Positions 1 to 64,000 of a DNA stretch of 64,000 nt are shown here, one piece after another. Every line of letters starts with the position of its first letter. Within the stretch, counting starts at the first letter, position 1. Made by a program: the position numbers and the translations under genes. The stretch lies in NCBI RefSeq assembly GCF_001485575.1, contig NZ_BCNB01000006.1, positions 1,240,001-1,304,000 of the forward strand. The letters run 5' to 3'. The stretch is from Haloarcula sp. CBA1127 (lineage in GTDB: Archaea > Halobacteriota > Halobacteria > Halobacteriales > Haloarculaceae). The notes beneath the pieces are model-generated. The model did not search any database and was not told the origin of the DNA. It saw only the letters and a list, made by a program, of their open reading frames with translations.

Positions 1-393
1 CGTGTGCCGCAGTACGCCGACTGGTGCGAAGAGGGGCACATGTACCAGCCGATGCATTACCCAGAGTCCGCCGTTGGCTACACGTCGACCCACGACACGG
101 ACACCATCGTCGGCTACTACCGCGACCTCGCGGACCGACAACGGGACTGTCTCCACTACAACCTCGGCACTGACGGAGACGAAATCAACTGGGACCTCAT
201 CGAGGCGGTGTGGAACTCGAACGCGGTCGTCGCGATGACGACCATGCAGGACCTGCTCGGCCTCGACAGCGACGCCCGATTCAACGTCCCCGGCACGGCG
301 ACCGGGAACTGGCAGTGGCGGGTGACCGACGCAGCGCTTGACGCCGACATCGCCGAGCGACTTCGCCAAGTCACCGACAGGACGATCCGCTAA
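1..393 (+). CDS. malQ: 4-alpha-glucanotransferase, C-terminal part (5' end outside window)
   Basis: The reading frame is open from the first base of the window, so only the last ~130 residues are present. The segment has the features of the C-terminal end of family GH77 amylomaltase: a THDTDT stretch, and near the end NVPGTATGNWQWR, which matches the conserved PGT...NW.WR signature of MalQ. By family, the enzyme would transfer alpha-1,4-glucan segments between maltooligosaccharides or glycogen-like chains in the cytoplasm. The next gene is convergent and ends 6 bp later. The partial length is the main uncertainty; the family call is good. Confidence 0.8.
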   Translation, partial: RVPQYADWCEEGHMYQPMHYPESAVGYTSTHDTDTIVGYYRDLADRQRDCLHYNLGTDGDEINWDLIEAVWNSNAVVAMTTMQDLLGLDSDARFNVPGTATGNWQWRVTDAALDADIAERLRQVTDRTIR

Positions 394-399
394 GATCCT

Positions 400-1251
400 T
401 CAGAACTGGAGGATGCCGTCCTCCGTGACGACCGTATCGAGCAGGCGGGTCGGGGTCGCGTCGTAACCCGGGTTGCCGATGTCGAACCCCTCCGGCGGCT
501 CGAGCATCACGTCGGCCCCTTGCCGGAACGTGTTCCTGAACGTGAAGCCGCTACCGATGAACTTTGAGGAGGTTCCGACGACGGTCACGGGGACGTCCAT
601 CTCGTTAGCCGTCGCGGCCAGCGGGAGCGTTCCGATACGATTGTACACCACGTCGTCGATGAGGCAGTTCATGCCGACGAAGACGCGGTCGGCCTCCGAG
701 AGATAATGGCCCACTGCGCCGTCGACGATGAGCGTCACGTCGGCTCCGTCCCGGTCGGCCAACTGGCGAGCGGTTCGACGGCCCAGAAAATGCGGCCGGG
801 ACTCGCTCGCGTACAGGTGGAACTCCTTGCCGTCGTCCAGTGCCGCCATGAGCGTCGCCATCACCGTTGAGGAGTTTTCGTGTGTCACCAGCACGTCGCC
901 GTCGTCGATGAGCGTCGCTGCTCGCTCCGCTGCGCGGTCCTTGCTGGTCTCGATTTCCGTAACGACCTCGTCGATCGTCTCAAGCAATCGCTCCTTGGCC
1001 GCCGAGACAGAGTCGAGATCGGCGTCTTTCAGGTCTGTGACGATACGTTGCTGTGTGGTGTAGAGCGGCGCGTGCGAACGATTCGCTCGCTGGAGTGCGC
1101 TGCTGTTGCGCTCGACGACGCGGCAGAAGTCCTCGACCGTGTGGCACTCGCGGTCTGTCAGTTCGCGGAGCGCTCTGGCGGCTTTCACGGCGGCAATCGA
1201 GGAACTCTGTGTCTCCATCTCCTCGATCTGCCGAACGGTCTCGTTTATCAT
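400..1251 (-). CDS. eIF2B / ribose-1,5-bisphosphate isomerase-like protein lacking the catalytic Cys and Asp
   Basis: A 283-residue member of the eIF2B-alpha / R15P isomerase / MtnA superfamily. An N-terminal helical domain (about 1-110) is followed by the Rossmann-like domain with the family signatures VTHENSS (122-128), VDGAVGHY (177-184), VGMNC (192-196) and NRIGT (204-208). In MtnA and R15P isomerase these positions read THC(N/H)S and VGAD. Here the catalytic Cys is Glu125 and the catalytic Asp is Asn195, so isomerase activity is unlikely. I chose the ATG beginning MINETVRQ because the in-frame sequence upstream has no family character. It may be a regulatory eIF2B-like subunit or bind another sugar phosphate or nucleotide; the role is unknown. 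Confidence 0.8.
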   Translation of the reverse strand: MINETVRQIEEMETQSSSIAAVKAARALRELTDRECHTVEDFCRVVERNSSALQRANRSHAPLYTTQQRIVTDLKDADLDSVSAAKERLLETIDEVVTEIETSKDRAAERAATLIDDGDVLVTHENSSTVMATLMAALDDGKEFHLYASESRPHFLGRRTARQLADRDGADVTLIVDGAVGHYLSEADRVFVGMNCLIDDVVYNRIGTLPLAATANEMDVPVTVVGTSSKFIGSGFTFRNTFRQGADVMLEPPEGFDIGNPGYDATPTRLLDTVVTEDGILQF

Positions 1252-1338
1252 GAGAGCATGTGCGGCTGCCACCCTTATAACGGTACAGCCGGTTGACGCT
1301 CCCTCTTCCGGTTTGAATCCGGGCAACGATGGGCGTGG

Positions 1339-2559
1339 TTACGCTGACCCGACCACGTCTTCGTCAGTCGGGCCCTGCCCGTCGAACTCGGCCACGAGCG
1401 CGTCCAACTGCGCCGGGTCGTCGACGCCCGGGAGCGTCTGGTCTGCAGTCCGGCAAGCGGCGTGGACAGCGAGGTCGTCACAGACGAGGTCGGCCGTCGC
1501 CTCGGCCATCTGCCGGTAGGTGGTCAGCTTGCCGCCGACGATGCTCGCCATGTTGTCAACGTCGTCGTCGGCGTTGTCGAGCAAGAAGAAGCCCCGCGAG
1601 ATGCCGCGGCCGCGCTCGGCCTCGTCGGGCGCGTACAGCGGCCGGACGCCCCACCAGGTCCGGACCTCGGGGGCGTCCGCGACCGAGGGCAGCATCGCCG
1701 CACATTCCTCGATGCTCTCCTCGACTTCCCACTGCTCCGTCTCGTACTCGTCCGGGTCGCGGACGGGCACGCTCGTCGTTCCGAGGACGGCCTCGCTTTC
1801 GTGTGGCACGACGATGTCGCCGTCGTCGGGCTCCCGACAACGGTTGAGCACCGGCCCGAGGTCGTCGTACTCGACCGAGACCATCACGCCCCGCGTGGGT
1901 TGCATCTCAACGTCGAGGCCGGCCATCGCGGCGAACTCGCCCGCCCAGGCACCGGTCGCGTTGACGACGTAGTCGGCCTCGATGGTGTCCTCGACCGTCC
2001 CGCCGACCTGCACGCCGGCCACGTGCCCGTCCTCAACGAGTACGTCTTCGACGGGCGCGTGTGGGTGTATCGTTGCGCCGTGGTCGCGGGCGTCTGCAGC
2101 GTTCGCGGCGACGAGCCGCGACGGATAAATGACGGCGTCGGGAACCTCGAACGCGCGCTCAACATCCGATGCGAGGTCGGGCACTCGCTCACGGGCCGCG
2201 TCGGCGTCAAGTGTCTCTACCGGGATGCCGATCTCCTCACAGGCCGCCCGCTTGGCCTCGAAGTAGTCGGGGTCGTCCCCGGCGAGTTGGACGAACAACC
2301 CTCCGGTGTCGCGGATGCAGGCCCCGGCAATTTCCTTGAGTATCCGGCTTTCGGTGATACACTCCTCGGCACCGACCCGGTCCGCCTCGGCGTAGCGGGC
2401 ACCGCTGTGCAGCAGTCCGTGTGAGCGCCCGGAGGTGCCACTTGTCAGGCCGTCACGCTCGACGAGTGTCACGTCGACACCGCGGAGTGCCAGGTCACGA
2501 GCGACGCCAGCGCCGGTCGCGCCACCACCGACGACGAGGACATCCGTCTCAATTGCCAT
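1339..2559 (-). CDS. FAD-dependent glycerol-3-phosphate dehydrogenase, short GlpA-like form
   Basis: A 406-residue FAD oxidoreductase of the DAO/GlpA family. The N-terminus holds the dinucleotide-binding motif VVGGGATGAG (about 9-18) and then the GlpA/GlpD stretch GTSGRSHGLLHSGARY. The C-terminal VGGKLTTYR is also typical of G3P dehydrogenases. The expected reaction is oxidation of glycerol-3-phosphate to dihydroxyacetone phosphate with electrons to the membrane pool. Full archaeal and bacterial GlpA proteins continue with a BFD-like [2Fe-2S] domain; this one ends soon after the catalytic domain. No glpB, glpC or glpK lies beside it, so it is probably a stand-alone paralogue and its substrate is uncertain. 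Confidence 0.78.
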   Translation of the reverse strand: MAIETDVLVVGGGATGAGVARDLALRGVDVTLVERDGLTSGTSGRSHGLLHSGARYAEADRVGAEECITESRILKEIAGACIRDTGGLFVQLAGDDPDYFEAKRAACEEIGIPVETLDADAARERVPDLASDVERAFEVPDAVIYPSRLVAANAADARDHGATIHPHAPVEDVLVEDGHVAGVQVGGTVEDTIEADYVVNATGAWAGEFAAMAGLDVEMQPTRGVMVSVEYDDLGPVLNRCREPDDGDIVVPHESEAVLGTTSVPVRDPDEYETEQWEVEESIEECAAMLPSVADAPEVRTWWGVRPLYAPDEAERGRGISRGFFLLDNADDDVDNMASIVGGKLTTYRQMAEATADLVCDDLAVHAACRTADQTLPGVDDPAQLDALVAEFDGQGPTDEDVVGSA

Positions 2560-2807
2560 GTATATGATTAGGGTAGCTGACGTAAGGGTCCTCCGATACC
2601 GGGGGTTTCGGCAACTGTGCGACCCGTTTCAGTGACAGTCCCCCTCTCAAACGATGGCGACGCACACGGCGTAACAGTGCTACTGTTTCGAGCAACTAAC
2701 AGCCGGTTTCGGCGGCCAGTACCGTCGACCACGCGCAGGAAAAACAGCAGAGATGCCGTTTCGAGCCGACTGTCGCTACATCTCGTCCGACGAGCGCCGC
2801 GGCCGCC

Positions 2808-3584
2808 TCAGATATCCTGCCCGGTCGGTCTGATCAGGAGTTCGTTCACATCCACGCGGGCGGGCTGGCTCGTCGCGTACACGATGCCACGAGCGATATC
2901 GTCGGGGTGGAGCATCGGGAGGTCCATCTCCGCGAACCGCTCCAGCACCTGCTCGTCCGGCACGTGCGTCGCGAGCTCCGTATCGACAGCACCCGGTTCA
3001 ATAACTGTCGTCCGGATGCCCTCTGACGTTACTTCCTGCCGGACGGCCTCAGTGAACGCGTTCACCCCGAACTTTGTCGCGTTGTAGCCGCTCGAATCGG
3101 CCGATGCGCGGCGTCCCGCGACCGAGGAGACGTTGACGATGTGACCGCTCTCCTGCTCTTGCATGACCGGGAGCACTGCGTGGGTGAGGTTCATCAGCCC
3201 GAGCAGATTTACCTCGACCATCTGCCGGAGGTTCGAGCGGTCTGCTCGTTCCAGCGGTTCGAGAAGCATCACGCCGGCGTTGTTGACGAGAATGTCGATA
3301 CGGCCGTATTCGTCGGTCGTCGCATCGACCAGTGAGTCGATGTCGTCCTCGTCAGTGACATCGGTCGGTACAACCAGCGCATCCCCGCCGGCTGACTCGA
3401 TTCGGTCCGCAAGGGCCTCCAGTTCGTCAGCGCGTCGGGCCGCGAGCGCGACACTCGCGCCCGCGTCAGCGAGCGCCTCGGCAGTTGCCTCACCAATTCC
3501 CGATGACGCGCCGGTGACAATCGCAACGTCGCCTGCAAGTCGCTGTGTGCTCTGGTCGTCGTCTATCTCAGATTTATCTGCCAT
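2808..3584 (-). CDS. SDR-family NAD(P)-dependent oxidoreductase
   Basis: A 258-residue classical short-chain dehydrogenase. It has the cofactor motif TGASSGIG (about 25-32), NNAG (about 104-107), the catalytic Ser in VNVSSVAG and the YNATK active-site Tyr/Lys pair. The N-terminal ~15 residues are acidic and extend beyond the usual family start. The substrate cannot be read from the sequence; relatives are often annotated as serine or 3-hydroxy acid dehydrogenases. It is transcribed alone on this strand, with 223 bp separating it from the GlpA-like gene whose start lies downstream at 2559. Confidence 0.85.
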   Translation of the reverse strand: MADKSEIDDDQSTQRLAGDVAIVTGASSGIGEATAEALADAGASVALAARRADELEALADRIESAGGDALVVPTDVTDEDDIDSLVDATTDEYGRIDILVNNAGVMLLEPLERADRSNLRQMVEVNLLGLMNLTHAVLPVMQEQESGHIVNVSSVAGRRASADSSGYNATKFGVNAFTEAVRQEVTSEGIRTTVIEPGAVDTELATHVPDEQVLERFAEMDLPMLHPDDIARGIVYATSQPARVDVNELLIRPTGQDI

Positions 3585-3708
3585 CGGTGTTCAGTAGCTG
3601 CGACAGCCACGAGCGTGCTTTGCTTACTGATAAGCCCATTTATATACCGACGGGGAGCCAAAGTCGAACAGGAGAATGGCTACCCCGGCGTTCACGCCGA
3701 GAAGGATG

Positions 3709-4386
3709 TCATTGTGCGAGTGCGTTCCGGAACTGGTCGGGGCCGACCGTCGAACTGATGAGCTGTTTTTCGGCTCGGCGCAGGAGATCGGACGCCGCGG
3801 CGGCCGACACATCGAGCTTGTCGGCGAGTTCCGCCGTCGAACACCGACGCGGGGAGTCGTAATACCCCGCAGAGAGGGCGACGGACATCGCCCGATACTG
3901 CCTGTCCGTGAGCCCGAACTGGTCGCGCTCGCCAGGATTTTCGGGGTCTGAAGCGATGTTCAGCAGTTCGAGCGGGATGTCGTTGACCGCACACCGGTCC
4001 CGTAGCGCACTGAACGCCTCGTAGTCGGAGAACACCTTCTGCTCCCGTATTCCGTCGCTGGTGACCGTCGCGTCCATCGCAACGCCCTCGAACTCTTCCG
4101 GGTCGTGTGACGCGATGAGATCCGGTGCGTTGTCGACAACAATCTTGTAGAACCAGCCATCGGCCGTCTGCCCGATCTCCGCCGCGTCGGTGATCTGTGG
4201 CTGTGCGTCCAGTTCGCGCTCAAACGCGCCACGGGAGTCGGCGTCGACGCTAACTGTAAGCAGCAGCTTTCCGCCTTCGAGGCCGACAGCGTTCGAAATC
4301 GAAAGCTCACCGCTCGGAATCGAGTCCACCACGCCGACCAGCGGAAGGGTCTCGTCCGCGAGGAGGATTTCTGCAACGATGGCCAT
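3709..4386 (-). CDS. Bacterio-opsin activator-type (HTH-10) transcriptional regulator
   Basis: A 225-residue protein of the widespread haloarchaeal HTH-10 family. The first ~150 residues are the variable sensor-like domain. The C-terminal ~55 residues carry the helix-turn-helix: FGLTDRQYRAMSVALSAGYY, then an ELADKLDVSAAAASDLLRRAE recognition region. These proteins act as cytoplasmic DNA-binding regulators and the ligand is usually unknown. The gene lies 124 bp upstream of the SDR gene on the same strand, so it could control that gene; this is inference from position only. Confidence 0.85.
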   Translation of the reverse strand: MAIVAEILLADETLPLVGVVDSIPSGELSISNAVGLEGGKLLLTVSVDADSRGAFERELDAQPQITDAAEIGQTADGWFYKIVVDNAPDLIASHDPEEFEGVAMDATVTSDGIREQKVFSDYEAFSALRDRCAVNDIPLELLNIASDPENPGERDQFGLTDRQYRAMSVALSAGYYDSPRRCSTAELADKLDVSAAAASDLLRRAEKQLISSTVGPDQFRNALAQ

Positions 4387-4471
4387 AGCGTCTCATCGGA
4401 TTCGACGTATAAAGTCGCCAGCATAGCGATTACGACACGCGCTGATAGCACCGCTCCGGGCTCGAAGACGC

Positions 4472-5086
4472 TCAGTCAGCGCTGGACGCTGTCTCACCTC
4501 CCAGCAATCGCTGTAGCTGTTCGATCAGGCCGTTACCCCGTGGATGTCCACGATACACCCGCACGGAATCGAAGCCGGCATAGCCGTGGTCCCCGGATTC
4601 GTCTCGCTCCCAGTACAGCCATGCTGTCTCCTCGCCACCGTCGAACCCCATCTCATCGACTGGGAACGTGAGCACGAGCGACGACTGGCCGTCCGCAGCA
4701 TCGTCGTCCGGCTCCCTGATCTCACCATCGTCGACGGGTCGAGCGCCCTCGCCGTCTTCCAGTGCGAGACGCGAGCCGAACCGATAGCGAACGGCCCGAT
4801 CAGTGGGGTCGAACGTCTCGCTGTTTCCGTCGCTGGTGACGAACTCCGACTGCTTGACTGCGACGGTGACGGTTTCGTGTTCCGACAGGTCGATGAAGTT
4901 CTCCGCGTTCTCGGGCTGGATGTCGATCGCGATCTCAATCGGGAAATGGGCTGCCGCGACGCCGCTCAGGCTCGGAACCGCTGCCGCGGTCACCCCTGCA
5001 CCAAGTGCTCCTTTGAGGAGCCGTCGGCGCGTGGTGGGTGTCGACTCTGGACTAGCAGTGCTTGTCGCTGGCTGCGTTTCTTTCAT
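4472..5086 (-). CDS. Tat-exported protein of unknown function
   Basis: A 204-residue protein with a twin-arginine signal: TTRRRLLKGALGAG (about 18-31), a hydrophobic stretch and a likely A-x-A cleavage site near residue 46 (SGVAAAHF). There is no lipobox Cys, so it is probably released or wall-associated. The mature start, IAIDIQPENAENFIDLSEHE, resembles the short beta domain seen at the end of many secreted proteins (IDIKPGS..N.I...). The remainder is acidic, with no enzyme motif that I recognise. It sits head-to-head with the pilus operon across 284 bp of AT-rich DNA. Confidence 0.7.
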   Translation of the reverse strand: MKETQPATSTASPESTPTTRRRLLKGALGAGVTAAAVPSLSGVAAAHFPIEIAIDIQPENAENFIDLSEHETVTVAVKQSEFVTSDGNSETFDPTDRAVRYRFGSRLALEDGEGARPVDDGEIREPDDDAADGQSSLVLTFPVDEMGFDGGEETAWLYWERDESGDHGYAGFDSVRVYRGHPRGNGLIEQLQRLLGGETASSAD

Positions 5087-5370
5087 CCAGATAACTGATT
5101 TGCGGGCACAATTATGTTAATTCTGGTGCATATCTCGAAAGTCCAAATTCAGGTAGACGACGAGCGGACGTATCCGCGTTTGCCACCCTATTTTAGTGAT
5201 TTCGACACTATTTGGCGGTCCACTATGTTGCTACTGTACTATGTTAGCAAACCACTTTCCTTGATCTATACCGCCCACCCATATCCTATCTCTCTGATTC
5301 TTATATTTTGACTAAATTACGCAAAATCAAGTCTACAACTTTAAGTATAATGGATAGTTTAAAAGCGCGT
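5087..5370. other. AT-rich divergent intergenic region upstream of the pilus operon
   Basis: This region separates the Tat protein gene (left strand) from the pilus operon (right strand) and is much richer in A+T than its neighbours. It contains an exact direct repeat ACTATGTT at 5222-5229 and 5238-5245, with a 16-bp period and similar flanks (TGC and AGC). It also holds the TATA-like box of the pilus operon at its right end. No open frame of interest was seen. Confidence 0.6.
5340..5349 (+). promoter_or_regulatory. TATA-like promoter element of the pilus operon
   Basis: TTTAAGTATA matches the haloarchaeal TATA-box style and lies 22-31 bp before the ATG at 5371. This spacing predicts a leaderless transcript and decides the start codon of the ATPase gene. 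Confidence 0.6.
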
Positions 5371-7608
5371 ATGACCGCACAGGCTGGCACGGAGACTGCA
5401 CCGGTGGTCCCCGCACCGACCCCACCGGACGCCGCCGACGCCTGGTACGCGCCGGACGTTCGCGAGCAAGACGAGGTGTATCCGGGCGTCGTCGTGACCG
5501 TCCGACGGAAACGCAGCGGGTTCCGGTACGATGTTCGTAATCCGGTTCTTTCAGCGACGGAGGCCGACGCACTGTCGACCGTCGAGTCGCACTTTGCCGG
5601 TGCGAACATCGAGCGACCACGGACGCGTGAGGGAGCCGTCGAGCGGATGAACGGGGGATTCGACGCGAAACACCGCCGGGTCATCGACCGACTGATCGAT
5701 GCGTCGCCGGCGAGCCGTCGTCGAATCGAGTACCATGCGCTCTCGTCGCTGGCGTGTTTCGATGACCTGACCCCATACGCATTGGATTCTCGCATTGACG
5801 TCGCCGATGTGACTGACGATGGCGTCGTCGTCCACACCGACGATTACGCTCCAGCCGAGACTGACCTCGGACCGGACCCAGCGTATCTCAACCGGTTTGC
5901 GAGCGAGCGTGTCGAGCGTCACACCGTCCGGTTCCAGGGGTTCGAGATTCCGGTCGTCGTCTACCGCGAGCATCTCCTCGGTGCTGACCCGTTCACGACG
6001 AAGTACGCGGTTCGAGAGCCTGACCTGCTCCCCGGCGACGAACAACTCATCGAGGTGTGCAAGGAGCGCGTCTGGGAGACCGGCGTCGATGGCGTCGTTC
6101 AGGACCGCGTCGAGTTCGTCCGGGAGCGCGCCCGCTCGCTACTGGCTCGGCAGCTAACTGTTCGCAACACGACCGAGTGGGTCGACGCCGCCCGCTACCG
6201 CCTACGGTCGGCGCTGGCCGAACTCGATCTGGCTGTGCCGCCGGTCGACCATCGGTTCGCCGACGACCGCCTCGATGACCTGCTGTACTACGTACTTCGG
6301 GACCTGGTCGGCTACGGGAAACTTACTGTCCCGATCCGGGACCACACGCTTGAGGACATTGAGGCGAACCGGGTCGACGAACGCGTGAAGGTCCTCCCGC
6401 GCGCTGACCTCGGCCACGATGGCCGCGTCCCGACCAATCTCGCCTTCGATTCGGAGGCCGCGTTCGTCAACGTCGTCACGCAGTTGGCCGCCGACGACGG
6501 CGTCGAACTCAACGCCTCGAACCCGAGCGCGAAGGTCAACATCGACCCCGACGGCGATGGCCTCCACGACGCCGACGACACCATCCGCTGTGCCGTTGCC
6601 CTGCCGACTATCAGCGAAGGCGGGCCCCACATCTCCATCCGGAAACAGTCGGGCGATGCGATGACACCGGTCGATCTGGTCCAGCGCGATTCGCTGCCGA
6701 CGGAACTGGTCGCGCTGCTGTGGCTCCTGTATGAATCCCACGGCGTCGTCCTCTTTTCGGGGCCCACCGGAGCCGGCAAAACGACCCTTATGAACGCGCA
6801 TATGCCGTTTATCCCGTATCGGGACCGCCCCATCAGTATCGACGAAGGGTCGCGTGAGGTCCGCATTCCCCACGAGACAGGCGTTTCGCTCACTACTCGG
6901 GACCACGAGCAGGACCACCGCCGCGTGACGATGGCCGATCTGATGACGCAGTGCAACTATTTGAACCCGGATGTTGAGGTCATCGCAGAGATCAACACCG
7001 CCGCGTCGTTCGAAACCTTCGCTGAAACGCTCAACACCGGCCACGGCGTTATCGGGACGACCCACGCCGGCGACATTGAGTCGCTAGTCAACCGCGTTAT
7101 CGAGAAGGGCGTGCCGACCTACCTGCTCGAAGAAATCGACCTCGTCGTGTTCCCCCGGCACGTCGATGGGGAGCGCTACGTCGGCGAGGTGGTCGAGTTC
7201 GTCGACGATCCGTCCGCCGTCGAGAGCGGCAACGATCGGAGCGGGACGATACACAAGGACGGGACGACTATCCACTGGAACAGCGTCTGCTGGCGGCGGC
7301 CCGACGGGAGCTTCGAACTCGCCTACGACCACCCGCAGTTCGGCGATGACCGGCGGCAGGTCGATACCGGTATTCTCAACCGACTGTCGAACCTCCGTGA
7401 CGAACCGGTGTCGGCTGTCGAGGACGCGTTCCACCGTCGCCACCGCTACGTCCAGTACCTCGTTCAGGAGGAACTGACCGACTTCGACGACCTGTTCGGC
7501 GTTCTGGCCGACTTGGAGACGAACGAGGCAGCGACTGTCGAGCGACTGCGGCGACAGGCCGGCACCCCCGATAATCCGCAACTGGAGGTCGGTACGGGTG
7601 ACGACTGA
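5371..7608 (+). CDS. Type II/IV secretion (pilus assembly) ATPase, PilB/VirB11 type
   Basis: A 745-residue secretion ATPase that would power assembly of a type IV pilus-like surface structure. The C-terminal half has Walker A GPTGAGKT (464-471), an Asp-box-like IDEGSREVRIP and the conserved STGH/TTH region as LNTGHGVIGTTHAGD. The usual acidic Walker B stretch with GE.R appears as IAEIN, which is divergent. The N-terminal ~400 residues are the large haloarchaeal-type extension. In-frame ATG codons exist at 5308 and 5350, but the TATA box at 5340 favours 5371. Its stop overlaps the next gene, placing it first in a seven-gene operon. Confidence 0.87.
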   Translation: MTAQAGTETAPVVPAPTPPDAADAWYAPDVREQDEVYPGVVVTVRRKRSGFRYDVRNPVLSATEADALSTVESHFAGANIERPRTREGAVERMNGGFDAKHRRVIDRLIDASPASRRRIEYHALSSLACFDDLTPYALDSRIDVADVTDDGVVVHTDDYAPAETDLGPDPAYLNRFASERVERHTVRFQGFEIPVVVYREHLLGADPFTTKYAVREPDLLPGDEQLIEVCKERVWETGVDGVVQDRVEFVRERARSLLARQLTVRNTTEWVDAARYRLRSALAELDLAVPPVDHRFADDRLDDLLYYVLRDLVGYGKLTVPIRDHTLEDIEANRVDERVKVLPRADLGHDGRVPTNLAFDSEAAFVNVVTQLAADDGVELNASNPSAKVNIDPDGDGLHDADDTIRCAVALPTISEGGPHISIRKQSGDAMTPVDLVQRDSLPTELVALLWLLYESHGVVLFSGPTGAGKTTLMNAHMPFIPYRDRPISIDEGSREVRIPHETGVSLTTRDHEQDHRRVTMADLMTQCNYLNPDVEVIAEINTAASFETFAETLNTGHGVIGTTHAGDIESLVNRVIEKGVPTYLLEEIDLVVFPRHVDGERYVGEVVEFVDDPSAVESGNDRSGTIHKDGTTIHWNSVCWRRPDGSFELAYDHPQFGDDRRQVDTGILNRLSNLRDEPVSAVEDAFHRRHRYVQYLVQEELTDFDDLFGVLADLETNEAATVERLRRQAGTPDNPQLEVGTGDD

Positions 7609-9490
7609 GGGCGGTGGGACGCTCGGCTTGCTTGACCGGGGTCTGTACGCCCTGTTCGCCCACCACGCCGAGGACGGCCGCCACGCAAGCACGCGCGACC
7701 GCTACCGGGCCGCCTATCCAAGTGCCGGCTTCGGCGTCTACGTTGCCAGGGTGTACGGGCTCTCGTGGCTGGCACTCGTTGTGGGCGTTGTCGGAACCGC
7801 CACGGCAGCGATGCTCGTGCCGCCGGAGACGTTCAACTCGTTCGTCGCGGTGCTCCAGCAGAGCCTTCCCGTGATTAACCGACTGGCGCTACCGGAAGTC
7901 CCTCGACTTCTCGTGGCCACTGTCCTCGGAACCATCGCTGGACTCACGCTCAAACGGGGCGTGTTCGTCGCCGGGAACCGGTATCTCTCGTGGATCGCCA
8001 GCGCGCGGCGCGCGGACATCGCAGCCACGCTTCCCGGCGCAGTCCGATACCTCAGAGTCCTCGCCTCCGGAACGCACGACCGGCGCGAGATGCTCCGCGC
8101 CGTTGCCGAACAGGACGCCTACGGCGAGACGGCAGTCGCCTTCCGGCGCGCGCTCAATCAGGGCATTCTCACCGGCAGTCTCGACACCGGTATTGAGCGG
8201 GTCGCCAGCGAGACGCCTTCACGAGACCTGCTTGCGCCGTTTCTGTTGAAGTTCCGCGAACACGCGAACCAGAGCGCCGAGGCGCTGGAGGGATATCTGG
8301 AGATGGAGGGCCGCTTGCTGTCACACGAGCAGAGCCGACAGCACGAACGGGCGACCGGCTATCTCGAATTGCTCGCGGAACTGTTCGTCGTGTTGCTGGT
8401 CCTGCCCGCGCTCGTGGTACTCATCGTCACCGTGATGGGCATTCTCGCGCCCGGCCTCTCCGACCCGGTCGCGACGCCGCTGGGCGAGACGACCGTCCGC
8501 GCCATCGTCGTCTACGGGAGTGCGGCGTTCGTGATGGCCACCGGCCTGCTGGCAGCCTTCGTCGTTGCTACGCTTCGCCCACGGAACACGGCCGCCCCGA
8601 GCTACAGCCTGCCGGACAGCCCCGTCGCGATACTCGCGACGATTCCGTCGAACCCTGCAAGCGCACTCCTCGCCTGCGTACCGCTTGGAGCCGTCATCGC
8701 GGCAGGCCTCTGGTCACTTGGCTACCGGCCGGTCAACGTCGCGCTCCTCTCGTATGCCACCGTCGGCGTCCCTGTCGGTGTGGTAACGGTCCGCCGGGCC
8801 AGAGCGGACGACGCGAAGGACCGAGAGATTCAGGACTTCGTTCACGCTGTCGCCGGCCACGTCGCGCTGGGCCGCCCGTTTCCCGAAGCGGTCCGACGTG
8901 TCGCAGACGATGTAGAACTCGGTGCGCTCGCTAGCGACGTCCAGTCGCTCGCGTTCACGCTCTCGCTCGGTGACAGCCCCGGCGACGCTGCGGCCGACAG
9001 GCGGGCCGCGGCACTGGACCAGTTCGTTGACCGCGTCGGTACGCCGATGGCCGAACAGACCATCGGGCTGGTCGTCGGTGCGCTGGATACGGGGAGTGAT
9101 GCGGAGGACGTGTTCGAAACGCTCCAGACAGAGATAGGGCAACTCTACCACCTGCGCAAATCCATCCGCTCAGCCCTGCTCGTCTACGTTGCCGTCGGGT
9201 GGACGACGGCGCTCCTCGTCATCGGCATCACCGTCGCCGTCAACATATACGTCCTTGATAGCTTCGCGCAACTATCCGCCGTCTCGGGCGGCGCGAACAT
9301 TGCCTTCGACCCGACTGCGATCAAGCCGGCCCGGGAGCAACACCGGTTCTACGTCGTCACGCAGGCGACGATGCTGGCCTGTGGCTGGTTCGCCGGCACG
9401 GCGAGTCGCGGCGTCTACGAAGCGCTGTTGCACTCCTCGGGGCTGGTATTCATCGCCTACGTCGTCTTCGCGGGGGCTGGTCTGATTTGA
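7598..9490 (+). CDS. Type II secretion system F / PilC-FlaJ-type membrane core protein
   Basis: A 630-residue polytopic membrane protein, the partner of the preceding ATPase. It contains two copies of the T2SSF domain (about 130-260 and 410-500), each followed by groups of hydrophobic helices, as in haloarchaeal PilC proteins that anchor the pilus platform in the cytoplasmic membrane. The start is GTG at 7598, overlapping the ATPase stop by 11 bp. A strong GGAGGT at 7585-7590 supports re-initiation at that codon. The C-terminus ends with a membrane segment and overlaps the next gene. Confidence 0.85.
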   Translation: MTTEGGGTLGLLDRGLYALFAHHAEDGRHASTRDRYRAAYPSAGFGVYVARVYGLSWLALVVGVVGTATAAMLVPPETFNSFVAVLQQSLPVINRLALPEVPRLLVATVLGTIAGLTLKRGVFVAGNRYLSWIASARRADIAATLPGAVRYLRVLASGTHDRREMLRAVAEQDAYGETAVAFRRALNQGILTGSLDTGIERVASETPSRDLLAPFLLKFREHANQSAEALEGYLEMEGRLLSHEQSRQHERATGYLELLAELFVVLLVLPALVVLIVTVMGILAPGLSDPVATPLGETTVRAIVVYGSAAFVMATGLLAAFVVATLRPRNTAAPSYSLPDSPVAILATIPSNPASALLACVPLGAVIAAGLWSLGYRPVNVALLSYATVGVPVGVVTVRRARADDAKDREIQDFVHAVAGHVALGRPFPEAVRRVADDVELGALASDVQSLAFTLSLGDSPGDAAADRRAAALDQFVDRVGTPMAEQTIGLVVGALDTGSDAEDVFETLQTEIGQLYHLRKSIRSALLVYVAVGWTTALLVIGITVAVNIYVLDSFAQLSAVSGGANIAFDPTAIKPAREQHRFYVVTQATMLACGWFAGTASRGVYEALLHSSGLVFIAYVVFAGAGLI

Positions 9491-10212
9491 ATCCCGACAC
9501 CAGCGCCCAGTCACACGTCGTCGGCGTGGTGTTGCTGCTGGGACTGACCGTCGTCGCGCTCGGTGGGCTGACGGCTGTCGTCGGAACCGTCGTCGACGGC
9601 CACACTGCGACCGCCGACGAGACCCGCGTCGCCAACACGTTCGAGACGGCGTTCCGGCCGGTCGAGCAGACGGGCCACCAGACGGCCCGTGTTCGGTTTA
9701 CTGAAGGGCGGCTGACCACAGTGGAGCGAGAACTCCGAGTGCTCAACGATTCCGGAGTTCAGCGGACGGTCCGCATCGACTCGATAGTGTACGACTCTGG
9801 CGACAACCGCGTTCGCTTTCTCGGCGGGAGCGTCGTGCGCGGCACAGCGGGGAACGCGTGGCTCGAAACGGACCCGCCGGTGACGGCGACGCGGGACGAC
9901 ACGGCGGTCATCGTCGGCGCGCCGCTGGTCAACGCCAGCGGCGGCACGGTGTCCGGAACCGGCGGTGTGTCCGCGGGCATCCGGCAGAACATCAGCCACA
10001 ACCGTGAACGGCTCCCGTCCGACAACTACAGCGTGGCTATCGAGACGGAGACGCCCCGTCCGTTCACCGAGTCCTTCCAGCGTGTCGGTGCAACCACGCG
10101 GGTCAGGGACATCGACGGCGACGGCGTCCAGAGCGTCGTGGCGACCTTCCCCGGCCAGCGGACGCTGTATCTGGTCCGCCACGATATGCGGACGGAGGTG
10201 GGGTATGGATAA
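9487..10212 (+). CDS. Type IV pilin-like protein, DUF7289-type (probable)
   Basis: A 241-residue protein with a single N-terminal hydrophobic helix (about 10-35) directly after a short polar leader ending SAQSHVVGVV. This resembles the S-P-V-I-G leader region of archaeal pilins processed by PibD-type peptidase. The rest is beta-rich and predicted extracellular. The start codon is TTG, overlapping the previous stop by 4 bp, so translation is coupled. It is the largest of the five pilin-like proteins and so a candidate main or tip subunit; that ranking is inference. The DUF number is from memory. Confidence 0.7.
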   Translation: MNPDTSAQSHVVGVVLLLGLTVVALGGLTAVVGTVVDGHTATADETRVANTFETAFRPVEQTGHQTARVRFTEGRLTTVERELRVLNDSGVQRTVRIDSIVYDSGDNRVRFLGGSVVRGTAGNAWLETDPPVTATRDDTAVIVGAPLVNASGGTVSGTGGVSAGIRQNISHNRERLPSDNYSVAIETETPRPFTESFQRVGATTRVRDIDGDGVQSVVATFPGQRTLYLVRHDMRTEVGYG

Positions 10213-10651
10213 CCGTGCGCTCAGCACCGTCGTCGAGAAACTGCTGAGCATGGGGCTCGTGCTGCTGTACATCGGACTAGTGACAACCACGCTGTACGGC
10301 GGCACTGTCCCAGCGTACCAATCCGCCGTCGGGGCGGAACTCGGCGACCGGACGCTCGCCGAAGCGACAGCCCGCGTCGAGCAGGCTGTCCCGCCGGATG
10401 CTCGGGCCGTCTCTGCAACTGTTCGGGTGTCGCTGCCGGCCACCATCGACGGTGCAGGATACAGCGTCCGGACCGACGGAGATGCGCTCGTCCTCGACCA
10501 TCCTGACCCCGAAATCGGCGGCCGAACACAGCCGTTGTTGCCCGACAGAGTCGATACCCTCGAAGGTGAATGGCAGAGCGGTAGTCCGACCGTGGTCGCC
10601 GTCTCCGGAACACGGGGGAGCGTGACAGTGACGCTGGAGGCAGAGCGATGA
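10205..10651 (+). CDS. Pilin-like protein, DUF7266-type (probable)
   Basis: A 148-residue protein that begins MDNRALSTVVEKLLSMGLVLLYIGLV: a very short charged leader, then one hydrophobic helix (about 8-34), then a beta-rich region. The ATG at 10205 lies inside the end of the previous gene, overlapping by 8 bp, which supports coupled translation. The layout of short N-tail, one helix and exported domain is that of a minor pilin. No further family signature was recognised. Confidence 0.65.
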   Translation: MDNRALSTVVEKLLSMGLVLLYIGLVTTTLYGGTVPAYQSAVGAELGDRTLAEATARVEQAVPPDARAVSATVRVSLPATIDGAGYSVRTDGDALVLDHPDPEIGGRTQPLLPDRVDTLEGEWQSGSPTVVAVSGTRGSVTVTLEAER

Positions 10652-11352
10652 CCGAACGGCGTTGCGTCCCTGACCACAGGCCGCGTGCCCAGACATCGCT
10701 CCCAGCGCTCGGCATCGCGCTCGTGCTGTTGACCGTTGTCACTGGTCTGGGGATTGCGATTGCCGACACGGCGATTGCTGGTGCAGATAGAACTCCTGAC
10801 GAACGACGGGTCGCCGCCGCGATTGCTGACCGGCTCGTTGCGGCGGACGGACCGCTAGCCGCCCGGAGCAACGTGCTCAATCAATCCCGGGTAGACAACT
10901 TCGACCGGGCGGCGCTGGAGGGGAGCGCACCGCCGGCCAGCGAGTATGCGGTCAGCGTCGAGGTGGCTGACGAGGAGATCGCACGCAGCGGCACAGTGCA
11001 GGGCGGCACCCGGATCAGCCGTCTCGTCGTGGTCGAGGCTCGGGAACCACGAACACTCACGCCCGACCTGACGACGACCGACGCGGTAACGCTCCCTCGC
11101 CGGAGCGCACAGGCCACTGTAACCATCGACCCGCCGGCCGGCACGACCGTCTGGACGGTCCGTGCTAACGACCGGGTCGTCCTCCATAACCGGAGCGGGC
11201 TGGACGGCAGCTACGAGGTTTCGCTGGTGCCCTACGAGACGACGGAACTGCGCTTCCAGCGGGCCGGTCGACTCGAACCCGGGAACGTAACCATCGGCTA
11301 CGACGCCCCACGGTCGACGAAAGAAACGCTGGTGGTGACCGTCGATGCGTAG
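10648..11352 (+). CDS. Pilin-like single-span protein
   Basis: A 234-residue protein with a basic N-tail (RRCVPDHRPRAQTS), one hydrophobic helix (about 18-42) and a beta-rich, probably exported domain in which residues 150-230 look like an Ig-like fold. Its ATG overlaps the preceding stop by 4 bp. The pattern and operon position mark it as another minor pilin or pseudopilin of the system. The haloarchaeal DUF726x families found beside such ATPases are the likely home, but I cannot assign the exact number. Confidence 0.65.
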   Translation: MTERRCVPDHRPRAQTSLPALGIALVLLTVVTGLGIAIADTAIAGADRTPDERRVAAAIADRLVAADGPLAARSNVLNQSRVDNFDRAALEGSAPPASEYAVSVEVADEEIARSGTVQGGTRISRLVVVEAREPRTLTPDLTTTDAVTLPRRSAQATVTIDPPAGTTVWTVRANDRVVLHNRSGLDGSYEVSLVPYETTELRFQRAGRLEPGNVTIGYDAPRSTKETLVVTVDA

Positions 11353-11749
11353 GGCCCAGCTGCCGCTGTCGCTCGTGGAAGTTGCCCTCGGGACAGTACT
11401 GATTCTCGGCGTCGCGCTCGGGTTTGCCCTGGGGACGCCAGCGCCGGACCGACAGGGCCCACAGCTTGATGCGTACGCCTCGGATACGGCGGCACTCCTC
11501 GCTAACGACCCGCCGCGACACGGCGGAGCGACGCGGCTGCAGGAGATCGTGTCGAGTCCGACGGCCTTCGACCGCGAACGGGACGCGCTGTCGAACCGGG
11601 TCGCCCGCATTCTCCCCGACAACGTTCTGTTCCGGGTCGAAACACCGCACGGGGCGGTCGGTACGCCGACGCCACAGGGTGTCAGCACCGGGACCGCAAC
11701 TGTACCGACGGGCTATGGGAGTGCCCAAATTATCGTGTGGTACGCATGA
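11345..11749 (+). CDS. Small pilin-like single-span protein
   Basis: A 134-residue protein beginning MRRAQLPLSLVEVALGTVLILGVALGF. The leader is three charged residues followed by a hydrophobic helix with an early Glu (residue 12), which recalls the conserved Glu5 that positions type IV pilins in the filament. The remaining ~95 residues carry no cysteines and no clear motif. It overlaps the preceding gene by 8 bp and the next by 4 bp, so it belongs to the same translationally coupled operon. Confidence 0.65.
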   Translation: MRRAQLPLSLVEVALGTVLILGVALGFALGTPAPDRQGPQLDAYASDTAALLANDPPRHGGATRLQEIVSSPTAFDRERDALSNRVARILPDNVLFRVETPHGAVGTPTPQGVSTGTATVPTGYGSAQIIVWYA

Positions 11750-12279
11750 CCCGGCGCGGACAGCTAGTCCTCGTTGCGGCCACAGTCGTGGCTGTCGCAC
11801 TTGTCCCGATTCTCTTTGCGTCCCTGCAACTGGGGTATCACGACGACGTTCGCGCGACAGCAGACTACGATGATGACCCGTCTGCTGACGCGCTTCGGGT
11901 CCTTGAGAGGACCGTCGCAACTGAGAGCGCATCTATCCCGAGTCAGTACGCCTGGGCCGCGAACGATTCGGCAGTGACGGCCGTTCGCACTGGATTGGGA
12001 CCTCGGCTCGACCGACTCCAGACGTCCCGAATCGAAGACGGTGTCCACTACAATATAACCTACAACGGTACTGCGGCACAGCAGTGGAAAGACGCGAACT
12101 GTCCGTCCGGGCCGGACCGCCAGTTCGAAGACTGCGTCGCCGATCGCGGCGTCGTCGCTCAGGATCGGGTGGGCCGTACGCACGTCCTCGCCGTCGGCTT
12201 CGACGTGACGACGACGACCGAACGCGGCGAAACCACTGTTACCGTGGTTCTGGAGACCAGCGGTCGGTCCTCGCGGTGA
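11746..12279 (+). CDS. Pilin-like protein, DUF7261-type (probable), last gene of pilus operon
   Basis: A 177-residue protein starting MTRRGQLVLVAATVVAVALVPILFA: short basic leader, one hydrophobic helix, exported domain. Two cysteines (in NCPSG and EDCVAD) lie about ten residues apart in the exported part and could form a disulfide. I placed the start at the ATG at 11746, which forms an ATGA overlap with the preceding stop, rather than at a possible start 9 bp upstream. The operon ends here; 59 bp later a convergent gene ends. Confidence 0.65.
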   Translation: MTRRGQLVLVAATVVAVALVPILFASLQLGYHDDVRATADYDDDPSADALRVLERTVATESASIPSQYAWAANDSAVTAVRTGLGPRLDRLQTSRIEDGVHYNITYNGTAAQQWKDANCPSGPDRQFEDCVADRGVVAQDRVGRTHVLAVGFDVTTTTERGETTVTVVLETSGRSSR

Positions 12280-12338
12280 GCGGCTGGAGCAAAAACTGCA
12301 CCTCTCGCCGCAAACCAGAAAACGGTCCGTAGTGTGCG

Positions 12339-12851
12339 TTACTCCGTCGCGCCCGGCGTTTCAGTTCGAACCTGCGACCGGATCTCCTCGAACGTTGTTT
12401 GCGAGAGGATACCAGTGACACTTTCGATTGAAAGGGAACCGATGAGGCCGGCCGGCGGACCACTGACCAACAGCGCACCCGCCTGGGAAACGGAATCATC
12501 GACAGTGAGATCGAACTCAGATGTCGCACGCTCCTCGAAAGAACTGATTGCGTCTTCAGCTAGGTTCTCCTGTGCGGTGCGGTATTCCGCCTGTGCCTCG
12601 CTTTGTGTGAGATTCCCCGCTTGAATTTCGGATTGGATCTCCTGCTGTCGTTCCCGCAACTGCGTCTGGTCCGGTTCAACCACGACTGTCACCGTTGCAG
12701 GCTCCCCGTCCGCGCTCTGGCTTTGCGACCCTGTTCCCGTGTTCGTCCCGTCGCTGTCGCCTCCCTGAAGGGCGTTACAGCCAGCGAGCGACACTGTCGC
12801 GCTTGCTCCGGCAAGTTCCATGAATCGGCGGCGTGTGGACTCGAATTCCAT
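12339..12851 (-). CDS. Tat lipoprotein of unknown function
   Basis: A 170-residue lipoprotein. The N-terminus has STRRRFMELAG and the lipobox LAGC with Cys25, so it should be exported by Tat and lipid-anchored outside the membrane. A Ser/Gly/Thr/Asp-rich linker follows, and then a helical coiled-coil-like region rich in Gln/Glu (about 60-100). The last third is hydrophobic with no recognised motif. It is convergent with the pilus operon and divergent from the photolyase gene; no functional link can be shown. Confidence 0.7.
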   Translation of the reverse strand: MEFESTRRRFMELAGASATVSLAGCNALQGGDSDGTNTGTGSQSQSADGEPATVTVVVEPDQTQLRERQQEIQSEIQAGNLTQSEAQAEYRTAQENLAEDAISSFEERATSEFDLTVDDSVSQAGALLVSGPPAGLIGSLSIESVTGILSQTTFEEIRSQVRTETPGATE

Positions 12852-12998
12852 TACCCACTAGCGCGGGTCTCGCGGTGTAATCCTTCTGGTAGCCGATCGC
12901 GGCTCCCTCCAGTCCCTGCGGTCGCTCTCTCGAACACTGTGGCTTCGAGAGACGAAAGACAGTGGTGCCTGTGGTCCAATACTGAACTAATAGCGCGT

Positions 12999-14603
12999 AT
13001 GGCGGGAATAGAGTCGGAAGCGACGCTGGACGCACCACGGCAAGACGCGATTCCGACGCTTGCCGACGACGAAGCCGGGACGGTCGTCTGGCATCGTGAA
13101 CACCTTCGGATTCGTGACCAGGCTGCGGTAGCGAGGGCTGCAACGGCCGAGTATGTGCTCCCGCTGTTCGTGTTCGACCCGGCGTTCTACGGCGCGGACG
13201 GCCTCGCCTGTGACAGTCGCATCCGGTTCCTGCACGACTGTCTGGTCGACCTTTCAGACCAGTACCACACCGCCACTGGTTGCGGGCTCACCTACGCACA
13301 TGGGGACCCGGTGGACGTGCTGGGGCGGTTCCGCGAGGCCGGTTGGGATATCGTGACGATGGCCGTTCCCACCGGACGCTACGGCCAGGAACGGGACCGG
13401 CGCGTGCAAGAACAGTGCGATGTTACTTTCGTTGACGGTGACGGGCTGGTTCGCGACCGGACAGAGACTCGCGAGGGGTGGCAGGACGACGTGTCGGCGT
13501 GGTTCTCCGCCGACCAGTACGACTGGAACCCGAGCACTGTCACCTCACGGAGCTTCGACAGCGGTATCGACATCGGCGCGATCGAGGACCACTACGATGT
13601 CACGCCGTCGAAATCCGACGTTCCTCGCGGCGGGACCGGGCCAGCACGCGAACGGCTGTCAGCGTTCGCCGAGCGGATCGACGACTACCCGGGGAACATC
13701 TCTGCGCCGACGGACGCACGAGACGGGACCAGCGGGCTCTCGCCGTATCTCGCCTTTGGGTGTCTCTCTGTTCGGCAGGTCATCCAGTACATCGACGAGC
13801 ACGCACCTGACGGCCGCGGGAAAGAGATGTTCGTCTCGCGGTTGTTCTGGAACAAACACTACGAGCAGAAACTCGAAGACTGGCCCGGCTGGCTCGATAC
13901 GGCAGTGAACCCGGTGTTCGAGGGGTTCAACGCGGAGCAGTACGATCCGGATCTGGTGGATGCCTGGAAGCACGGACGGACTGGGTTTCCAATGGTCGAC
14001 GCGTCGATGCGGTGTCTCAAACAGACGGGCTGGCTCAACTTCCGGATGCGGGCGATGTGTGCGTCGGTCTACTATCACCTCCTCCAGCAGCCCTGGCGGA
14101 TCGGCGCGGACTGGTTCTATCACCACCTCATCGACGCCTCGGCGGCGATCAACTACACGCAGTGGCAGTCCCAGTGCGGACTGATTGGCAAGCCGGCCCT
14201 TCGGCTGTATAACCCTCGCAAGCAGGTCCGCGATCAGGACCCGGACGGCGAGTTCATCCGCCGGTGGGTACCCGAACTCGATTCGCTCCCCGACGAGTAC
14301 CTCGACCGGCCCGAGCAGACGCCGGTCCACGTGCAGGCGTCCTGTGGCGTCGACATTGGTGAGGATTATCCGCACCCGGTCGTCGACTACGACGCGGCCA
14401 GACAGGCGTTCCGCAGGCGGTACGAGGAAGTCCGTGCCGACGCGGCCGATGCCCTGCACGACCCAACGATTGCACGTCGCGCCTCGTTTTCCGGCGGCCG
14501 CGAGGCCGCTACACGTATCGCCGCCGAACACGGGACGGATGCGTCGAACGGCATGGAAGACGGCGGGACCCAGACCAGTCTCGGCTCGTTCGGTGGCGAG
14601 TAG
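12999..14603 (+). CDS. Cryptochrome/photolyase family protein
   Basis: A 534-residue flavoprotein of the cryptochrome/photolyase family. The N-terminal alpha/beta domain begins VVWHREHLRIRDQ (antenna-chromophore fold). The C-terminal helical FAD domain holds MFVSRLFWNKHYEQK, HGRTGFPMVDASMR, LNFRMRAMCAS and the FAD loop around DASAAIN. Asn385 and Trp389 correspond to Asn378 and Trp382 of E. coli CPD photolyase, but the second Asp of the DGD motif is Ser381. This looks like the haloarchaeal Phr1-type branch rather than the standard CPD photolyase. Light-dependent DNA repair or a photosensory role are both possible. I started at the ATG 12999, about 20 residues before the conserved core; in-frame upstream sequence lacks family character. 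Confidence 0.8.
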   Translation: MAGIESEATLDAPRQDAIPTLADDEAGTVVWHREHLRIRDQAAVARAATAEYVLPLFVFDPAFYGADGLACDSRIRFLHDCLVDLSDQYHTATGCGLTYAHGDPVDVLGRFREAGWDIVTMAVPTGRYGQERDRRVQEQCDVTFVDGDGLVRDRTETREGWQDDVSAWFSADQYDWNPSTVTSRSFDSGIDIGAIEDHYDVTPSKSDVPRGGTGPARERLSAFAERIDDYPGNISAPTDARDGTSGLSPYLAFGCLSVRQVIQYIDEHAPDGRGKEMFVSRLFWNKHYEQKLEDWPGWLDTAVNPVFEGFNAEQYDPDLVDAWKHGRTGFPMVDASMRCLKQTGWLNFRMRAMCASVYYHLLQQPWRIGADWFYHHLIDASAAINYTQWQSQCGLIGKPALRLYNPRKQVRDQDPDGEFIRRWVPELDSLPDEYLDRPEQTPVHVQASCGVDIGEDYPHPVVDYDAARQAFRRRYEEVRADAADALHDPTIARRASFSGGREAATRIAAEHGTDASNGMEDGGTQTSLGSFGGE

Positions 14604-14671
14604 CCCCACCATTCGGGCAATGTTGCCAAACGCCAAAGAGGCTAAGACGGTCGGCCACACAGACGTATCCA

Positions 14672-15487
14672 ATGGCGGAGGGTCCAGACGACACCGTTTT
14701 CGAGGACTGCCAGTTCCTTACTGGGTCACCACAGCGGTTCGCGGTGCTGGCCCAGCTCCGGGAGCGTCCGGCACGGCCCACCGATCTGTGCGATGCGGTG
14801 GACGCGACTCGGACCACAATCCAGCGGATACTCGCGGGCTGCTCCGAGCGCCAGTGGGTCGTCAAACGGGACGGTGAGTACCGGCTCACGGTGACTGGAC
14901 AGCGGGTGTTAGACCAGTACACGGCACTCATGAGCGAGGTCGAACGAGCTCAGGCGGTCGGTCCGCTGGCCGCCCACCTCGGTTCCATCGCGGCGGATCT
15001 CCCGGCGGAGCTGTTAGACCCCGATTGTCTCACGACGAGCTCCGAACAGAACCCGCTGGCCGCGATTGATCGGTTCACAGACTGGTTGCACGAGGTCGAC
15101 GGCGACGTTCGGGCCATCTCGCCCATCGTTACATCGGTGTTCAACGATGTCGCGGTAGACCTGCTCGAAACGGGGACGCATATCGAATTCATCATCGATC
15201 ACGGCGTGCTTGAACGGTCCGCGTCCGATTTCTCGGATGAACTAGAGCGAGGCGTCGAACACGAGAACATCGATACGTACGTCCACGATGCTCCACTCGA
15301 TATCGGCCTCGCACTGGACCGCTCACAGGTCTGTCTGGCGGCCTACGACGACCGGAACAACGTCCGGGCAATAGCCGAATCTGATGCCAAAGCGGTCTAT
15401 AACTGGGCTGAGACAGTGTTCGACCGATACAGAGCGCGGTCACAGCCGCTTGAATCAGTCCCGTCGGTGCAGGAAAACAAGCAGTAA
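14672..15487 (+). CDS. Winged-helix transcriptional regulator (haloarchaeal, DUF1724-like C-terminal domain)
   Basis: A 271-residue regulator. The N-terminal ~85 residues form a winged helix (LTGSPQRFAVLAQLRERP, then DLCDAVDATRTTIQRILAGC as the recognition region). The remaining part resembles the effector domain seen in archaeal regulators of the FilR1/DUF1724 type, with the segment GTHIEFIIDHGVLER. The protein would bind DNA in the cytoplasm; its ligand is unknown. The gene starts 68 bp after the photolyase gene on the same strand, and the two may be co-transcribed. A palindromic site lies 160 bp downstream of its end. Confidence 0.8.
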   Translation: MAEGPDDTVFEDCQFLTGSPQRFAVLAQLRERPARPTDLCDAVDATRTTIQRILAGCSERQWVVKRDGEYRLTVTGQRVLDQYTALMSEVERAQAVGPLAAHLGSIAADLPAELLDPDCLTTSSEQNPLAAIDRFTDWLHEVDGDVRAISPIVTSVFNDVAVDLLETGTHIEFIIDHGVLERSASDFSDELERGVEHENIDTYVHDAPLDIGLALDRSQVCLAAYDDRNNVRAIAESDAKAVYNWAETVFDRYRARSQPLESVPSVQENKQ

Positions 15488-15646
15488 TCCAGTCGCTCAC
15501 GGATGGCGTCCGGTGTGGAAGGGCCGAAGGGAGCACTGGTCGGCGCGCCAGCACTCACTGGAGGGCGGGATTGCGTATCCCCGAAGCATGGTATAGCCGG
15601 TGGGTGCCTATACTTATTCGCTGTAACTGTTTTAGGTGCCAACACA

Positions 15647-15665
15647 TGTTACAGGGGCTGTAACA
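15647..15665. promoter_or_regulatory. Palindromic operator-like site TGTTACAG-ggg-CTGTAACA
   Basis: This is a perfect inverted repeat with 8-bp arms around 3 bp. A further half site CTGTAAC lies at 15621-15627. It sits 104-122 bp before the TATA box of the small HTH gene at 15800, a position fitting upstream regulation. The binding protein is unknown; either flanking regulator could be the cognate factor. Confidence 0.5.
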
Positions 15666-15768
15666 ACTGAGGAAGTTCGTGCCAGTCTGATCCGACATCC
15701 GGGATCGTTTTGCGACAATGACAGGCTGTGTTTCTATACTTTCACCCAGAATGAAATAATAGCCGACA

Positions 15769-15776
15769 GTATAAGT
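15769..15776 (+). promoter_or_regulatory. TATA-like box of the small HTH gene
   Basis: GTATAAGT lies 24-31 bp before the ATG at 15800, as expected for a leaderless haloarchaeal transcript. It argues against the earlier in-frame start at 15779. Confidence 0.5.
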
Positions 15777-15799
15777 GTGTGGCAATCGTTGACAGAAGT

Positions 15800-16033
15800 A
15801 TGTCTCCGCCTGGACGAGAGATCCAGTACACTGAATCGGACGTTATCGAGGTGTTCAAACACCGAAGCGATTACGCGGAGCCACTCACGGCGTCGGAGGT
15901 GGCGGACAGACTCGGCTGTTCGCGCCGGACCGCACTGAACAAACTCCACGACCTCGAATCAGAGACAGATATCACGAGCAAGAAAGTCGGGGGCCGGTCG
16001 CGGGTGTGGTGGATCCCGGTCCGAGCAGACTGA
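15800..16033 (+). CDS. Small winged-helix DNA-binding protein
   Basis: A 77-residue protein consisting of one helix-turn-helix domain: YTESDVIEVFKHRSDY, then LTASEVADRLGCSRRTALNKL as the recognition unit, and a basic wing ending VGGRSRVWWIP. Such single-domain proteins are common haloarchaeal regulators. The ATG at 15800 was preferred over 15779 because of TATA spacing. The palindrome upstream may be an autoregulatory site; this is a guess from position. Confidence 0.75.
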   Translation: MSPPGREIQYTESDVIEVFKHRSDYAEPLTASEVADRLGCSRRTALNKLHDLESETDITSKKVGGRSRVWWIPVRAD

Positions 16034-16107
16034 TCTCGATTGGTGTAGAGTACGGCCGGACAGTGCCGACCTCGGCGGGTGTATCGAACTCCAGCTAGAC
16101 GAGTCCC

Positions 16108-16662
16108 TCAGAAATCCCACTCCTGAGCGCGTTCGCGGGCCTCCGAGCGCGCCTGCTGTTTGATCGCCTCGATCTTCTCCGCATCGTCGAGGAACGCTTC
16201 GACGGCGCTCTGTTCCGCGGCTCCGTTCGCAGTTGTCGTCGCGTCGTCCTCTGGTGTCGATAGACGCTCTTCGGGGGCTGCCCGTCGTGTACTATCAGCC
16301 AGTGCCGGGTCGCCACCCAGCCGTTCGGCGGGCATCCCGGGTGGGACTCGCAGGTCGGCTGCTTCGTGAGCCGATTCGAGGTCGGCGGCGTCGAGCGCGT
16401 ACAGCGAAACGTGATACGGGCCGGGGATGGCGAGGTCTGCAAGCGCCGGGGGGCCACCGCGGTCTGTCCCGGTATGGTAGGCCAGCACGGGGACGCCGTC
16501 GGTAAACGTGATGACGCCCCGCCCCTCGCCGTCGAGCAGGAGTGTCTCCTGGGACTCGAAGACGGCGTAGCCGGTCAGCTCCCGGTCAAGCACGTCCGCG
16601 AGCGTGTCCCGCGGGTCCGTGACGACACGGGACTTGTCGAGACGGCCGCGGGGCAGCTTCAT
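16108..16662 (-). CDS. Conserved hypothetical protein coupled to a MinD-type ATPase
   Basis: A 184-residue soluble acidic protein. The first ~100 residues are mixed alpha/beta (SRVVTDPRDTLADVLDRELTGYAVFESQET...). A low-complexity linker rich in Ala, Pro and Thr (about 115-150) follows, and the protein ends in a charged helix (AVEAFLDDAEKIEAIKQQARSEARERAQEWDF split over the last 35 residues). The start MKLPRG overlaps the end of the upstream ATPase gene by 4 bp (ATGA), so the two are translated together. I do not recognise the family. It may be a partner or adaptor of that ATPase. Confidence 0.65.
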   Translation of the reverse strand: MKLPRGRLDKSRVVTDPRDTLADVLDRELTGYAVFESQETLLLDGEGRGVITFTDGVPVLAYHTGTDRGGPPALADLAIPGPYHVSLYALDAADLESAHEAADLRVPPGMPAERLGGDPALADSTRRAAPEERLSTPEDDATTTANGAAEQSAVEAFLDDAEKIEAIKQQARSEARERAQEWDF

Positions 16663-17426
16663 AATGACTCGGGGATGACGGCGCTCTGGAACCGGTCGGC
16701 GGCGTCGGCGGCCGTCCCATCCCGCACGGTGAGCGATTCGGCGGCCGCTCGGTAGGCTGTCGCCGCCTCGCATTCGGGAGCGTGGGCAAGCAGCGGTCGG
16801 CCGGCACGCCGTGCCTCACGGGCCCGCTCGCTTTCGGGGACCGCGGCCAGTGTCGGCCCGTCGAAGTACCGCTCGGTCTTCTCTGAGACTTGTTCGATGG
16901 ATTCGGACTCGCGGACCTTGTTGAACAGGAGGCCGGCCACGTCTGTGTCGTAGGTCGTCGCATACTCTTGGACCTTCAGCCCGTCCGAGATGGCGGGAAT
17001 CGTCGGCTGGAGGACAACGACGATGCGGTCGGCCAGCACAATTGGCAGGACTGCGGTCCGGCTGTCTAACGCTGGTGGCGAGTCCAGCAGAATGATATCC
17101 GTGTCTTCTGCAAGCGTCGCAACCACGTCTCGAAGCCGGCCCGGGTCGGCGTCCCTGAAACCGTCCAAACTCGTTCCACAGGGGACGACGGTCAGCCCGA
17201 ACCGGTCGTACGCGGCCGCCTCGACGGGCGCGTCGTCGGCCAGCACGTCGTGTAGCGTCGTCTCGGCGTCGGAGAGGCCGGCGTGAAAGAGGAGGTTCGC
17301 CATGCCCGTGTCGGCGTCGACGACTGTCACGTCGTAGCGGTCGGCAAGCGCCATCCCGAGGGCGACGGTGCTCGTCGTCTTGCCAGTTCCGCCCTTCCCA
17401 CTGGCGACCGCGAACACTTCGACCAT
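16659..17426 (-). CDS. MinD/ParA-family P-loop ATPase
   Basis: A 255-residue deviant Walker ATPase. It has KGGTGKTT (about 10-17, with the signature Lys before the loop), VVDADTGMANL, the ILLDSPPAL Walker B region and LLFNKVRES. By family it would act as an ATP-driven positioning or scaffold switch at the membrane or nucleoid. There is no obvious amphipathic membrane-targeting helix at its C-terminus. Haloarchaea carry several MinD paralogues with different cargo; the coupled downstream gene is the best candidate partner here. Confidence 0.85.
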   Translation of the reverse strand: MVEVFAVASGKGGTGKTTSTVALGMALADRYDVTVVDADTGMANLLFHAGLSDAETTLHDVLADDAPVEAAAYDRFGLTVVPCGTSLDGFRDADPGRLRDVVATLAEDTDIILLDSPPALDSRTAVLPIVLADRIVVVLQPTIPAISDGLKVQEYATTYDTDVAGLLFNKVRESESIEQVSEKTERYFDGPTLAAVPESERAREARRAGRPLLAHAPECEAATAYRAAAESLTVRDGTAADAADRFQSAVIPESL

Positions 17427-17486
17427 TGGGGAATATTGCGAGCTAGCTGTATATAAATTTCCGGAAATTGAGGTAGTATCAAACAG

Positions 17487-18965
17487 TCACCGCTCGGGCA
17501 GTCCGAGCGGTCCCAGATCGACGTGGTCGGTGATGAGACCGGACGCTCGTTCGTAGGGGTCGTCGTCGGCTCGCTCGCTTGCCGCTGGGAGGGCAATACC
17601 AGCACTTTCGAACGTATTTCTCACGAAGGCATTCTTGGCAGTGTCGTTGACGAAGAGGTCGTGGAGGTATGTCCCCAGAACGCTGCCAGTTGCCGCTCCG
17701 TCACTGTCGAAGGGGCGGGCCGCCGCACCCGTCAGCTTCGAGTCGCCCATGTGAATCTCGTAGCCCTCGACGGTCCCGCTCGCCCCGGAGAGCGGTCCGA
17801 CACCGTCGAGGGTCCGTTCGACGTGTTCCACGGTCTTCGATTCGCTGAATTCCGTCGTCACCGGGAGCAAGCCCAGTCCCTCGACACGGTCCGCGTCGCC
17901 GGTCCCTTCGATTGCAGCGTTCGTGATTTCGTCACCGAGCATCTGGTAGCCGCCACAGAGGCCAACGACGGGGCCGTCGAACGCCCGGAGACGGTCGCCG
18001 AATCCAGCGTCGGTAAGCGCCAGCAGGTCGTCGACAGTGTTCTTACTCCCCGGCAAGACCACCGCGTCGGCGTCGTCGAGAGCGTCGTCGGGCGGGACGT
18101 ACGCGACCCTGACGCCAGGCTCGTGGGCGAGTGGCTGGAGGTCGGTAAAGTTCGAGATGCGCGGGAGCCGCGGGACCGCGACGGTAACGCTCTCTGCTTC
18201 GGGCACGCCGTCATCGTCGCCGATGACGGACCGCTCACCGACCGACGGCAGCGCGACGCTGTCCTCCTCGGGAAGCCCGGGGTCGTCGTGTGGAAGCACG
18301 CCGAGGACGGGAACGCCGGTTCGGTCCTCGAACGCATCGATGCCGGGGTCAAGCAGCGACTGGTCGCCACGGAACTTCGTGATGACCGCGCCGGCCACCT
18401 GCTTGCGGATGTCGTCGGGGACCAGTTCCAGCGTCCCAACGAGCGAGGCGAACACGCCGCCGCGCTCGATGTCCGCGACGAGCAGGATGTCGGCATCGGC
18501 AAAGCGCGCCGTCTCGATGTTTGCCAGGTCGCGGTCGTGGAGATTGATTTCGGCGATGGAACCCGCGCCCTCGGCGACAATCACGTCGTGGGACTGCGCG
18601 AGTCGGTCGTGGGCCGCGCGAGCGGTCTCCAGCGCGTCCTCCCAGTGCTCGTCGTAGTAGCCTCGCGCCTCGAAGTGGCCGACCGCATCGCCGTCCAGAA
18701 TGAGCTGTGATTCGCCGTCACCCCGCGGTTTCAGCAGCACTGGATTGTGGTCGGTCGACGGCGCGACGCCGGCCGCACGGGCCTGGACGTACTGCGAAAC
18801 ACCGACTTCGCCGCCCGGCGTCGCCCGGGCGTTGTTGCTCATATTTTGGGCTTTGAACGGCGCGACCGAGACACCACGGTCGGCCAGATAGCGACAGAGC
18901 CCGGCTGCGACGGTCGACTTGCCGACGTGGCTGGCCGTCCCGGCGACCAGCAGCGTGTTGGCCAT
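17487..18965 (-). CDS. cbiP: Cobyric acid synthase
   Basis: A 492-residue glutamine-dependent amidase that makes adenosylcobyric acid from adenosylcobyrinic acid a,c-diamide (amidations at b, d, e and g). The N-terminal synthetase domain has [10 protein letters not shown] (about 8-17) and [11 protein letters not shown]. The C-terminal glutaminase domain carries the nucleophile Cys in [10 protein letters not shown] and a catalytic-His region around EGYEIHMG and GTYLHDLF. The first in-frame start is GTG at 18968, but the adjacent ATG at 18965 is more likely. It is the cobalamin gene furthest from the main cluster, and diverges from the small gene at 19041. Confidence 0.92.
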
Positions 18966-19040
18966 CACGACGGTCTGGGGCCGCCTGGAACATCAGTGGT
19001 TCGGCGAGAGTTCTTTGTCTCGGCCTGCCGAAGTCTGTCC

Positions 19041-19310
19041 GTGACCGACGAACGACTCCAAGCCCTCCACGAACACCTTGCGAAAACCGGGGAGCGGCCG
19101 GTCGAACGCACGGCCAGCCGGTGGCTCGGGGAGGCGGAGGCCGTCGCCGCCGACATTGCTGAGGGTAAGCTCTCCGAAGACGTGCTAACCGAGCGGCTGG
19201 CGACCGTCGACCACATCCTGTCGCACGTCGACAGCACCGACGATGCCGTTGCCGACGACCACGTCGAAGCGGCTTGCGAGATTGTCGATGCCCTGCTAGC
19301 CGAGCGGTAA
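19041..19310 (+). CDS. Small conserved haloarchaeal protein inside the cobalamin region
   Basis: An 89-residue, highly acidic, all-helical protein (TDERLQALHEHLAKTGERP..., then WLGEAEAVAADIAEG). The start is GTG at 19041, 75 bp from the divergent cbiP start. It has no cysteines, membrane segment or known motif. Position between cbiP and cobA suggests conservation with cobalamin genes, but its role is unknown. Confidence 0.6.
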   Translation: MTDERLQALHEHLAKTGERPVERTASRWLGEAEAVAADIAEGKLSEDVLTERLATVDHILSHVDSTDDAVADDHVEAACEIVDALLAER

Positions 19311-19335
19311 GTACCTCTCTGGGACGCCGGGACGC

Positions 19336-19986
19336 TCAGAACTCAGTTCCCTTCCGCGCGCCCTGCCCGGCGTCGATGGGGTGTTTCTCCTTGCTGACCT
19401 CCGTCATGAGATCCGCGTGATCGGTCAGGAACTCCGGCCGCTCGTGGCCGCCTGTGAGGACGAGTTCGAGGTCGCTGGGCTTGGCCGCAATAAGTTCAAG
19501 TACGTCCTCGGGGTCGACGAGGCCGCGGTTCGCAGCGTAGAGAACTTCGTCGAGGACGAGCATATTGACCCCCGCCTCTGGCGGGCCGTCGGCGTCCTGT
19601 GGCGTCGAAAGGTCGGCGTCGGCGCTGGCCTGCACAACCTCCTGGGCGCGGTCGAGCGCGCCTTTCGCACGAGCCTCGTGTTCGTCGTCCTCGCTCCCGT
19701 CGAGGAAGCCGTGCCAGCCGTAGTGGCCGGCGTTCTCGTAGGAAAACCCTGGGAGCGCGGCGATGGCGTTGTACTCGCCGCGTACGTCTTCGACGGTGCT
19801 GGTCCCGCCTTTCATGAACTGCAGGAGGTGGACGCGGTAGCCGTGGCCGACGGCGCGGGTCGCCATCCCCAGCGCTGCCGTCGTCTTGCCCTTGCCGTCG
19901 CCCCACCAGACCTGTACCAGCCCGAACTCTTCGGGCGCGCTCGGACTGATGGGCTCGGCGGTCGGTCCGGCCGTATTGTCACTCAT
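19336..19986 (-). CDS. cobA: Cob(I)yrinic acid a,c-diamide adenosyltransferase (CobA/BtuR type)
   Basis: A 216-residue P-loop protein of the CobA family with Walker A GDGKGKTT near residue 30 and the typical LLQFMKGG, LDEVLYAANRGL and LTGGHERPEFL blocks. It transfers the adenosyl group of ATP to the cobalt of corrinoids. The N-terminal ~20 residues before the family core are a low-complexity acidic tail. The ATG at 19986 (MSDNTAGP) is preferred over longer in-frame frames. It lies 70 bp downstream of cbiZ on the same strand. Confidence 0.92.
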   Translation of the reverse strand: MSDNTAGPTAEPISPSAPEEFGLVQVWWGDGKGKTTAALGMATRAVGHGYRVHLLQFMKGGTSTVEDVRGEYNAIAALPGFSYENAGHYGWHGFLDGSEDDEHEARAKGALDRAQEVVQASADADLSTPQDADGPPEAGVNMLVLDEVLYAANRGLVDPEDVLELIAAKPSDLELVLTGGHERPEFLTDHADLMTEVSKEKHPIDAGQGARKGTEF

Positions 19987-20056
19987 ACCCGTCTGTTCGA
20001 TTGGATTCTGTTTAGCCGTTTGGACTCCGGGAACGCCGTCGGGTAGACTTCCCCCG

Positions 20057-20773
20057 TCACGGCTCGAAAAACTCGGTATCCCGGTCAGTGATGACGCCGT
20101 ACTCCGCGCCGTCGACGGTCGGCAGGGCGTCGCCCCCGTAGCGGGCGGCCAGACTCGCTTGGATGGCGTCGCGGACGCAGACACGGGCGGCACCCCCAAT
20201 TTCTGTGGCACTGCCGGCGAACTGAGCGGACGTAGCGCCCGGGACACAGCCGACGATGGCCGCGTCCGAGGTAGTTCCGGGGACGCCAGCTGCATCCAGC
20301 AGCGTCGCAGCCTTTGCCTCGACGGCGGTGGCGAGCAGCGTCGCCAGCGCGCCCTCGTCCAGCGCCCGGTCGACACCGACGATGAGATTGACCGTGCCGG
20401 GACGCCAATCAGGGCTGTCTGCTTGGTCCGATACTGTCCTGCCGCCGTCAGCCGCTTCATCCTCTCCCGACATCGGCAACGCCGCGGGGTTCGAGAGGCC
20501 CGCCGTCGCCAGCACTGCTACCGGGCCACCCCGGGCACAGCGAGCGTGCTCCATGTGAACGCCAGTGAGAAGTGCCGGGCCGACGGCGAAGCCGGTCCCT
20601 GACAGCCGCTCGGCGCGGTAGGCGTCGAGGTCGGTCCGCTCGAACCCCTCGGGGACGGTGACGTTGTAGACGGCATCGGCGCTCCGGTAGCCGCCGTCCC
20701 ACGACGTCGAGAGCCAGCGGGCTCCCTCCCGGCAAATCTGGCAGACACCGTCCCGGACAGCCGTCTCAAACAT
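20057..20773 (-). CDS. cbiZ: Adenosylcobinamide amidohydrolase
   Basis: A 238-residue CbiZ-family enzyme that removes the aminopropanol tail of adenosylcobinamide, feeding salvaged cobinamide back into the pathway as adenosylcobyric acid. Family features include RWLSTSWDGGYRSADAVYNVTVP, a GVHMEHAR block and VIVGVDRALDEGALA-like and VEAKAATLLDAAGVPG blocks. The start MFETAVRDG overlaps the end of cobD by 8 bp. The N-terminus has a CxxC (VCQIC, about residues 11-15) that is not part of the usual catalytic core. Confidence 0.88.
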   Translation of the reverse strand: MFETAVRDGVCQICREGARWLSTSWDGGYRSADAVYNVTVPEGFERTDLDAYRAERLSGTGFAVGPALLTGVHMEHARCARGGPVAVLATAGLSNPAALPMSGEDEAADGGRTVSDQADSPDWRPGTVNLIVGVDRALDEGALATLLATAVEAKAATLLDAAGVPGTTSDAAIVGCVPGATSAQFAGSATEIGGAARVCVRDAIQASLAARYGGDALPTVDGAEYGVITDRDTEFFEP

Positions 20774-21824
20774 CCAGCGCGTCCAGCAGCCGGTCGTTTT
20801 CTTCGGGAGCTCTGACGGCGACGCGTATGTGCGAGTCCAGCCCGCGGAAGGTGCGGGCGTCCCGGAGCACGATACCGGCCTCGCGGGCCGTGGCCAGAAG
20901 GTCGTCGACGGGTTCGTCGGTATCACTGACCGACAGCAGGAGGAAGGGCGCATCGGAGGGGGACACGTCGAAGCGGTCGCTGAGGCGTTCGCGCATCCGC
21001 GCTCGCTCGTCGGCGACGCGGGCTTTCGTCTCCGCGACGAACGCAGCTTGCCCGTAGCAGTGTGCGCCGACTGCGGCTGCGGCGGCGCTCATCGACCAGG
21101 CGCGTCGCGCGGTGGCGAGTCGGTCCCCGGCGTCGCCGGTCCCGACGGCATAGCCCATCCGGATGCCAGGGAGGCCGAACAGCTTCGTCAGCGAGCGTGC
21201 GACGATGACGCCCTCATGGCCCGCCAGCGACTGCTCGTCGGTGAACCCAAGAAAGGCCTCGTCGACCAGTAGCGTCGTTCCAGCGTCGAGACAGTCATCA
21301 GCGAAGGCCCGGAGCGCCGCCGGGTCGGCGGCTTCTCCGGTCGGATTGTTCGGGTTGCAGACGATGGCGAGCGCGTGACTGTCCGGGTCGGCGGTCAGCA
21401 GTTCGTCGTGCGGGACGAACTCCGTCGTCCCGCCCTGAAGCCGGACCTCACGGGCGTACTCGCCGAAGCTCGGATACGGGACGAGGACGCTATCGCCCGC
21501 CCGGACTGTCGTCTGAATCGCCAGCCGTATGGCTTCGAGGCCGCCGGCCGTGGGTATCACTTGCGCTGGGTCGCAGTCGACAAAGGACGCCGCGGCCTCG
21601 CGGAACTCGGGGTAGTCGTCCGCCGGATACGAGCGGGCGGCCTCGAACGCCGCGCGGTACGCTTCCGCGGCCTCCGTCGGAACGCGGGGGTTTGTGTTCG
21701 CGCTGAAATCTATGAGGTCTGGGTCGTCGCTACTGCCGTGTGGCACGCGCCCGTCCGGACCGATGGCGTCTCCGGGTCCCTCGCCGCCACTCGCCCGCAA
21801 GCCCTCGACCGAATCAGGGTCCAT
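20766..21824 (-). CDS. cobD: L-threonine-O-3-phosphate decarboxylase (CobD type)
   Basis: A 352-residue PLP enzyme of aminotransferase fold type I. It has the CobD/HisC pattern: DFSANTNPRVP near 40, VCNPNNPTGE, LLVDEAFLGF and the PLP lysine in SLTKLFGLPGIRMGYAVG. It should make (R)-1-aminopropan-2-yl phosphate for attachment by CbiB. The closest alternative is histidinol-phosphate aminotransferase, which the cobalamin neighbours argue against. It lies 59 bp after cobY. Confidence 0.88.
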   Translation of the reverse strand: MDPDSVEGLRASGGEGPGDAIGPDGRVPHGSSDDPDLIDFSANTNPRVPTEAAEAYRAAFEAARSYPADDYPEFREAAASFVDCDPAQVIPTAGGLEAIRLAIQTTVRAGDSVLVPYPSFGEYAREVRLQGGTTEFVPHDELLTADPDSHALAIVCNPNNPTGEAADPAALRAFADDCLDAGTTLLVDEAFLGFTDEQSLAGHEGVIVARSLTKLFGLPGIRMGYAVGTGDAGDRLATARRAWSMSAAAAAVGAHCYGQAAFVAETKARVADERARMRERLSDRFDVSPSDAPFLLLSVSDTDEPVDDLLATAREAGIVLRDARTFRGLDSHIRVAVRAPEENDRLLDALDV

Positions 21825-21883
21825 TGACAGTGGCTACGGTGGGCGATGTGGAGAAAGTTTCGCGGCGGTCCGGCGGCCACCGT

Positions 21884-22444
21884 CTATCGGCACAGCCACT
21901 GTTCTGCCACGCACGCGTCAGCGAGCGTGTTGACGTTGACCGCGGCGCGTCGGTCCTGTGTGAGCCAGGCGTCGTCGGGGCCATCGCCGACGACGTTGAC
22001 GCCCGTCGGCGCGACTTCCTTGTCGCCGTCTTCGAACGTCGTGTCGTCGCTGACGCCAAGCTCGCGCTTCAGCGAGGCCGGGACCAGAACCGTTAGTGAG
22101 CCCCCGCTGTGTTCGTCGAGCACGCGGTTGACTATCTCGCCGTCAAGCAACGGCAGGTCAGCGGCGACGGTCAGAACCGGCCGGGAGAGTCTGTGGTCGT
22201 TCAGCGCCGCGTCGAGGTCCGCGACGTACCCTTCACCCGGCGTCTCGATGCAGGAAACATCCAGATGTGACTTTGTTTCCGGTGCGTTCGGCGACGTTGC
22301 GGCGATAATTCGCTCGACGGAACTCTCTTCGAGTGCGTCGACGACCCGGTCGACCATCGGAACACCACCGACTCGAAAGAGCGGTTTCTCGGCCTCGGTG
22401 TCGAGCCGCGTCCCGCACCCGCCACACATCACGAGAGCGTCCAC
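21884..22444 (-). CDS. cobY: GTP:adenosylcobinamide-phosphate guanylyltransferase (archaeal CobY)
   Basis: A 186-residue nucleotidyltransferase of the MobA/GlmU-like fold. The N-terminus VDALVMCGGCGTRL is the nucleotide-binding loop, followed by EKPLFRVGGVPMVDRV. It is the archaeal non-orthologous replacement of bacterial CobU, giving adenosylcobinamide-GDP. The start is taken as GTG at 22444, which overlaps cobS by 16 bp; the longer in-frame extension lacks family character. The late Gly-Val-Asn-Val region fits CobY. Confidence 0.9.
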   Translation of the reverse strand: MDALVMCGGCGTRLDTEAEKPLFRVGGVPMVDRVVDALEESSVERIIAATSPNAPETKSHLDVSCIETPGEGYVADLDAALNDHRLSRPVLTVAADLPLLDGEIVNRVLDEHSGGSLTVLVPASLKRELGVSDDTTFEDGDKEVAPTGVNVVGDGPDDAWLTQDRRAAVNVNTLADACVAEQWLCR

Positions 22445-23232
22445 GTGAGCACCCCCCAGTCGAGGAGCGGTACCGACCAGACGCCACCGAACAGCGACCA
22501 CGCGGCGACGCCGGCGTGGAGCGCGACGGCGCGCGTGAGTTCGTTGGCCGCACCGAACGCGTCGCCGCTGACGCCGCCCAGTCGACGGTCGGCCCAGCCC
22601 GAGAGGCCAAGCGCCAGCAGCGGGCCGGTGAGAACTGCGACTGCGGTCGCTGGAACAGCGACCACGGCGGCCGGGAGCGCGGCGGCGAGTGCGCCGACGA
22701 GGTGACGTGGGCCGTTCCCGTCGATGACCGTCGCGCCGAACCCCTCATGGCTTGGGCGGCCGACGCAGGCCAGCGTTGCCATCGCGAGCTTCGCCCCCAC
22801 CTCGGCGGCGAGGACCAGGGAAACGGCGACCAGCGGCGGAAGTCCGGCAACAGCCAGCGCGGCCAGCGCGAGCGCGAGGAGGACGGTTCCCAGCGCGAGG
22901 ACGGCCCCGACGCCGATAGTCGTGTCCCGCATCACGTTGCGGCGATCCGCGGGGTCACCGTGGACGACGGCGGCGTCCCCGAGATCAGCGAGACCGTCGG
23001 CATGGTTGACACCGGTGACGAGCACGACGCTCCCGAGATACGCCGCGGCGACGACTGGAGCTGGAAGCAAGCCGGCGGCGAGGAACGGGAGCGCGATGAG
23101 GCCACCGACCACGTAGCCAGCCAGCGGGAACGCCACCGGCGTCCCAACGAAGGCCTTCCACGCCCGCTCGCTGTGGCCAACCGGGAGCCGTGAGAGGAAC
23201 CCGAGCGCCCCCCGGACCGCAGTCAGAACCAC
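22429..23232 (-). CDS. cobS: Adenosylcobinamide-GDP ribazoletransferase (cobalamin synthase)
   Basis: A 267-residue integral membrane protein with 6-7 hydrophobic segments. It has the CobS signatures GFLSRLPVG at the start, GVNHADGLADLGDA, the RRNVMRDTTIGVGA block and GGVSGDAFGAANELTRA near the end. It joins adenosylcobinamide-GDP to alpha-ribazole(-phosphate) in the membrane. The start is GTG at 23232, overlapping cbiB by 10 bp, so the two are translationally coupled. Confidence 0.92.
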   Translation of the reverse strand: MVLTAVRGALGFLSRLPVGHSERAWKAFVGTPVAFPLAGYVVGGLIALPFLAAGLLPAPVVAAAYLGSVVLVTGVNHADGLADLGDAAVVHGDPADRRNVMRDTTIGVGAVLALGTVLLALALAALAVAGLPPLVAVSLVLAAEVGAKLAMATLACVGRPSHEGFGATVIDGNGPRHLVGALAAALPAAVVAVPATAVAVLTGPLLALGLSGWADRRLGGVSGDAFGAANELTRAVALHAGVAAWSLFGGVWSVPLLDWGVLTWTLS

Positions 23233-24146
23233 ACGACCACCCCCAGTCCGGCCAGCACGTACGCCAGCACCCCAGCGACACCGACTCGCGTCACACTGCG
23301 CTTGGCCGTCGCCACGTCAGGGAGGTGTCCTGTGGGGTTCAACACGTACACACCCGGCTTTTCCAGTCGAACGTCCATCGCCGCGGCGGCCGTCCCCATC
23401 GGCCACCCGGAGTTCGGCGACGGGACGCCGTCCAGCCAGGACCGAGCACGGGCCACCGACCGCGGCGACCCACAGGCGAGGGCAAGCAGGAGCGCGCTCA
23501 GCCGAGCCGGGAGCCACATCACGGCGTCGTCGAGCCGCGCCGCAGGCGTTCCGATGCGTTTCGAGCGGTAGCCAAGCATCGAGTCCATCGTGTTGACGGC
23601 CTTGACCCACGCCGCTGCACCGGCAGCGACGGGAAGCGCTGGCAGGCCGACCCCCGTCGCGACGAGTCCACCTCCAACGAAGGCGGCCAGCGACGCGACG
23701 AGGCCGTCGGCGAGGTTCTCCGAGGCGCTCTCGACGGCGGCGCTCCGAACCTCGCCCGCAGAGAGAGCGCTGGCGTCGCGACCGGCGAGTGCGAGTAGCC
23801 CGTCCCGAGCAGCCGGGAGGTCGGTGTCGGTGTCAGCGATGACCCCCCGTGCGGTCGAGAGGAGACTGCGGAGGCTCGTGGTCAGGAATAGCGCGAGCCC
23901 GGCGAGCGCGACGGCGGCCAGCGGTTCGCGAGTGGCGGCGAGTGCGACGGCGCCACCGACGACAACAGCAACCCCGAACGGCAACAGTGCCGCGGCGAGC
24001 CCCCCGACCGCAAGCGGGTGGTCCCACTCACGGTCGACCGCTCCGACGAGCCGTCCGAACCACGCAACCGGATGCAAGCGGGTCGGCGGCTCACCAATTG
24101 TGAGTTCCAGTCCCCCGGCGACGGCCACTGCTAGCGTGCTCAGCAC
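23223..24146 (-). CDS. cbiB: Adenosylcobinamide-phosphate synthase
   Basis: A 307-residue membrane enzyme that attaches aminopropanol phosphate to adenosylcobyric acid. It has IGEPPTRLHPVAWFGRLVG near the N-terminus, SASENLADG, WVKAVNTMDSMLGYRSKR and GWPMGTAAAAMDVRLEKPGVYVLNP, all typical CbiB blocks. The start is a GTG overlapping the upstream HAD gene by 7 bp. Membrane location and coupling with cobS fit the idea of a membrane-bound nucleotide-loop assembly complex. Confidence 0.92.
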   Translation of the reverse strand: MLSTLAVAVAGGLELTIGEPPTRLHPVAWFGRLVGAVDREWDHPLAVGGLAAALLPFGVAVVVGGAVALAATREPLAAVALAGLALFLTTSLRSLLSTARGVIADTDTDLPAARDGLLALAGRDASALSAGEVRSAAVESASENLADGLVASLAAFVGGGLVATGVGLPALPVAAGAAAWVKAVNTMDSMLGYRSKRIGTPAARLDDAVMWLPARLSALLLALACGSPRSVARARSWLDGVPSPNSGWPMGTAAAAMDVRLEKPGVYVLNPTGHLPDVATAKRSVTRVGVAGVLAYVLAGLGVVVWF

Positions 24147-24778
24147 AGTTCGTCCTCCCGGAGTTGTTCGGCTATCGCCGACAGCGAGTCGTCCTCAAGC
24201 AGTATCGATTGTGCGCCCACGCGACCCGCGCCGCCGTCCGTCCGGGCGTCGTCACCGACGTGGACGAGGTCGGCAAGCGCCACGTCGAGTGCGTCGGCGG
24301 TCGACTCGAAGATATTTGGATGGGGTTTCCGCCAGCCGCAGTCGACACTGGTGACGACGGCGTCGAAGGCGTGGTCGCTACGGGCTTCGATAGCTGCTCG
24401 TTCCAGCGTTCGCTCAACTAGCCCCGGGACGCTACAGTTCGAGCAGATAGCGACCGGGCCCCGCTGTGCCGCGGCGTCTACCGCGCCGATGGCTCCCTCA
24501 CGGACCGTGACCGGACTGTCGAACGCGTCGAGGACGGCCTCGGTCGCCGTCTCCTCGGTGACCTCGATTCCGCGGCTGGCAAGCGCCAGCCGAACGTGCT
24601 CGTCCAGCGGCGCTTCCCGACCGCGGTCGTACTCACGATGGGCCGAGCGATAGGCGTCCTCCCAGCCCTCAGGAACCTGAACCGACCGGGCCGCAAGCGC
24701 CGCCGCAACGGCGTCCCACGGCTCCGACGGCCGGTCTGCCGTGACGAGTGTCCCGAACAGGTCGAACGAGAGTGCCAC
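24140..24778 (-). CDS. HAD-superfamily hydrolase at the head of the cobalamin operon (candidate phosphatase)
   Basis: A 212-residue HAD hydrolase: motif I FDLFGTLV (Asp nucleophile near residue 6), motif II ICSNCS, the motif III lysine in CGWRKPHPNIFES and motif IV HVGDDARTD. It is the first gene of the HAD-cbiB-cobS-cobY block and overlaps cbiB. The pathway needs a phosphatase for alpha-ribazole phosphate or adenosylcobalamin 5'-phosphate, and no CobC or CobZ homologue appears in this window. A role as that phosphatase is an inference from position. The second Asp of motif I is replaced by Phe, as in haloacid-dehalogenase-like members. Confidence 0.75.
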   Translation of the reverse strand: MALSFDLFGTLVTADRPSEPWDAVAAALAARSVQVPEGWEDAYRSAHREYDRGREAPLDEHVRLALASRGIEVTEETATEAVLDAFDSPVTVREGAIGAVDAAAQRGPVAICSNCSVPGLVERTLERAAIEARSDHAFDAVVTSVDCGWRKPHPNIFESTADALDVALADLVHVGDDARTDGGAGRVGAQSILLEDDSLSAIAEQLREDELC

Positions 24779-24946
24779 ACCTGTGTGGTTAGTGCAAGCT
24801 CACTTGAACTGTGGGGGTAGCTGCGGGAACGGTCGTGGGACGCGGTGTTGCTGTCGCGCGTTCTGGGTGGGTGTGACCCACATCTCAGGCGAACCCAGCT
24901 ATAGAGCGGGAGCCTCGATGGGTCTGGCTTACGGCATTCCAAACCG

Positions 24947-24952
24947 TTTATA
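24947..24952 (+). promoter_or_regulatory. TATA-like box of the aIF5A gene
   Basis: TTTATA lies 25-30 bp before the ATG at 24977 inside the stretch AAACCGTTTATACCC. The spacing predicts a leaderless aIF5A-agmatinase transcript. Confidence 0.55.
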
Positions 24953-24976
24953 CCCAAACAGGGGTAATCCGGCGGT

Positions 24977-25357
24977 ATGGCAAGAGAGCAGACCGAAGTT
25001 CGAGAGCTCGACGAAGGTAGCTACGTCATGATCGAAGACACGCCGTGTAAGATCAACTCCTACAGCACGGCCAAGCCGGGCAAGCACGGCAGCGCCAAGG
25101 CCCGAATCGACGCCAAGGGTGTCTTCGACGGGAAGAAGCGCTCGCTGTCCCAGCCCGTCGACGCGAAGGTCTGGGTCCCGATCGTCAACCGGAAGCAGGG
25201 CCAGGTCGTCTCGACTGACGGCAACGACGCTCAGGTGATGGACCTCGACACCTACGACACGTTCACGATGCGCGTCCCCGAGGACATCGACCTCCAGCCT
25301 GACGACGAGATCGAGTACCTCCAGTACGAAGAGCAGCGCAAGATCACACGCTCGTAA
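24977..25357 (+). CDS. Translation factor aIF5A (hypusine-containing)
   Basis: A 126-residue archaeal IF5A. The modification loop [12 protein letters not shown] has the predicted hypusine/deoxyhypusine Lys36. An SH3-like N-terminal half and an OB-fold C-terminal half (from about 70) complete the family length. It binds the ribosome and helps formation of difficult peptide bonds. The stop is followed after 2 bp by the agmatinase start, and the deoxyhypusine synthase gene lies 6.4 kb away, so the modification machinery is local. Confidence 0.95.
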
Positions 25358-25359
25358 CG

Positions 25360-26163
25360 ATGCTGCCCGGTGCGGGGGCCGACCGCGGGGCGGCCGACTA
25401 CGCGATCGTGGGCGCGCCGCTTGACGCATCGACATCGTTTCGCCCCGGCGCACGCTTTGGCCCCGACCGCATCCGCAAATTCGGCCAGCAGTTCGACGAC
25501 TACGACCACCGCACCGACCAGCACTTCACTGATTGTTCCGTCTACGACCACGGCGACATCGGTCCCACGGCCGACGTTGCCGAGTACCTCACGTATCTTC
25601 AGGGTACCCTCTCGGATTTCAGCAGCGACAGGGCTGTCCCGCTCGTCGTCGGCGGCGAACACACTGTCTCGGTCGCTGGCGTGCGCGCGCTCGCTCCGGA
25701 CGTGTTTGTCTGTCTGGACGCACACCTCGACTTGCGGGAATCCTACGCCGGCGACGAGTACTCTCATGCGACGGTGACCAACCACGCGCTCTCGGTGGCC
25801 GACGAAGCGGTCGTACTGGGCGCACGCACTGGCTCGGAAGCCGAATGGGACCGCGCGAGCGAAGCCGACGTGACCGTGGTTCCGCCCGAAGATGTTGCCG
25901 ACTGGTCGCCCGCGTTCGACGACCAGCGGGTGTACCTCTCTGTGGACATCGACGCCGCCGACCCCGGGTTCGCGCCGGGCACCGGGACGCCGGAGCCGTT
26001 TGGTCTCGACCCACGCGAGATGCACGACGTGGTCCGGGCCGTCGCACCCCAGGCCGTCGGTTTCGACGTCGTCGAGGTCAACGACCGCGACGACGGGCAG
26101 GCGGCGACGCTGGCCGCGAAACTCCTTCGTGCGTTCGTGTTCGCCCACGCGGACCAGCGCTAA
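25360..26163 (+). CDS. speB: Agmatinase / ureohydrolase (SpeB family)
   Basis: A 267-residue binuclear manganese ureohydrolase. It has GAPLD near 18, GGEHTVS, the metal motif DAHLDLR, and SVDIDAADPGFAPGTGTPEPFG near 200. Agmatinase gives putrescine and urea. In Haloferax volcanii, agmatinase has been tied to the deoxyhypusine pathway that modifies aIF5A, where agmatine rather than spermidine enters the route. Direct coupling to the aIF5A gene here fits that role. The alternative, arginase or formimidoylglutamase, is less likely given this context. Confidence 0.88.
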   Translation: MLPGAGADRGAADYAIVGAPLDASTSFRPGARFGPDRIRKFGQQFDDYDHRTDQHFTDCSVYDHGDIGPTADVAEYLTYLQGTLSDFSSDRAVPLVVGGEHTVSVAGVRALAPDVFVCLDAHLDLRESYAGDEYSHATVTNHALSVADEAVVLGARTGSEAEWDRASEADVTVVPPEDVADWSPAFDDQRVYLSVDIDAADPGFAPGTGTPEPFGLDPREMHDVVRAVAPQAVGFDVVEVNDRDDGQAATLAAKLLRAFVFAHADQR

Positions 26164-26198
26164 TCGAAAAGATATCCGAGTCTCTTCCAGCCGTCGCG

Positions 26199-27224
26199 TT
26201 AGCAGATGACCCGGTCGATATCTAGCGGAGATGCCCGCCGGACAACTGCGTCAACTGGGTCAGCGACCGCCGAGAGGTTATCCGAGTCGCCATCGAGAAC
26301 CAGTAGCGCGGCCCGGCGACCGGGTTCGATGACACCACAATCGAGACCGACTGCTTCAGCTCCAGCGGTCGTCGCCATCCGTAGCACCGTCTGCGAAGAG
26401 AGGTCAAACGTCTTTGCGGTGTACTCCATCTCACGGAACATAGACGGAGCATTCAGCATCACGTTATCCGTCCCGAGCGCTACGTCGGTGTACTCTAGCA
26501 GCGTCTCAATCGGTGGCCGGCCGACCCCGAGGACGCGGTTCGCACGGGGACAGACCGCAATGGGGACGTTCTGGTCGGCGACCCGTTCGAGGTGCTCCGC
26601 CTCGGCATGGACCATGTGGACCAGCAGGTCCGGGTCCAGATCCAGCGCCGGGTGGATATCGGTGGCGTCCGGCTCGCCGGCGTGGATAGCGAACGGAACC
26701 GCGCGCTCCTCGGCGGCGGCCCGCTCGGCGGTGAAATCGTCGTCGTTCGCGCCACTGGCACCGAACCCGTCAGCCACATCGAGCACCGCGGAGTCGTCGC
26801 TCCCGAAGATGAAGTCCTCAATATCGAGTCCCGAAGCGGCCTCGCGGAGCGCGGTTGCGCCGTCGACGCCGAACTCCCGGAAGTCGAGAAACGCTGCGGT
26901 ACCGGTTCGCTGCATGAACCGGAGTGTGCGGTGCATCGCCGCAATTAGCGTCTCGTCGTCGGCCGCTTCGATTTGCTGGTGTTTCAGGCTGTCTGGCGGG
27001 ACCACTGCTTCCTCCAACCCAAGCCCGACGGCTGCCTCCTTCGCAACAGAGTCGCCAACGTGGGTGTGTGCGTTCACGAACGCCGGCAGGACAATGCGGT
27101 TGTGGTCGCTTTCACGGGCCGGCGTCTCCTCGATGGCCGTTATGTACCCGTCTTCGACGACAACGCTGCCGTCGACCGGTTCGAACGACCGCCCGGCAAG
27201 GATAGTGCCCTCGATTCGCTCCAT
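26199..27224 (-). CDS. Amidohydrolase-superfamily metal-dependent deaminase/hydrolase
   Basis: A 341-residue cyclic amidohydrolase. Metal ligands are visible in NAHTHVGD, IHAGEPD and HMVHAE, and the catalytic Asp lies in LGTDNVML. The small beta domain is split between the N-terminus and the last ~40 residues, as in cytosine deaminase- and SsnA/ATZ-like members. The substrate cannot be decided from the sequence. The start MERIEGTI is used because upstream in-frame codons lack family character. It is convergent with the agmatinase gene. Confidence 0.8.
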   Translation of the reverse strand: MERIEGTILAGRSFEPVDGSVVVEDGYITAIEETPARESDHNRIVLPAFVNAHTHVGDSVAKEAAVGLGLEEAVVPPDSLKHQQIEAADDETLIAAMHRTLRFMQRTGTAAFLDFREFGVDGATALREAASGLDIEDFIFGSDDSAVLDVADGFGASGANDDDFTAERAAAEERAVPFAIHAGEPDATDIHPALDLDPDLLVHMVHAEAEHLERVADQNVPIAVCPRANRVLGVGRPPIETLLEYTDVALGTDNVMLNAPSMFREMEYTAKTFDLSSQTVLRMATTAGAEAVGLDCGVIEPGRRAALLVLDGDSDNLSAVADPVDAVVRRASPLDIDRVIC

Positions 27225-27329
27225 GCGATAGCGAGGGAGCGGAGCTATATGTGTCTCATGGAGGCACAATCTGTTCTGTTCATCGTGAGCCACGGTACAC
27301 TGATACGCCCGGCGTTGGACAGTCTACGT

Positions 27330-28301
27330 ATGAGTGGCGGTACCACAGTTCCAGAGGACCGCGCGCTGTCGTCAGACGACTGGCCCCATCCAGCCGAGCG
27401 CCGGTACGCGGACGCACAGGCCCGCCTCGCCGATCACTACGACCTCGCCGTCGAGTCACGTGTGACAGAGACGGACGCCGCGGGTCGCGTTCACTATCTT
27501 ACTGGCGGGAACCCGGATGGCGACCCTGTCCTCCTTCTTCACGGCGTTGGAACGCCAGCAGCGACGTGGCTCCCGCTGTTCTCGTCACTTACCGACGAGT
27601 ATCGTGTGTATGCTCCCGACAGACCCGGCCTCGGCCTTTCGGCCGCTCCAAGCTACCGGGATCGGGACCTCCGGTCGTTTCTGGTGGCGTACCTGCTGGA
27701 ACTGCTCGATGCCCTCGGGATTGACCGACCCCACGTGGTCGGCAACTCCCACGGCAGCCTCCAGTCGTTCCTGCTCGCACTCGACCATGACCGCGTGGAC
27801 CGGCTGCAACTGGTCGGCGCACCGGGCGGCGTCTCGCGGGACCTCCCGCTCCTGTTTCGTCTGCTGACGGTCCGCGGCCTCAACCGCGTGTTGCTGTGGC
27901 TGCTCAGCCGCGGTGACCCGGTCGAAAACGCGAGGCAATCGATGCAGCGGGTCAATGTCGTCGACGCCTCGGCCATCCCTGAAGCGCTCTATGAACTGCT
28001 CGCCGCCGGGCAGGCCTTGCCCGGCCGGCCGGAGAGCCAGCGGTCGCTGGCGACGGCACAGGGGTCGTACGGCCGAGCCCACCCGTTGTTCGATATCCGG
28101 AACGAAATTGTGCGGATCGACCGCCCGACGCAGTTCATCTGGGGGACGGGGGATGCTTTCTATCCGCCAGCCGTGGGCCGTCCCGTCGCCGAAAAGATGT
28201 CAAACGCCGAATTCCACGAACTCCCGGGACACGGCCACACGCCGTGGCTGGAACCGGGTGACGAAGTCGAAGAACTGGTTCGGGCGTTCTTGGATAAATA
28301 G
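27330..28301 (+). CDS. Alpha/beta hydrolase
   Basis: A 323-residue alpha/beta hydrolase: oxyanion region LLLHGVGTPAATW (about 67-79), nucleophile elbow GNSHG, an acidic residue in the FIWGTGD segment and the catalytic His in PGHGHTPW near the end. An N-terminal ~40-residue acidic segment precedes the core. The helical cap is about 100 residues, with no substrate-specific mark. The start is the first ATG after a divergent promoter region. It stands alone; the next gene begins 133 bp later. Confidence 0.82.
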   Translation: MSGGTTVPEDRALSSDDWPHPAERRYADAQARLADHYDLAVESRVTETDAAGRVHYLTGGNPDGDPVLLLHGVGTPAATWLPLFSSLTDEYRVYAPDRPGLGLSAAPSYRDRDLRSFLVAYLLELLDALGIDRPHVVGNSHGSLQSFLLALDHDRVDRLQLVGAPGGVSRDLPLLFRLLTVRGLNRVLLWLLSRGDPVENARQSMQRVNVVDASAIPEALYELLAAGQALPGRPESQRSLATAQGSYGRAHPLFDIRNEIVRIDRPTQFIWGTGDAFYPPAVGRPVAEKMSNAEFHELPGHGHTPWLEPGDEVEELVRAFLDK

Positions 28302-28402
28302 GCGTTTTCAGTATATTACATCGTAAACGACGGCCTGGGGCTAGTTCTGCTAAGACCGCCATGTCCGTTGCTGGCTGCCTGGCATCCAATACAGCAAGTA
28401 GT

Positions 28403-28411
28403 CTTTTAGTA
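28403..28411 (+). promoter_or_regulatory. TATA-like box of the zinc-finger protein gene
   Basis: CTTTTAGTA lies 24-32 bp before the ATG at 28435, as expected for a leaderless transcript. Confidence 0.45.
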
Positions 28412-28434
28412 AACAGGCCATCTCTTTTGCGAGC

Positions 28435-29202
28435 ATGGACCAGCTATCGTCGTGTTATTTCTGTGGCGGCGCGCTCGATGTCTCGCTCTCCGAATATCCG
28501 ATTATCCCGAAATCGCTGGACCCGGAAGCCGAGGAGCAGGGGACCGTCGTCCTCTGCTCGACCTGCCGGGAGAAGCTCGCAACCATCGTCGAACCGGCCG
28601 TTGAGGCAGCGAAGGTGGACGCCCGCGAGACAGCGGAAACGGCTGGCGATGCTGGGACAACGGAGCCGCCGGGACTGCTGGACGAATCCGAGACACCGAC
28701 GACTGACGACCCGCTGACCGACGAGCCGACAACCACCGACAGCGTGGTTGAAACGGCCGATGACGGCTCGTTGCTGGGCGACGATAGCGTGAGCGCGGCG
28801 GGACAGGAACAGTCGTCGAAATCACCGGAAAATGAGGACACGGCTGCGGAGTCCGATTCGACGAACGCGGCAACGGAGGACACCACGGACAGGCAAATGG
28901 CGGAACCGACTGCGTCGAGTGGCTCGGCGGCCAGAACTGAGAGCGGAGACACCGAACGTGGTTCGGACAGCGACGACAACGATGGCAGCGACGACAGCCC
29001 CTCGCTGACGAAACTGGAGTACAACAAAGTGATGCGCTTGCTCCAGAACCGCGAGATGCCAGTCGACCGTGCGGAGATCCGTGAAGTCGCGGTCAACGCC
29101 TACGACATCGACGGTGAGCAGTTCGACGCCATCATCGACGCCGCGGTGGACCGGGACCTCATTGGGCAGGCGAACGGCCAGTTGGTCGAATCGGATGGGT
29201 AG
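28435..29202 (+). CDS. Zinc-finger protein with long acidic linker and C-terminal winged-helix-like domain
   Basis: A 255-residue protein of three parts. The N-terminus (1-45) has two CxxC pairs, CYFC and CSTC, likely one zinc site. Residues about 60-185 are a low-complexity stretch rich in Asp, Glu, Ser and Thr. The C-terminal ~65 residues are a compact helical domain (YNKVMRLLQNREMPVDRAEIREVAVNAYDID...) resembling a winged helix. I do not recognise a named family. It starts leaderless and is followed by a Nif3-like gene 51 bp away on the same strand. Confidence 0.65.
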   Translation: MDQLSSCYFCGGALDVSLSEYPIIPKSLDPEAEEQGTVVLCSTCREKLATIVEPAVEAAKVDARETAETAGDAGTTEPPGLLDESETPTTDDPLTDEPTTTDSVVETADDGSLLGDDSVSAAGQEQSSKSPENEDTAAESDSTNAATEDTTDRQMAEPTASSGSAARTESGDTERGSDSDDNDGSDDSPSLTKLEYNKVMRLLQNREMPVDRAEIREVAVNAYDIDGEQFDAIIDAAVDRDLIGQANGQLVESDG

Positions 29203-29253
29203 CCAGACGCCGGTAGAGAAAAGCATACCACCGGCCATCTCGAAGCCCGCGCT

Positions 29254-30021
29254 ATGAACGCAGGAGACATCGCGGCACGTCTTGACGATAGACTCGACAT
29301 CGAGGCTTACGCCGACATCGACGCCAGTCCGAACGGGCTGCAGGTCGGGCCGGCAAGCCAACCAGTAGAGCACGTCGCCTTCGCAGTCGATGCAGCTGTC
29401 GAAACCATCGACCGCGCCGACGAGGCAGGCGCTGACCTGCTCGTAACGCACCACGGCATCGTCTGGGGTGGGATGGAGCGCGTGACGGAAACCAACTACC
29501 GCCGCGTCGCACCGCTGATCGACAACGACCTCGCGCTGTACGTCGCTCACCTCCCGCTGGACGGTCACCAGTCGCTTGGTAACGCCGCCGGTGTTGCTGA
29601 CCTGCTGGACCTCGACAACCGTGCCCCGTTCGGGTCAATGGGCGGCGAGCATATCGGCCAGCAGGGGACCCTTGCAGAGCCACAGACAGTCTCCGAACTC
29701 GCAGATTCGCTCGAAGGTGATACAGACACTGGCGGACAGCCGGTTCAGGTTCTGGACTTCGGCCCGTCGACCGTCGAGGACGTTGCCATCGTCACCGGCA
29801 GCGGCGTCGACTGGCTACAAGAGGCGGTCGAGACGGACGCCGACGTACTCATCACCGGCGAAGGGAAACAGAAGGCCTTCCACGAGGCGCGCGAGCAGGG
29901 GATGCACGTCATTCTCGCTGGCCACTACGCGACCGAAACGTTCGGTGTCCAGTCGCTCCAGACCGTCGTTGAGGACTGGGGGCTGGAGACGACCTACATC
30001 GACTGCCCAACTGGCCTCTGA
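29254..30021 (+). CDS. Nif3-like dinuclear metal-centre protein (DUF34)
   Basis: A 255-residue member of the NIF3/YbgI/DUF34 family. Marks are NGLQVGP near 28, LVTHHGIVWG near 68 with the paired metal His residues, and the C-terminal LITGEGKQKAFHEAREQGMHVILAGHYATE that closes the metal site. These proteins form toroidal hexamers with two metals per subunit; a general biochemical role is not settled (GTP cyclohydrolase-like and metal-chaperone ideas exist). The next gene begins 4 bp after the stop. Confidence 0.88.
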   Translation: MNAGDIAARLDDRLDIEAYADIDASPNGLQVGPASQPVEHVAFAVDAAVETIDRADEAGADLLVTHHGIVWGGMERVTETNYRRVAPLIDNDLALYVAHLPLDGHQSLGNAAGVADLLDLDNRAPFGSMGGEHIGQQGTLAEPQTVSELADSLEGDTDTGGQPVQVLDFGPSTVEDVAIVTGSGVDWLQEAVETDADVLITGEGKQKAFHEAREQGMHVILAGHYATETFGVQSLQTVVEDWGLETTYIDCPTGL

Positions 30022-30025
30022 GGCG

Positions 30026-30589
30026 ATGGCTGATGGCGTTTCTTACGAGGGCATTGCTTCAGATGCGGACCTTATGGCCTGGTCGCGAGAGTATTGCCGG
30101 CGAGTCCGCCGCGAGCACGGCGTCTCGGTTCGGTTCGACCTCGTCGACTGGGACGTGTCTCACCGGGCCAAGCGTCGGGCCGCCGCGGTCAAGCGGCCGA
30201 AACTGGATGACGCCACTGTCGGCCAGCGGTACGACTGGGACAGTGTCGAGGGGAGCGACGGCCGCCCGCTCCCGTGTACGGTGTCGCTGACCTGGGACGC
30301 CTTTTCGGCCTTCGAGCGGGACACCTGGGAGGCGACGCTGCGCCACGAACTCATCCACGTCGAGCAGTACCAGCGCGACGGGACGACCGACCACGGCCGG
30401 GCCTTCCGGGAGCGGGCTGACCAGCTTGACACTGATGTCCACTGTCCAGTCTTCACCGACCCGAAGCACGTCCTCACCTGCGAGGCGTGTGGCGGTCTCG
30501 TTGCCCGACGCTATCAGGACTGTCCGCTCGTCGAGCAACGCGAGCAGTACCGGTCTGACTGCTGTGGGGCCTCGCTGGAGCTGGGCTGA
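30026..30589 (+). CDS. SprT-like zinc metalloprotease
   Basis: A 187-residue SprT-family protein. The zincin motif HELIH (LRHELIHVEQ) is followed by a downstream DHGRAFRE His, and the C-terminal third is a zinc ribbon with CEAC and DCCG pairs. In eukaryotes the SprT domain of SPRTN cleaves DNA-protein crosslinks; the role of the archaeal form is unproven. The start is ATG at 30026, 4 bp after the Nif3-like gene, so the two are probably one operon. The neighbouring AzlD gene is convergent and ends at the adjacent base. Confidence 0.82.
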   Translation: MADGVSYEGIASDADLMAWSREYCRRVRREHGVSVRFDLVDWDVSHRAKRRAAAVKRPKLDDATVGQRYDWDSVEGSDGRPLPCTVSLTWDAFSAFERDTWEATLRHELIHVEQYQRDGTTDHGRAFRERADQLDTDVHCPVFTDPKHVLTCEACGGLVARRYQDCPLVEQREQYRSDCCGASLELG

Positions 30590-30919
30590 CTACAGTAGGA
30601 ACCTGATGACCCAGAGGACGCCCATGCCGGTCACCATCGTCGCGAACACGTCCTCGGTCCGCCAGGCAACACCCGCTGCGAGCGCGCCGGCGATGAACTT
30701 GTCTGGGGCGAAACTACTGGCGTCGAGGGTCACGAACGACGGGAGGACAAGCGCAGCGAGGACGGCGGCGGGGACGAACCGCAACACCTGCTCGACGACC
30801 GGCGGAATCTCGTCGAGCCGCCCGAACAGCGCAATGAAGGAGAGCCGACAGGCGTACGTCAACACGCCGATGACAGCGATGACACCGGCAATTTCAACCG
30901 GACCGTAGTTAGTCGCCAT
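30590..30919 (-). CDS. azlD: AzlD-type small subunit of branched-chain amino acid exporter
   Basis: A 109-residue membrane protein with four hydrophobic segments and the AzlD motif around VLTYACRLSF and the VLRFVPAAVLAALVLP block. AzlD pairs with AzlC to export branched-chain amino acids. The start MATNYGP overlaps the end of azlC by 11 bp, giving a coupled azlCD pair. Confidence 0.88.
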   Translation of the reverse strand: MATNYGPVEIAGVIAVIGVLTYACRLSFIALFGRLDEIPPVVEQVLRFVPAAVLAALVLPSFVTLDASSFAPDKFIAGALAAGVAWRTEDVFATMVTGMGVLWVIRFLL

Positions 30920-31601
30920 CGGTCCCTCCCGTGGCGGACTCGGTGAGAACACCAGCGGTGATGCCAACGCCGGCCGCGACGAGCAATCCGAGGTTGAGCG
31001 GGAGCCCAGCGCCGACGACAGCGATGGCTCCACCGACGACAGCAGCAACCCCGGTCGATGCGTCCTCGATTGCCGGGACCAGAATCGCGAGGAAGACGAG
31101 CGGGATAGCGAATTCGAGACCCCATGCGTCGGGGACGCCGGTGCCGAGTAGCGCCCCCGCGATAGTTGTGACCTGCCACACTGCCCAGAGCGTCACGGCG
31201 ACGCCGAGGTAGTACCACTTCCGGTCCGTCTCGCTGTCGGACCGGTAGCTGGCGACCGACAGCGCGTACGCCTGATCGGTCAACACGTAGGCGAGGACGG
31301 CTTTCCACCGGCCGGTGAACTCACGGAAGTACGGCGCAATCGATGCCGAGTACATCAGAAGCCGGAGGTTGATGACGACTGCCGTTGCAACGACAACCGT
31401 CAGCGGTGCGTTCTGTCCCAGCAACTCTAGCGCCGCGAGCTGTGATGCGCCGGCGAAGACGACCACAGACAGTCCGACTGCGGCTGGCAGCCCGAGCCCG
31501 GCGTTAACCGTCGCGATGCCGGCAACGAGGCCAAACGGGATAATCCCCAGCAGAAGTGGCGCAACATCGCGAACGCCACGCCGAAACGAAGCGGTATCCA
31601 T
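30909..31601 (-). CDS. azlC: AzlC-type branched-chain amino acid exporter
   Basis: A 230-residue polytopic membrane protein of the AzlC/YgaZ family. N-terminal IIPFGLVAGIAT, FAGASQLAALELL and INLRLLMYSASIAPYF are typical. It forms the main subunit of the exporter with AzlD. Substrate range is inferred from the family, since YgaZH homologues export valine and others. It is the first gene of the pair. Confidence 0.88.
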   Translation of the reverse strand: MDTASFRRGVRDVAPLLLGIIPFGLVAGIATVNAGLGLPAAVGLSVVVFAGASQLAALELLGQNAPLTVVVATAVVINLRLLMYSASIAPYFREFTGRWKAVLAYVLTDQAYALSVASYRSDSETDRKWYYLGVAVTLWAVWQVTTIAGALLGTGVPDAWGLEFAIPLVFLAILVPAIEDASTGVAAVVGGAIAVVGAGLPLNLGLLVAAGVGITAGVLTESATGGTDGD

Positions 31602-31734
31602 AGCTCTTCATCCAACGCAGGGGTGTCTAAGCCCTCCGTTTCAGTGGCAGTATGTGACTATTAACCAACGTATCGCCCGTATCAGCCGTGGCGAACCACG
31701 ACGTTGAAACCCGCCCGCGCTCGACTGCACAGCA

Positions 31735-32748
31735 ATGAGCGACCACACCGACGAGCGAGAAACGTTCCATCACGACCCCATTGGGCACGCGGAAGCCCGG
31801 GCTGGAATGACGGTCGGCGAACTGGCTGACAGCTACGGCGAGGCCGGCATCGGCGCGAGCGACATCCACGAGGCCGTCGATATCTACAGCGAGATGCTCG
31901 ACGACGACGTGACGACCTTCTTCGGACTCGCCGGTGCGATGGTCCCCACCGGGATGCGGGCCATCGTCAGCGAACTCATTCGCGACGGTCACATCGATGT
32001 GCTCGTCACGACGGGGGCGAACTGCACCCACGACAGCATCGAGGCCATCGGCGGCAAGCACCACCACGGCGAGGTGACGCCGGACGGTCAGACCGAGCGC
32101 GAACACGACGAGACACTTCGTGACGAGGGCGTCGACCGCATCTACAACGTCTACCTCCCGCAGGAGCATTTCGCCCTGTTCGAGAACCACCTCCGGGACG
32201 AGGTGTTCTCGACGCTGGAAGACGAAGGAGCGGTTTCGATCCAGCGCATGACGGAGGAACTGGGCCGGGCCAACAGCGAAGTCAACGAGCGCGAGGACGT
32301 GCCCGAGGACGCCGGCGTGCTGGCGGCGGCCTATGAGAACGACGTGCCGGTGTACTGCCCGGCCTTCCAAGACTCCGTGCTGGGCCTGCAAGCGTGGATG
32401 TACTCCCAGACCAGTGAGTTCACGGTCGATGCGCTTGCGGACATGACCGACATCACGGACATCGCGTACGAAGCCGACAGCGCTGGCGCGATGGTCGTCG
32501 GCGGCGGCGTCCCGAAGAACTACGTCCTCCAGACGATGCTCGTCTCGCCCGACGCCTACGACTACGCCGTCCAGTTGACGATGGACCCCTCGAACACCGG
32601 CGGTCTCTCCGGCGCGACGCTCGACGAGGCCCGCTCGTGGGGGAAACTTGAAAAGGACGCCCGGAATGTCTCGGTGTATGCCGACGCGACGATTACACTC
32701 CCACTGGTCGTGGCTGCGGCCCGTGAGCGCCACAGTACGGAAGCGTAA
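31735..32748 (+). CDS. Deoxyhypusine synthase (or archaeal counterpart)
   Basis: A 337-residue DHS-family enzyme. The NAD-binding part has the TTFFGLAGAMVPTGMR and VTTGANCTHD blocks. The catalytic lysine lies in SWGKLEKDA as Lys304, corresponding to the human SWGKI lysine, and YADATITLPLVVAA closes the domain. It modifies the lysine of aIF5A; in haloarchaea the donor chemistry is linked to agmatine. Family length (about 330-370) is met and no key segment is missing. The gene is single and preceded by a short intergenic region after the divergent azlC. Confidence 0.92.
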   Translation: MSDHTDERETFHHDPIGHAEARAGMTVGELADSYGEAGIGASDIHEAVDIYSEMLDDDVTTFFGLAGAMVPTGMRAIVSELIRDGHIDVLVTTGANCTHDSIEAIGGKHHHGEVTPDGQTEREHDETLRDEGVDRIYNVYLPQEHFALFENHLRDEVFSTLEDEGAVSIQRMTEELGRANSEVNEREDVPEDAGVLAAAYENDVPVYCPAFQDSVLGLQAWMYSQTSEFTVDALADMTDITDIAYEADSAGAMVVGGGVPKNYVLQTMLVSPDAYDYAVQLTMDPSNTGGLSGATLDEARSWGKLEKDARNVSVYADATITLPLVVAAARERHSTEA

Positions 32749-32859
32749 TCACTTCAACGGAGGCGGCTACAGACCCGACCGTTGTGGGACACATCTACTG
32801 AGAGGAATATATTCATCATATAAACGGTCTTTCACGACCGCTCGGCAGCGGTACTTAGT

Positions 32860-33861
32860 ATGTCACAGCACATCGGTCGGCGAACGTTCGTCGAAGGAAC
32901 GGCGGCGACGCTGGCGAGTTCCGGGATTGCAGAGAGCACAGCAGCACAGGAAGCCAATGGCGGCGAGTCGGACACCGATGACGCCACCGACACGGAGGGC
33001 GAGAGAATGACCGACGACACGACGCTCATCGCCCACCGCGGGTTCGCCGGCGTCTACCCGGAGAACACAGAACTGGCGGTTGAGGCCGCTTCGTTCGGCG
33101 GGCCGGGAGCCCAGACGGCCCACCGGCGCGCCGACATGGTTGAGGTCGATGTCGTGCCGACCGCCGATGGCACGCTCGTCACCTTCCACGACAACGGACT
33201 GGCCGAACGCGACGGCGGCGAGCGCGGGCTGACAGACACCGAGGGACTCGTTTTCGAGACCGACACGGATACTGTGACAGGCGCGACTGTCTTGGGGACC
33301 GAAGAAACGGTCCCGACGCTTGAGATCGTCATGGACTCGATTCCATCGAGCGTCGCTGTCAATCTGGAGTTCAAGAACCCCGGCAGCGAAGACCTCTCGT
33401 TCGCCGAATCGTTGTCGGACCGGGCGCTGTCGACGCAGCGAGAGTTGTGGCAGCCCTACACCGAGCGCGTGCTCGATCTCGTCAGCGAGTACGACAACGA
33501 TATTCTCGTCTCGTCGTTCTACGAAGCTGCGCTTGCGACTGTCCGTGATTACGACGACTCGGTCCCCGTCGCCTGCCTTTTCTGGGATAGCATCGAGGAG
33601 GGACTGGAGGTCACCCGCCGCTACGACTGCGACGCGATGAACGTCCCCCGGCACATGGTTCAGGGAACGCCCTTCTTCAACGACAGCGAGTATATCGACT
33701 CCGACCTGAGCGACATCGACCTCGTCGACATCGCCGACGACGAAGACCGAGACCTGAACGTCTGGACAGTCAGCACGTGGTATCAGGCCCGCGAACTGGT
33801 CCGGGCCGGCGTCGACGGACTCATTTCCGACTACCCCACTGTGCTCTCGGTTCAAGACTGA
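32860..33861 (+). CDS. Glycerophosphodiester phosphodiesterase family protein, Tat-exported
   Basis: A 333-residue GDPD-family protein with a Tat-like N-terminus (GRRTFVEGTAATLASSG). The catalytic core has AHRGFAGVYPENT near 57-69, VEVDVVPTADG, the VTFHDNGL His and NLEFKN, typical metal and catalytic positions. It should hydrolyse glycerophosphodiesters released from polar lipids outside the membrane. The signal has a weak hydrophobic core, so it may also be a cytoplasmic protein with an unrelated N-tail. An internal ATG (MTDDTTLIAHRG, around 33007) is an alternative start giving a cytosolic form. Confidence 0.82.
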   Translation: MSQHIGRRTFVEGTAATLASSGIAESTAAQEANGGESDTDDATDTEGERMTDDTTLIAHRGFAGVYPENTELAVEAASFGGPGAQTAHRRADMVEVDVVPTADGTLVTFHDNGLAERDGGERGLTDTEGLVFETDTDTVTGATVLGTEETVPTLEIVMDSIPSSVAVNLEFKNPGSEDLSFAESLSDRALSTQRELWQPYTERVLDLVSEYDNDILVSSFYEAALATVRDYDDSVPVACLFWDSIEEGLEVTRRYDCDAMNVPRHMVQGTPFFNDSEYIDSDLSDIDLVDIADDEDRDLNVWTVSTWYQARELVRAGVDGLISDYPTVLSVQD

Positions 33862-33910
33862 CGAATGCCGATGCCGAATGTTGAAGGGCCGACCGGCCGA
33901 CAGCGATAGT

Positions 33911-34381
33911 ATGGAAGCACCGACCGGGGACGCAGGAATCTACGCCCGTGAGTCGTCGTATCTCGACCGGTACGTCCAGCTTGGAGAAGCCGGCGACCGG
34001 ATCATTTCGCTGTCGTTTCCGTCCCAGCCGGAGGCCGACGCTGGCGAGGACCACGCCCTGCTCGACCGCATCGACGAGTACCTTCAGGGGGTCGAAGACG
34101 ACTTCACCGACGTCACCGTCGGCCTCACCGTCCCGACCGACCAGCGCACAGTACTGGAAGCCGTCCGGGAGATTCCGTACGGCGAGGACGCCTCCGTCGC
34201 ACAGGTCGCGCGCATGACGCCGGATCTGGACGATGACGACGAGGACGACCTCGCACAAGTCCGGGAGGCACTGGCCGCGAACCCCGTGCCGCTGTTGATT
34301 CCAGACCATCGGGTTCGGGACGGGCCGAGCGCCGCGCCGCCGCCAGTCGAGCAGAAGCTCCGGGCTATCGAGGGCCTCTAG
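33911..34381 (+). CDS. MGMT-like protein with Asp in place of the active-site Cys
   Basis: A 156-residue protein whose C-terminal half matches the DNA-binding domain of O6-alkylguanine alkyltransferases: IPYGEDASVAQVA (88-100), ALAANPVPLLIPDHRV (120-135). The acceptor motif PCHR reads PDHR, so residue 132 is Asp and direct alkyl transfer is impossible. It thus resembles the alkyltransferase-like (ATL) proteins, which bind damaged DNA and hand it to excision repair. An acidic insert (TPDLDDDDEDD) separates helix and wing. Its 3' end overlaps the convergent CPBP gene by 4 bp. Confidence 0.78.
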   Translation: MEAPTGDAGIYARESSYLDRYVQLGEAGDRIISLSFPSQPEADAGEDHALLDRIDEYLQGVEDDFTDVTVGLTVPTDQRTVLEAVREIPYGEDASVAQVARMTPDLDDDDEDDLAQVREALAANPVPLLIPDHRVRDGPSAAPPPVEQKLRAIEGL

Positions 34382-35199
34382 GCCCAGAACCGGTCGACGC
34401 CCAGCCCCTCGTGGACGATCAGTTCGAGAGCGTTGACGAGGTAGTGCGCGACGACGACGGCGAGTAAGCTGTTTGTCGCGATGAACAGGCCAGCGAGCGC
34501 CAACCCCAGCGTGCCGGTGACGACGATACCCACCCGGCCCTGTGCGCCGTGGCCCAGCGCGAAGGCGACGGAGGCGACGATGGCCATCGCCCACGCCGGT
34601 GCGTTGAGGCCGGCCACGGGGACGCCGATAGCCGCCGCCCGGAAGAGCAGTTCCTCGACGACGGCGATGACCGGCAGGACACCGCCCAGCAGGACGACCC
34701 AGCCCCCGGCTGAGTCCGGAGCGAGCAGTTCCCGCAGCGACTCGTCGAAGGTGACGCCGAAACCGTCTGCCAGCGCAGCGGCACCCTCGTTCCCGACCCA
34801 GAAGCCGACCCCAGCGCCGATACCGATGGCCATTGCTGGCAGCCCTGTCGAAAGTGCGTCACTGGTGATTCCGAATGCACTGGCCGGGATTTCGAAATAA
34901 AACGCGCCGGCGACTAGCAGCACGCCGAACAGCCCCTGTGTGAACGCGACGTTGGCAAGCAACGCCCCTGTCGAGACATCGCTCGGAGCGAGCGTGTCGC
35001 GCATCTGCTGTCGCTGGGCCGCCGCTCGTTGGGTTTCGAACCGTGGGATCGTCGGGTCCCTGTCGGCCATTGAGACGCCGTCAACTGTGGACGAGACGCC
35101 GCCGTCGGACCGGACGGCTCCCTGCGAGAGCCGTGCGAGACCGAGAAGCGCGGTTAAAAGAAACCCCGTCAGGCCGACAAATGCGGCCCACTCGGGCAT
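34378..35199 (-). CDS. CPBP-family intramembrane metalloprotease
   Basis: A 273-residue membrane protein with about seven hydrophobic segments. The CPBP (Abi/Rce1-like) motifs are EELLFR, then FALGHG and HYLVNALEL near the end, giving the Glu and His metal ligands. It starts at the base after the LonB stop codon (TAAATG), so the two membrane-protease genes are translationally coupled. Physiological substrates are unknown. Confidence 0.85.
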   Translation of the reverse strand: MPEWAAFVGLTGFLLTALLGLARLSQGAVRSDGGVSSTVDGVSMADRDPTIPRFETQRAAAQRQQMRDTLAPSDVSTGALLANVAFTQGLFGVLLVAGAFYFEIPASAFGITSDALSTGLPAMAIGIGAGVGFWVGNEGAAALADGFGVTFDESLRELLAPDSAGGWVVLLGGVLPVIAVVEELLFRAAAIGVPVAGLNAPAWAMAIVASVAFALGHGAQGRVGIVVTGTLGLALAGLFIATNSLLAVVVAHYLVNALELIVHEGLGVDRFWA

Positions 35200-37329
35200 T
35201 TATTGCGGACTTGGACTGCCGCCCTGCCGGCCGACCTCGTGGTCGAGTGCCTTGCCCGTGATGGACTTGAGGCGGTCGACCAGCGAGTCCTTCTCGGCTT
35301 CGCCGGCGAGTGCGACCTCGAGGACCTCGGAGATGTGCGAGACGGGAATGATCTCGATCATGTCCTCGTACTCGTCCTCGATCATCACGTCCTGCGTGTT
35401 CGCCTCGGGGATGATGACCGTATCGAGGCCGGACTTGGCGGCCGCCTCGATCTTGTGCGTGACACCGCCGACCGGGAGCACGTCACCCCGGACCGACAGT
35501 GAGCCAGTCATGGCGAGGTTCTGCTTGATCGGAACGTCTTCTATCGCGGAGATAACCGCGGTGGCGACGGTGATAGAGGCGGAGTCGCCGTCGACGCCGC
35601 CTTCACCGGCCTGGACGAACTGGATGTGAACGTCCTTCTCGGAGATGTCCTCGTCAGAGAACTTCTTGATGATCGCCGAGACGTTCTGGACAGCCTCTTC
35701 GGCCATCTCCTTGAGCTGTCCCGTGGCGATGACCTGCCCGGGGCCCTGTGACGGGCTGACCTCGGCCATCACGGGGAGGACGATACCGCTGTCCTCGCCC
35801 ATGACGGCGAGCCCGTTGACGCGGCCGACTACGTCGCCCTGATTGACGGTGAGCTCGTAGTCCTTGCGGCGCTCGATGTAGTTGTCCGCGAGCTGTTGCT
35901 CGATGGACCGGGAGCGTCGTTTGGCCTGCAGGACATCTGCGCGCTCGGTGCGGTCGCGGTCCTCGGCGCGGGCGATGTCGCCAGCGACGCGGACCAGTCC
36001 GCCAAGGTCACGGAACTTCAAGCTGAGGTGGCCTTTCCGGCCGGCGCGACGCCGGGCCTCCAGGATGAGCTCCTGAACGGCCTCCTCGGTGAAGTGCGGG
36101 AGTCGCCCGTCGTTTTCGACTTCCTGGGCGATGAACCGGGCATACTTCCGTCGCATCTCGGGGTCGTCCTCGATGGTGTCGTCCATGTACACCTCGTACC
36201 CGTACCCCTTGATACGGGAGCGTAGCGCGGGGTGCATGTTCTCCATCGCGTCGAGGTTCCCCGCGGCGATCATGATGAAGTCACAGGGGACGGGCTCGGT
36301 CTGGACCATCGCACCCGAAGACCGCTCGGACTGGCCCGTAATGGAGAATTCGCCCTCCTGAATGGCCGTCATCAGCTTCTGCTGGCTGCGGATGTCGAGC
36401 GTGTTGATCTCGTCGACGAACAGCACGCCCTTGTTGGCCTGGTGGATCGCGCCGGGTTCGACGCGGTCGTGGCTCGGCGTCTCCATCCCACCGGACTGGA
36501 ACGGGTCGTGACGAACGTCGCCCAGCAGCGCACCGGCGTGGGCACCCGTGGCGTCCTCGAACGGCGCGGTCTTCTGGTTGGCGTTGTTGACCAGCAGGTT
36601 CGGGATCATCGCGTCGCTGCCGCGCGAACCGTAGCGGAACGCGAGATAGATGACACCGGCCGCGAGAATCCCCAGCAGGACCTGCTGGACGAGGATCAGG
36701 GCGTAGCCGATGACGATGGCGATGATAATCCACATGAGGAATGTCCGCATCTGGTTGCGCTTACGGGCCTCCTCCTTGTGGGCCTCGACGATCTGTTCCC
36801 CTTTGCCGCCGGGGACGGTGCGAACTTTCGGCTCGTTGCCGTCGTCGGGATTGTGGTAGACGAGAACGTCCTGCAGTTCCTCCCGCGGAAGCAGTTGGGA
36901 CATCGCCTTCGCCAGCATCGACTTCCCCGTCCCGGGGGAGCCGATCATCATCACGTGGCGGCGCTGTTTGGCCGCCTTCTTGATCACGTCACGGGCGTGG
37001 TCCTGCCCGATGACCTGGTCGACGAGTCGGTCTGGCACTTCGATGTCGGCGGTCGACTCGATTTCGAGACCGCCGAGGAGATTCTCCTCGTCTCCGTCCA
37101 GTTCAGACTCGCCGTCAACTTGGACATCGCTTCCGAGTGTCGTTTCGGACGTTTCTCCCTCGCCGGCCCATCGGTCCTCAGACGGGTCGGATGGCTCGTC
37201 GGCTGAGGGATCAGAGGCAGGTTCGTTGGGGTCCTGTTTGGCCCCGTTGGTCGACGCCTCTTCCTCCCCAGCGTCGGATGCCTCCCGGTCAGGGTCGGGA
37301 GTCGCGTCGGTGTCGGTGTTGTCGCTCAT
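35200..37329 (-). CDS. lonB: ATP-dependent protease LonB, membrane-anchored archaeal form
   Basis: A 709-residue LonB. After an acidic N-terminal tail (1-85) comes the AAA+ domain with Walker A GSPGTGKS (130-137). A two-helix membrane anchor is inserted in it (about 217-260). The protease domain has the catalytic Ser in GDSAS and the Lys in THKIEAA. LonB is essential in Haloferax, where it controls membrane-linked functions including carotenoid synthesis. The start MSDNTDT is preferred because a TATA-like AAGTATATC lies about 40 bp before it on that strand. Family length (about 700) is met. Confidence 0.95.
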   Translation of the reverse strand: MSDNTDTDATPDPDREASDAGEEEASTNGAKQDPNEPASDPSADEPSDPSEDRWAGEGETSETTLGSDVQVDGESELDGDEENLLGGLEIESTADIEVPDRLVDQVIGQDHARDVIKKAAKQRRHVMMIGSPGTGKSMLAKAMSQLLPREELQDVLVYHNPDDGNEPKVRTVPGGKGEQIVEAHKEEARKRNQMRTFLMWIIIAIVIGYALILVQQVLLGILAAGVIYLAFRYGSRGSDAMIPNLLVNNANQKTAPFEDATGAHAGALLGDVRHDPFQSGGMETPSHDRVEPGAIHQANKGVLFVDEINTLDIRSQQKLMTAIQEGEFSITGQSERSSGAMVQTEPVPCDFIMIAAGNLDAMENMHPALRSRIKGYGYEVYMDDTIEDDPEMRRKYARFIAQEVENDGRLPHFTEEAVQELILEARRRAGRKGHLSLKFRDLGGLVRVAGDIARAEDRDRTERADVLQAKRRSRSIEQQLADNYIERRKDYELTVNQGDVVGRVNGLAVMGEDSGIVLPVMAEVSPSQGPGQVIATGQLKEMAEEAVQNVSAIIKKFSDEDISEKDVHIQFVQAGEGGVDGDSASITVATAVISAIEDVPIKQNLAMTGSLSVRGDVLPVGGVTHKIEAAAKSGLDTVIIPEANTQDVMIEDEYEDMIEIIPVSHISEVLEVALAGEAEKDSLVDRLKSITGKALDHEVGRQGGSPSPQ

Positions 37330-37469
37330 ACAAACGTTGCTAACATACTCACGGAAGGCCTGTCGACTGATATACTTTCTCCCCGTGTCGGTTGTTGCAA
37401 CACCCCTCAAACCGCAGTACAGCGCCCGAATTGGGTGGGGTTGTATTCCGGCAGTACCGCGTCGTCGGG

Positions 37470-37475
37470 TTTATC
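37470..37475 (+). promoter_or_regulatory. TATA-like box of nadM
   Basis: TTTATC lies 25-30 bp before the ATG at 37500 and predicts a leaderless transcript. Confidence 0.5.
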
Positions 37476-37499
37476 AAACCACCACACCCACTGGGGAAT

Positions 37500-38066
37500 A
37501 TGCGTGGGTTCTACATCGGTCGCTTCCAGCCCTATCATAACGGCCATCACTCGATGGTCGAGCGGATTTCGGAGGAGGTCGACGAACTCGTTCTGGGCGT
37601 CGGAAGCGCCGACGATTCACACACCACACACGACCCCTTTACCGCCGGTGAGCGGATCATGATGATCACGAAGGCCGTCGCGGAGTACGACCTGACGACC
37701 TACGTCGTGCCCCTCGAAGACATCAACCGCAACGCCGTGTGGGTGAGCCACGTCGAGAGTATGTGTCCGGACTTCGACGTGGCGTACTCGAACAATCCGC
37801 TGGTCGTCCGCCTGTTCGAGGAGGCCGGCATCGAGGTCCGCCAGTCGCCGATGTTCGACCGCGACCGACTGGAGGGCAGCGAGATCCGCCAGCGGATGAT
37901 CGACGACGAGTCCTGGCGCGACCGGGTCCCGTCATCTGTTGTGGAAGTCATCGAGGAGATCCACGGCATCAAGCGACTCCAGCACGTCTCCGACAGCGAC
38001 TCGCTCGAACGGTACGCCGCCACGGGCGAATCAGTCCCCGAATCACTCGACGACCTCGACGACTGA
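37500..38066 (+). CDS. nadM: Nicotinamide-nucleotide adenylyltransferase (archaeal NadM)
   Basis: A 188-residue nucleotidyltransferase: MRGFYIGRFQPYHNGHHSMV at the start has the HxGH motif; the C-terminal SEIRQRM is the ISGT-like site. It makes NAD from NMN and ATP and matches the archaeal family in length (about 170-190). Leaderless start at 37500. Its TGA overlaps the ATG of the SAM hydrolase gene by one base (TGATG), so the two are coupled. Confidence 0.93.
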   Translation: MRGFYIGRFQPYHNGHHSMVERISEEVDELVLGVGSADDSHTTHDPFTAGERIMMITKAVAEYDLTTYVVPLEDINRNAVWVSHVESMCPDFDVAYSNNPLVVRLFEEAGIEVRQSPMFDRDRLEGSEIRQRMIDDESWRDRVPSSVVEVIEEIHGIKRLQHVSDSDSLERYAATGESVPESLDDLDD

Positions 38067-38842
38067 TGATTACGCTCAGTTCCGATTTCGGATCACCGTA
38101 TCCGGCGGCGATGAAAGGCGTCATCTGTCAGGCGACGGAGGCGCGTATCGAGGATATCGCCCACGATTTCCCACGGCAGGACGTGCGGGCAGCAGCGTTC
38201 TGGCTCACGCAGACACTCCCGTACTTCCCGCCGGCAGTCCACTGTGTCGTTGTCGACCCGGGTGTCGGGACCGACAGAGATGCCTTGGTCGTCCGTGCGG
38301 GCGACCACGCGCTCGTGGGCCCGGACAACGGCGTCCTCCTGCCGGTCGCCCGCGAACTGGCTGAAAACGAGAACGACGAAGCAGATGGGTTCGAAGTGTT
38401 CACCTGGGCCTACGACGACCCGGCGAGTACGACCTTCCACGGGCGGGACGTGTTCGCGCCCGCCGCGGCGGCCGTCCACGACACCGGCGTCGACAACCTC
38501 GAAACCCGGCCCGAAACTGCCCTGACCGACGACTACGTCGATCTCCGGTTCCCGGCGGCCGCAGTCGAGGGTGACGGAGCGACCGGCGAGGTCCTCGTCG
38601 TCGATGACTTCGGGAACGCCGTGACGAACGTTCCCGGCGAGTTCCTCGCGAACCAGTTCGGCGGGACGGTCGCAGTCGACGGGGTCGAGGCCCCAGTCCG
38701 CCGAGCCTACGCCGCCGTCGACCGGGGTCAGCGACTCGTCACCGTCGGCAGCCACGGGAACGTCGAACTCGCCGTCAACCGCGGCCGTGGCGACGAAGCG
38801 TTCGGCGTCAGTACCGTGGACGCTGTGGACCTGTCGCTGTGA
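38066..38842 (+). CDS. SAM hydroxide adenosyltransferase (DUF62 family)
   Basis: A 258-residue member of the SAM chlorinase/fluorinase superfamily. The N-terminal MITLSSDFGSPYPAAMKGV, then VVDPGVGTDRDA, VGPDNGVLLPV and FHGRDVFAP are typical. Archaeal members hydrolyse SAM to adenosine and methionine. The C-terminal beta domain starts around residue 170 (VLVVDDFGNAVTN). Its coupling to NadM suggests a link between adenosine and NAD metabolism, which is inference. Confidence 0.9.
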   Translation: MITLSSDFGSPYPAAMKGVICQATEARIEDIAHDFPRQDVRAAAFWLTQTLPYFPPAVHCVVVDPGVGTDRDALVVRAGDHALVGPDNGVLLPVARELAENENDEADGFEVFTWAYDDPASTTFHGRDVFAPAAAAVHDTGVDNLETRPETALTDDYVDLRFPAAAVEGDGATGEVLVVDDFGNAVTNVPGEFLANQFGGTVAVDGVEAPVRRAYAAVDRGQRLVTVGSHGNVELAVNRGRGDEAFGVSTVDAVDLSL

Positions 38843-38890
38843 TACCGGGTTATTGCTCGGTGGTTTAGGGACACCAAAAGATCGGTGGGC

Positions 38891-38896
38891 TTAAGT
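38891..38896 (+). promoter_or_regulatory. TATA-like box of the halocyanin repeat lipoprotein gene
   Basis: TTAAGT lies 26-31 bp before the ATG at 38922. The iron-box-like palindrome directly follows it, so an occupied operator would block the promoter. Confidence 0.5.
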
Positions 38897-38899
38897 CTT

Positions 38900-38913
38900 T
38901 TAGGCGAACCTAA
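38900..38913. promoter_or_regulatory. Palindrome TTAGG-cgaa-CCTAA, metal-regulator-type operator
   Basis: This perfect inverted repeat sits between the TATA box and the start codon of the gene at 38922. It has the shape of DtxR-family (Idr/SirR) iron-responsive sites known from haloarchaea (TTAGG...CCTAA). A bound repressor here would stop transcription initiation. Confidence 0.7.
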
Positions 38914-38921
38914 TCGTCTGT

Positions 38922-41390
38922 ATGCCACAGAGACGTGACTTGCTGAAGACGGTGGGGATCGCTGCGACGGGACTGCTCGCCGGGTGTCCAGGGGTGGGGT
39001 CGTCCGACTCGAACACGGCGTCAGCTGATACCGAAGCAGCGACAGAACAGGTAACGGGTGCGGAAACCGACGATAGCGGCGAAAGCGGCGTCACGGTCGG
39101 ACCGATGACCGCTGTCGCGACCGAGTGGAACGTCTACCGGGCACGGCTGTACGACGCCGTCGCGCTGGGCCGGGCCGGCGCACCCGGTGCCGGGGCGACT
39201 GTCGCCCAGAGCGTTTTCGCCCGCTTCGAGGGGGCGTCGGGCGAGTACGGAGCCCACGAACAGCTTGAGTCCACGTCAGAGTCAGCATACGAGGGGTTCG
39301 AGGACGCGCTCGGGTCGGTCCAGTCGTCGCTGTCCGAGGGCGATGTGTCGGAGGCCGCTTCGGCCGCAGACAAAGCGTCGGGCCACCTCCAGACAGCGCA
39401 GCAGGCCGCTGCCGGACAGCAGGCCACCAGAGCGCTGGACCTGCTCTTGCTGGGCAGTCGGGCGAGCAATGCCGCCATGGCCGGGACGCTGGGCGCTTTC
39501 GAGGGGGCCGCCACAATCGCGGAGGAGACGATGACCGCGTTCGAGGACGCGCTGGTGTACAGCCAGATCGAGGAGGCGGACGCGGAGTCGTACGAGGCCT
39601 TCGAGAACGCACTGGCCGGAATCGGTTCCGCCGCGGGCAGTGAAGACGCGAGCGGTGTGACCGAACAGGCCCGCGCCGCGCTCGATGCGACCGTCACGGG
39701 CTCGTACGCCCTGGTCCAGCAAGAGGCGGTCGCCGGGGCGGGCCACCTCTCGACGATGCAGGCCCGCGGCTGGGACGCGGCCGCGGTCGCGTCCGCCGGC
39801 GGTCCCGGGCAGGCCTACGCGCACACGGTCACGCTGAACAGCTACCGGGCTCGCGTCGCGGACGCGGACTGGCTCGCGGCCAACGACGGGGCCGATGCAG
39901 CTTCGACGGCCGTCGAGAACGTGTTCGCGCACTTCGAGGGGGCAAGCGCACACGACGCGCTTGAGGAGGCTGACGGCGAAGCCTACGAGGCGTTCGAGGG
40001 CGGGCTGGAGGACCTCTCCAGCGCCATCGGGAACGGTAACGCGGACGGTATCGACAGCGCCAGCGAAACGGTCGACACGAACCTCGTCGCCGGAATCGAA
40101 GCGCTGGTCGGCGGCGAGGACGCACGGGCCGCGCTGGAGTCAGCGTTCTTCCGCGCCCGCATCGCGGACGCCCGCGAACTGTATCGTCTCGGCGACGCCG
40201 ACAGCGCGGCGACTATCGTCTCAGACGTGTTCGCCCGCTTTGAGGAGAACGAACTCGGCTTCCACGAGACGATGGAACACGAGAGTGAGGACCTCTACCA
40301 CCGCTTCGAGGAAGAGCACCTCACCTCGCTACAGTCGGCTTACGAGAACGACGACAGCGAGGCCGTGGCGACCCACCACGACGGGGTCCAGCAGGCCCTG
40401 CTTGACTTCGAAGCAGCCCTGTCGACGGCCGTCGCCAGCGGGGCGGAGGCGGATTACATGATCGGTCGGGCTTTCGACGCGGCCGGGCTCGCGGCGCTGT
40501 CGGAAACCGACCGCGCGGCGACCGTCATTCAGGACACCTTCGCTCACTTCGAGAGCGGCGCGGCGGGCTTCCACGAGGCGCTGGAAGAGGCCGACGAGGA
40601 AACCTACGAGAACTTCGAATCGACACTTGCGGACGTTCGCTCCGCGGCCGAGGACGGCGGGGACGTCACTGCCGCGGCGACGGCGTTCAACGACGAGGCT
40701 ATCGCGGCGGCGTACGCCATCGCCGGAAGCGCCGGCGGCAACGGGGAGGCCGCGACAGCCATCGTGCAAGACATCTTCGCGACCTTCGAGGAAGCGCGGG
40801 TCCACGAGATGCTGGAGGAAGCGGACCACGACGCCTACGAGAACTTTGAGGGGGCACTGAACGACTTCTCGCGTGGGCTTACGAACGGCGACGCGGACCC
40901 GTCGGTGTTTGCGGACGCCACCCGAACCGGACAGTTCGCCGTCGCCGGTGCTGTCGATAGCGCTCCGAGCGGGTCTGGTGGCCACAGCGACGAGGAATCC
41001 GAGGCGACCGAGTCGTCACTGTCCGGCGGCCCGAACGTCGTCGAGGGCGTTCCCGAGGACGCCGACCACGTCATCGACATGGAAGCAGTAGCGTATGCGC
41101 CGGAAGAACTCACCGTCAGCGTCGGCGACAAAGTAGCCTGGGAACACGTCGGCGGCGAACCGCACTCGGTCACCGCTGTCGAGGACGAGATTCCGGCGGA
41201 TGCGACGTACTGGGCCTCCGGTGGATTCGAGAGCGAGTCGGCCGCACGCGAGGGGTGGGAGAACGGGGAAGGGGCAGTGCAGTCCGGCCAGAGTTACGTT
41301 CACACGTTCGAGACGGTCGGCGAGCACGGCTACGTCTGTATTCCGCACGAAGCCGCGGGGATGGTTGGCACCGTCATCGTCGAGGAGTAA
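38922..41390 (+). CDS. Multi-repeat (DUF5059-type) lipoprotein with C-terminal halocyanin domain
   Basis: An 822-residue surface lipoprotein. The signal is QRRDLLK plus a lipobox ending in Cys22 (LLAGC). Residues about 70-700 contain six degenerate ~100-residue helical repeats with a recurring VFARFEG...HE.LE....YE.FE core. The last ~100 residues are a blue-copper halocyanin domain with ligands His748, Cys806, His809 and Met814. The copper domain would carry electrons at the outer membrane face. The repeats match what I know as DUF5059. An iron-box palindrome covers the promoter. The likely biological role is metal uptake or redox at the cell surface under iron limitation, which is inference. 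Confidence 0.85.
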   Translation: MPQRRDLLKTVGIAATGLLAGCPGVGSSDSNTASADTEAATEQVTGAETDDSGESGVTVGPMTAVATEWNVYRARLYDAVALGRAGAPGAGATVAQSVFARFEGASGEYGAHEQLESTSESAYEGFEDALGSVQSSLSEGDVSEAASAADKASGHLQTAQQAAAGQQATRALDLLLLGSRASNAAMAGTLGAFEGAATIAEETMTAFEDALVYSQIEEADAESYEAFENALAGIGSAAGSEDASGVTEQARAALDATVTGSYALVQQEAVAGAGHLSTMQARGWDAAAVASAGGPGQAYAHTVTLNSYRARVADADWLAANDGADAASTAVENVFAHFEGASAHDALEEADGEAYEAFEGGLEDLSSAIGNGNADGIDSASETVDTNLVAGIEALVGGEDARAALESAFFRARIADARELYRLGDADSAATIVSDVFARFEENELGFHETMEHESEDLYHRFEEEHLTSLQSAYENDDSEAVATHHDGVQQALLDFEAALSTAVASGAEADYMIGRAFDAAGLAALSETDRAATVIQDTFAHFESGAAGFHEALEEADEETYENFESTLADVRSAAEDGGDVTAAATAFNDEAIAAAYAIAGSAGGNGEAATAIVQDIFATFEEARVHEMLEEADHDAYENFEGALNDFSRGLTNGDADPSVFADATRTGQFAVAGAVDSAPSGSGGHSDEESEATESSLSGGPNVVEGVPEDADHVIDMEAVAYAPEELTVSVGDKVAWEHVGGEPHSVTAVEDEIPADATYWASGGFESESAAREGWENGEGAVQSGQSYVHTFETVGEHGYVCIPHEAAGMVGTVIVEE

Positions 41391-41438
41391 TTGTCTCCCT
41401 CTTTTTGGCTCGCCTAGAAACCGATGGCTTTTTGTGTT

Positions 41439-41452
41439 TTAGGGTAGCCTAA
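41439..41452. promoter_or_regulatory. Second palindrome TTAGG-gtag-CCTAA
   Basis: This perfect palindrome has arms identical to the one at 38900. It lies 9 bp before an ATG at 41461 whose frame ends after 38 codons, so the promoter signal outlived the gene. Confidence 0.65.
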
Positions 41453-41460
41453 ACAATTGT

Positions 41461-41577
41461 ATGCCGGACGAACAGGCCACGTCGAGGCGGGACATCTGTC
41501 GCCGTAGCGAGTCGGGTGCTGCCGTCCCTGTCGTCCGCGCAAATGCCGCCCTACAGGAGGTGAGTGCCAGGACGTGA
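41461..41577 (+). pseudogene. Remnant of a Tat-signal protein gene behind an iron-type operator
   Basis: The ATG at 41461 begins MPDEQATSRRDICRRSESG, which looks like the start of a twin-arginine signal, but the frame has no hydrophobic core and stops after 38 codons. Shifting the frame by one after the Ile gives SVAVASRVLPSLSSA, more like a signal core, before another stop. This fits a frameshifted, truncated gene. It could instead be a genuine small protein; support for that is weak. Confidence 0.4.
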
Positions 41578-41829
41578 CCGGGTCTTGACCTGTCAGCTTC
41601 GACCATCTTTCGCGGCGACGACCACCGTGGGCATAGCCCGTCGCCGCGCGCCACGAGTTTTTCGTGTCTGTCCCGTGGGCGTCTCGCCCCAAGGACGCCC
41701 CATTTCAGGTCCTTTGCTGTGGACCACACTGGAATCACCGATTCCCGCCAGCCACCGGTATACGCTTCGTCTGCGCTGAAATCGCCTTTCGGGACAGACG
41801 TTTTGAGTCCGCCAGCCTTGGCACCCAAT

Positions 41830-42657
41830 ATGCACGACGAGGAGCCAGCGGAGAACATCAGCGGCGGGACCGCTGGCGGTGGCCAGTCGGCAACGTTCGA
41901 CCCGGAGACGGCAGGGACGCGAGCCGAAGCCGTCGTCGACCGTCTCGGCGAGATGTACTGGACGAAGACCTACGGCGGCCGGGACGCCTTCGAATGCCTC
42001 GTCCGGACAATTCTCAGCCAGAACACGTCTGACAAGGCGAGCCAGCCCGCTCACGACGAACTGATGGCGCGGTATGGCGGCGGTGAGGACGCGAACAGCG
42101 AGGGAGACACCGACCTCGCCCACGCGCTGGCCGACGCCGACCAGCCCGAACTCGCTGAAACCATCTCCTCGGCCGGGCTTTACAATCAGAAGTCCGAGCG
42201 CATCATCGCCCTCGCTCAGCGTATCTGCGAGGAGTACGGCGGCGAAACTGGATTTGATGAGTTCGTCCGAGAGAGCGACCCCGCGGCGGTGCGGTCGACG
42301 CTACTCGACATGAACGGTGTCGGCCCGAAGACGGCCGACTGCGTCCTGCTGTTCGCGGGCGGCCGCGGCGGCGTCTTTCCCGTCGATACACATGTCCACC
42401 GCATCGCCCGCCGGATGGGACTGGCCCCGGCCGACGCCGACCACGAGACCGTTCGCGAGCATCTGGAGCGCGACGTGCCCGCGGAGAAGTGCGGCTTCGG
42501 CCATACCGCGATGATTCAGTTCGGCAGGGAGTACTGCTCGGCCAGAAAGCCGGCCTGTCTGGACGACCCCGATGCGTGCCCGCTGGCGGGCCACTGCGAT
42601 CAGGTCGGCGTGTATCCGGCCACTGATGAGGTCGTCGACCCCTCGGAAACTGTCTGA
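41830..42657 (+). CDS. nth: Endonuclease III (Nth), DNA glycosylase/AP lyase
   Basis: A 275-residue HhH-GPD glycosylase for oxidised pyrimidines. The helix-hairpin-helix LDMNGVGPKTAD (159-170) gives catalytic Lys167, and VDTHVHR gives Asp186. Four C-terminal cysteines for a [4Fe-4S] cluster are present, spaced C-x6-C-x6-C-x5-C; the usual pattern has x2 in the middle. An acidic 30-residue N-tail precedes the core. The ATG at 41830 is used because upstream in-frame codons lack family character. Confidence 0.9.
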   Translation: MHDEEPAENISGGTAGGGQSATFDPETAGTRAEAVVDRLGEMYWTKTYGGRDAFECLVRTILSQNTSDKASQPAHDELMARYGGGEDANSEGDTDLAHALADADQPELAETISSAGLYNQKSERIIALAQRICEEYGGETGFDEFVRESDPAAVRSTLLDMNGVGPKTADCVLLFAGGRGGVFPVDTHVHRIARRMGLAPADADHETVREHLERDVPAEKCGFGHTAMIQFGREYCSARKPACLDDPDACPLAGHCDQVGVYPATDEVVDPSETV

Positions 42658-42688
42658 CACGCTTCACAGTATACTGTCGGTACGGCCG

Positions 42689-43996
42689 ATGTGTGCTGGT
42701 CGCTACTTCTTCCCGTTAGAAAACAAACTGTACCGTGCCACGATCGCTGTCGGATTTATCACTCCTATCTTCACCCTGTTTCTCCTGCGAACGCTGTCCT
42801 TCACACAGGTCGGTGCCCTCTCAGCAATCTACTCAGGGCTATCTGTCGTCGGCGAGATCCCGACAGGCTACGTCGGTGACAGGCTCGGGCGGCGGGCGAG
42901 CCTCCTTCTCAGCGTGCTGTTCACCGTTGTCTCCCTCGCGGGCTTCGTTCTCGCGTCGGGTTTCCTCTGGTACGCCTTCCTTTATGCACTGTGGGCGCTA
43001 TCGCTGACGTTACGCTCGGGTAGCATGGATGCGTGGCTGTACGATACGCTCACTGAACGACTGGATAACGGGAACTTCAGTCATATCCGTGGCCGGGGCG
43101 ACGCAGTACAGAAGTGGACTGCAGCGGTCTCGATGGTTGCCGGTGGTCTGCTGTATGGGCTGCACCCAACCTATCCGTTCGTTGCTGCGGTCGGTTTCAA
43201 CAGTCTCGGCTTTCTCAGCCTGCTCTCACTGCCGAAAAATCGCCAGTACGCCGCCCGGGGTGATGACGGGAACTCCGCCGACCGTCTCGATCCACTGGAA
43301 ACCGTCTCCGTCATCTACACGTATCTGGCTCGACCGCCGCTTCGGGCACTGATCCTGTACATCGGGCTGTTCTATGCCGTATTGGGCGTTTCTAGCACCT
43401 ACGTCCAGCCGATGGTCGTCGAGACGCTGGGGCCGTACGCCACCGCTATCGGCGTTCGGGTTCCCGCCGGTGGGCCGATCGCGGCGGCGCGAGCAGGCGA
43501 AGCCGGCGCAGCACTTGCGCTCGGACTGGGTGTGCTGTACGCCGCCCTGACAGCAGTGGCATCCGCTGGCGGCTACTACGCGGGCGTAGTTGAGGACTGT
43601 CTCGGCGTCCGCAAAGCCGTGGTCGTCGTGCCAGCCCTGACGGCTGTTGCACTCGTGGTACCGCTGTGGCTCGCGCTTGCGGCACTCCCGGCGTTTGCGA
43701 CGATGCGAACCGCGAAGCCGCTGGTCCAGCCGATCGCTAACGGATACATTAACGACCATGTCGAGGCGGTCGGACGGGCGACGTTGCTCTCCGCGGTGTC
43801 GATGTTGCATATGATGCTCCGGACGCCGCTGGCGCTTGCTGCTGGGATGCTGGCGGATGCAACCACGGCGACCACGACAGTCGCAGCGCTTGGCGGCCTG
43901 TTTCTCGTCACTGGTGGAGCGGTCTGGCTGTTGGGCGAGATTGCACCTGAAACAGGAGCTGTATCTGGTGACAGGGCCAGCAAATCAGCGTCGTAA
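42689..43996 (+). CDS. MFS transporter
   Basis: A 435-residue membrane protein with about 12 hydrophobic segments. The MFS motif A is present after helix 2 as GEIPTGYVGDRLGRRAS. The pattern with AIYSGLSVVGEIPTG resembles the MFS drug/sugar exporter group that is common in haloarchaea; the substrate is unknown. The start is the ATG at 42689, 31 bp after nth. Confidence 0.82.
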   Translation: MCAGRYFFPLENKLYRATIAVGFITPIFTLFLLRTLSFTQVGALSAIYSGLSVVGEIPTGYVGDRLGRRASLLLSVLFTVVSLAGFVLASGFLWYAFLYALWALSLTLRSGSMDAWLYDTLTERLDNGNFSHIRGRGDAVQKWTAAVSMVAGGLLYGLHPTYPFVAAVGFNSLGFLSLLSLPKNRQYAARGDDGNSADRLDPLETVSVIYTYLARPPLRALILYIGLFYAVLGVSSTYVQPMVVETLGPYATAIGVRVPAGGPIAAARAGEAGAALALGLGVLYAALTAVASAGGYYAGVVEDCLGVRKAVVVVPALTAVALVVPLWLALAALPAFATMRTAKPLVQPIANGYINDHVEAVGRATLLSAVSMLHMMLRTPLALAAGMLADATTATTTVAALGGLFLVTGGAVWLLGEIAPETGAVSGDRASKSAS

Positions 43997-44107
43997 ATCT
44001 ATCAGTAGTCGGCCGGAAATCCTCCTCGGCCGGAATTAGATCGAACGCTTCCGGGGCGACAGAGGCGTGCCCCGACGACAGCGCGGTTCTGTCAGTTCGT
44101 CTCCCGA

Positions 44108-45139
44108 TTATGCCCGGTGGCCCCAGCGCTCGCCGTCCTCGGCGTAGCGGGCGCTCACGATCCGGTTGAACTGGTCGTCGGACAGCGAGATGTCCGTCGC
44201 GCCGACGTTCTCGTCGAGCTGGTCAACGGTGCGAGCGCCGACGATGGGGACGCAGGTAAAGTCCGGCTGTTCGATGAGCCAGCGGAGCGCGACCTGTGCG
44301 GGCGTGGCGTCGAGTTCGTCCGCGACGGTGCGGAGTTCGTCAAGGACGTGCCAGCCGCGCTCGGAGAGGTAGAAGTCCTCGAAGCGGTCGGACAGCGAGC
44401 CCCGGGAGCCCTCCGGTCCCTCGAAGGCCGTCGGGTCGTCGTCGTCCGTGCGCTCGTATTTGCCCGTGAGGAAGCCGCCGGCCAGCGGCGAGTACGGACA
44501 AACGGCCATGTCCTGGTCGGCACACACATCGAGGTAGTCTTTCACGTCGTCGCGGTAGCCGGCGTGGAACAGCGGCTGGGTCACCTCGAAGCGCTCGTAG
44601 TCCTCAACGTCGCTCTTCCAGAGGGCTTTCGTGAGCTGCCAGGCGGCCATCGTCGACGCGCCGAGATGGTGGACCTTCCCCGAACGGACGAGGTCGTCGA
44701 GCGTCGACAGCGTCTCCTCGATGTCGCTGTGCTCGTCCCAGCGGTGGATGTAGTAGAGGTCGAGATAGTCCGTGTCGAGGCGGTCCAGCGTCCCCTCAAT
44801 CTGAGCGCGGATGTGCTTGCGCCCGAGGCCGGAGTCGTTGGGACCGGGTTCACCGCGCCCGTCGAAGGGGAAGTACACCTTCGAGGCGATGACGAAGTCC
44901 TCGCGGTCGTAGTCGTCGAGCCACTCGCCGATGTACTCCTCGCTAGTCCCGTTAGGATTGCCGTAGACGTTGGCGGTGTCGATGAAGTTGATGCCCCGCT
45001 CCCACGCCGCATCGAGCAGGTCGTGGGCCTCCTCACGGTCGGTCTCGACGACGCCGCCCGTCTCCCGGCCGAAGCGCCAGGTGCCGAAACACAGCTGTGA
45101 AACCGTCGTTCCGGTCGAACCGAGTCTGGTGTACTCCAT
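44108..45139 (-). CDS. Aldo/keto reductase
   Basis: A 343-residue AKR with a TIM-barrel. It has FIDTANVYG near 48-56 (Asp and Tyr of the tetrad), VIASKVYF (Lys) and YLDLYYIHRWDEHS (His), and the nucleotide-binding end VPIVGARTVDQLDEN. It should reduce carbonyls with NAD(P)H. The best match by motif is the general AKR11/YccK/yhdN-type group. The start MEYTRLGS is chosen; in-frame residues upstream lack family character. Confidence 0.88.
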   Translation of the reverse strand: MEYTRLGSTGTTVSQLCFGTWRFGRETGGVVETDREEAHDLLDAAWERGINFIDTANVYGNPNGTSEEYIGEWLDDYDREDFVIASKVYFPFDGRGEPGPNDSGLGRKHIRAQIEGTLDRLDTDYLDLYYIHRWDEHSDIEETLSTLDDLVRSGKVHHLGASTMAAWQLTKALWKSDVEDYERFEVTQPLFHAGYRDDVKDYLDVCADQDMAVCPYSPLAGGFLTGKYERTDDDDPTAFEGPEGSRGSLSDRFEDFYLSERGWHVLDELRTVADELDATPAQVALRWLIEQPDFTCVPIVGARTVDQLDENVGATDISLSDDQFNRIVSARYAEDGERWGHRA

Positions 45140-45232
45140 ATCGGGGGCACGACGGGCGACCCGAAAAAGGGGTACGGTCCCGGCGAAGGCTGTCCGGTAT
45201 CGGCCGCTCACTCGCTCTGTCGCACCCGCGAA

Positions 45233-45661
45233 TCAGGACTGACTGCCAGATGCTCGGGCGGCCACGACGACCAGCCCGGCCACCAGCACGAACGCCACCA
45301 GCGAGAGGTTCGGCACGGTCAGGCCGAGCACGCGGTACTGAATCTGTGCACAGCTGATCGCGCCGATGCCGCAGGTCGTCTGGCTCACCTGGAGCCAAGA
45401 GTGATAGGCCGCGATGGCGGCCCCCGGAACCGAAAGCGGCAGCGCCGTCCGGACGACGCTGGGACGGCGCTCAGCGGCGGCAACGCCGAGGACGACCACC
45501 AGCGGGTACATCAGAATGCGCTGATACCAGCAGAGCCGACAGGGTGTCAGCCCGAGACCCAGCGAGAGATAGAGGCTACTGGCCGTCGCAACGGTGGCGA
45601 CGGCAGTCGCCGCGGCCAACAGGAGCCGAGGTCGATCGGAGACGGATCGGGAGTCGACCAC
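45233..45661 (-). CDS. dsbB: Disulfide bond formation protein, DsbB family
   Basis: A 142-residue protein with four hydrophobic segments. It has the DsbB cysteine pair CRLC (41-44) after the first helix, and a second pair Cys97/Cys104 in the outer loop (TTCGIGAISC). It would reoxidise a DsbA partner with quinone. The start is GTG at 45661; the long in-frame extension upstream has no family character. It is downstream of a divergent small gene, and a DsbA-like lipoprotein occurs near 61 kb. Confidence 0.85.
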   Translation of the reverse strand: MVDSRSVSDRPRLLLAAATAVATVATASSLYLSLGLGLTPCRLCWYQRILMYPLVVVLGVAAAERRPSVVRTALPLSVPGAAIAAYHSWLQVSQTTCGIGAISCAQIQYRVLGLTVPNLSLVAFVLVAGLVVVAARASGSQS

Positions 45662-45778
45662 AGGAAAGCCAGTGTTTGCTGGCGGAAAAAGCGTTCCGAG
45701 AATCAGCCCCTTTCTTGGCTCCCGCTTGACCGGAGCGCCAGCGCTCGCTTTTTCAGGCCTGCCGCCGACAGCCAGCGT

Positions 45779-46081
45779 ATGCCCGACGATTCGGACCCCG
45801 AGGCGAACCTCGAACAGTGGAAGTCCGCGATGCAGGAAGAGCACGCTGAGGCCATCGCAAACCCGGACCCCGACGAGTCCCACCAGATAGAGGGCGTGGC
45901 ACAGGTCACATATCGGGTGACCTTCGACTACGACGCTGACGAGGACGTACTCGACCGGGCCAGCGCCGAGGAGGTCGACGACCTGACCGACCCCGAACTC
46001 CTCTCCTGTGCGTGTGGCGTTCGTGGGATGACGCCCGAGGAAGCCCGGGAGCACATGGCCGCCGCTGTCGAGCAGCAGTAA
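45779..46081 (+). CDS. Small acidic conserved haloarchaeal protein
   Basis: A 100-residue acidic protein (EQWKSAMQEEHAEAIANPDPDES...). It has a CAC pair in LSCACGVRGMTPEEAREH near the C-terminus, and the fold is probably alpha/beta with a final helix. Domain DUF58xx-type small proteins of this look are common in the Halobacteria, but I cannot name the family. It is divergent from dsbB and convergent with the phosphoribosyltransferase gene. Confidence 0.65.
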   Translation: MPDDSDPEANLEQWKSAMQEEHAEAIANPDPDESHQIEGVAQVTYRVTFDYDADEDVLDRASAEEVDDLTDPELLSCACGVRGMTPEEAREHMAAAVEQQ

Positions 46082-46102
46082 CGGCTCGCAGCAGGTGGCA
46101 CC

Positions 46103-46651
46103 TCAGTCGTGGATAGTCACGCCGTCCTGGTCGACCGAGATGTCGAGCAGGCTGGTCACATCGTAGTCAGTGTCGTCAAGTGCTGACTCGCCCTGCTTTC
46201 GGAAGACGACGACGATGTCAGAGATGTCCGCTCCGATGTCGTCGAGCGCCTCGCAGATGGATGCCATCGTTCCGCCGGTCGAGAGCAGGTCGTCGACGAT
46301 AAGCAGGTCGTCGCCCGCCTCGATGTCGTTGATGAACATCTCCGATTCGGAATAGCCGGTCGTCTTGTGCAGCGGCACCTCATCCTCAAGGCCGTAGGAG
46401 CGCTTGCGGATGACCACGAGCGGGATATCCGTCTGCAGTGAGAGCGCGGTCGCGATGTGGATGCCCATCGCCTCCGGCGCGACAATCTTGTCCACGTCGA
46501 GGTCGGCCGCCCGTGTCACGCCGACGACGACCTCACGGAGGAGTTCCGGCTCCAGCATCGGCACGCCGTTGCTGAGCGGGTGGACCAGGTAGGAGTATCC
46601 ATCCTTGTCGATGATCGGGGCCTCGTGTAGCGACTCGCGGAGCTTCTCCAT
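46103..46651 (-). CDS. HGPRT/APRT-like phosphoribosyltransferase
   Basis: A 182-residue phosphoribosyltransferase. The PRPP-binding motif LLIVDDLLSTGGTMAS (about 117-132) is clear, and VAPEAMGIHIATALS and VIRKRSYGLEDE are purine-PRTase-like. It should convert a free purine base with PRPP to the nucleotide; haloarchaeal members are often labelled HGPRTase-like. The start MEKLRESL is preferred over a longer frame. The base preference (hypoxanthine/guanine or adenine) is undecided. Confidence 0.85.
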   Translation of the reverse strand: MEKLRESLHEAPIIDKDGYSYLVHPLSNGVPMLEPELLREVVVGVTRAADLDVDKIVAPEAMGIHIATALSLQTDIPLVVIRKRSYGLEDEVPLHKTTGYSESEMFINDIEAGDDLLIVDDLLSTGGTMASICEALDDIGADISDIVVVFRKQGESALDDTDYDVTSLLDISVDQDGVTIHD

Positions 46652-46766
46652 GCCCCCGTTACCTGAAGCGGGACAATAAACCGTTCGAGGCTCCGCCGCG
46701 GTGTGTGCAACGGTAGCACGCTGTGATTCGAACGGTTCGCGCACACTGCCCGCACAGAGGACGACC

Positions 46767-48290
46767 TCAGTCCGCCGTCGAGGCTGAGCGGTCCTGTTTC
46801 GTCTCGAGCGGGCTGTCCTCGATGATGTCCCGGGCGGTGTGTTCGCCGCTGATAAGGCACATCGGCATCCCGATGCCAGGCGTCGTGTAGGCCCCAGTGT
46901 AGTAGAGCCCGTCAAGGCCGGCGCGGTGGCCGGGACGGAGCGGCCCGGTCTGGAACAGGGTATGTGCCAGTCCGAGGGCCGTCCCCTGGGGGTCGCCATA
47001 GCGCTCGGCGAACTCGCTGACACACGCAGTCTCTTCGACGACGATGCGGTCGCGAAGGTCAACGCCGGTCTGTTCGGCGAGGTCGTCGAGAACAAACTCC
47101 CGATACTCTTCACGAATGTCGGGACCGTCGTCCAGCCCCGGCGCGATGGGGACGAGGACGACGACGGCGTGGTGGCCGTCGGGAGCGACTGTCTCGTCGG
47201 TCTTCGACGTGACCGAGAGATAGTAGGCAGGGTCGTCGGGCCACGCCGGCCGGTCGAATATCTGCTCGAAGTGGTCGTCCCAGTCCGTCGGCAGGACCAG
47301 CGAGTGGTGGGCCAGCGGGTCCACGTCGCCCTCGACGCCGAGATACAGCATGAACGCTGACGGCGCGTACGTCTGGTCGTCCCAGTGGTCCGGGTCGTGG
47401 TCGCGGGCAGCGGGGTCAAGCAGATTCTGTTCGGTGTAGGCGGGGTTGGCGTTGCTGACCACGACGTCGGAGGCGACGACGCCGTCCTCGGTGGTCAGTT
47501 CGAACGCCCCCGCCTCGCCGGCGATGTGCTGGACCTCGGTCCCGGTCTGAATGTCGACGCCGAGCTCCCGAGCCAGCGACCCGAGGCCGTCGACGACGCC
47601 GGCGATGCCGCCTTCGGGGTAGAACACGTTCATGTTCAGGTCGACGTGGCTCATGATGCTGTACAGCGCGGGAGTGTTGTGTGGCGCGCCGCCCAGAAAC
47701 ACCAGCGTGTATTCGAGTAACTGCCGGAGCTTCGGGTGGTTGATGTAGCGGCTGACGTAGTCGTCCATCGAGCCGAACAGTCGGGCCCGCGGCGCAAGCG
47801 GGAGCAGGTCGGTGTCGACGTAGTCACGCAGCCGTTCGCGGCCCTCGTAGACGACCCGGTCCATCGCGAGGTCGTAGTTCTGCTCAGCCGTGTCGAGGTA
47901 GTCGACCAGCGCGTCGCCGGCCCCGTCCTCGTAGGATTCGAACACCTCGTACGCGTTCTCGCGGTTTGGCCGCATCGTCACACGGTCGCCGTCCTTCCAG
48001 AACACCCGGTACTGGGGGTCCAACCGTTCCAGTTCGTAGTAGTCTGCGGGCTCGCGGTCGAAGTGCCCGAAGAAGCGCTCGAACACGTCGGGCATCAGGT
48101 ACCATGACGGACCGGTGTCGAACCGGAAGCCGTCGCGTTCAAGGACGCCCGCGTGGCCGCCGAGGCGGTCGTGGCGTTCGAGCAATTGCACGTCGGCCCC
48201 GGCGTCGGCCAGATAGCACGCAGCCGAGAGGCCGCCGAAGCCGCCGCCGATGACGGTCACCGTCCGGTCGCTTGGGAGGCCATCACGCAT
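46767..48290 (-). CDS. Phytoene desaturase-type flavoprotein (CrtI family)
   Basis: A 507-residue CrtI-like enzyme: FAD motif VIGGGFGGLSAACYL (about 13-27), ERHDRLGGHAG, FDTGPSWYLMP and the C-terminal GLYYTGAYTTPGIGMPMCLISGE. It acts in carotenoid desaturation, the route to lycopene and bacterioruberin. Which step (phytoene desaturation or 3,4-desaturation, CrtD-like) cannot be settled here. It faces the Brp/Blh-like gene across 149 bp. Confidence 0.85.
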   Translation of the reverse strand: MRDGLPSDRTVTVIGGGFGGLSAACYLADAGADVQLLERHDRLGGHAGVLERDGFRFDTGPSWYLMPDVFERFFGHFDREPADYYELERLDPQYRVFWKDGDRVTMRPNRENAYEVFESYEDGAGDALVDYLDTAEQNYDLAMDRVVYEGRERLRDYVDTDLLPLAPRARLFGSMDDYVSRYINHPKLRQLLEYTLVFLGGAPHNTPALYSIMSHVDLNMNVFYPEGGIAGVVDGLGSLARELGVDIQTGTEVQHIAGEAGAFELTTEDGVVASDVVVSNANPAYTEQNLLDPAARDHDPDHWDDQTYAPSAFMLYLGVEGDVDPLAHHSLVLPTDWDDHFEQIFDRPAWPDDPAYYLSVTSKTDETVAPDGHHAVVVLVPIAPGLDDGPDIREEYREFVLDDLAEQTGVDLRDRIVVEETACVSEFAERYGDPQGTALGLAHTLFQTGPLRPGHRAGLDGLYYTGAYTTPGIGMPMCLISGEHTARDIIEDSPLETKQDRSASTAD

Positions 48291-48408
48291 AGCAGCCGCT
48301 AGCGACTATGATTGAAAAAGGGTTCCTCGGATTCCCAGCGCTTCACAACGGATATCTCATCATTCAAAACAGCGGTCTGTTCCCAGTCTGCTGGAATCCA
48401 TTGCATCG

Positions 48409-48414
48409 TTTATT
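48409..48414 (+). promoter_or_regulatory. TATA-like box of the Brp/Blh-like gene
   Basis: TTTATT lies 26-31 bp before the ATG at 48440, giving a leaderless start. Confidence 0.45.
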
Positions 48415-48439
48415 GTGAGTATTTCCCTAGGCTCGCGAT

Positions 48440-49504
48440 ATGCCTACGACCGGCCTGGGGTCCGTCTGGCAGCGGCATCGGGACACCGACCGCCATCCGT
48501 CGCTCTTGCTTTCGCGGGCGAGCCTGCTAGTACTCGCTGTCACATTCGGTCTCCTCGGCGCTGCCGAAGTCAGAGTTCCGCTCCGGGCCCAGATGGTGGT
48601 GTACCTCGTCGGGATGGTTGCGCTCAATCTCCCCCACGGCGGGTACGAACACTTCGAGAATCTCCGCCGCCGTCGCCCCTCGTTCCGCTGGCGCTACGTC
48701 GCTGTGTATCTGACCGCTATCGGCGGGTTCGTCGGCCTGTTCCTCGCCGCGCCGGTCGCCGGCCTCGCGCTGGCGCTGACCGTCGCTATGGCGAAGGGTG
48801 GCCTCGGCGGCCTGCAGGTGCTGGAGGCCACGAGCGGCACTGCTCATTTGCAGACCCGGTTCCAGCGTGGTCTGGCGGCGGCTGTCCGCGGCGGTGCGGT
48901 GATGCTCGTCCCAATCGTGTTCTGGCCGCAGACGTTCCACGCGTTTAGTTCGCTGATGGTCGGCCTCGTCGAACCGGGCGCACTCTCGTCGTACGCAGGC
49001 TCGTTCGACACGACTCGGCTCGTCATCGGGTCGGGCTACGGGCTCGCCCTGACGGCGCATATCGTGCTGGGATACGTGCGCGGCGGCGGCCGCTCCTGGC
49101 TCGTCGATGCCGGAGAATCGTTGCTCCTTGCGGTATTCTTCGCGTCTGTCCCGGTCCTCGTCGCCGTTGGCCTGTACTTCCCGTTCTGGTACTCCGCCCG
49201 ACAGGTGGCGCGGACGGCGTCCGTCGAGACGGAGCCGGTCGGCGACGAGCGCTGGGACCTGCTCGGCGGCGCGGACCCCTCGACCGTTGCACTCCGCGCC
49301 TGGGTCGTCCTCATCGTCGGAGCGTTGGCCACCTTCGGCGTCCTCGTCGCCGTCTACTGGGCGTTCCCGAACCCGCTTGGAACGAGTGACCTGCTCCCCG
49401 GCGCGGTAGCGTTCTGGAGTATGTTTATCAGCATCGTTGCGCTCCCACACATCGTCGTCGGGTCACTTCTCGACCGGGACCGGGGTATCTGGTACGTGCC
49501 GTGA
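48440..49504 (+). CDS. Brp/Blh-like membrane protein lacking two metal-ligand histidines
   Basis: A 354-residue protein with about nine hydrophobic segments. It has Brp/Blh family blocks: LPHGGYEH (His66, His71), GTAHLQTRF (His136), the RGGAVMLVPIVFWP helix, LYFPFWYSARQVAR and ALPHIVVG. Brp/Blh proteins cleave beta-carotene to retinal using iron held by four histidines. The WHxxRH pair reads WYSARQ here (Tyr251, Gln255), so two ligands are missing and activity is doubtful. It may use another carotenoid or be non-catalytic. It is divergent from crtI. Confidence 0.75.
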   Translation: MPTTGLGSVWQRHRDTDRHPSLLLSRASLLVLAVTFGLLGAAEVRVPLRAQMVVYLVGMVALNLPHGGYEHFENLRRRRPSFRWRYVAVYLTAIGGFVGLFLAAPVAGLALALTVAMAKGGLGGLQVLEATSGTAHLQTRFQRGLAAAVRGGAVMLVPIVFWPQTFHAFSSLMVGLVEPGALSSYAGSFDTTRLVIGSGYGLALTAHIVLGYVRGGGRSWLVDAGESLLLAVFFASVPVLVAVGLYFPFWYSARQVARTASVETEPVGDERWDLLGGADPSTVALRAWVVLIVGALATFGVLVAVYWAFPNPLGTSDLLPGAVAFWSMFISIVALPHIVVGSLLDRDRGIWYVP

Positions 49505-49582
49505 CGCCCCACTCCCGAGGAGGACAACGACGCCGACCCGCGGATGACTAGCTTTCTGTAGCTGGCGGACACCCGGGACAGT

Positions 49583-50773
49583 ATGTCCGAACTCCGCCCC
49601 GTCCCGGCGACCGACCGCGAAGCCTGCCAGCGGATACTCCAGTACGCGTTCGCGCCTGAAACGGGTCCGGTGATGCCGGACCCGGACGGTGACTGGCCCC
49701 CATCGTTATTCGACCAGCGAGGCCTCTATGAGGGCGACACTCTCCGAGCGGTCTGCAAGCTGTACTTTCTCGACACGACCGTTCGCGGCGCGGCGACGAC
49801 GGTCGGTGGGCTCGGTGCGGTCGCGACACCACCCGAACACCGCGGACAGGGGCTCGCCGCCGACCTCTGTCGACACGCACTGTCTGCGTACCGCGAATCC
49901 GGTGTCGGGCTTGTCACCCTCTGGCCGTTTTCGACGCCGTTCTACCACCGTCTGGGCTGGGGGACGGCGAACACCTATCGCCGCTTCGACCTGCCGCCGT
50001 CGGCGCTCCCGGACGACGACACTGCCGGACAGATGGTCAGCCTTGACGCCGACGACTGGGAGCGGCTCCGCCGGGTCGAGACCGCTGCAGCCGCCGGGAC
50101 GGCGCTCTCGCTCCGGCGCTCGGAAGCGTGGTGGCGCGAGCGGACTCTCGCCGACTGGGACGACGACGGCGTCCCGTACTGCTACGGCTACGAACGCGAC
50201 GGTGAACTTCAGGGGTACGTCGTGTACACCGTCGCGGACGATGCTAATAACACGCTCTCGGTTTCGAATTTCGCGGCTGTCGACGAGGAAGCCCGCCGCG
50301 CGCTGTTCGCGTTTCTCGGGAGTCACGGCGCACAGATCGAGCGCGTCACACTCCAGTTGCCACCTGACGCTGACCTCCTCCATCGCGTCGACGACCCCGG
50401 CGCGGTCGACTGCACGGTCGAGGCCGGACCGATGGTTCGGCTCACCGACGTGGGCCACCTCGAACGCCTCGACTGGCCCGGGGGCGACCTCGACTGTACG
50501 CTCTCGGTCAGCGACCCGCTGCTTGATCACAACGACGGCCTGTTCCGGCTGTCAGTGAGCGGCGGCACTGCGACGGTCGACCCGCTTCCAGCCAGCGACT
50601 CGGAAGCCGATGTGGCTGTCGACATCGCGACGCTCTCCCAACTGACCGTCGGGACCCATGGCGTCGACGCCGCTGCACGGTTGGCCGGGCTGGAGATACT
50701 CGATGACTCGGTCCGCGATCCGCTCACGGACGTTTTCAAGCCCGAATCCGTCTATCTGGGCGAGTTCTTCTGA
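49583..50773 (+). CDS. Eis-like GNAT acetyltransferase
   Basis: A 396-residue protein of the Eis type. The N-terminal GNAT domain has the CoA motif ATPPEHRGQGLAADL (about 80-94), a second GNAT-like domain follows, and the last ~100 residues form the SCP2-like domain (LSVSDPLLDHNDGLFRLSVSGG...). Eis proteins acetylate amines including aminoglycosides; the haloarchaeal substrate is unknown. It starts 78 bp after the Brp/Blh-like gene, and is convergent with the CBS-domain gene. Confidence 0.8.
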   Translation: MSELRPVPATDREACQRILQYAFAPETGPVMPDPDGDWPPSLFDQRGLYEGDTLRAVCKLYFLDTTVRGAATTVGGLGAVATPPEHRGQGLAADLCRHALSAYRESGVGLVTLWPFSTPFYHRLGWGTANTYRRFDLPPSALPDDDTAGQMVSLDADDWERLRRVETAAAAGTALSLRRSEAWWRERTLADWDDDGVPYCYGYERDGELQGYVVYTVADDANNTLSVSNFAAVDEEARRALFAFLGSHGAQIERVTLQLPPDADLLHRVDDPGAVDCTVEAGPMVRLTDVGHLERLDWPGGDLDCTLSVSDPLLDHNDGLFRLSVSGGTATVDPLPASDSEADVAVDIATLSQLTVGTHGVDAAARLAGLEILDDSVRDPLTDVFKPESVYLGEFF

Positions 50774-50780
50774 CCGTCAC

Positions 50781-52115
50781 TCACTCGGCCGACAGCGAGT
50801 CGTCAGCGTCGCCCTTGCTTATCTCGACCGTCGAGATTCGGGTGCCGTCGACGCTCGTCACCTCAAACACGTGTCCGGCCGCTTCGGCGGTGTCACCGAC
50901 CTCCGGAGCGCGGTCGAGCTGACTCAGCACCAGCCCACCGATGGTTTCGACGGCGTCCCTGTCGAGGTCGACACCGAGCGCCTCGCCCGCTGTCGACAGT
51001 GGCACGCCGCCGTCGGCGTCGTAGCTCCCGTCGCTTTGCTTACGGATGGCGTGTTCGCGACCGTCAACGTCGAACTCGTCGCGCAGGTCGCCGACGACGG
51101 CCTCGACCACATCTTCGATTGTCGCGATCCCCTCCAGCGACCCCCATTCGTCGATGACCGCGGCCATCTGCCGACGGTCCTGCCTGAACTGCAACAGGAG
51201 GTCGTTGATCGCTGTCGTTTCCGGGACGACCGGTATCTCGTGGGCGATATCGCCGGCAGTCGCGTCCTTGCTGCCTTCCTCGCCGGCCCGCAGCACGTCT
51301 TTGACATCGATGAACCCGACAATCTGACCGCTGTCGTCGGCGTCGACCACCGGATAGCGGGTGTGTCCTTCGTCGAGAACGACCGCCCGGATATCCGACA
51401 TCGTTGCGTCGGCTGGGACACTCACAACGTCAGGTCGCGGGACCATGACCTCTCGAACGACCGTATCGTCGAGGTCGAACACGCGCTCGATCATGTCGAC
51501 CTCCGCCGCGTCGATGTTCCCCTCTTCGCCGGACCGGGCCAGTACTCGGCGTATCTCGCGCTCGCCGAGCGTCTCGTCCGTTTCCGACGCTGGCGGGACT
51601 CCCAGCAATTGCGTAAAGGCGTTGGCCGAGCCGTTGAACACGACGATCCCGGGATAGAACAGGTAGTAAAACAGCTTCATCGGCGGCGCAAGCAACAGCG
51701 AGAGCCGCTCAGTCCGAGCAATCGCGAACGTCTTCGGCGCGAGTTCGCCGAAGACGACGTGGAGGAAGGTGATGATACTGAAGCCGATTGCGAACGCGAC
51801 GACGTTGAGGAGAGTCTCGGGCAGTACCGGAGCGAGGACAGGTTCAAGCAGCGCTGCGACGGCGGGCTCACCGACCCACCCCAGTCCCAGCGAGGCAAGC
51901 GTAATCCCGAGCTGGGTCACCGCGAGGTAGTTATCCAGGTCCGCCATCACTGCCTGAAGCGAGCCTGCGCCGGCCCGGCCTTCGTCAGCGAGCTGTTCGA
52001 CTGATGTGCCGCGAACGCGAACGAAGGCGAACTCGGCGGCGACGAAGAAGCCGTTCAGTCCCACGAGTACCAGCGCCACGAGGAGCTGCGCCGCCGAGAG
52101 CGCGAGGTTTACCAT
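50781..52115 (-). CDS. CNNM/CorC-type membrane protein with CBS domains
   Basis: A 444-residue protein: N-terminal DUF21/CNNM domain with three or four membrane segments (LVLVGLNGFFVAAEFAFVRVR, LGLGWVGEPA), two CBS domains (MVPRPDV... and EIPVVPETT...) and a C-terminal CorC/HlyC domain (VPLSTAGEALGVD... VGGLVLSQL). Such proteins are linked to magnesium or cobalt efflux and sensing. I chose the start with GGAGGG 4-5 bp before it; an in-frame ATG at 52160 (MGVYAHTD) is a possible longer start. Confidence 0.82.
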   Translation of the reverse strand: MVNLALSAAQLLVALVLVGLNGFFVAAEFAFVRVRGTSVEQLADEGRAGAGSLQAVMADLDNYLAVTQLGITLASLGLGWVGEPAVAALLEPVLAPVLPETLLNVVAFAIGFSIITFLHVVFGELAPKTFAIARTERLSLLLAPPMKLFYYLFYPGIVVFNGSANAFTQLLGVPPASETDETLGEREIRRVLARSGEEGNIDAAEVDMIERVFDLDDTVVREVMVPRPDVVSVPADATMSDIRAVVLDEGHTRYPVVDADDSGQIVGFIDVKDVLRAGEEGSKDATAGDIAHEIPVVPETTAINDLLLQFRQDRRQMAAVIDEWGSLEGIATIEDVVEAVVGDLRDEFDVDGREHAIRKQSDGSYDADGGVPLSTAGEALGVDLDRDAVETIGGLVLSQLDRAPEVGDTAEAAGHVFEVTSVDGTRISTVEISKGDADDSLSAE

Positions 52116-52214
52116 CGTACCCTCCGGGCGGAGCGCGTCGGTGTGTGCATACACACCCATCTCCGTCACCGTACTAAAATACTGGAATGTCCTCGCCCGT
52201 ACCGCCATCGCTTC

Positions 52215-53804
52215 TCAGCGGTACGCGGCGCGAACAGTGTCTGCGATGACACCGGGCTCTCGGTAGTGCTTGCTCACCGGGGGCACCTCCTGGTCGAGGT
52301 CGAGCATCTCGTAGACGGCGGTCATCGCCGACCGGACGGAGTACTCGACGGTGAACACGACGTCCCGTGGCTGTTCGGCGTACTGCCCGAGGAACGCCAG
52401 GTTGTTCGACCCGTCTGGAACGACCTCGGGCCGGTCACCGGGTTCCCGGGGCTGGAAGTGCGCCGTGATGAACGGCATCATCGCCGGGATGCAGGTCACG
52501 TCGTCGAGTATCTCCGGGAGCCGTCCCTCGCACTGCAGGTGGTAACACAGCTCCTGAAGGATCTCGCGGCCGGTACATTCGGACATCGGTTTCTCCACGT
52601 AGTTCCCTTCCCGATCCGGGAACAGCGCGTAGCCCCAGAATACCTTCACGTCGTCCGGCTGGTTCGCGAAGTGTGGCTGGGCGGCGACGACTGTCGACAA
52701 CAGCCAGTTCGACCCGAGGTAGGTGACGAGCCCGTTGCCCGGTTCCTCGTTGGTGAAATCGACGATGTGGTCGAACAGCTCGGTGTTGTGCAGAGTCACG
52801 GTGAACGACTCCCATTTCGTCTCCGTGACGTTGTCAGCGAACACCGACGGATTGCCGAACTGTGGGTTGTCCTCGGCGATGGACTTCCACAGCTCCCACG
52901 ACGCCCCGGTTTCGTTCAGTTCGGGGGCCTCGTCCATCCCGCCGATGGACGAGCCGTCGGTCATCGACCCGTTCGTCATGAACACGAGGTCGGACGGCTC
53001 GACGGGGACCGTCTCGGTTCCGCTGTCGGTCTCACAGTAGAGCCGCTCGACGGTACGCCCTGTCCGCGACGGGACGATGTCCATATCGGTCACCTCGTGG
53101 CCGTACTCGAAGGAGACGCCCCTGTCTTCGAGCCAGCGTCGGAGCGGGAGGATCATCGAGTCGTACTGGTTGTACTTCGTCCGGTCGATACCCTCCATGG
53201 TGTGCAGGCGCGGGAACTCGTGGAGGAACCGGTACATATAGCGCCGGACCTCGGCGACGCTGTGCCACGGCTGGAACGCGAAGATGGTCGCCCAGACGTA
53301 CCAGAAGTTCGTCTCCAGGAACGACTCGTCGAACCACTCCTCGATGCGCGTGTCTCCGAGTCGCGGTTCGGGCGTGAGGAGCAACCGAACTATCGACTGC
53401 CGGTGCTGACGCGTCAGTCCGTACTCGCCGGCGTCGATTCGTTCGCCCTCGTGCATTAGCCGTGTTTTCGCGTACGAGGGGTGCGCTTCGTTGAACTCGT
53501 CCATCACGGCTTTGACCGAGCGCGAATCGTCTTCGAGCGACGGAATCGTCTCGAAGAGGTCCCACGTACATTCGTACGCCGGGTAATTGAACATCCGACC
53601 GCCCCGGATCAGGTACGCCTCGTCCGGGTCGCCAGCGCCGTCCATCGCGCCACCGACGACGTCCAGCTTTTCGTAGACATGGATGTTTTCGCCGGGCATA
53701 TTGCCGTCCCGGACGAGGAACGCCGCGCCAGCCAGGGAGGCAATACCGCCCCCGACGAAGTGTGCTTCGCGGTCAGTGACGTGTGGTTGCTGGTGGATGG
53801 TCAT
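52215..53804 (-). CDS. Oleate hydratase (fatty acid double-bond hydratase)
   Basis: A 529-residue protein of the myosin-cross-reactive antigen / oleate hydratase family. The FAD motif is VGGGIASLAGAAFLVRDG (about 17-34), followed by GGRMFNYPAYECTWDLF, FAFQPWHSVAEVRRYMYRF and NNLAFLGQYAEQPRDVVFTVEYSVRSA, all family hallmarks. It adds water to cis-9 double bonds of fatty acids. Archaea have ether lipids, so the substrate is probably exogenous fatty acids; this is inference. A regulator gene lies 120 bp upstream on the same strand. Confidence 0.93.
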   Translation of the reverse strand: MTIHQQPHVTDREAHFVGGGIASLAGAAFLVRDGNMPGENIHVYEKLDVVGGAMDGAGDPDEAYLIRGGRMFNYPAYECTWDLFETIPSLEDDSRSVKAVMDEFNEAHPSYAKTRLMHEGERIDAGEYGLTRQHRQSIVRLLLTPEPRLGDTRIEEWFDESFLETNFWYVWATIFAFQPWHSVAEVRRYMYRFLHEFPRLHTMEGIDRTKYNQYDSMILPLRRWLEDRGVSFEYGHEVTDMDIVPSRTGRTVERLYCETDSGTETVPVEPSDLVFMTNGSMTDGSSIGGMDEAPELNETGASWELWKSIAEDNPQFGNPSVFADNVTETKWESFTVTLHNTELFDHIVDFTNEEPGNGLVTYLGSNWLLSTVVAAQPHFANQPDDVKVFWGYALFPDREGNYVEKPMSECTGREILQELCYHLQCEGRLPEILDDVTCIPAMMPFITAHFQPREPGDRPEVVPDGSNNLAFLGQYAEQPRDVVFTVEYSVRSAMTAVYEMLDLDQEVPPVSKHYREPGVIADTVRAAYR

Positions 53805-53923
53805 TTTGGGTCACCCTCATGTAGTGGTACGCAAGTCCCAGCCCTAACCGTTGCCAACATATGTACAGCAATTTATAAGAGAGTACATTTCGCCGAAATA
53901 GCCGCGCTCCGGCTAGCCGGCTG

Positions 53924-54568
53924 TCACTGTTCGGAGCTGGCAATCGTGTGGTCGATCAACTGGTCCGTGCCACGACGGAGGCGCTCCGAAATCGCGGACG
54001 TGGTCGCGTCGAGCTCCGCTGAAAGGTCTGTCAGGTCTGCCCCACGGGGGACGGCGAAATATCCCAGTCGATGGGCTGCCAGCAGCGCCTCTCGCTGCGG
54101 AGCGGTGAGTCCGTAGTCGTCGCCGCCGTGTTCTGTCTCACAGAGCCGGTGCGGGCGGAACGTGACACTGCTTGACTGACAGGTGTCCCGGAACGCTTCG
54201 AGGTCTGCCCGGTCGGCGAACTGCGTGCTCACCTTCCACCCGTGCTCGGTCACGAGCGCACCCATCGGATACGTCTGCCGGTCGACGAGCTGGGTGTACA
54301 TTTCGACGAAGTCTGTATCGAGGACGACCCGATACCGGGACTCGACGATAGCCGAGTCCATGGCGACGAACTCCACGACCGATTCGTCGCCGAGCAATGC
54401 CGATTCAAGAGCGTCCGGCTCGACGCCCGTCGCGGAGAACACGAGTGCCGGCTCGTCGGTCGTGCCGGAGACGACGTTGTCGACGATTAGTCGGGTGTTC
54501 AGTTCGGCAGCAACCGCACACAGCGGCATATCTGCGGACTGCAACTCGAATTCACAGATGACGCTCAT
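53924..54568 (-). CDS. Bacterio-opsin activator-type (HTH-10) regulator, upstream of oleate hydratase
   Basis: A 214-residue HTH-10 family regulator. The N-terminal ~155 residues are the variable sensor domain (SVICEFELQSADMPLCAVA...). The C-terminus has GLTAPQREALLAAHRLGYFAVP and DLSAELDATTSAISERLRRG as the DNA-binding part. It shares the arrangement of the gene at 3709. It is transcribed towards the oleate hydratase gene, with a TATA-like TTATAAATT in the gap, so it is a candidate controller of that gene. Confidence 0.85.
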   Translation of the reverse strand: MSVICEFELQSADMPLCAVAAELNTRLIVDNVVSGTTDEPALVFSATGVEPDALESALLGDESVVEFVAMDSAIVESRYRVVLDTDFVEMYTQLVDRQTYPMGALVTEHGWKVSTQFADRADLEAFRDTCQSSSVTFRPHRLCETEHGGDDYGLTAPQREALLAAHRLGYFAVPRGADLTDLSAELDATTSAISERLRRGTDQLIDHTIASSEQ

Positions 54569-54770
54569 GTGTGTTGCTCAGCCGAACAAAATAAAGGCAT
54601 ACTGGTGATTCTCACGCGCCGAAACCGACCGGCGAGGTCGGGTCAGCGTTGCGGCCGACATATGTAGCAAAGCGCACCCGCGTCACGACCAACACACGTA
54701 GCGAACCGGTACCGGAAACTGTGTGTACAGGACCGCTCCGAGCGGCAGCCGGTGGCTGCTCCGGTGTCGA

Positions 54771-57203
54771 TCAGCGGTCTCGGGATCGCTGGCTCTCGTC
54801 GACAGCGACGTCAAACTCGGACAGTAGCGTCTTGAGCTGTTCGGCCTGTCCGCTCAGCGACTTGATGCTGTCGTTAATCTCCGACATCGAGGCCGCCTGC
54901 TCCTCTGCGGCGGCGGACACGCTCTGTACCTCATCGGCAGTGGATTCACTGAGGTCAGCGACCTCCTCGGTCATCGACACCGCTTCTTCAGTGCTGGCGG
55001 CCTGGTCGTCGGTGGTGTCGCTGATCCCCTGAACGCCGGCGTCCGTCTTGTCGGCGTACTCAGATACTTCTGTGAACGCCGCCATGACTTCTTCGACCGC
55101 ATCGATTCCTTCCTCCATCGATTCCTCAGCCACTCTGGCTTCGTCGACAGTTGTCTCCGTCTGTGACTGTACGTCTGTGATGAGTTGCTCGATCTCGGTC
55201 GCGGATGCCTGCGTTTCCCCGGCGAGTTCCTTGACCTCGTCGGCCACGACGGCAAACCCTTCGCCGTCTTTGTCGGCACGGGCAGCTTCGATGTTCGCGT
55301 TCAGCGCGAGCATATTCGTTTGCTCGGCGATATCAGCGATCAGCTCAACGATGGTGCTGATTTCCGCCATTTGCTCGTCTAACTGTTCAACGTTCTCGAC
55401 AGTCGTGTCGATTGCCTCCTGTACCCTGCGCGAACTTTCGAGCGCGTCTCTGGCCGTGTCCTCGCCTTCTCGGGCGACGTCAGCGGTCTGATTCGAGTGG
55501 TCCGCAACCGAGTCAGCGGACGCAGCCACTTCTTCGATGGCTGCCGAAAGGTCAGTCATCTCTCCTGAGACTGTGTCCAGCATATCGCGTTGCTCGTCGG
55601 CAGCAGCCGCAATTTCTTGAACAGATTCGCTGACCTCGCCGCTCGCACGCTCGGCGTCAGCCGCCCCAACTTCAGCCTCCTCGCTCGCAGCTGTGACGGT
55701 ATCGGCGAACTCCTGAATGTCGACGATAGTGCGTTCCCACTGTGCGAGCATATCGTTGAACGACGAGGCGATAGCCGCCATCGCCTCGTTGTCGGTCTCG
55801 CTTTCGGGCAGACGCCGGGTCAGGTCGCCGTCTGCACACGCTTCCATCACGTCGCTGTATACCTCTGCTTGCTGTTCGAGTTCCGCTGCAAGCGCTTCAG
55901 CTTCCTCCTTTGCCTGCTCAGCGCGCGCACGCTCTTCCTCCGCTTCCTGCTGAGCGTCTGTTGCTTGCTCACGGGCAGCTTCGGTTTCGTCGATTTTCGA
56001 GACGAGTGCATCGCGCATACTCCCGATAGACGTGAACAGCTGGCCGATCTCATCTCGGCGAGAGCTTGAAACGTCAACATTGTACTCGCCCTGCTCAATG
56101 GCGGTCGCGGCCGCGGAGAGTTGCTGTACGGATGTCGCCGTATTCCGTCCAATCGTTCCACCGATGACGACCACACCACCGAGCGCGACCAGGATGAACG
56201 CCAGGATATCAGTCCTGATCTGCTCGCTCAGTGCGAACGCGTTCGCCGCAGGTGTGTGCTTGATAACGACCCAGTTTGTTCCGGGGATGGTCGCGTACGC
56301 GGCGACATAGTCAGTGTCAAGCACTGCTTCCTTTGCTGGGGTATTGGTAAAGGTCCCCTGTTCAGTAGCTGTACTGATCTCGGGGATATCGGCCTGTGAC
56401 TGATTTGGGATGTACGGCTGCCCGACAGCATCGGTACCGGCGTCGGAGAACAACACTTCAGTCGAACTTGAGGTCGGACGGACAACCTGCGTGAACGTCC
56501 CATCGATGCCAGCGCTGAACTGCTTGCTCAGGTCGCTGGCGTCGTACTCGACCACGAGTACGTGGGTGAAATCGGCGGCAACACTCATCGAACTGACCAC
56601 CCGCTTCCCGTTTGTGTTCGTGTACGGGTTGGATGAAACCACTGTGTCGCGGCCGATGGACCGTGTTCGGTCGACCCACGGATGGTTGTCTGATGTGACG
56701 CGGGTTCCACGGAGCGTCTCGTCAGTACTCGCCACAACCCTTGCCTCCCCCGCTGTGCCGACGGTGGGGTCTGCAAGGTGGACAGCAACGACGCGGTCGG
56801 ACTGTAGCTCGTCTGTGGCCAGTCTTTCCATGTAGGCCTGCTGGTCTTCGCGCGTCGTGTTGAAACCGAGCAGCGGATTGTTTGACGCGACAAGCACCGG
56901 CCGCTCGTTCCGCTCAACCCACTCGTTCAGCAGGCCAGACTCGGCGTTGACCTCCTGCTCAAGCTGTTGTGCTGTGTCGTCTTCGAGTGTGGCGGTTGCG
57001 TTCCCCTGCACCCAGAATCCGCCGGCCGCGATGAGTACCACAATTACGAGCAACGCAACAGCGAACTTGACGATGTACGACTGAAGTGGCAGTAACGCAA
57101 TGGCTTTCGCTCGCTCCAGCCCTGTCGTGTCCGAGGCCGCTGACTCTGTCGCGTCTGCTGATTCGTCGTCACCGTCGCCTGAATGTGTTGTAGGTTCGTC
57201 CAT
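54771..57203 (-). CDS. Taxis transducer paired with a compatible-solute binding protein (CosT/Htr5 type)
   Basis: An 810-residue methyl-accepting transducer. It has an acidic N-tail, TM1 (about 44-64), an extracellular Cache-like sensor (65-330), TM2 (332-352), a HAMP region, coiled coils, and a signalling domain with the hairpin block [40 protein letters not shown] split over two turns. In Halobacterium salinarum the CosT transducer works with lipoprotein CosB to sense compatible solutes. Here the binding-protein gene lies 6 bp upstream in the same operon, so the same system is likely. Confidence 0.85.
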
Positions 57204-57209
57204 ACTGAT

Positions 57210-58229
57210 TCAGATGAAGCCGTTGGCCTTGAGGTGCTCAACAACCGCCTGCTGGCTACCAACCTCGGTTGCGTGACTGTTCAGCTCTTGCATCGTTTTC
57301 GCGTCAGGAATGGCGTCCGGCATCTTGTTCAGTGCCGACACCACGGCGTCCGTTGCCACGTCCTCGTGCACAACACCGACCGGGTGGAAAAACGGCCAGA
57401 AGTTCTGGTCGTCATCAAGGTACACGATATCTTCAACAGTTGTGAGCCATGCGCTGGTGCTGTACCCAAAGCTGAGGTCGGCGTAGCCTTCGTCAACAGC
57501 CGTGCCAGCCGCCTGTGCCGATGCTGCCTCGATGAACTCCTGTTCTGCTTCCCAGCGCTCCACGTGCTCGGCCTCGAAACCATAGTAGTCAAGCAAGGCA
57601 TCGAAGCCGTCACTGCGAGTCTTGAACCCGTCACCAAACGCCGGGCGGATGTCGTAGTTCCCGTCGTTGACATAGCCGGCGAGGTCACTGATTGTCTCGA
57701 TACTGGTCCCTTCGATAGCGTCCTCGCGGATGAACACGGCCCACGTGTTCTGCCAGTCTGCGCGGTCGAGGATCCGAATCGGATGTTCCGATTCCATCTC
57801 GGACTTTAACGCGGTGTACTGCTCGTCTGGCGTCTCGAAGGTCGCTTCGTCGTGCTGGGGCGGGTGCGCAGCCCACAGCGACCCCATGTAATCGTAGTAC
57901 GCGTGGATGTTGCCGGCCTGATAGGCCTCGGCGTGTGCAGCGTTCCCGCCGAAACCGGTTTCATCTACGAGACTCACACCCGTGTTGTTGGCGAGCAATT
58001 CGTAGGCGATGTACCCGAGATTCAACTGCTCTGTGTATCCTTTCGAACTGACAACGACTGACAGGGAACCGTCGGTTGCCCCGGCATCGTCGTCTCCACT
58101 TCCGGCTGTACTTGATTCGGCATCTCCGCCACTCGAACAGCCGCCCAGTGTGGCCGCTCCGCCCGCCGCGAGCATTCCAAGCACCCGTCGTCGGCTTCCA
58201 GTCCACGGCTGCTGTCTTTCATCTTCCAT
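57210..58229 (-). CDS. Compatible-solute (glycine betaine-type) substrate-binding lipoprotein, CosB-like
   Basis: A 339-residue ProX/OpuAC-like binding protein. The N-terminus has a Tat signal (SRRRVLG, 12-18) and lipobox LGGC with Cys31. Mature features are VVVSSKGYTEQLNLGYIAYELL, GNIHAYYDYMGSLW and a C-terminal domain with LNKMPDAIPDAKTMQELN. No ABC permease or ATPase gene is nearby. The partner is the transducer encoded immediately downstream, as in Halobacterium CosB/CosT, so it should deliver bound solute to the transducer rather than to a transporter. Confidence 0.87.
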   Translation of the reverse strand: MEDERQQPWTGSRRRVLGMLAAGGAATLGGCSSGGDAESSTAGSGDDDAGATDGSLSVVVSSKGYTEQLNLGYIAYELLANNTGVSLVDETGFGGNAAHAEAYQAGNIHAYYDYMGSLWAAHPPQHDEATFETPDEQYTALKSEMESEHPIRILDRADWQNTWAVFIREDAIEGTSIETISDLAGYVNDGNYDIRPAFGDGFKTRSDGFDALLDYYGFEAEHVERWEAEQEFIEAASAQAAGTAVDEGYADLSFGYSTSAWLTTVEDIVYLDDDQNFWPFFHPVGVVHEDVATDAVVSALNKMPDAIPDAKTMQELNSHATEVGSQQAVVEHLKANGFI

Positions 58230-58821
58230 TGCTCAATCTGTAGCTAATGACAGTCAAAAGGCCGTTGCCGAGAATATCAACATTGATACTAGAACGATAA
58301 AACCGTGTATAATTTAGCTTCTGATCGTGAGAAATGTTCACAGAGGGGCTCTCTGTAGGAAGGGGATCACAGTGGCTGTCATTCTAGATACGTCTCATGT
58401 CGGTGGCAACTGAACTGTGGAGAAGAGCCTCTGCACTCACGACTTACGATCCATCCATAGTGGCTGTGTTTAGCGCGGCTATAGGTGCCGTTCGATCTGT
58501 AATCCGTTCACTCTCTTGCTACTCCTTTCGTATGTGCTCTAAGGTTTGAGTGAACAACATCACTGGCTCTGACCAAAGGTAGTGCGGCCGTCCTCTCTAG
58601 GTTCTGTGAGGACGTGCTGTGCAATATCAAGACGTATATCTTGCATTCACCCGTTTTTGTGAAAGACCTGCTGTGTGAATCTGGGTGGTTCCTTTTGGAT
58701 GTGCAATTCGTACAGTTGCAAAGAGATGCCGAGCTTCACACTCATGCTTGCTCTGTGAGTATCTATATCTCTTGACAGTATGGCACATGGCTGGATAAGA
58801 AATATATAATCAGGTCTACAG
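58230..58821. other. Long AT-rich intergenic region with element-like repeats
   Basis: No convincing gene lies in these 592 bp. A frame of about 70 codons ends near 58781 but has no recognised product. TAGGTTCTGT at 58598-58607 and the GTGCTGTGCAA/CAAGACG pair at 58614-58634 recur at 60618-60627 and 59974-59995. This looks like debris of a mobile element. Confidence 0.45.
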
Positions 58822-59883
58822 ATGCCAGCCGTGCCTGAGTTCCTTACTCCACCCCCTGTCGAACCCGGTGATCAGGTCGCGGTTGTTGCGCCGGCATCAA
58901 ACGCACCCGAGTCCGCGCGGTTCATTTACGAACTCGGTCTTGAGCGAATGCGCGAGGGTTTCGACCTTGACCCAGTCGAGTATCCGACCGCGACGGCCGA
59001 CCCGGAGTGGCTTGCGGACAATCCAGAGGCGCGCGCCGAAGAGGTCATGAACGCCTTCCGGGACCCAGACATCTCGGCCGTGATCGCTAATATCGGAGGC
59101 CACGACCAGATCACGATGCTCCCGTATCTTGATGGCGACGTACTCCGCGAGCACCCGACTCGATTCTACGGGTACTCAGACAACACGAATCTGGCTCTGT
59201 TTCTCTGGAACCACGGGATCGTCTCGTACTACGGCGGCTCCACCCTGCTCGAATACGCGATGGATGGCGAGATGTTTGACTACACCAAAGAGTACCTGCG
59301 GCGTGCGCTTTTTGAGGATTCTGTCGGCGAGTGGACCGAAGCGGACGTGTTTACTGATGAGTCCGGCAACTGGGAAGATCCGGAGTCAGTCAAAACCACG
59401 CGCGAAATCGAACAATCTGATGGCCGAATCTGGCGTGGTGGTGAAGAGACTGTCTCGGGTCGAATCTGGGGCGGCTGTTATGCAGTCCTCGTTGAGCAGT
59501 TCCTCGCCGACCGCTACCTGCCTGCTCCCGAGGCACTGAATGGCACTGTGCTTGCGTTGGAGACGAGCGAACTGATCCCCGACCCGGCTGTCGTCGGTGC
59601 GAACCTCCGGGCACTCGGCGAACGGGGTCTTCTCGAACGATTCGACGGTGTGCTTGTCGGACGCGCCTGTGCCCGCTCACACGCTGAAGAAAAACCGCGA
59701 GACTGGCGGGCGGAATATCGAGAGCGCCAGCGCGACACGATTGCTGACGTCCTCGAAACGTACAATCCGAACGCACCTGTTGTGTTCAATTGCGAGTTCG
59801 GACACACGTATCCGACGTGTCCCATTCCAATCGGCGGTGAGGTCGAAATAGAACCCGCAACTAAATCCATTCACCTTCCTTGA
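58822..59883 (+). CDS. LD-carboxypeptidase-type (S66) peptidase
   Basis: A 353-residue S66-family peptidase. The N-terminal domain has VAVVAPASNAPES (about 19-31), IANIGGHDQITMLPYLD, and the serine nucleophile in YGYSDNTNLALF (about residue 115). The C-terminal domain begins around GRIWGGCYAVLVEQF and ends EFGHTYPTCPIPIGG with the catalytic His. Bacterial members trim cell-wall tetrapeptides or break microcin C; the archaeal substrate is unknown. A TATA-like AATATATA at 58801 would suit a leaderless start at GTG 58831 as well as the ATG 58822. G+C is lower than in its neighbours. Confidence 0.82.
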   Translation: MPAVPEFLTPPPVEPGDQVAVVAPASNAPESARFIYELGLERMREGFDLDPVEYPTATADPEWLADNPEARAEEVMNAFRDPDISAVIANIGGHDQITMLPYLDGDVLREHPTRFYGYSDNTNLALFLWNHGIVSYYGGSTLLEYAMDGEMFDYTKEYLRRALFEDSVGEWTEADVFTDESGNWEDPESVKTTREIEQSDGRIWRGGEETVSGRIWGGCYAVLVEQFLADRYLPAPEALNGTVLALETSELIPDPAVVGANLRALGERGLLERFDGVLVGRACARSHAEEKPRDWRAEYRERQRDTIADVLETYNPNAPVVFNCEFGHTYPTCPIPIGGEVEIEPATKSIHLP

Positions 59884-60025
59884 TTTCACCGCAGGTTAGA
59901 ATTCTGCCGGCCGCTCGCTTGTTACCAGTGGGGGCTTTGATAGCTTCTAGATACGAGATGACAACTGGGGGATGTGCTGTGCAAGACACAAGACGCGCCT
60001 TCAGCACGGATTATCGGTTCAATAG

Positions 60026-60454
60026 TTAGTGAAGTGTTTCGAGATATCGGATATTTCGGGAAATCTGAACCCAGTCATCCACCTCAAGAGTATTCTCTGC
60101 CTCTGACGGATCGAACAGGATTGTTCCGACACCAACGTCAAGAATGCCACGACTAGTATTGGTATCACGGTCGATTTCGGTCACCTGACCCTGAAAGACT
60201 GGTTGACTCTCACGATCAAATGTGACTCTACGTTCGCTCGCATCGAATTCAGCTACGTTTGCCAAGAAAACAAACAGCTCGATTGATAGGCTCATCCCCA
60301 CGTGTTCTGAGGTGAGAAGTGCCCTATGATCGTAAATCTCGAAGTGTGTACTATCTGCAAGAGAAACGACTGCATCCTGTGTATAGACGGTCTCCTCATA
60401 GACTGCAGATGGATGAATTTCGTGAATCTCAAGTGAGAGTGAGGCAGAAATCAT
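60026..60454 (-). CDS. Hypothetical protein in AT-rich island
   Basis: A 142-residue protein with no recognised family. It seems beta-rich (SASLSLEIHEIHPSAVYEETVY..., ILDVGVGTILFDPSEAEN) and has no signal or membrane segment. Base composition is far more AT-rich than the chromosome around it, which suggests acquired DNA. It is convergent with the S66 peptidase gene. A chance frame is possible but unlikely given 142 codons and a clear ATG. Confidence 0.5.
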   Translation of the reverse strand: MISASLSLEIHEIHPSAVYEETVYTQDAVVSLADSTHFEIYDHRALLTSEHVGMSLSIELFVFLANVAEFDASERRVTFDRESQPVFQGQVTEIDRDTNTSRGILDVGVGTILFDPSEAENTLEVDDWVQISRNIRYLETLH

Positions 60455-60994
60455 GATACTCTGATGACGTAAATGCGATTAAGATATTTGGATAATCTGG
60501 CCTATGAGGGACAAATAATCTTGCTTCGCTTAATCCCACTGCTATCACTATACCACTATTTTCTGACGGATAATTCACGACAAAGCGCCTGATAATTTTA
60601 TTCTTTAAACCTTGAATTAGGTTCTGTAAGTATCCCTATCATCGGATTTCTACCCTGAGTTACACCGCAGTAAGTCAGCTGTGAATGGCTCTATGACACG
60701 CTAAATGTGTATTGTATTTAGAAGTCTCTCTATCCCCTCAATAACAACTGTCCCTTCTCAGGAAGTAGCAGACGCTGTTCTCCGGAGCCCACACACTTTC
60801 CATCGCAAATGTGTGAACAGAAAGCTGGCCTCGGCACTCATAGGGCTCGTCATCAGCAGGGAGTCACCCCGGTTCGGCCCAGTGAGTCGTCGTCATCGAC
60901 CGCCAGATAGTACGGTCGCCGCCGACAAGACGGTTACTCATCGGGGCCACACAGTAGAACAAACGCTAAACCAACGCGGGCCAACCAGTCGTAC
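60455..60994. other. AT-rich intergenic region without recognised gene
   Basis: These 540 bp hold the promoter of the DsbA-like gene and the TAGGTTCTGT copy at 60618-60627. A frame of 97 codons (60705-60998) runs into the next gene, lacks a plausible product and was not called. Composition changes back to GC-rich near 60830. Confidence 0.5.
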
Positions 60995-61651
60995 ATGAAC
61001 AGACGACGCTTTCTCACGCTTTCCGGGGTGGGTGTCGTCGGCGCAGTCGCAGGCTGCCGTAGCGAGGCGGACAGCGCCGAATCCGTTGACAGCCACCCGG
61101 CGGCCGCCGACCTCGACGCCCAGCCCCGCCGCGGCGAACTGGGCGGCCACGTCATCTTGGCGTTCGAAGACCCCTCCTGTCCCACGTGTCGCCGCTTCCA
61201 CGAGGACACGCTGCCGGACATTCGGAAGAATATCGTGGACGCAGGCAAAGGCGCGTACGTCGTCCGGACCTACCCGGTCATCTACCCCTGGGGTGAGCCA
61301 GCGACGCAGGCGTTGGAGTCGACGTTCGCCCGTGACAGCGAGGCGTACTGGTCGCTGTTCGATCACTACTTCGCCGAGCAGTCGTCGTTCGACCCGGACA
61401 ACGTTCTGGACCGGACGGCGACGTTTCTCACCGAGGAGACCGAGGTAGACGGCGAGGCGGTCGCGCGCGACGCGCGGGAGCGGACACACGATGACGCTGT
61501 GCAGGCTGACATCCAGGCGGCCGAGAACGCCGGACTGGGCGAGACGACGCCGATCATTCTGCTGTTCGAGGACGGCGAGTTCGTGACGAAAGTCAACGGA
61601 AGCGTCAGCTACGACCTCATCGCGGAGGCGCTGGGAGAGCGCGACGAATGA
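60995..61651 (+). CDS. DsbA-like thiol oxidoreductase lipoprotein
   Basis: A 218-residue protein with a Tat signal (NRRRFLTLSG) and lipobox Cys21 (AVAGC). The mature part is a thioredoxin fold with redox pair Cys62-Pro-Thr-Cys65 (DPSCPTCRRFHED), a helical insert and a cis-Pro region in ETTPIILLFEDGEFV. It would oxidise or isomerise disulfides at the outer membrane face. It overlaps the following membrane-protein gene by 4 bp; a DsbB homologue is coded near 45.2 kb. Confidence 0.85.
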   Translation: MNRRRFLTLSGVGVVGAVAGCRSEADSAESVDSHPAAADLDAQPRRGELGGHVILAFEDPSCPTCRRFHEDTLPDIRKNIVDAGKGAYVVRTYPVIYPWGEPATQALESTFARDSEAYWSLFDHYFAEQSSFDPDNVLDRTATFLTEETEVDGEAVARDARERTHDDAVQADIQAAENAGLGETTPIILLFEDGEFVTKVNGSVSYDLIAEALGERDE

Positions 61652-62247
61652 GCATCGCACGCGGGCTCCGACTGCCGACGACGCGCGGCGACTGGCGACT
61701 CATGGGTCGGACGGTCAGGCTCGTGCTCACGCTGCCGGTCTATGCGGCGGTCGCGGTGATCGCTGCCGCCGTTTCGCTGACGCTGTTCGTCGTCTCGCTG
61801 AACGTCCCGCTGGTGCTTGACCTCGTAGTTGGTGGGTCGCTTCCGCTTGCCAGCCGCCTGCGCGTGCTCGCTGAACTGTACCCGTTCATCGGCACGTCGT
61901 TCAACCCTGCACAGGGAATTCTGCTGGTCGTCGTCGCCGCCCTCACCGGCGTTGACATCGGTCTGGTGACGTACCACTTCCGCGAACACGGCCTCGATCT
62001 CCAGCAGGGGGGCGCGGGCGTCGCGGGTGTCGTCCTCGGAACGCTCGGCGCGGGCTGTGCGGCCTGTGGGTCGGCGGTCTTGCTGGGGCTGCTGTCGCTG
62101 CTCGGCGTCTCGACTTCGTTGCTGTTTCTGCCGCTGGATGGACTAGAGTTCGCGCTGCTTGCGCTCGTGGTGTTGACCCTTTCCGTCTACTGGCTCGCCG
62201 AGGGGATGCGTGGCGGCGAAATCAACGGGTGTCCGGTCGACATCTGA
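61648..62247 (+). CDS. Membrane protein with CxxC, coupled to the DsbA-like lipoprotein
   Basis: A 199-residue protein with about five hydrophobic segments (29-60, 75-105, 124-160, 165-183). A redox-like pair Cys137-Ala-Ala-Cys140 lies at the start of a helix in LGAGCAACGSAVLLG, and a third Cys (195) stands near the C-terminus. It is not VKOR, DsbB or CcdA by any motif that I recognise. Translational coupling (ATGA) to the DsbA-like gene suggests it is the electron partner of that protein; this is inference. Confidence 0.7.
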   Translation: MSIARGLRLPTTRGDWRLMGRTVRLVLTLPVYAAVAVIAAAVSLTLFVVSLNVPLVLDLVVGGSLPLASRLRVLAELYPFIGTSFNPAQGILLVVVAALTGVDIGLVTYHFREHGLDLQQGGAGVAGVVLGTLGAGCAACGSAVLLGLLSLLGVSTSLLFLPLDGLEFALLALVVLTLSVYWLAEGMRGGEINGCPVDI

Positions 62248-62352
62248 CTGTGTCGTTGGCAGGCCCTCGTCTCGCTTCGGTCGTGGAGTGCCAACCATTC
62301 CAGCGGGAGAAAACGTATAGTGTCGTCAGCCGAACACCCATATCGAGAAGAT

Positions 62353-62892
62353 ATGCCCGAGACGAAGTCCCAGGTGACGGCTTCGACGGAGTCCCCCGCT
62401 GAATACGAGCACCTCCACCGGAAGCGGAAAGAAACGGCCGGCACGGTCGAACTGGCTGAAATCGTTGATGTGTGGGTCGGCGAGCGCGAACTCGCCTGTC
62501 AGTTCCAGTTCGACTGGTCGACCGACGCGATACAGCGGCGCTACGACCTGGACAGCGACCGCGACATCGCCAAGGTCGAGCGACTCTGTGAAGCCAACGG
62601 CCTGCAGTTCGAGCAGGCCAGCCATCTAGAGGGGTCGCTGGTCGAACTCGAATACACGGGCTCACAGTGGCTGCCACGGCCGGAGGCCGCCTACACCGAC
62701 GGCGAGGGATCGGCGGCCGAGACGTTCCGCGCGGAGTGGCGGTTACTGGTCGATGAACTGGCCCAATCGCCTGCATTCATCCGACGGGGCATCGAACGCG
62801 TCCGGGCGCTCTCGACGACGCAACTGATTATCGGTGTTATTCTCGTCAAGAAAGTCGCCATCATTGCCTTGCTGGCCCACCTCCTGTTGTAG
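62353..62892 (+). CDS. Acidic protein with C-terminal membrane anchor, unknown function
   Basis: A 179-residue protein: a soluble mixed domain (EYEHLHRKRKETAGTVELAEIVDVWVGERELACQFQF... in blocks) and a final hydrophobic helix (TQLIIGVILVKKVAIIALLAHLLL in part, about 155-179) at the very C-terminus, so it is tail-anchored. No enzyme motif was recognised. The ATG at 62353 is preferred; an in-frame GTG at 62320 would add 11 residues. It is separated by 105 bp from the membrane protein gene upstream. Confidence 0.65.
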   Translation: MPETKSQVTASTESPAEYEHLHRKRKETAGTVELAEIVDVWVGERELACQFQFDWSTDAIQRRYDLDSDRDIAKVERLCEANGLQFEQASHLEGSLVELEYTGSQWLPRPEAAYTDGEGSAAETFRAEWRLLVDELAQSPAFIRRGIERVRALSTTQLIIGVILVKKVAIIALLAHLLL

Positions 62893-62940
62893 GCACAAGG
62901 CTGTCGGACGGCGTTGCTGGGACGCTAGTACCGATTCGTC

Positions 62941-64000
62941 TCAGTCGCTCATTGCGGATCCGGAGCTAGCTGGCGTGTCCACGCCGTCAGTTCCGGCTGT
63001 ATCGAACTGTGAGAGTTCCTCATGGAGCGTGTCGGCGTCGTCGGCGAACCGCTCTACCGAGTCGACCATCCCGGCAACGGTCTGGCCCTGCTGGTCGACC
63101 GTCGTAGCCATGCCACGGGCGTCGGTCGCGGTCTCTCCGGCGATGTCGTTGATGTCGTCGATTATCCGCACGACTTCCTGTGCACTGGTCGCCTGCTGGT
63201 CGGTCGCCCGGTCGATCTCCTGAATGCCGCCGTTGACATCGACAGTGGCGTCGACCACATCTTCAAGCGTGGTAATGGTCTCGGAGATAGTGCTGCTTCC
63301 GCGGTCGACAGCGTCTTCCATCGTTTCCATGGCGTCGACAGACGTCCCGACCTGCGACCGCAGCGAGCCGATGAGGTCCTCCACGTCGCCGGTGGCGGCC
63401 TGTGTCTCGGTCGCAAGCTGTTTGATTTCGTCCGCGACGACGGCAAAGCCAGAGCCCGCCTGGCCGGCACGGGCGGCTTCAATCGAGGCGTTCAGCGCGA
63501 GCATATTTGTCTCCTCGGCGATGCCGTCGATGACTTCGACGATCTCGGCCATGTCTTCGGCGATATCGTCGAGTTGCTTGACCTCGCTTGCGGCGCTCGT
63601 CGAGTAGTGCCGGATTTCATCGACGGCGCTCTGGGCCTCCGACGAAGACCGCTGGGCGTCTCGGCCGAGGTCTGCGGCAGTGTTGCTCTGGTCGGCGATT
63701 TCGGCCACGGACGACGCCATCTCTTCGACGGTCGCCGAAAGGTCACTGAGTTCGCTCGCCGCGTCGTCTAGCTGCTGGCGCTGGGTTTCTGCCCCGTCTG
63801 CGATGTCGGATGCGGTATCGGCCACGGACCGTGTCTCGTCACGGACCTGCTGCCCGTCGGCTAATACCGTTTCACTGCCAGTGGCGATACGTGTCGAGGT
63901 CGACTGGCCGCTGCCGATGGCAGTCTCCAGGGCAGCCAGCGTCTCGTTGATCGCGGCCCCGACGGCCGCCATGGCGTCACTGATGCTGTCAGTATCGACG
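62941..64000 (-). CDS. Methyl-accepting taxis transducer, C-terminal part (5' end outside window)
   Basis: The frame is open to the window edge, so the N-terminus, including any sensor and membrane segments, lies outside. The ~353 residues present are the signalling domain: long coiled coils with Ala/Thr/Ser/Glu methylation-type segments and the hairpin block [40 protein letters not shown] in two turns. It would control CheA. The block at the start ([14 protein letters not shown]...) cannot show which Htr family it is. It has no linked partner gene here. Confidence 0.88.

Follow-up and report, generated by a model that had tools for sequence, protein, structure and literature searches.

Known members of the Brp/Blh family

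In haloarchaea, the formation of retinal for light-driven rhodopsins has been linked to two related genes, brp and blh. In Halobacterium salinarum, brp lies in a bop-brz-brp-bat locus (PMC2253796), and the same paper reports a rise in beta-carotene and a fall in retinal when brp is deleted. Halobacterium brp expressed in beta-carotene-producing Escherichia coli yielded 0.8 mg/L retinal at 24 h, with none in the no-gene control; the values for blh and marine Blh in the same assay were 2.2 and 1.4, respectively (PMC3160355). S. ruber Brp, which was apparently not translated, gave no retinoid in E. coli (PMC7698207).

In the marine protein MaBlh, which is a dimer, changing any one of four histidines (His21, His78, His188 or His192) to alanine left less than 5% of activity (PMC9227343). 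H. salinarum has a canonical Blh (L112), encoded after crtY. The primer published for the cloning of blh begins at an internal methionine of this protein (MPHG) and would drop the N-terminal part; retinal was nevertheless reported.

In Haloarcula japonica, a "brp homolog c1158" sits beside the bifunctional desaturase D1086; passages of PMC11946383 assign this cluster to retinal synthesis by homology and do not mention lost histidines. A literature search, limited in coverage, likewise found no report of histidines missing from Brp. Brp and Blh have been described as not clearly distinguishable (PMC7734400), and databases call Brp a beta-carotene 15,15'-dioxygenase through the same profile as Blh.

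A brp gene divergent from crtI in Haloarcula

The stretch of DNA analyzed here, referred to as the window, comprises 64,000 nucleotides of Haloarcula sp. CBA1127 (contig NZ_BCNB01000006.1, positions 1,240,001 to 1,304,000). The ORF at 48440..49504 on the forward strand encodes 354 amino acids. The protein matches the Brp/Blh profile (BCD, PF15461) over its full length, at 249.8 bits (cut-off 28; profile positions 1-267 of 267), and TIGR03753 at 236 bits (cut-off 95.25), confirming a sequence-only reading that had placed an ORF with these coordinates in the Brp/Blh family. It is predicted to be an all-helical membrane protein.

Within the family, the window protein falls in the Brp clade, being monophyletic with H. 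salinarum Brp and sharing its signature of Lys119, Tyr251 and Gln255. This clade contains the founding Brp of the H. salinarum brz-brp-bat locus, so we assign the window gene as brp. The H. salinarum protein is about 56-58% identical; in strain DSM 3754 (L080), whose sequence is matched by the brp cloning primers of PMC3160355, the gene is preceded by Brz (NF041795, 115 bits) and followed by Bat. The Haloarcula gene differs in being paired with crtI, and no bop lies within the window among the matches listed. The window crtI is an exact match to the d1086 primers printed in PMC11946383, which makes the window brp the orthologue of c1158. In the Ha. japonica sequence (L053), crtI is also divergent from brp, and Brp is 96% identical. 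The genome that contains the window additionally encodes a canonical Blh (L001) beside crtY, whose gene follows genes for a phytoene/squalene-synthase-family protein and a lycopene cyclase.

As the sequence-only reading had proposed, a carotenoid desaturase gene adjoins brp and brp appears to have its own promoter. The desaturase gene, crtI/crtD, encodes a bifunctional phytoene desaturase/3,4-desaturase (CrtID; 46767..48290, reverse strand; NF058655, 719 bits) orthologous to Ha. japonica D1086, and is separated from the divergent brp by 149 bp (48291..48439). A TATA-like element, TCGTTTATTGTGAG (48406..48419, forward strand), lies ~25-30 bp upstream of the start codon of brp, an arrangement that suggests a leaderless transcript; its TCGTTTAT block is conserved in 13 Haloarcula sequences. 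A second conserved block, reading TGAAAAAGGGTT on the forward strand (48313..48324), is a candidate promoter element for crtI on the reverse strand.

Three of the four histidines are missing

The MaBlh ligand positions were transferred by residue spacing and alignment. The first two ligands are 57 residues apart and the last two are 4 apart, both in MaBlh numbering and in L001, where the equivalents are His59, His116, His250 and His254. The corresponding residues of the window protein are His66 (48635..48637), Lys119 (48794..48796), Tyr251 (49190..49192) and Gln255 (49202..49204), all on the forward strand. Hence, the window protein lacks the four-histidine set of catalytic Blh: three of the four mutagenized histidines are absent, and His66 alone is retained.

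The sequence-only reading had correctly recognized the LPHGGYEH block, which holds His66, and the WYSARQ segment with Tyr251 and Gln255, but it counted two missing ligands where there are three. The third loss is at the MaBlh His78 position. The family block that holds this histidine, FHWGQGD, aligns without gaps to AKGGLGG of the window protein (AKGG replacing FHWG), and His78 therefore corresponds to Lys119. The reading had instead taken GTAH as a family ligand block; we rejected this candidate, as the counterpart of GTAH in Blh is DADH, a variable segment. Two other positions stand out. Glu70 (48647..48649, forward strand) is Asp in all Blh aligned, and His337, in the LPH motif (49448..49450, forward strand), is the sole histidine invariant across all Brp and Blh examined.

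The substitutions mark one clade

Orthologues share the Tyr/Gln pair, a point that the sequence-only reading had left for checking, and the histidines are not restored in the Brp sequences compared. Lys119, Tyr251 and Glu70 are each present in all 86 Brp sequences and Gln255 in 85 of them, whereas all 53 haloarchaeal Blh have Asp at position 70 and His at 119, 251 and 255, as well as at the equivalent of His66. Intermediates between the two residue sets are absent among these sequences. Brp is monophyletic in FastTree analyses, with SH support of 0.991, or 0.996 after removal of the ten diagnostic columns. On this comparison, the missing histidines are the mark of one clade, neither chance nor a local defect, and the Lys/Tyr/Gln signature cleanly separates Brp from Blh in haloarchaea. 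The window gene is a typical brp; the unusual feature is an entire Brp clade without the histidines regarded as catalytic in Blh.

Position 66 is less constant within Brp. Natronomonas-type Brp have Tyr, and one further Brp (L170) has Gln, so some Brp carry none of the four ligands. Outside Brp, the eleven bacterial members aligned all keep His337 and the equivalents of His21, His78 and His188. Position 255 varies among them, and MaBlh His192 is therefore not universal in the family. In a survey of Bacteroidota, seven members (L246, L247 and L249-L253) keep His at 66, 119, 251 and 337 and have Asn, Ser or Gly at 255. A deep Brp-like side branch (L182 to L185), with LYHGGFE and LKAG motifs, is encoded beside crtI, and the genomes concerned have Blh as well; one of its members, L184, has Gly at 255. 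No relatives were found in viral contigs scanned with a Blh-first alignment.

Predicted fold

The AlphaFold2 model of Brp is all-helical (mean pLDDT 91.8), with nearly the same helices as the model of Blh (pLDDT 94.0), a layout that would be common to the Blh of marine 66A03, H. salinarum and L001. In the Brp model, positions 66, 119, 251 and 337 each belong to a separate helix, and position 255 is on the helix of 251. CCD-type carotenoid oxygenases such as BCO1 and RPE65 share the reaction, and BCO1 has a four-His iron, but these enzymes are seven-bladed beta-propellers. The Brp and Blh models, by contrast, are all-helical. Sequence and fold searches of the PDB returned no relative, with neither model matching at E<=0.001.

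Linkage to crtI, bop and bat

Of 61 assessable brp loci, 50 have crtI no more than 2.5 kb from brp, and in 42 the distance is at most 250 bp. The two genes occur in all three orientations, are also paired in bacteria (Salinibacter, Salinivenus), and stay together where every other neighbor differs. A bat-like gene is near brp in 20 of the 61 loci, and at least 19 of the surveyed genomes have a divergent bop next to brp. In one cluster (L070), the order is bop-brp-crtI-bat. Two loci contain both relatives, with crtY and blh positioned divergently beside brp and crtI (L105, 3842-8537; L188, 4277-8978).

Co-occurrence with rhodopsin and with Blh

We surveyed 392 Halobacteria genomes, of which 273 have a rhodopsin gene, 119 do not, and 91 have Brp. 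All 91 Brp genomes encode a rhodopsin (hypergeometric 2e-17 relative to 273/392 overall, with kinship ignored), and Brp was found in none of the 119 rhodopsin-negative genomes. A second Brp/Blh family member is present in 90 of the 91 Brp genomes of this survey, and in 37 of 37 named genomes; Brp is therefore rarely the sole candidate for retinal formation. Conversely, roughly 130 genomes have a family member without Brp.

The one Brp-only genome, G011, is a small haloarchaeal genome (98% complete, ~120 contigs, such that a missed Blh is possible). It has a rhodopsin-brp-bat cluster (L187/L170), and its Brp has Gln66, Lys119, Tyr251 and Gln255, i.e., none of the four ligands.

How might Brp supply retinal?

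We consider it probable that Haloarcula Brp comes from an old bop-brp-crtI-bat module for retinal supply and cleaves beta-carotene to retinal with a rebuilt active site. Brp would share the fold of the membrane protein Blh, with Lys119, Tyr251 and Gln255 in place of three Blh histidines and with His337, Glu70 and, in most cases, His66 retained. Its role would be that of the retinal source of the rhodopsin regulon, beside a general Blh encoded by crtY-blh. Orthology, fixed substitutions, constraint, linkage and rhodopsin co-occurrence all favor a retinal-forming Brp, as do the lower retinal and higher beta-carotene of the H. salinarum brp deletion (PMC2253796) and G011, a rhodopsin genome whose only family member found is a Brp lacking all four ligands. 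The sequence-only reading held that a protein with these replacements should be inactive. This is contradicted by orthology, because Halobacterium brp, with the same Lys, Tyr and Gln, yielded retinal in beta-carotene-producing E. coli, in one report that concerns the orthologue rather than the window protein (PMC3160355). Against a retinal-forming Brp stand the absence of three of the four residues essential in marine Blh (PMC9227343), the near-constant second family member, and the S. ruber Brp that gave no retinoid, apparently untranslated (PMC7698207). As to what takes the place of the iron site, we suggest only tentatively that Brp cleaves beta-carotene without the Blh histidine site, with the invariant Glu70, Lys119, Tyr251 and His337 providing either another metal site or the basis of a metal-free mechanism. 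If so, Brp would represent a second chemistry for retinal within one membrane-protein family.

The main rival view is that Brp, although a sister of Blh, is not catalytic. Its inherited cavity would accommodate beta-carotene or retinal, and Brp would increase the retinal supply either as a partner of Blh or by passing retinal on to the opsin; Lys119 could then prevent a metal from binding or form a Schiff base with retinal. Three mutagenized ligands replaced by clade-fixed residues, the near-obligate presence of a second family member, the loci in which crtY-blh adjoins brp-crtI, and the dimeric state of MaBlh (PMC9227343) are all consistent with such a role. We nevertheless regard it as rather unlikely, given that brp alone gave retinal in E. 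coli (PMC3160355) and that one rhodopsin genome has Brp only. Either the histidine-iron model of the Brp/Blh family is not general, or the founding retinal gene encodes no enzyme. Also against a non-catalytic Brp, H. salinarum deprived of blh but not of brp reportedly kept normal bacteriorhodopsin in liquid, which was missing only in the double mutant; the original deletion paper is reported to have found retinal abolished only by loss of both brp and blh. A role with the adjacent CrtI/CrtD on bacterioruberin precursors instead of beta-carotene, which the sequence-only reading had suggested, draws on the tight linkage to a desaturase that takes part in bacterioruberin synthesis (PMC11946383). 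Such a role is very unlikely and we rejected it, since Brp is confined to rhodopsin genomes and is tied to bop, bat and crtI, with many brp loci lying inside bop/bat clusters; the brp deletion, with more beta-carotene and less retinal (PMC2253796), also argues against it. Ligand loss might further be read as the decay of a duplicated Blh into a non-functional remnant, but this is extremely improbable and we rejected pseudogene decay as contradicted by constraint. Within Haloarcula, purifying selection is equal on Brp and Blh (omega 0.106 versus 0.109), so that brp is maintained, as the sequence-only reading had stated; reading frames are intact in the Haloarcula orthologues, many positions are clade-invariant, and the model is confident (mean pLDDT as above).

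Other features of brp neighborhoods

In Halapricum sp. CBA1109, the crtI beside brp is apparently in two pieces (L075, 4643-6084), reflecting a frameshift or an assembly error. Within the window, an oleate hydratase gene (52215-53804, reverse strand; PF06100, 697 bits; NF010584) lies near brp, a proximity seen in the genus Haloarcula only. Further along, at 53924-57203 on the reverse strand, a Bat-like HTH protein adjoins a halobacterial-type methyl-accepting transducer, both named by eye from the sequence.
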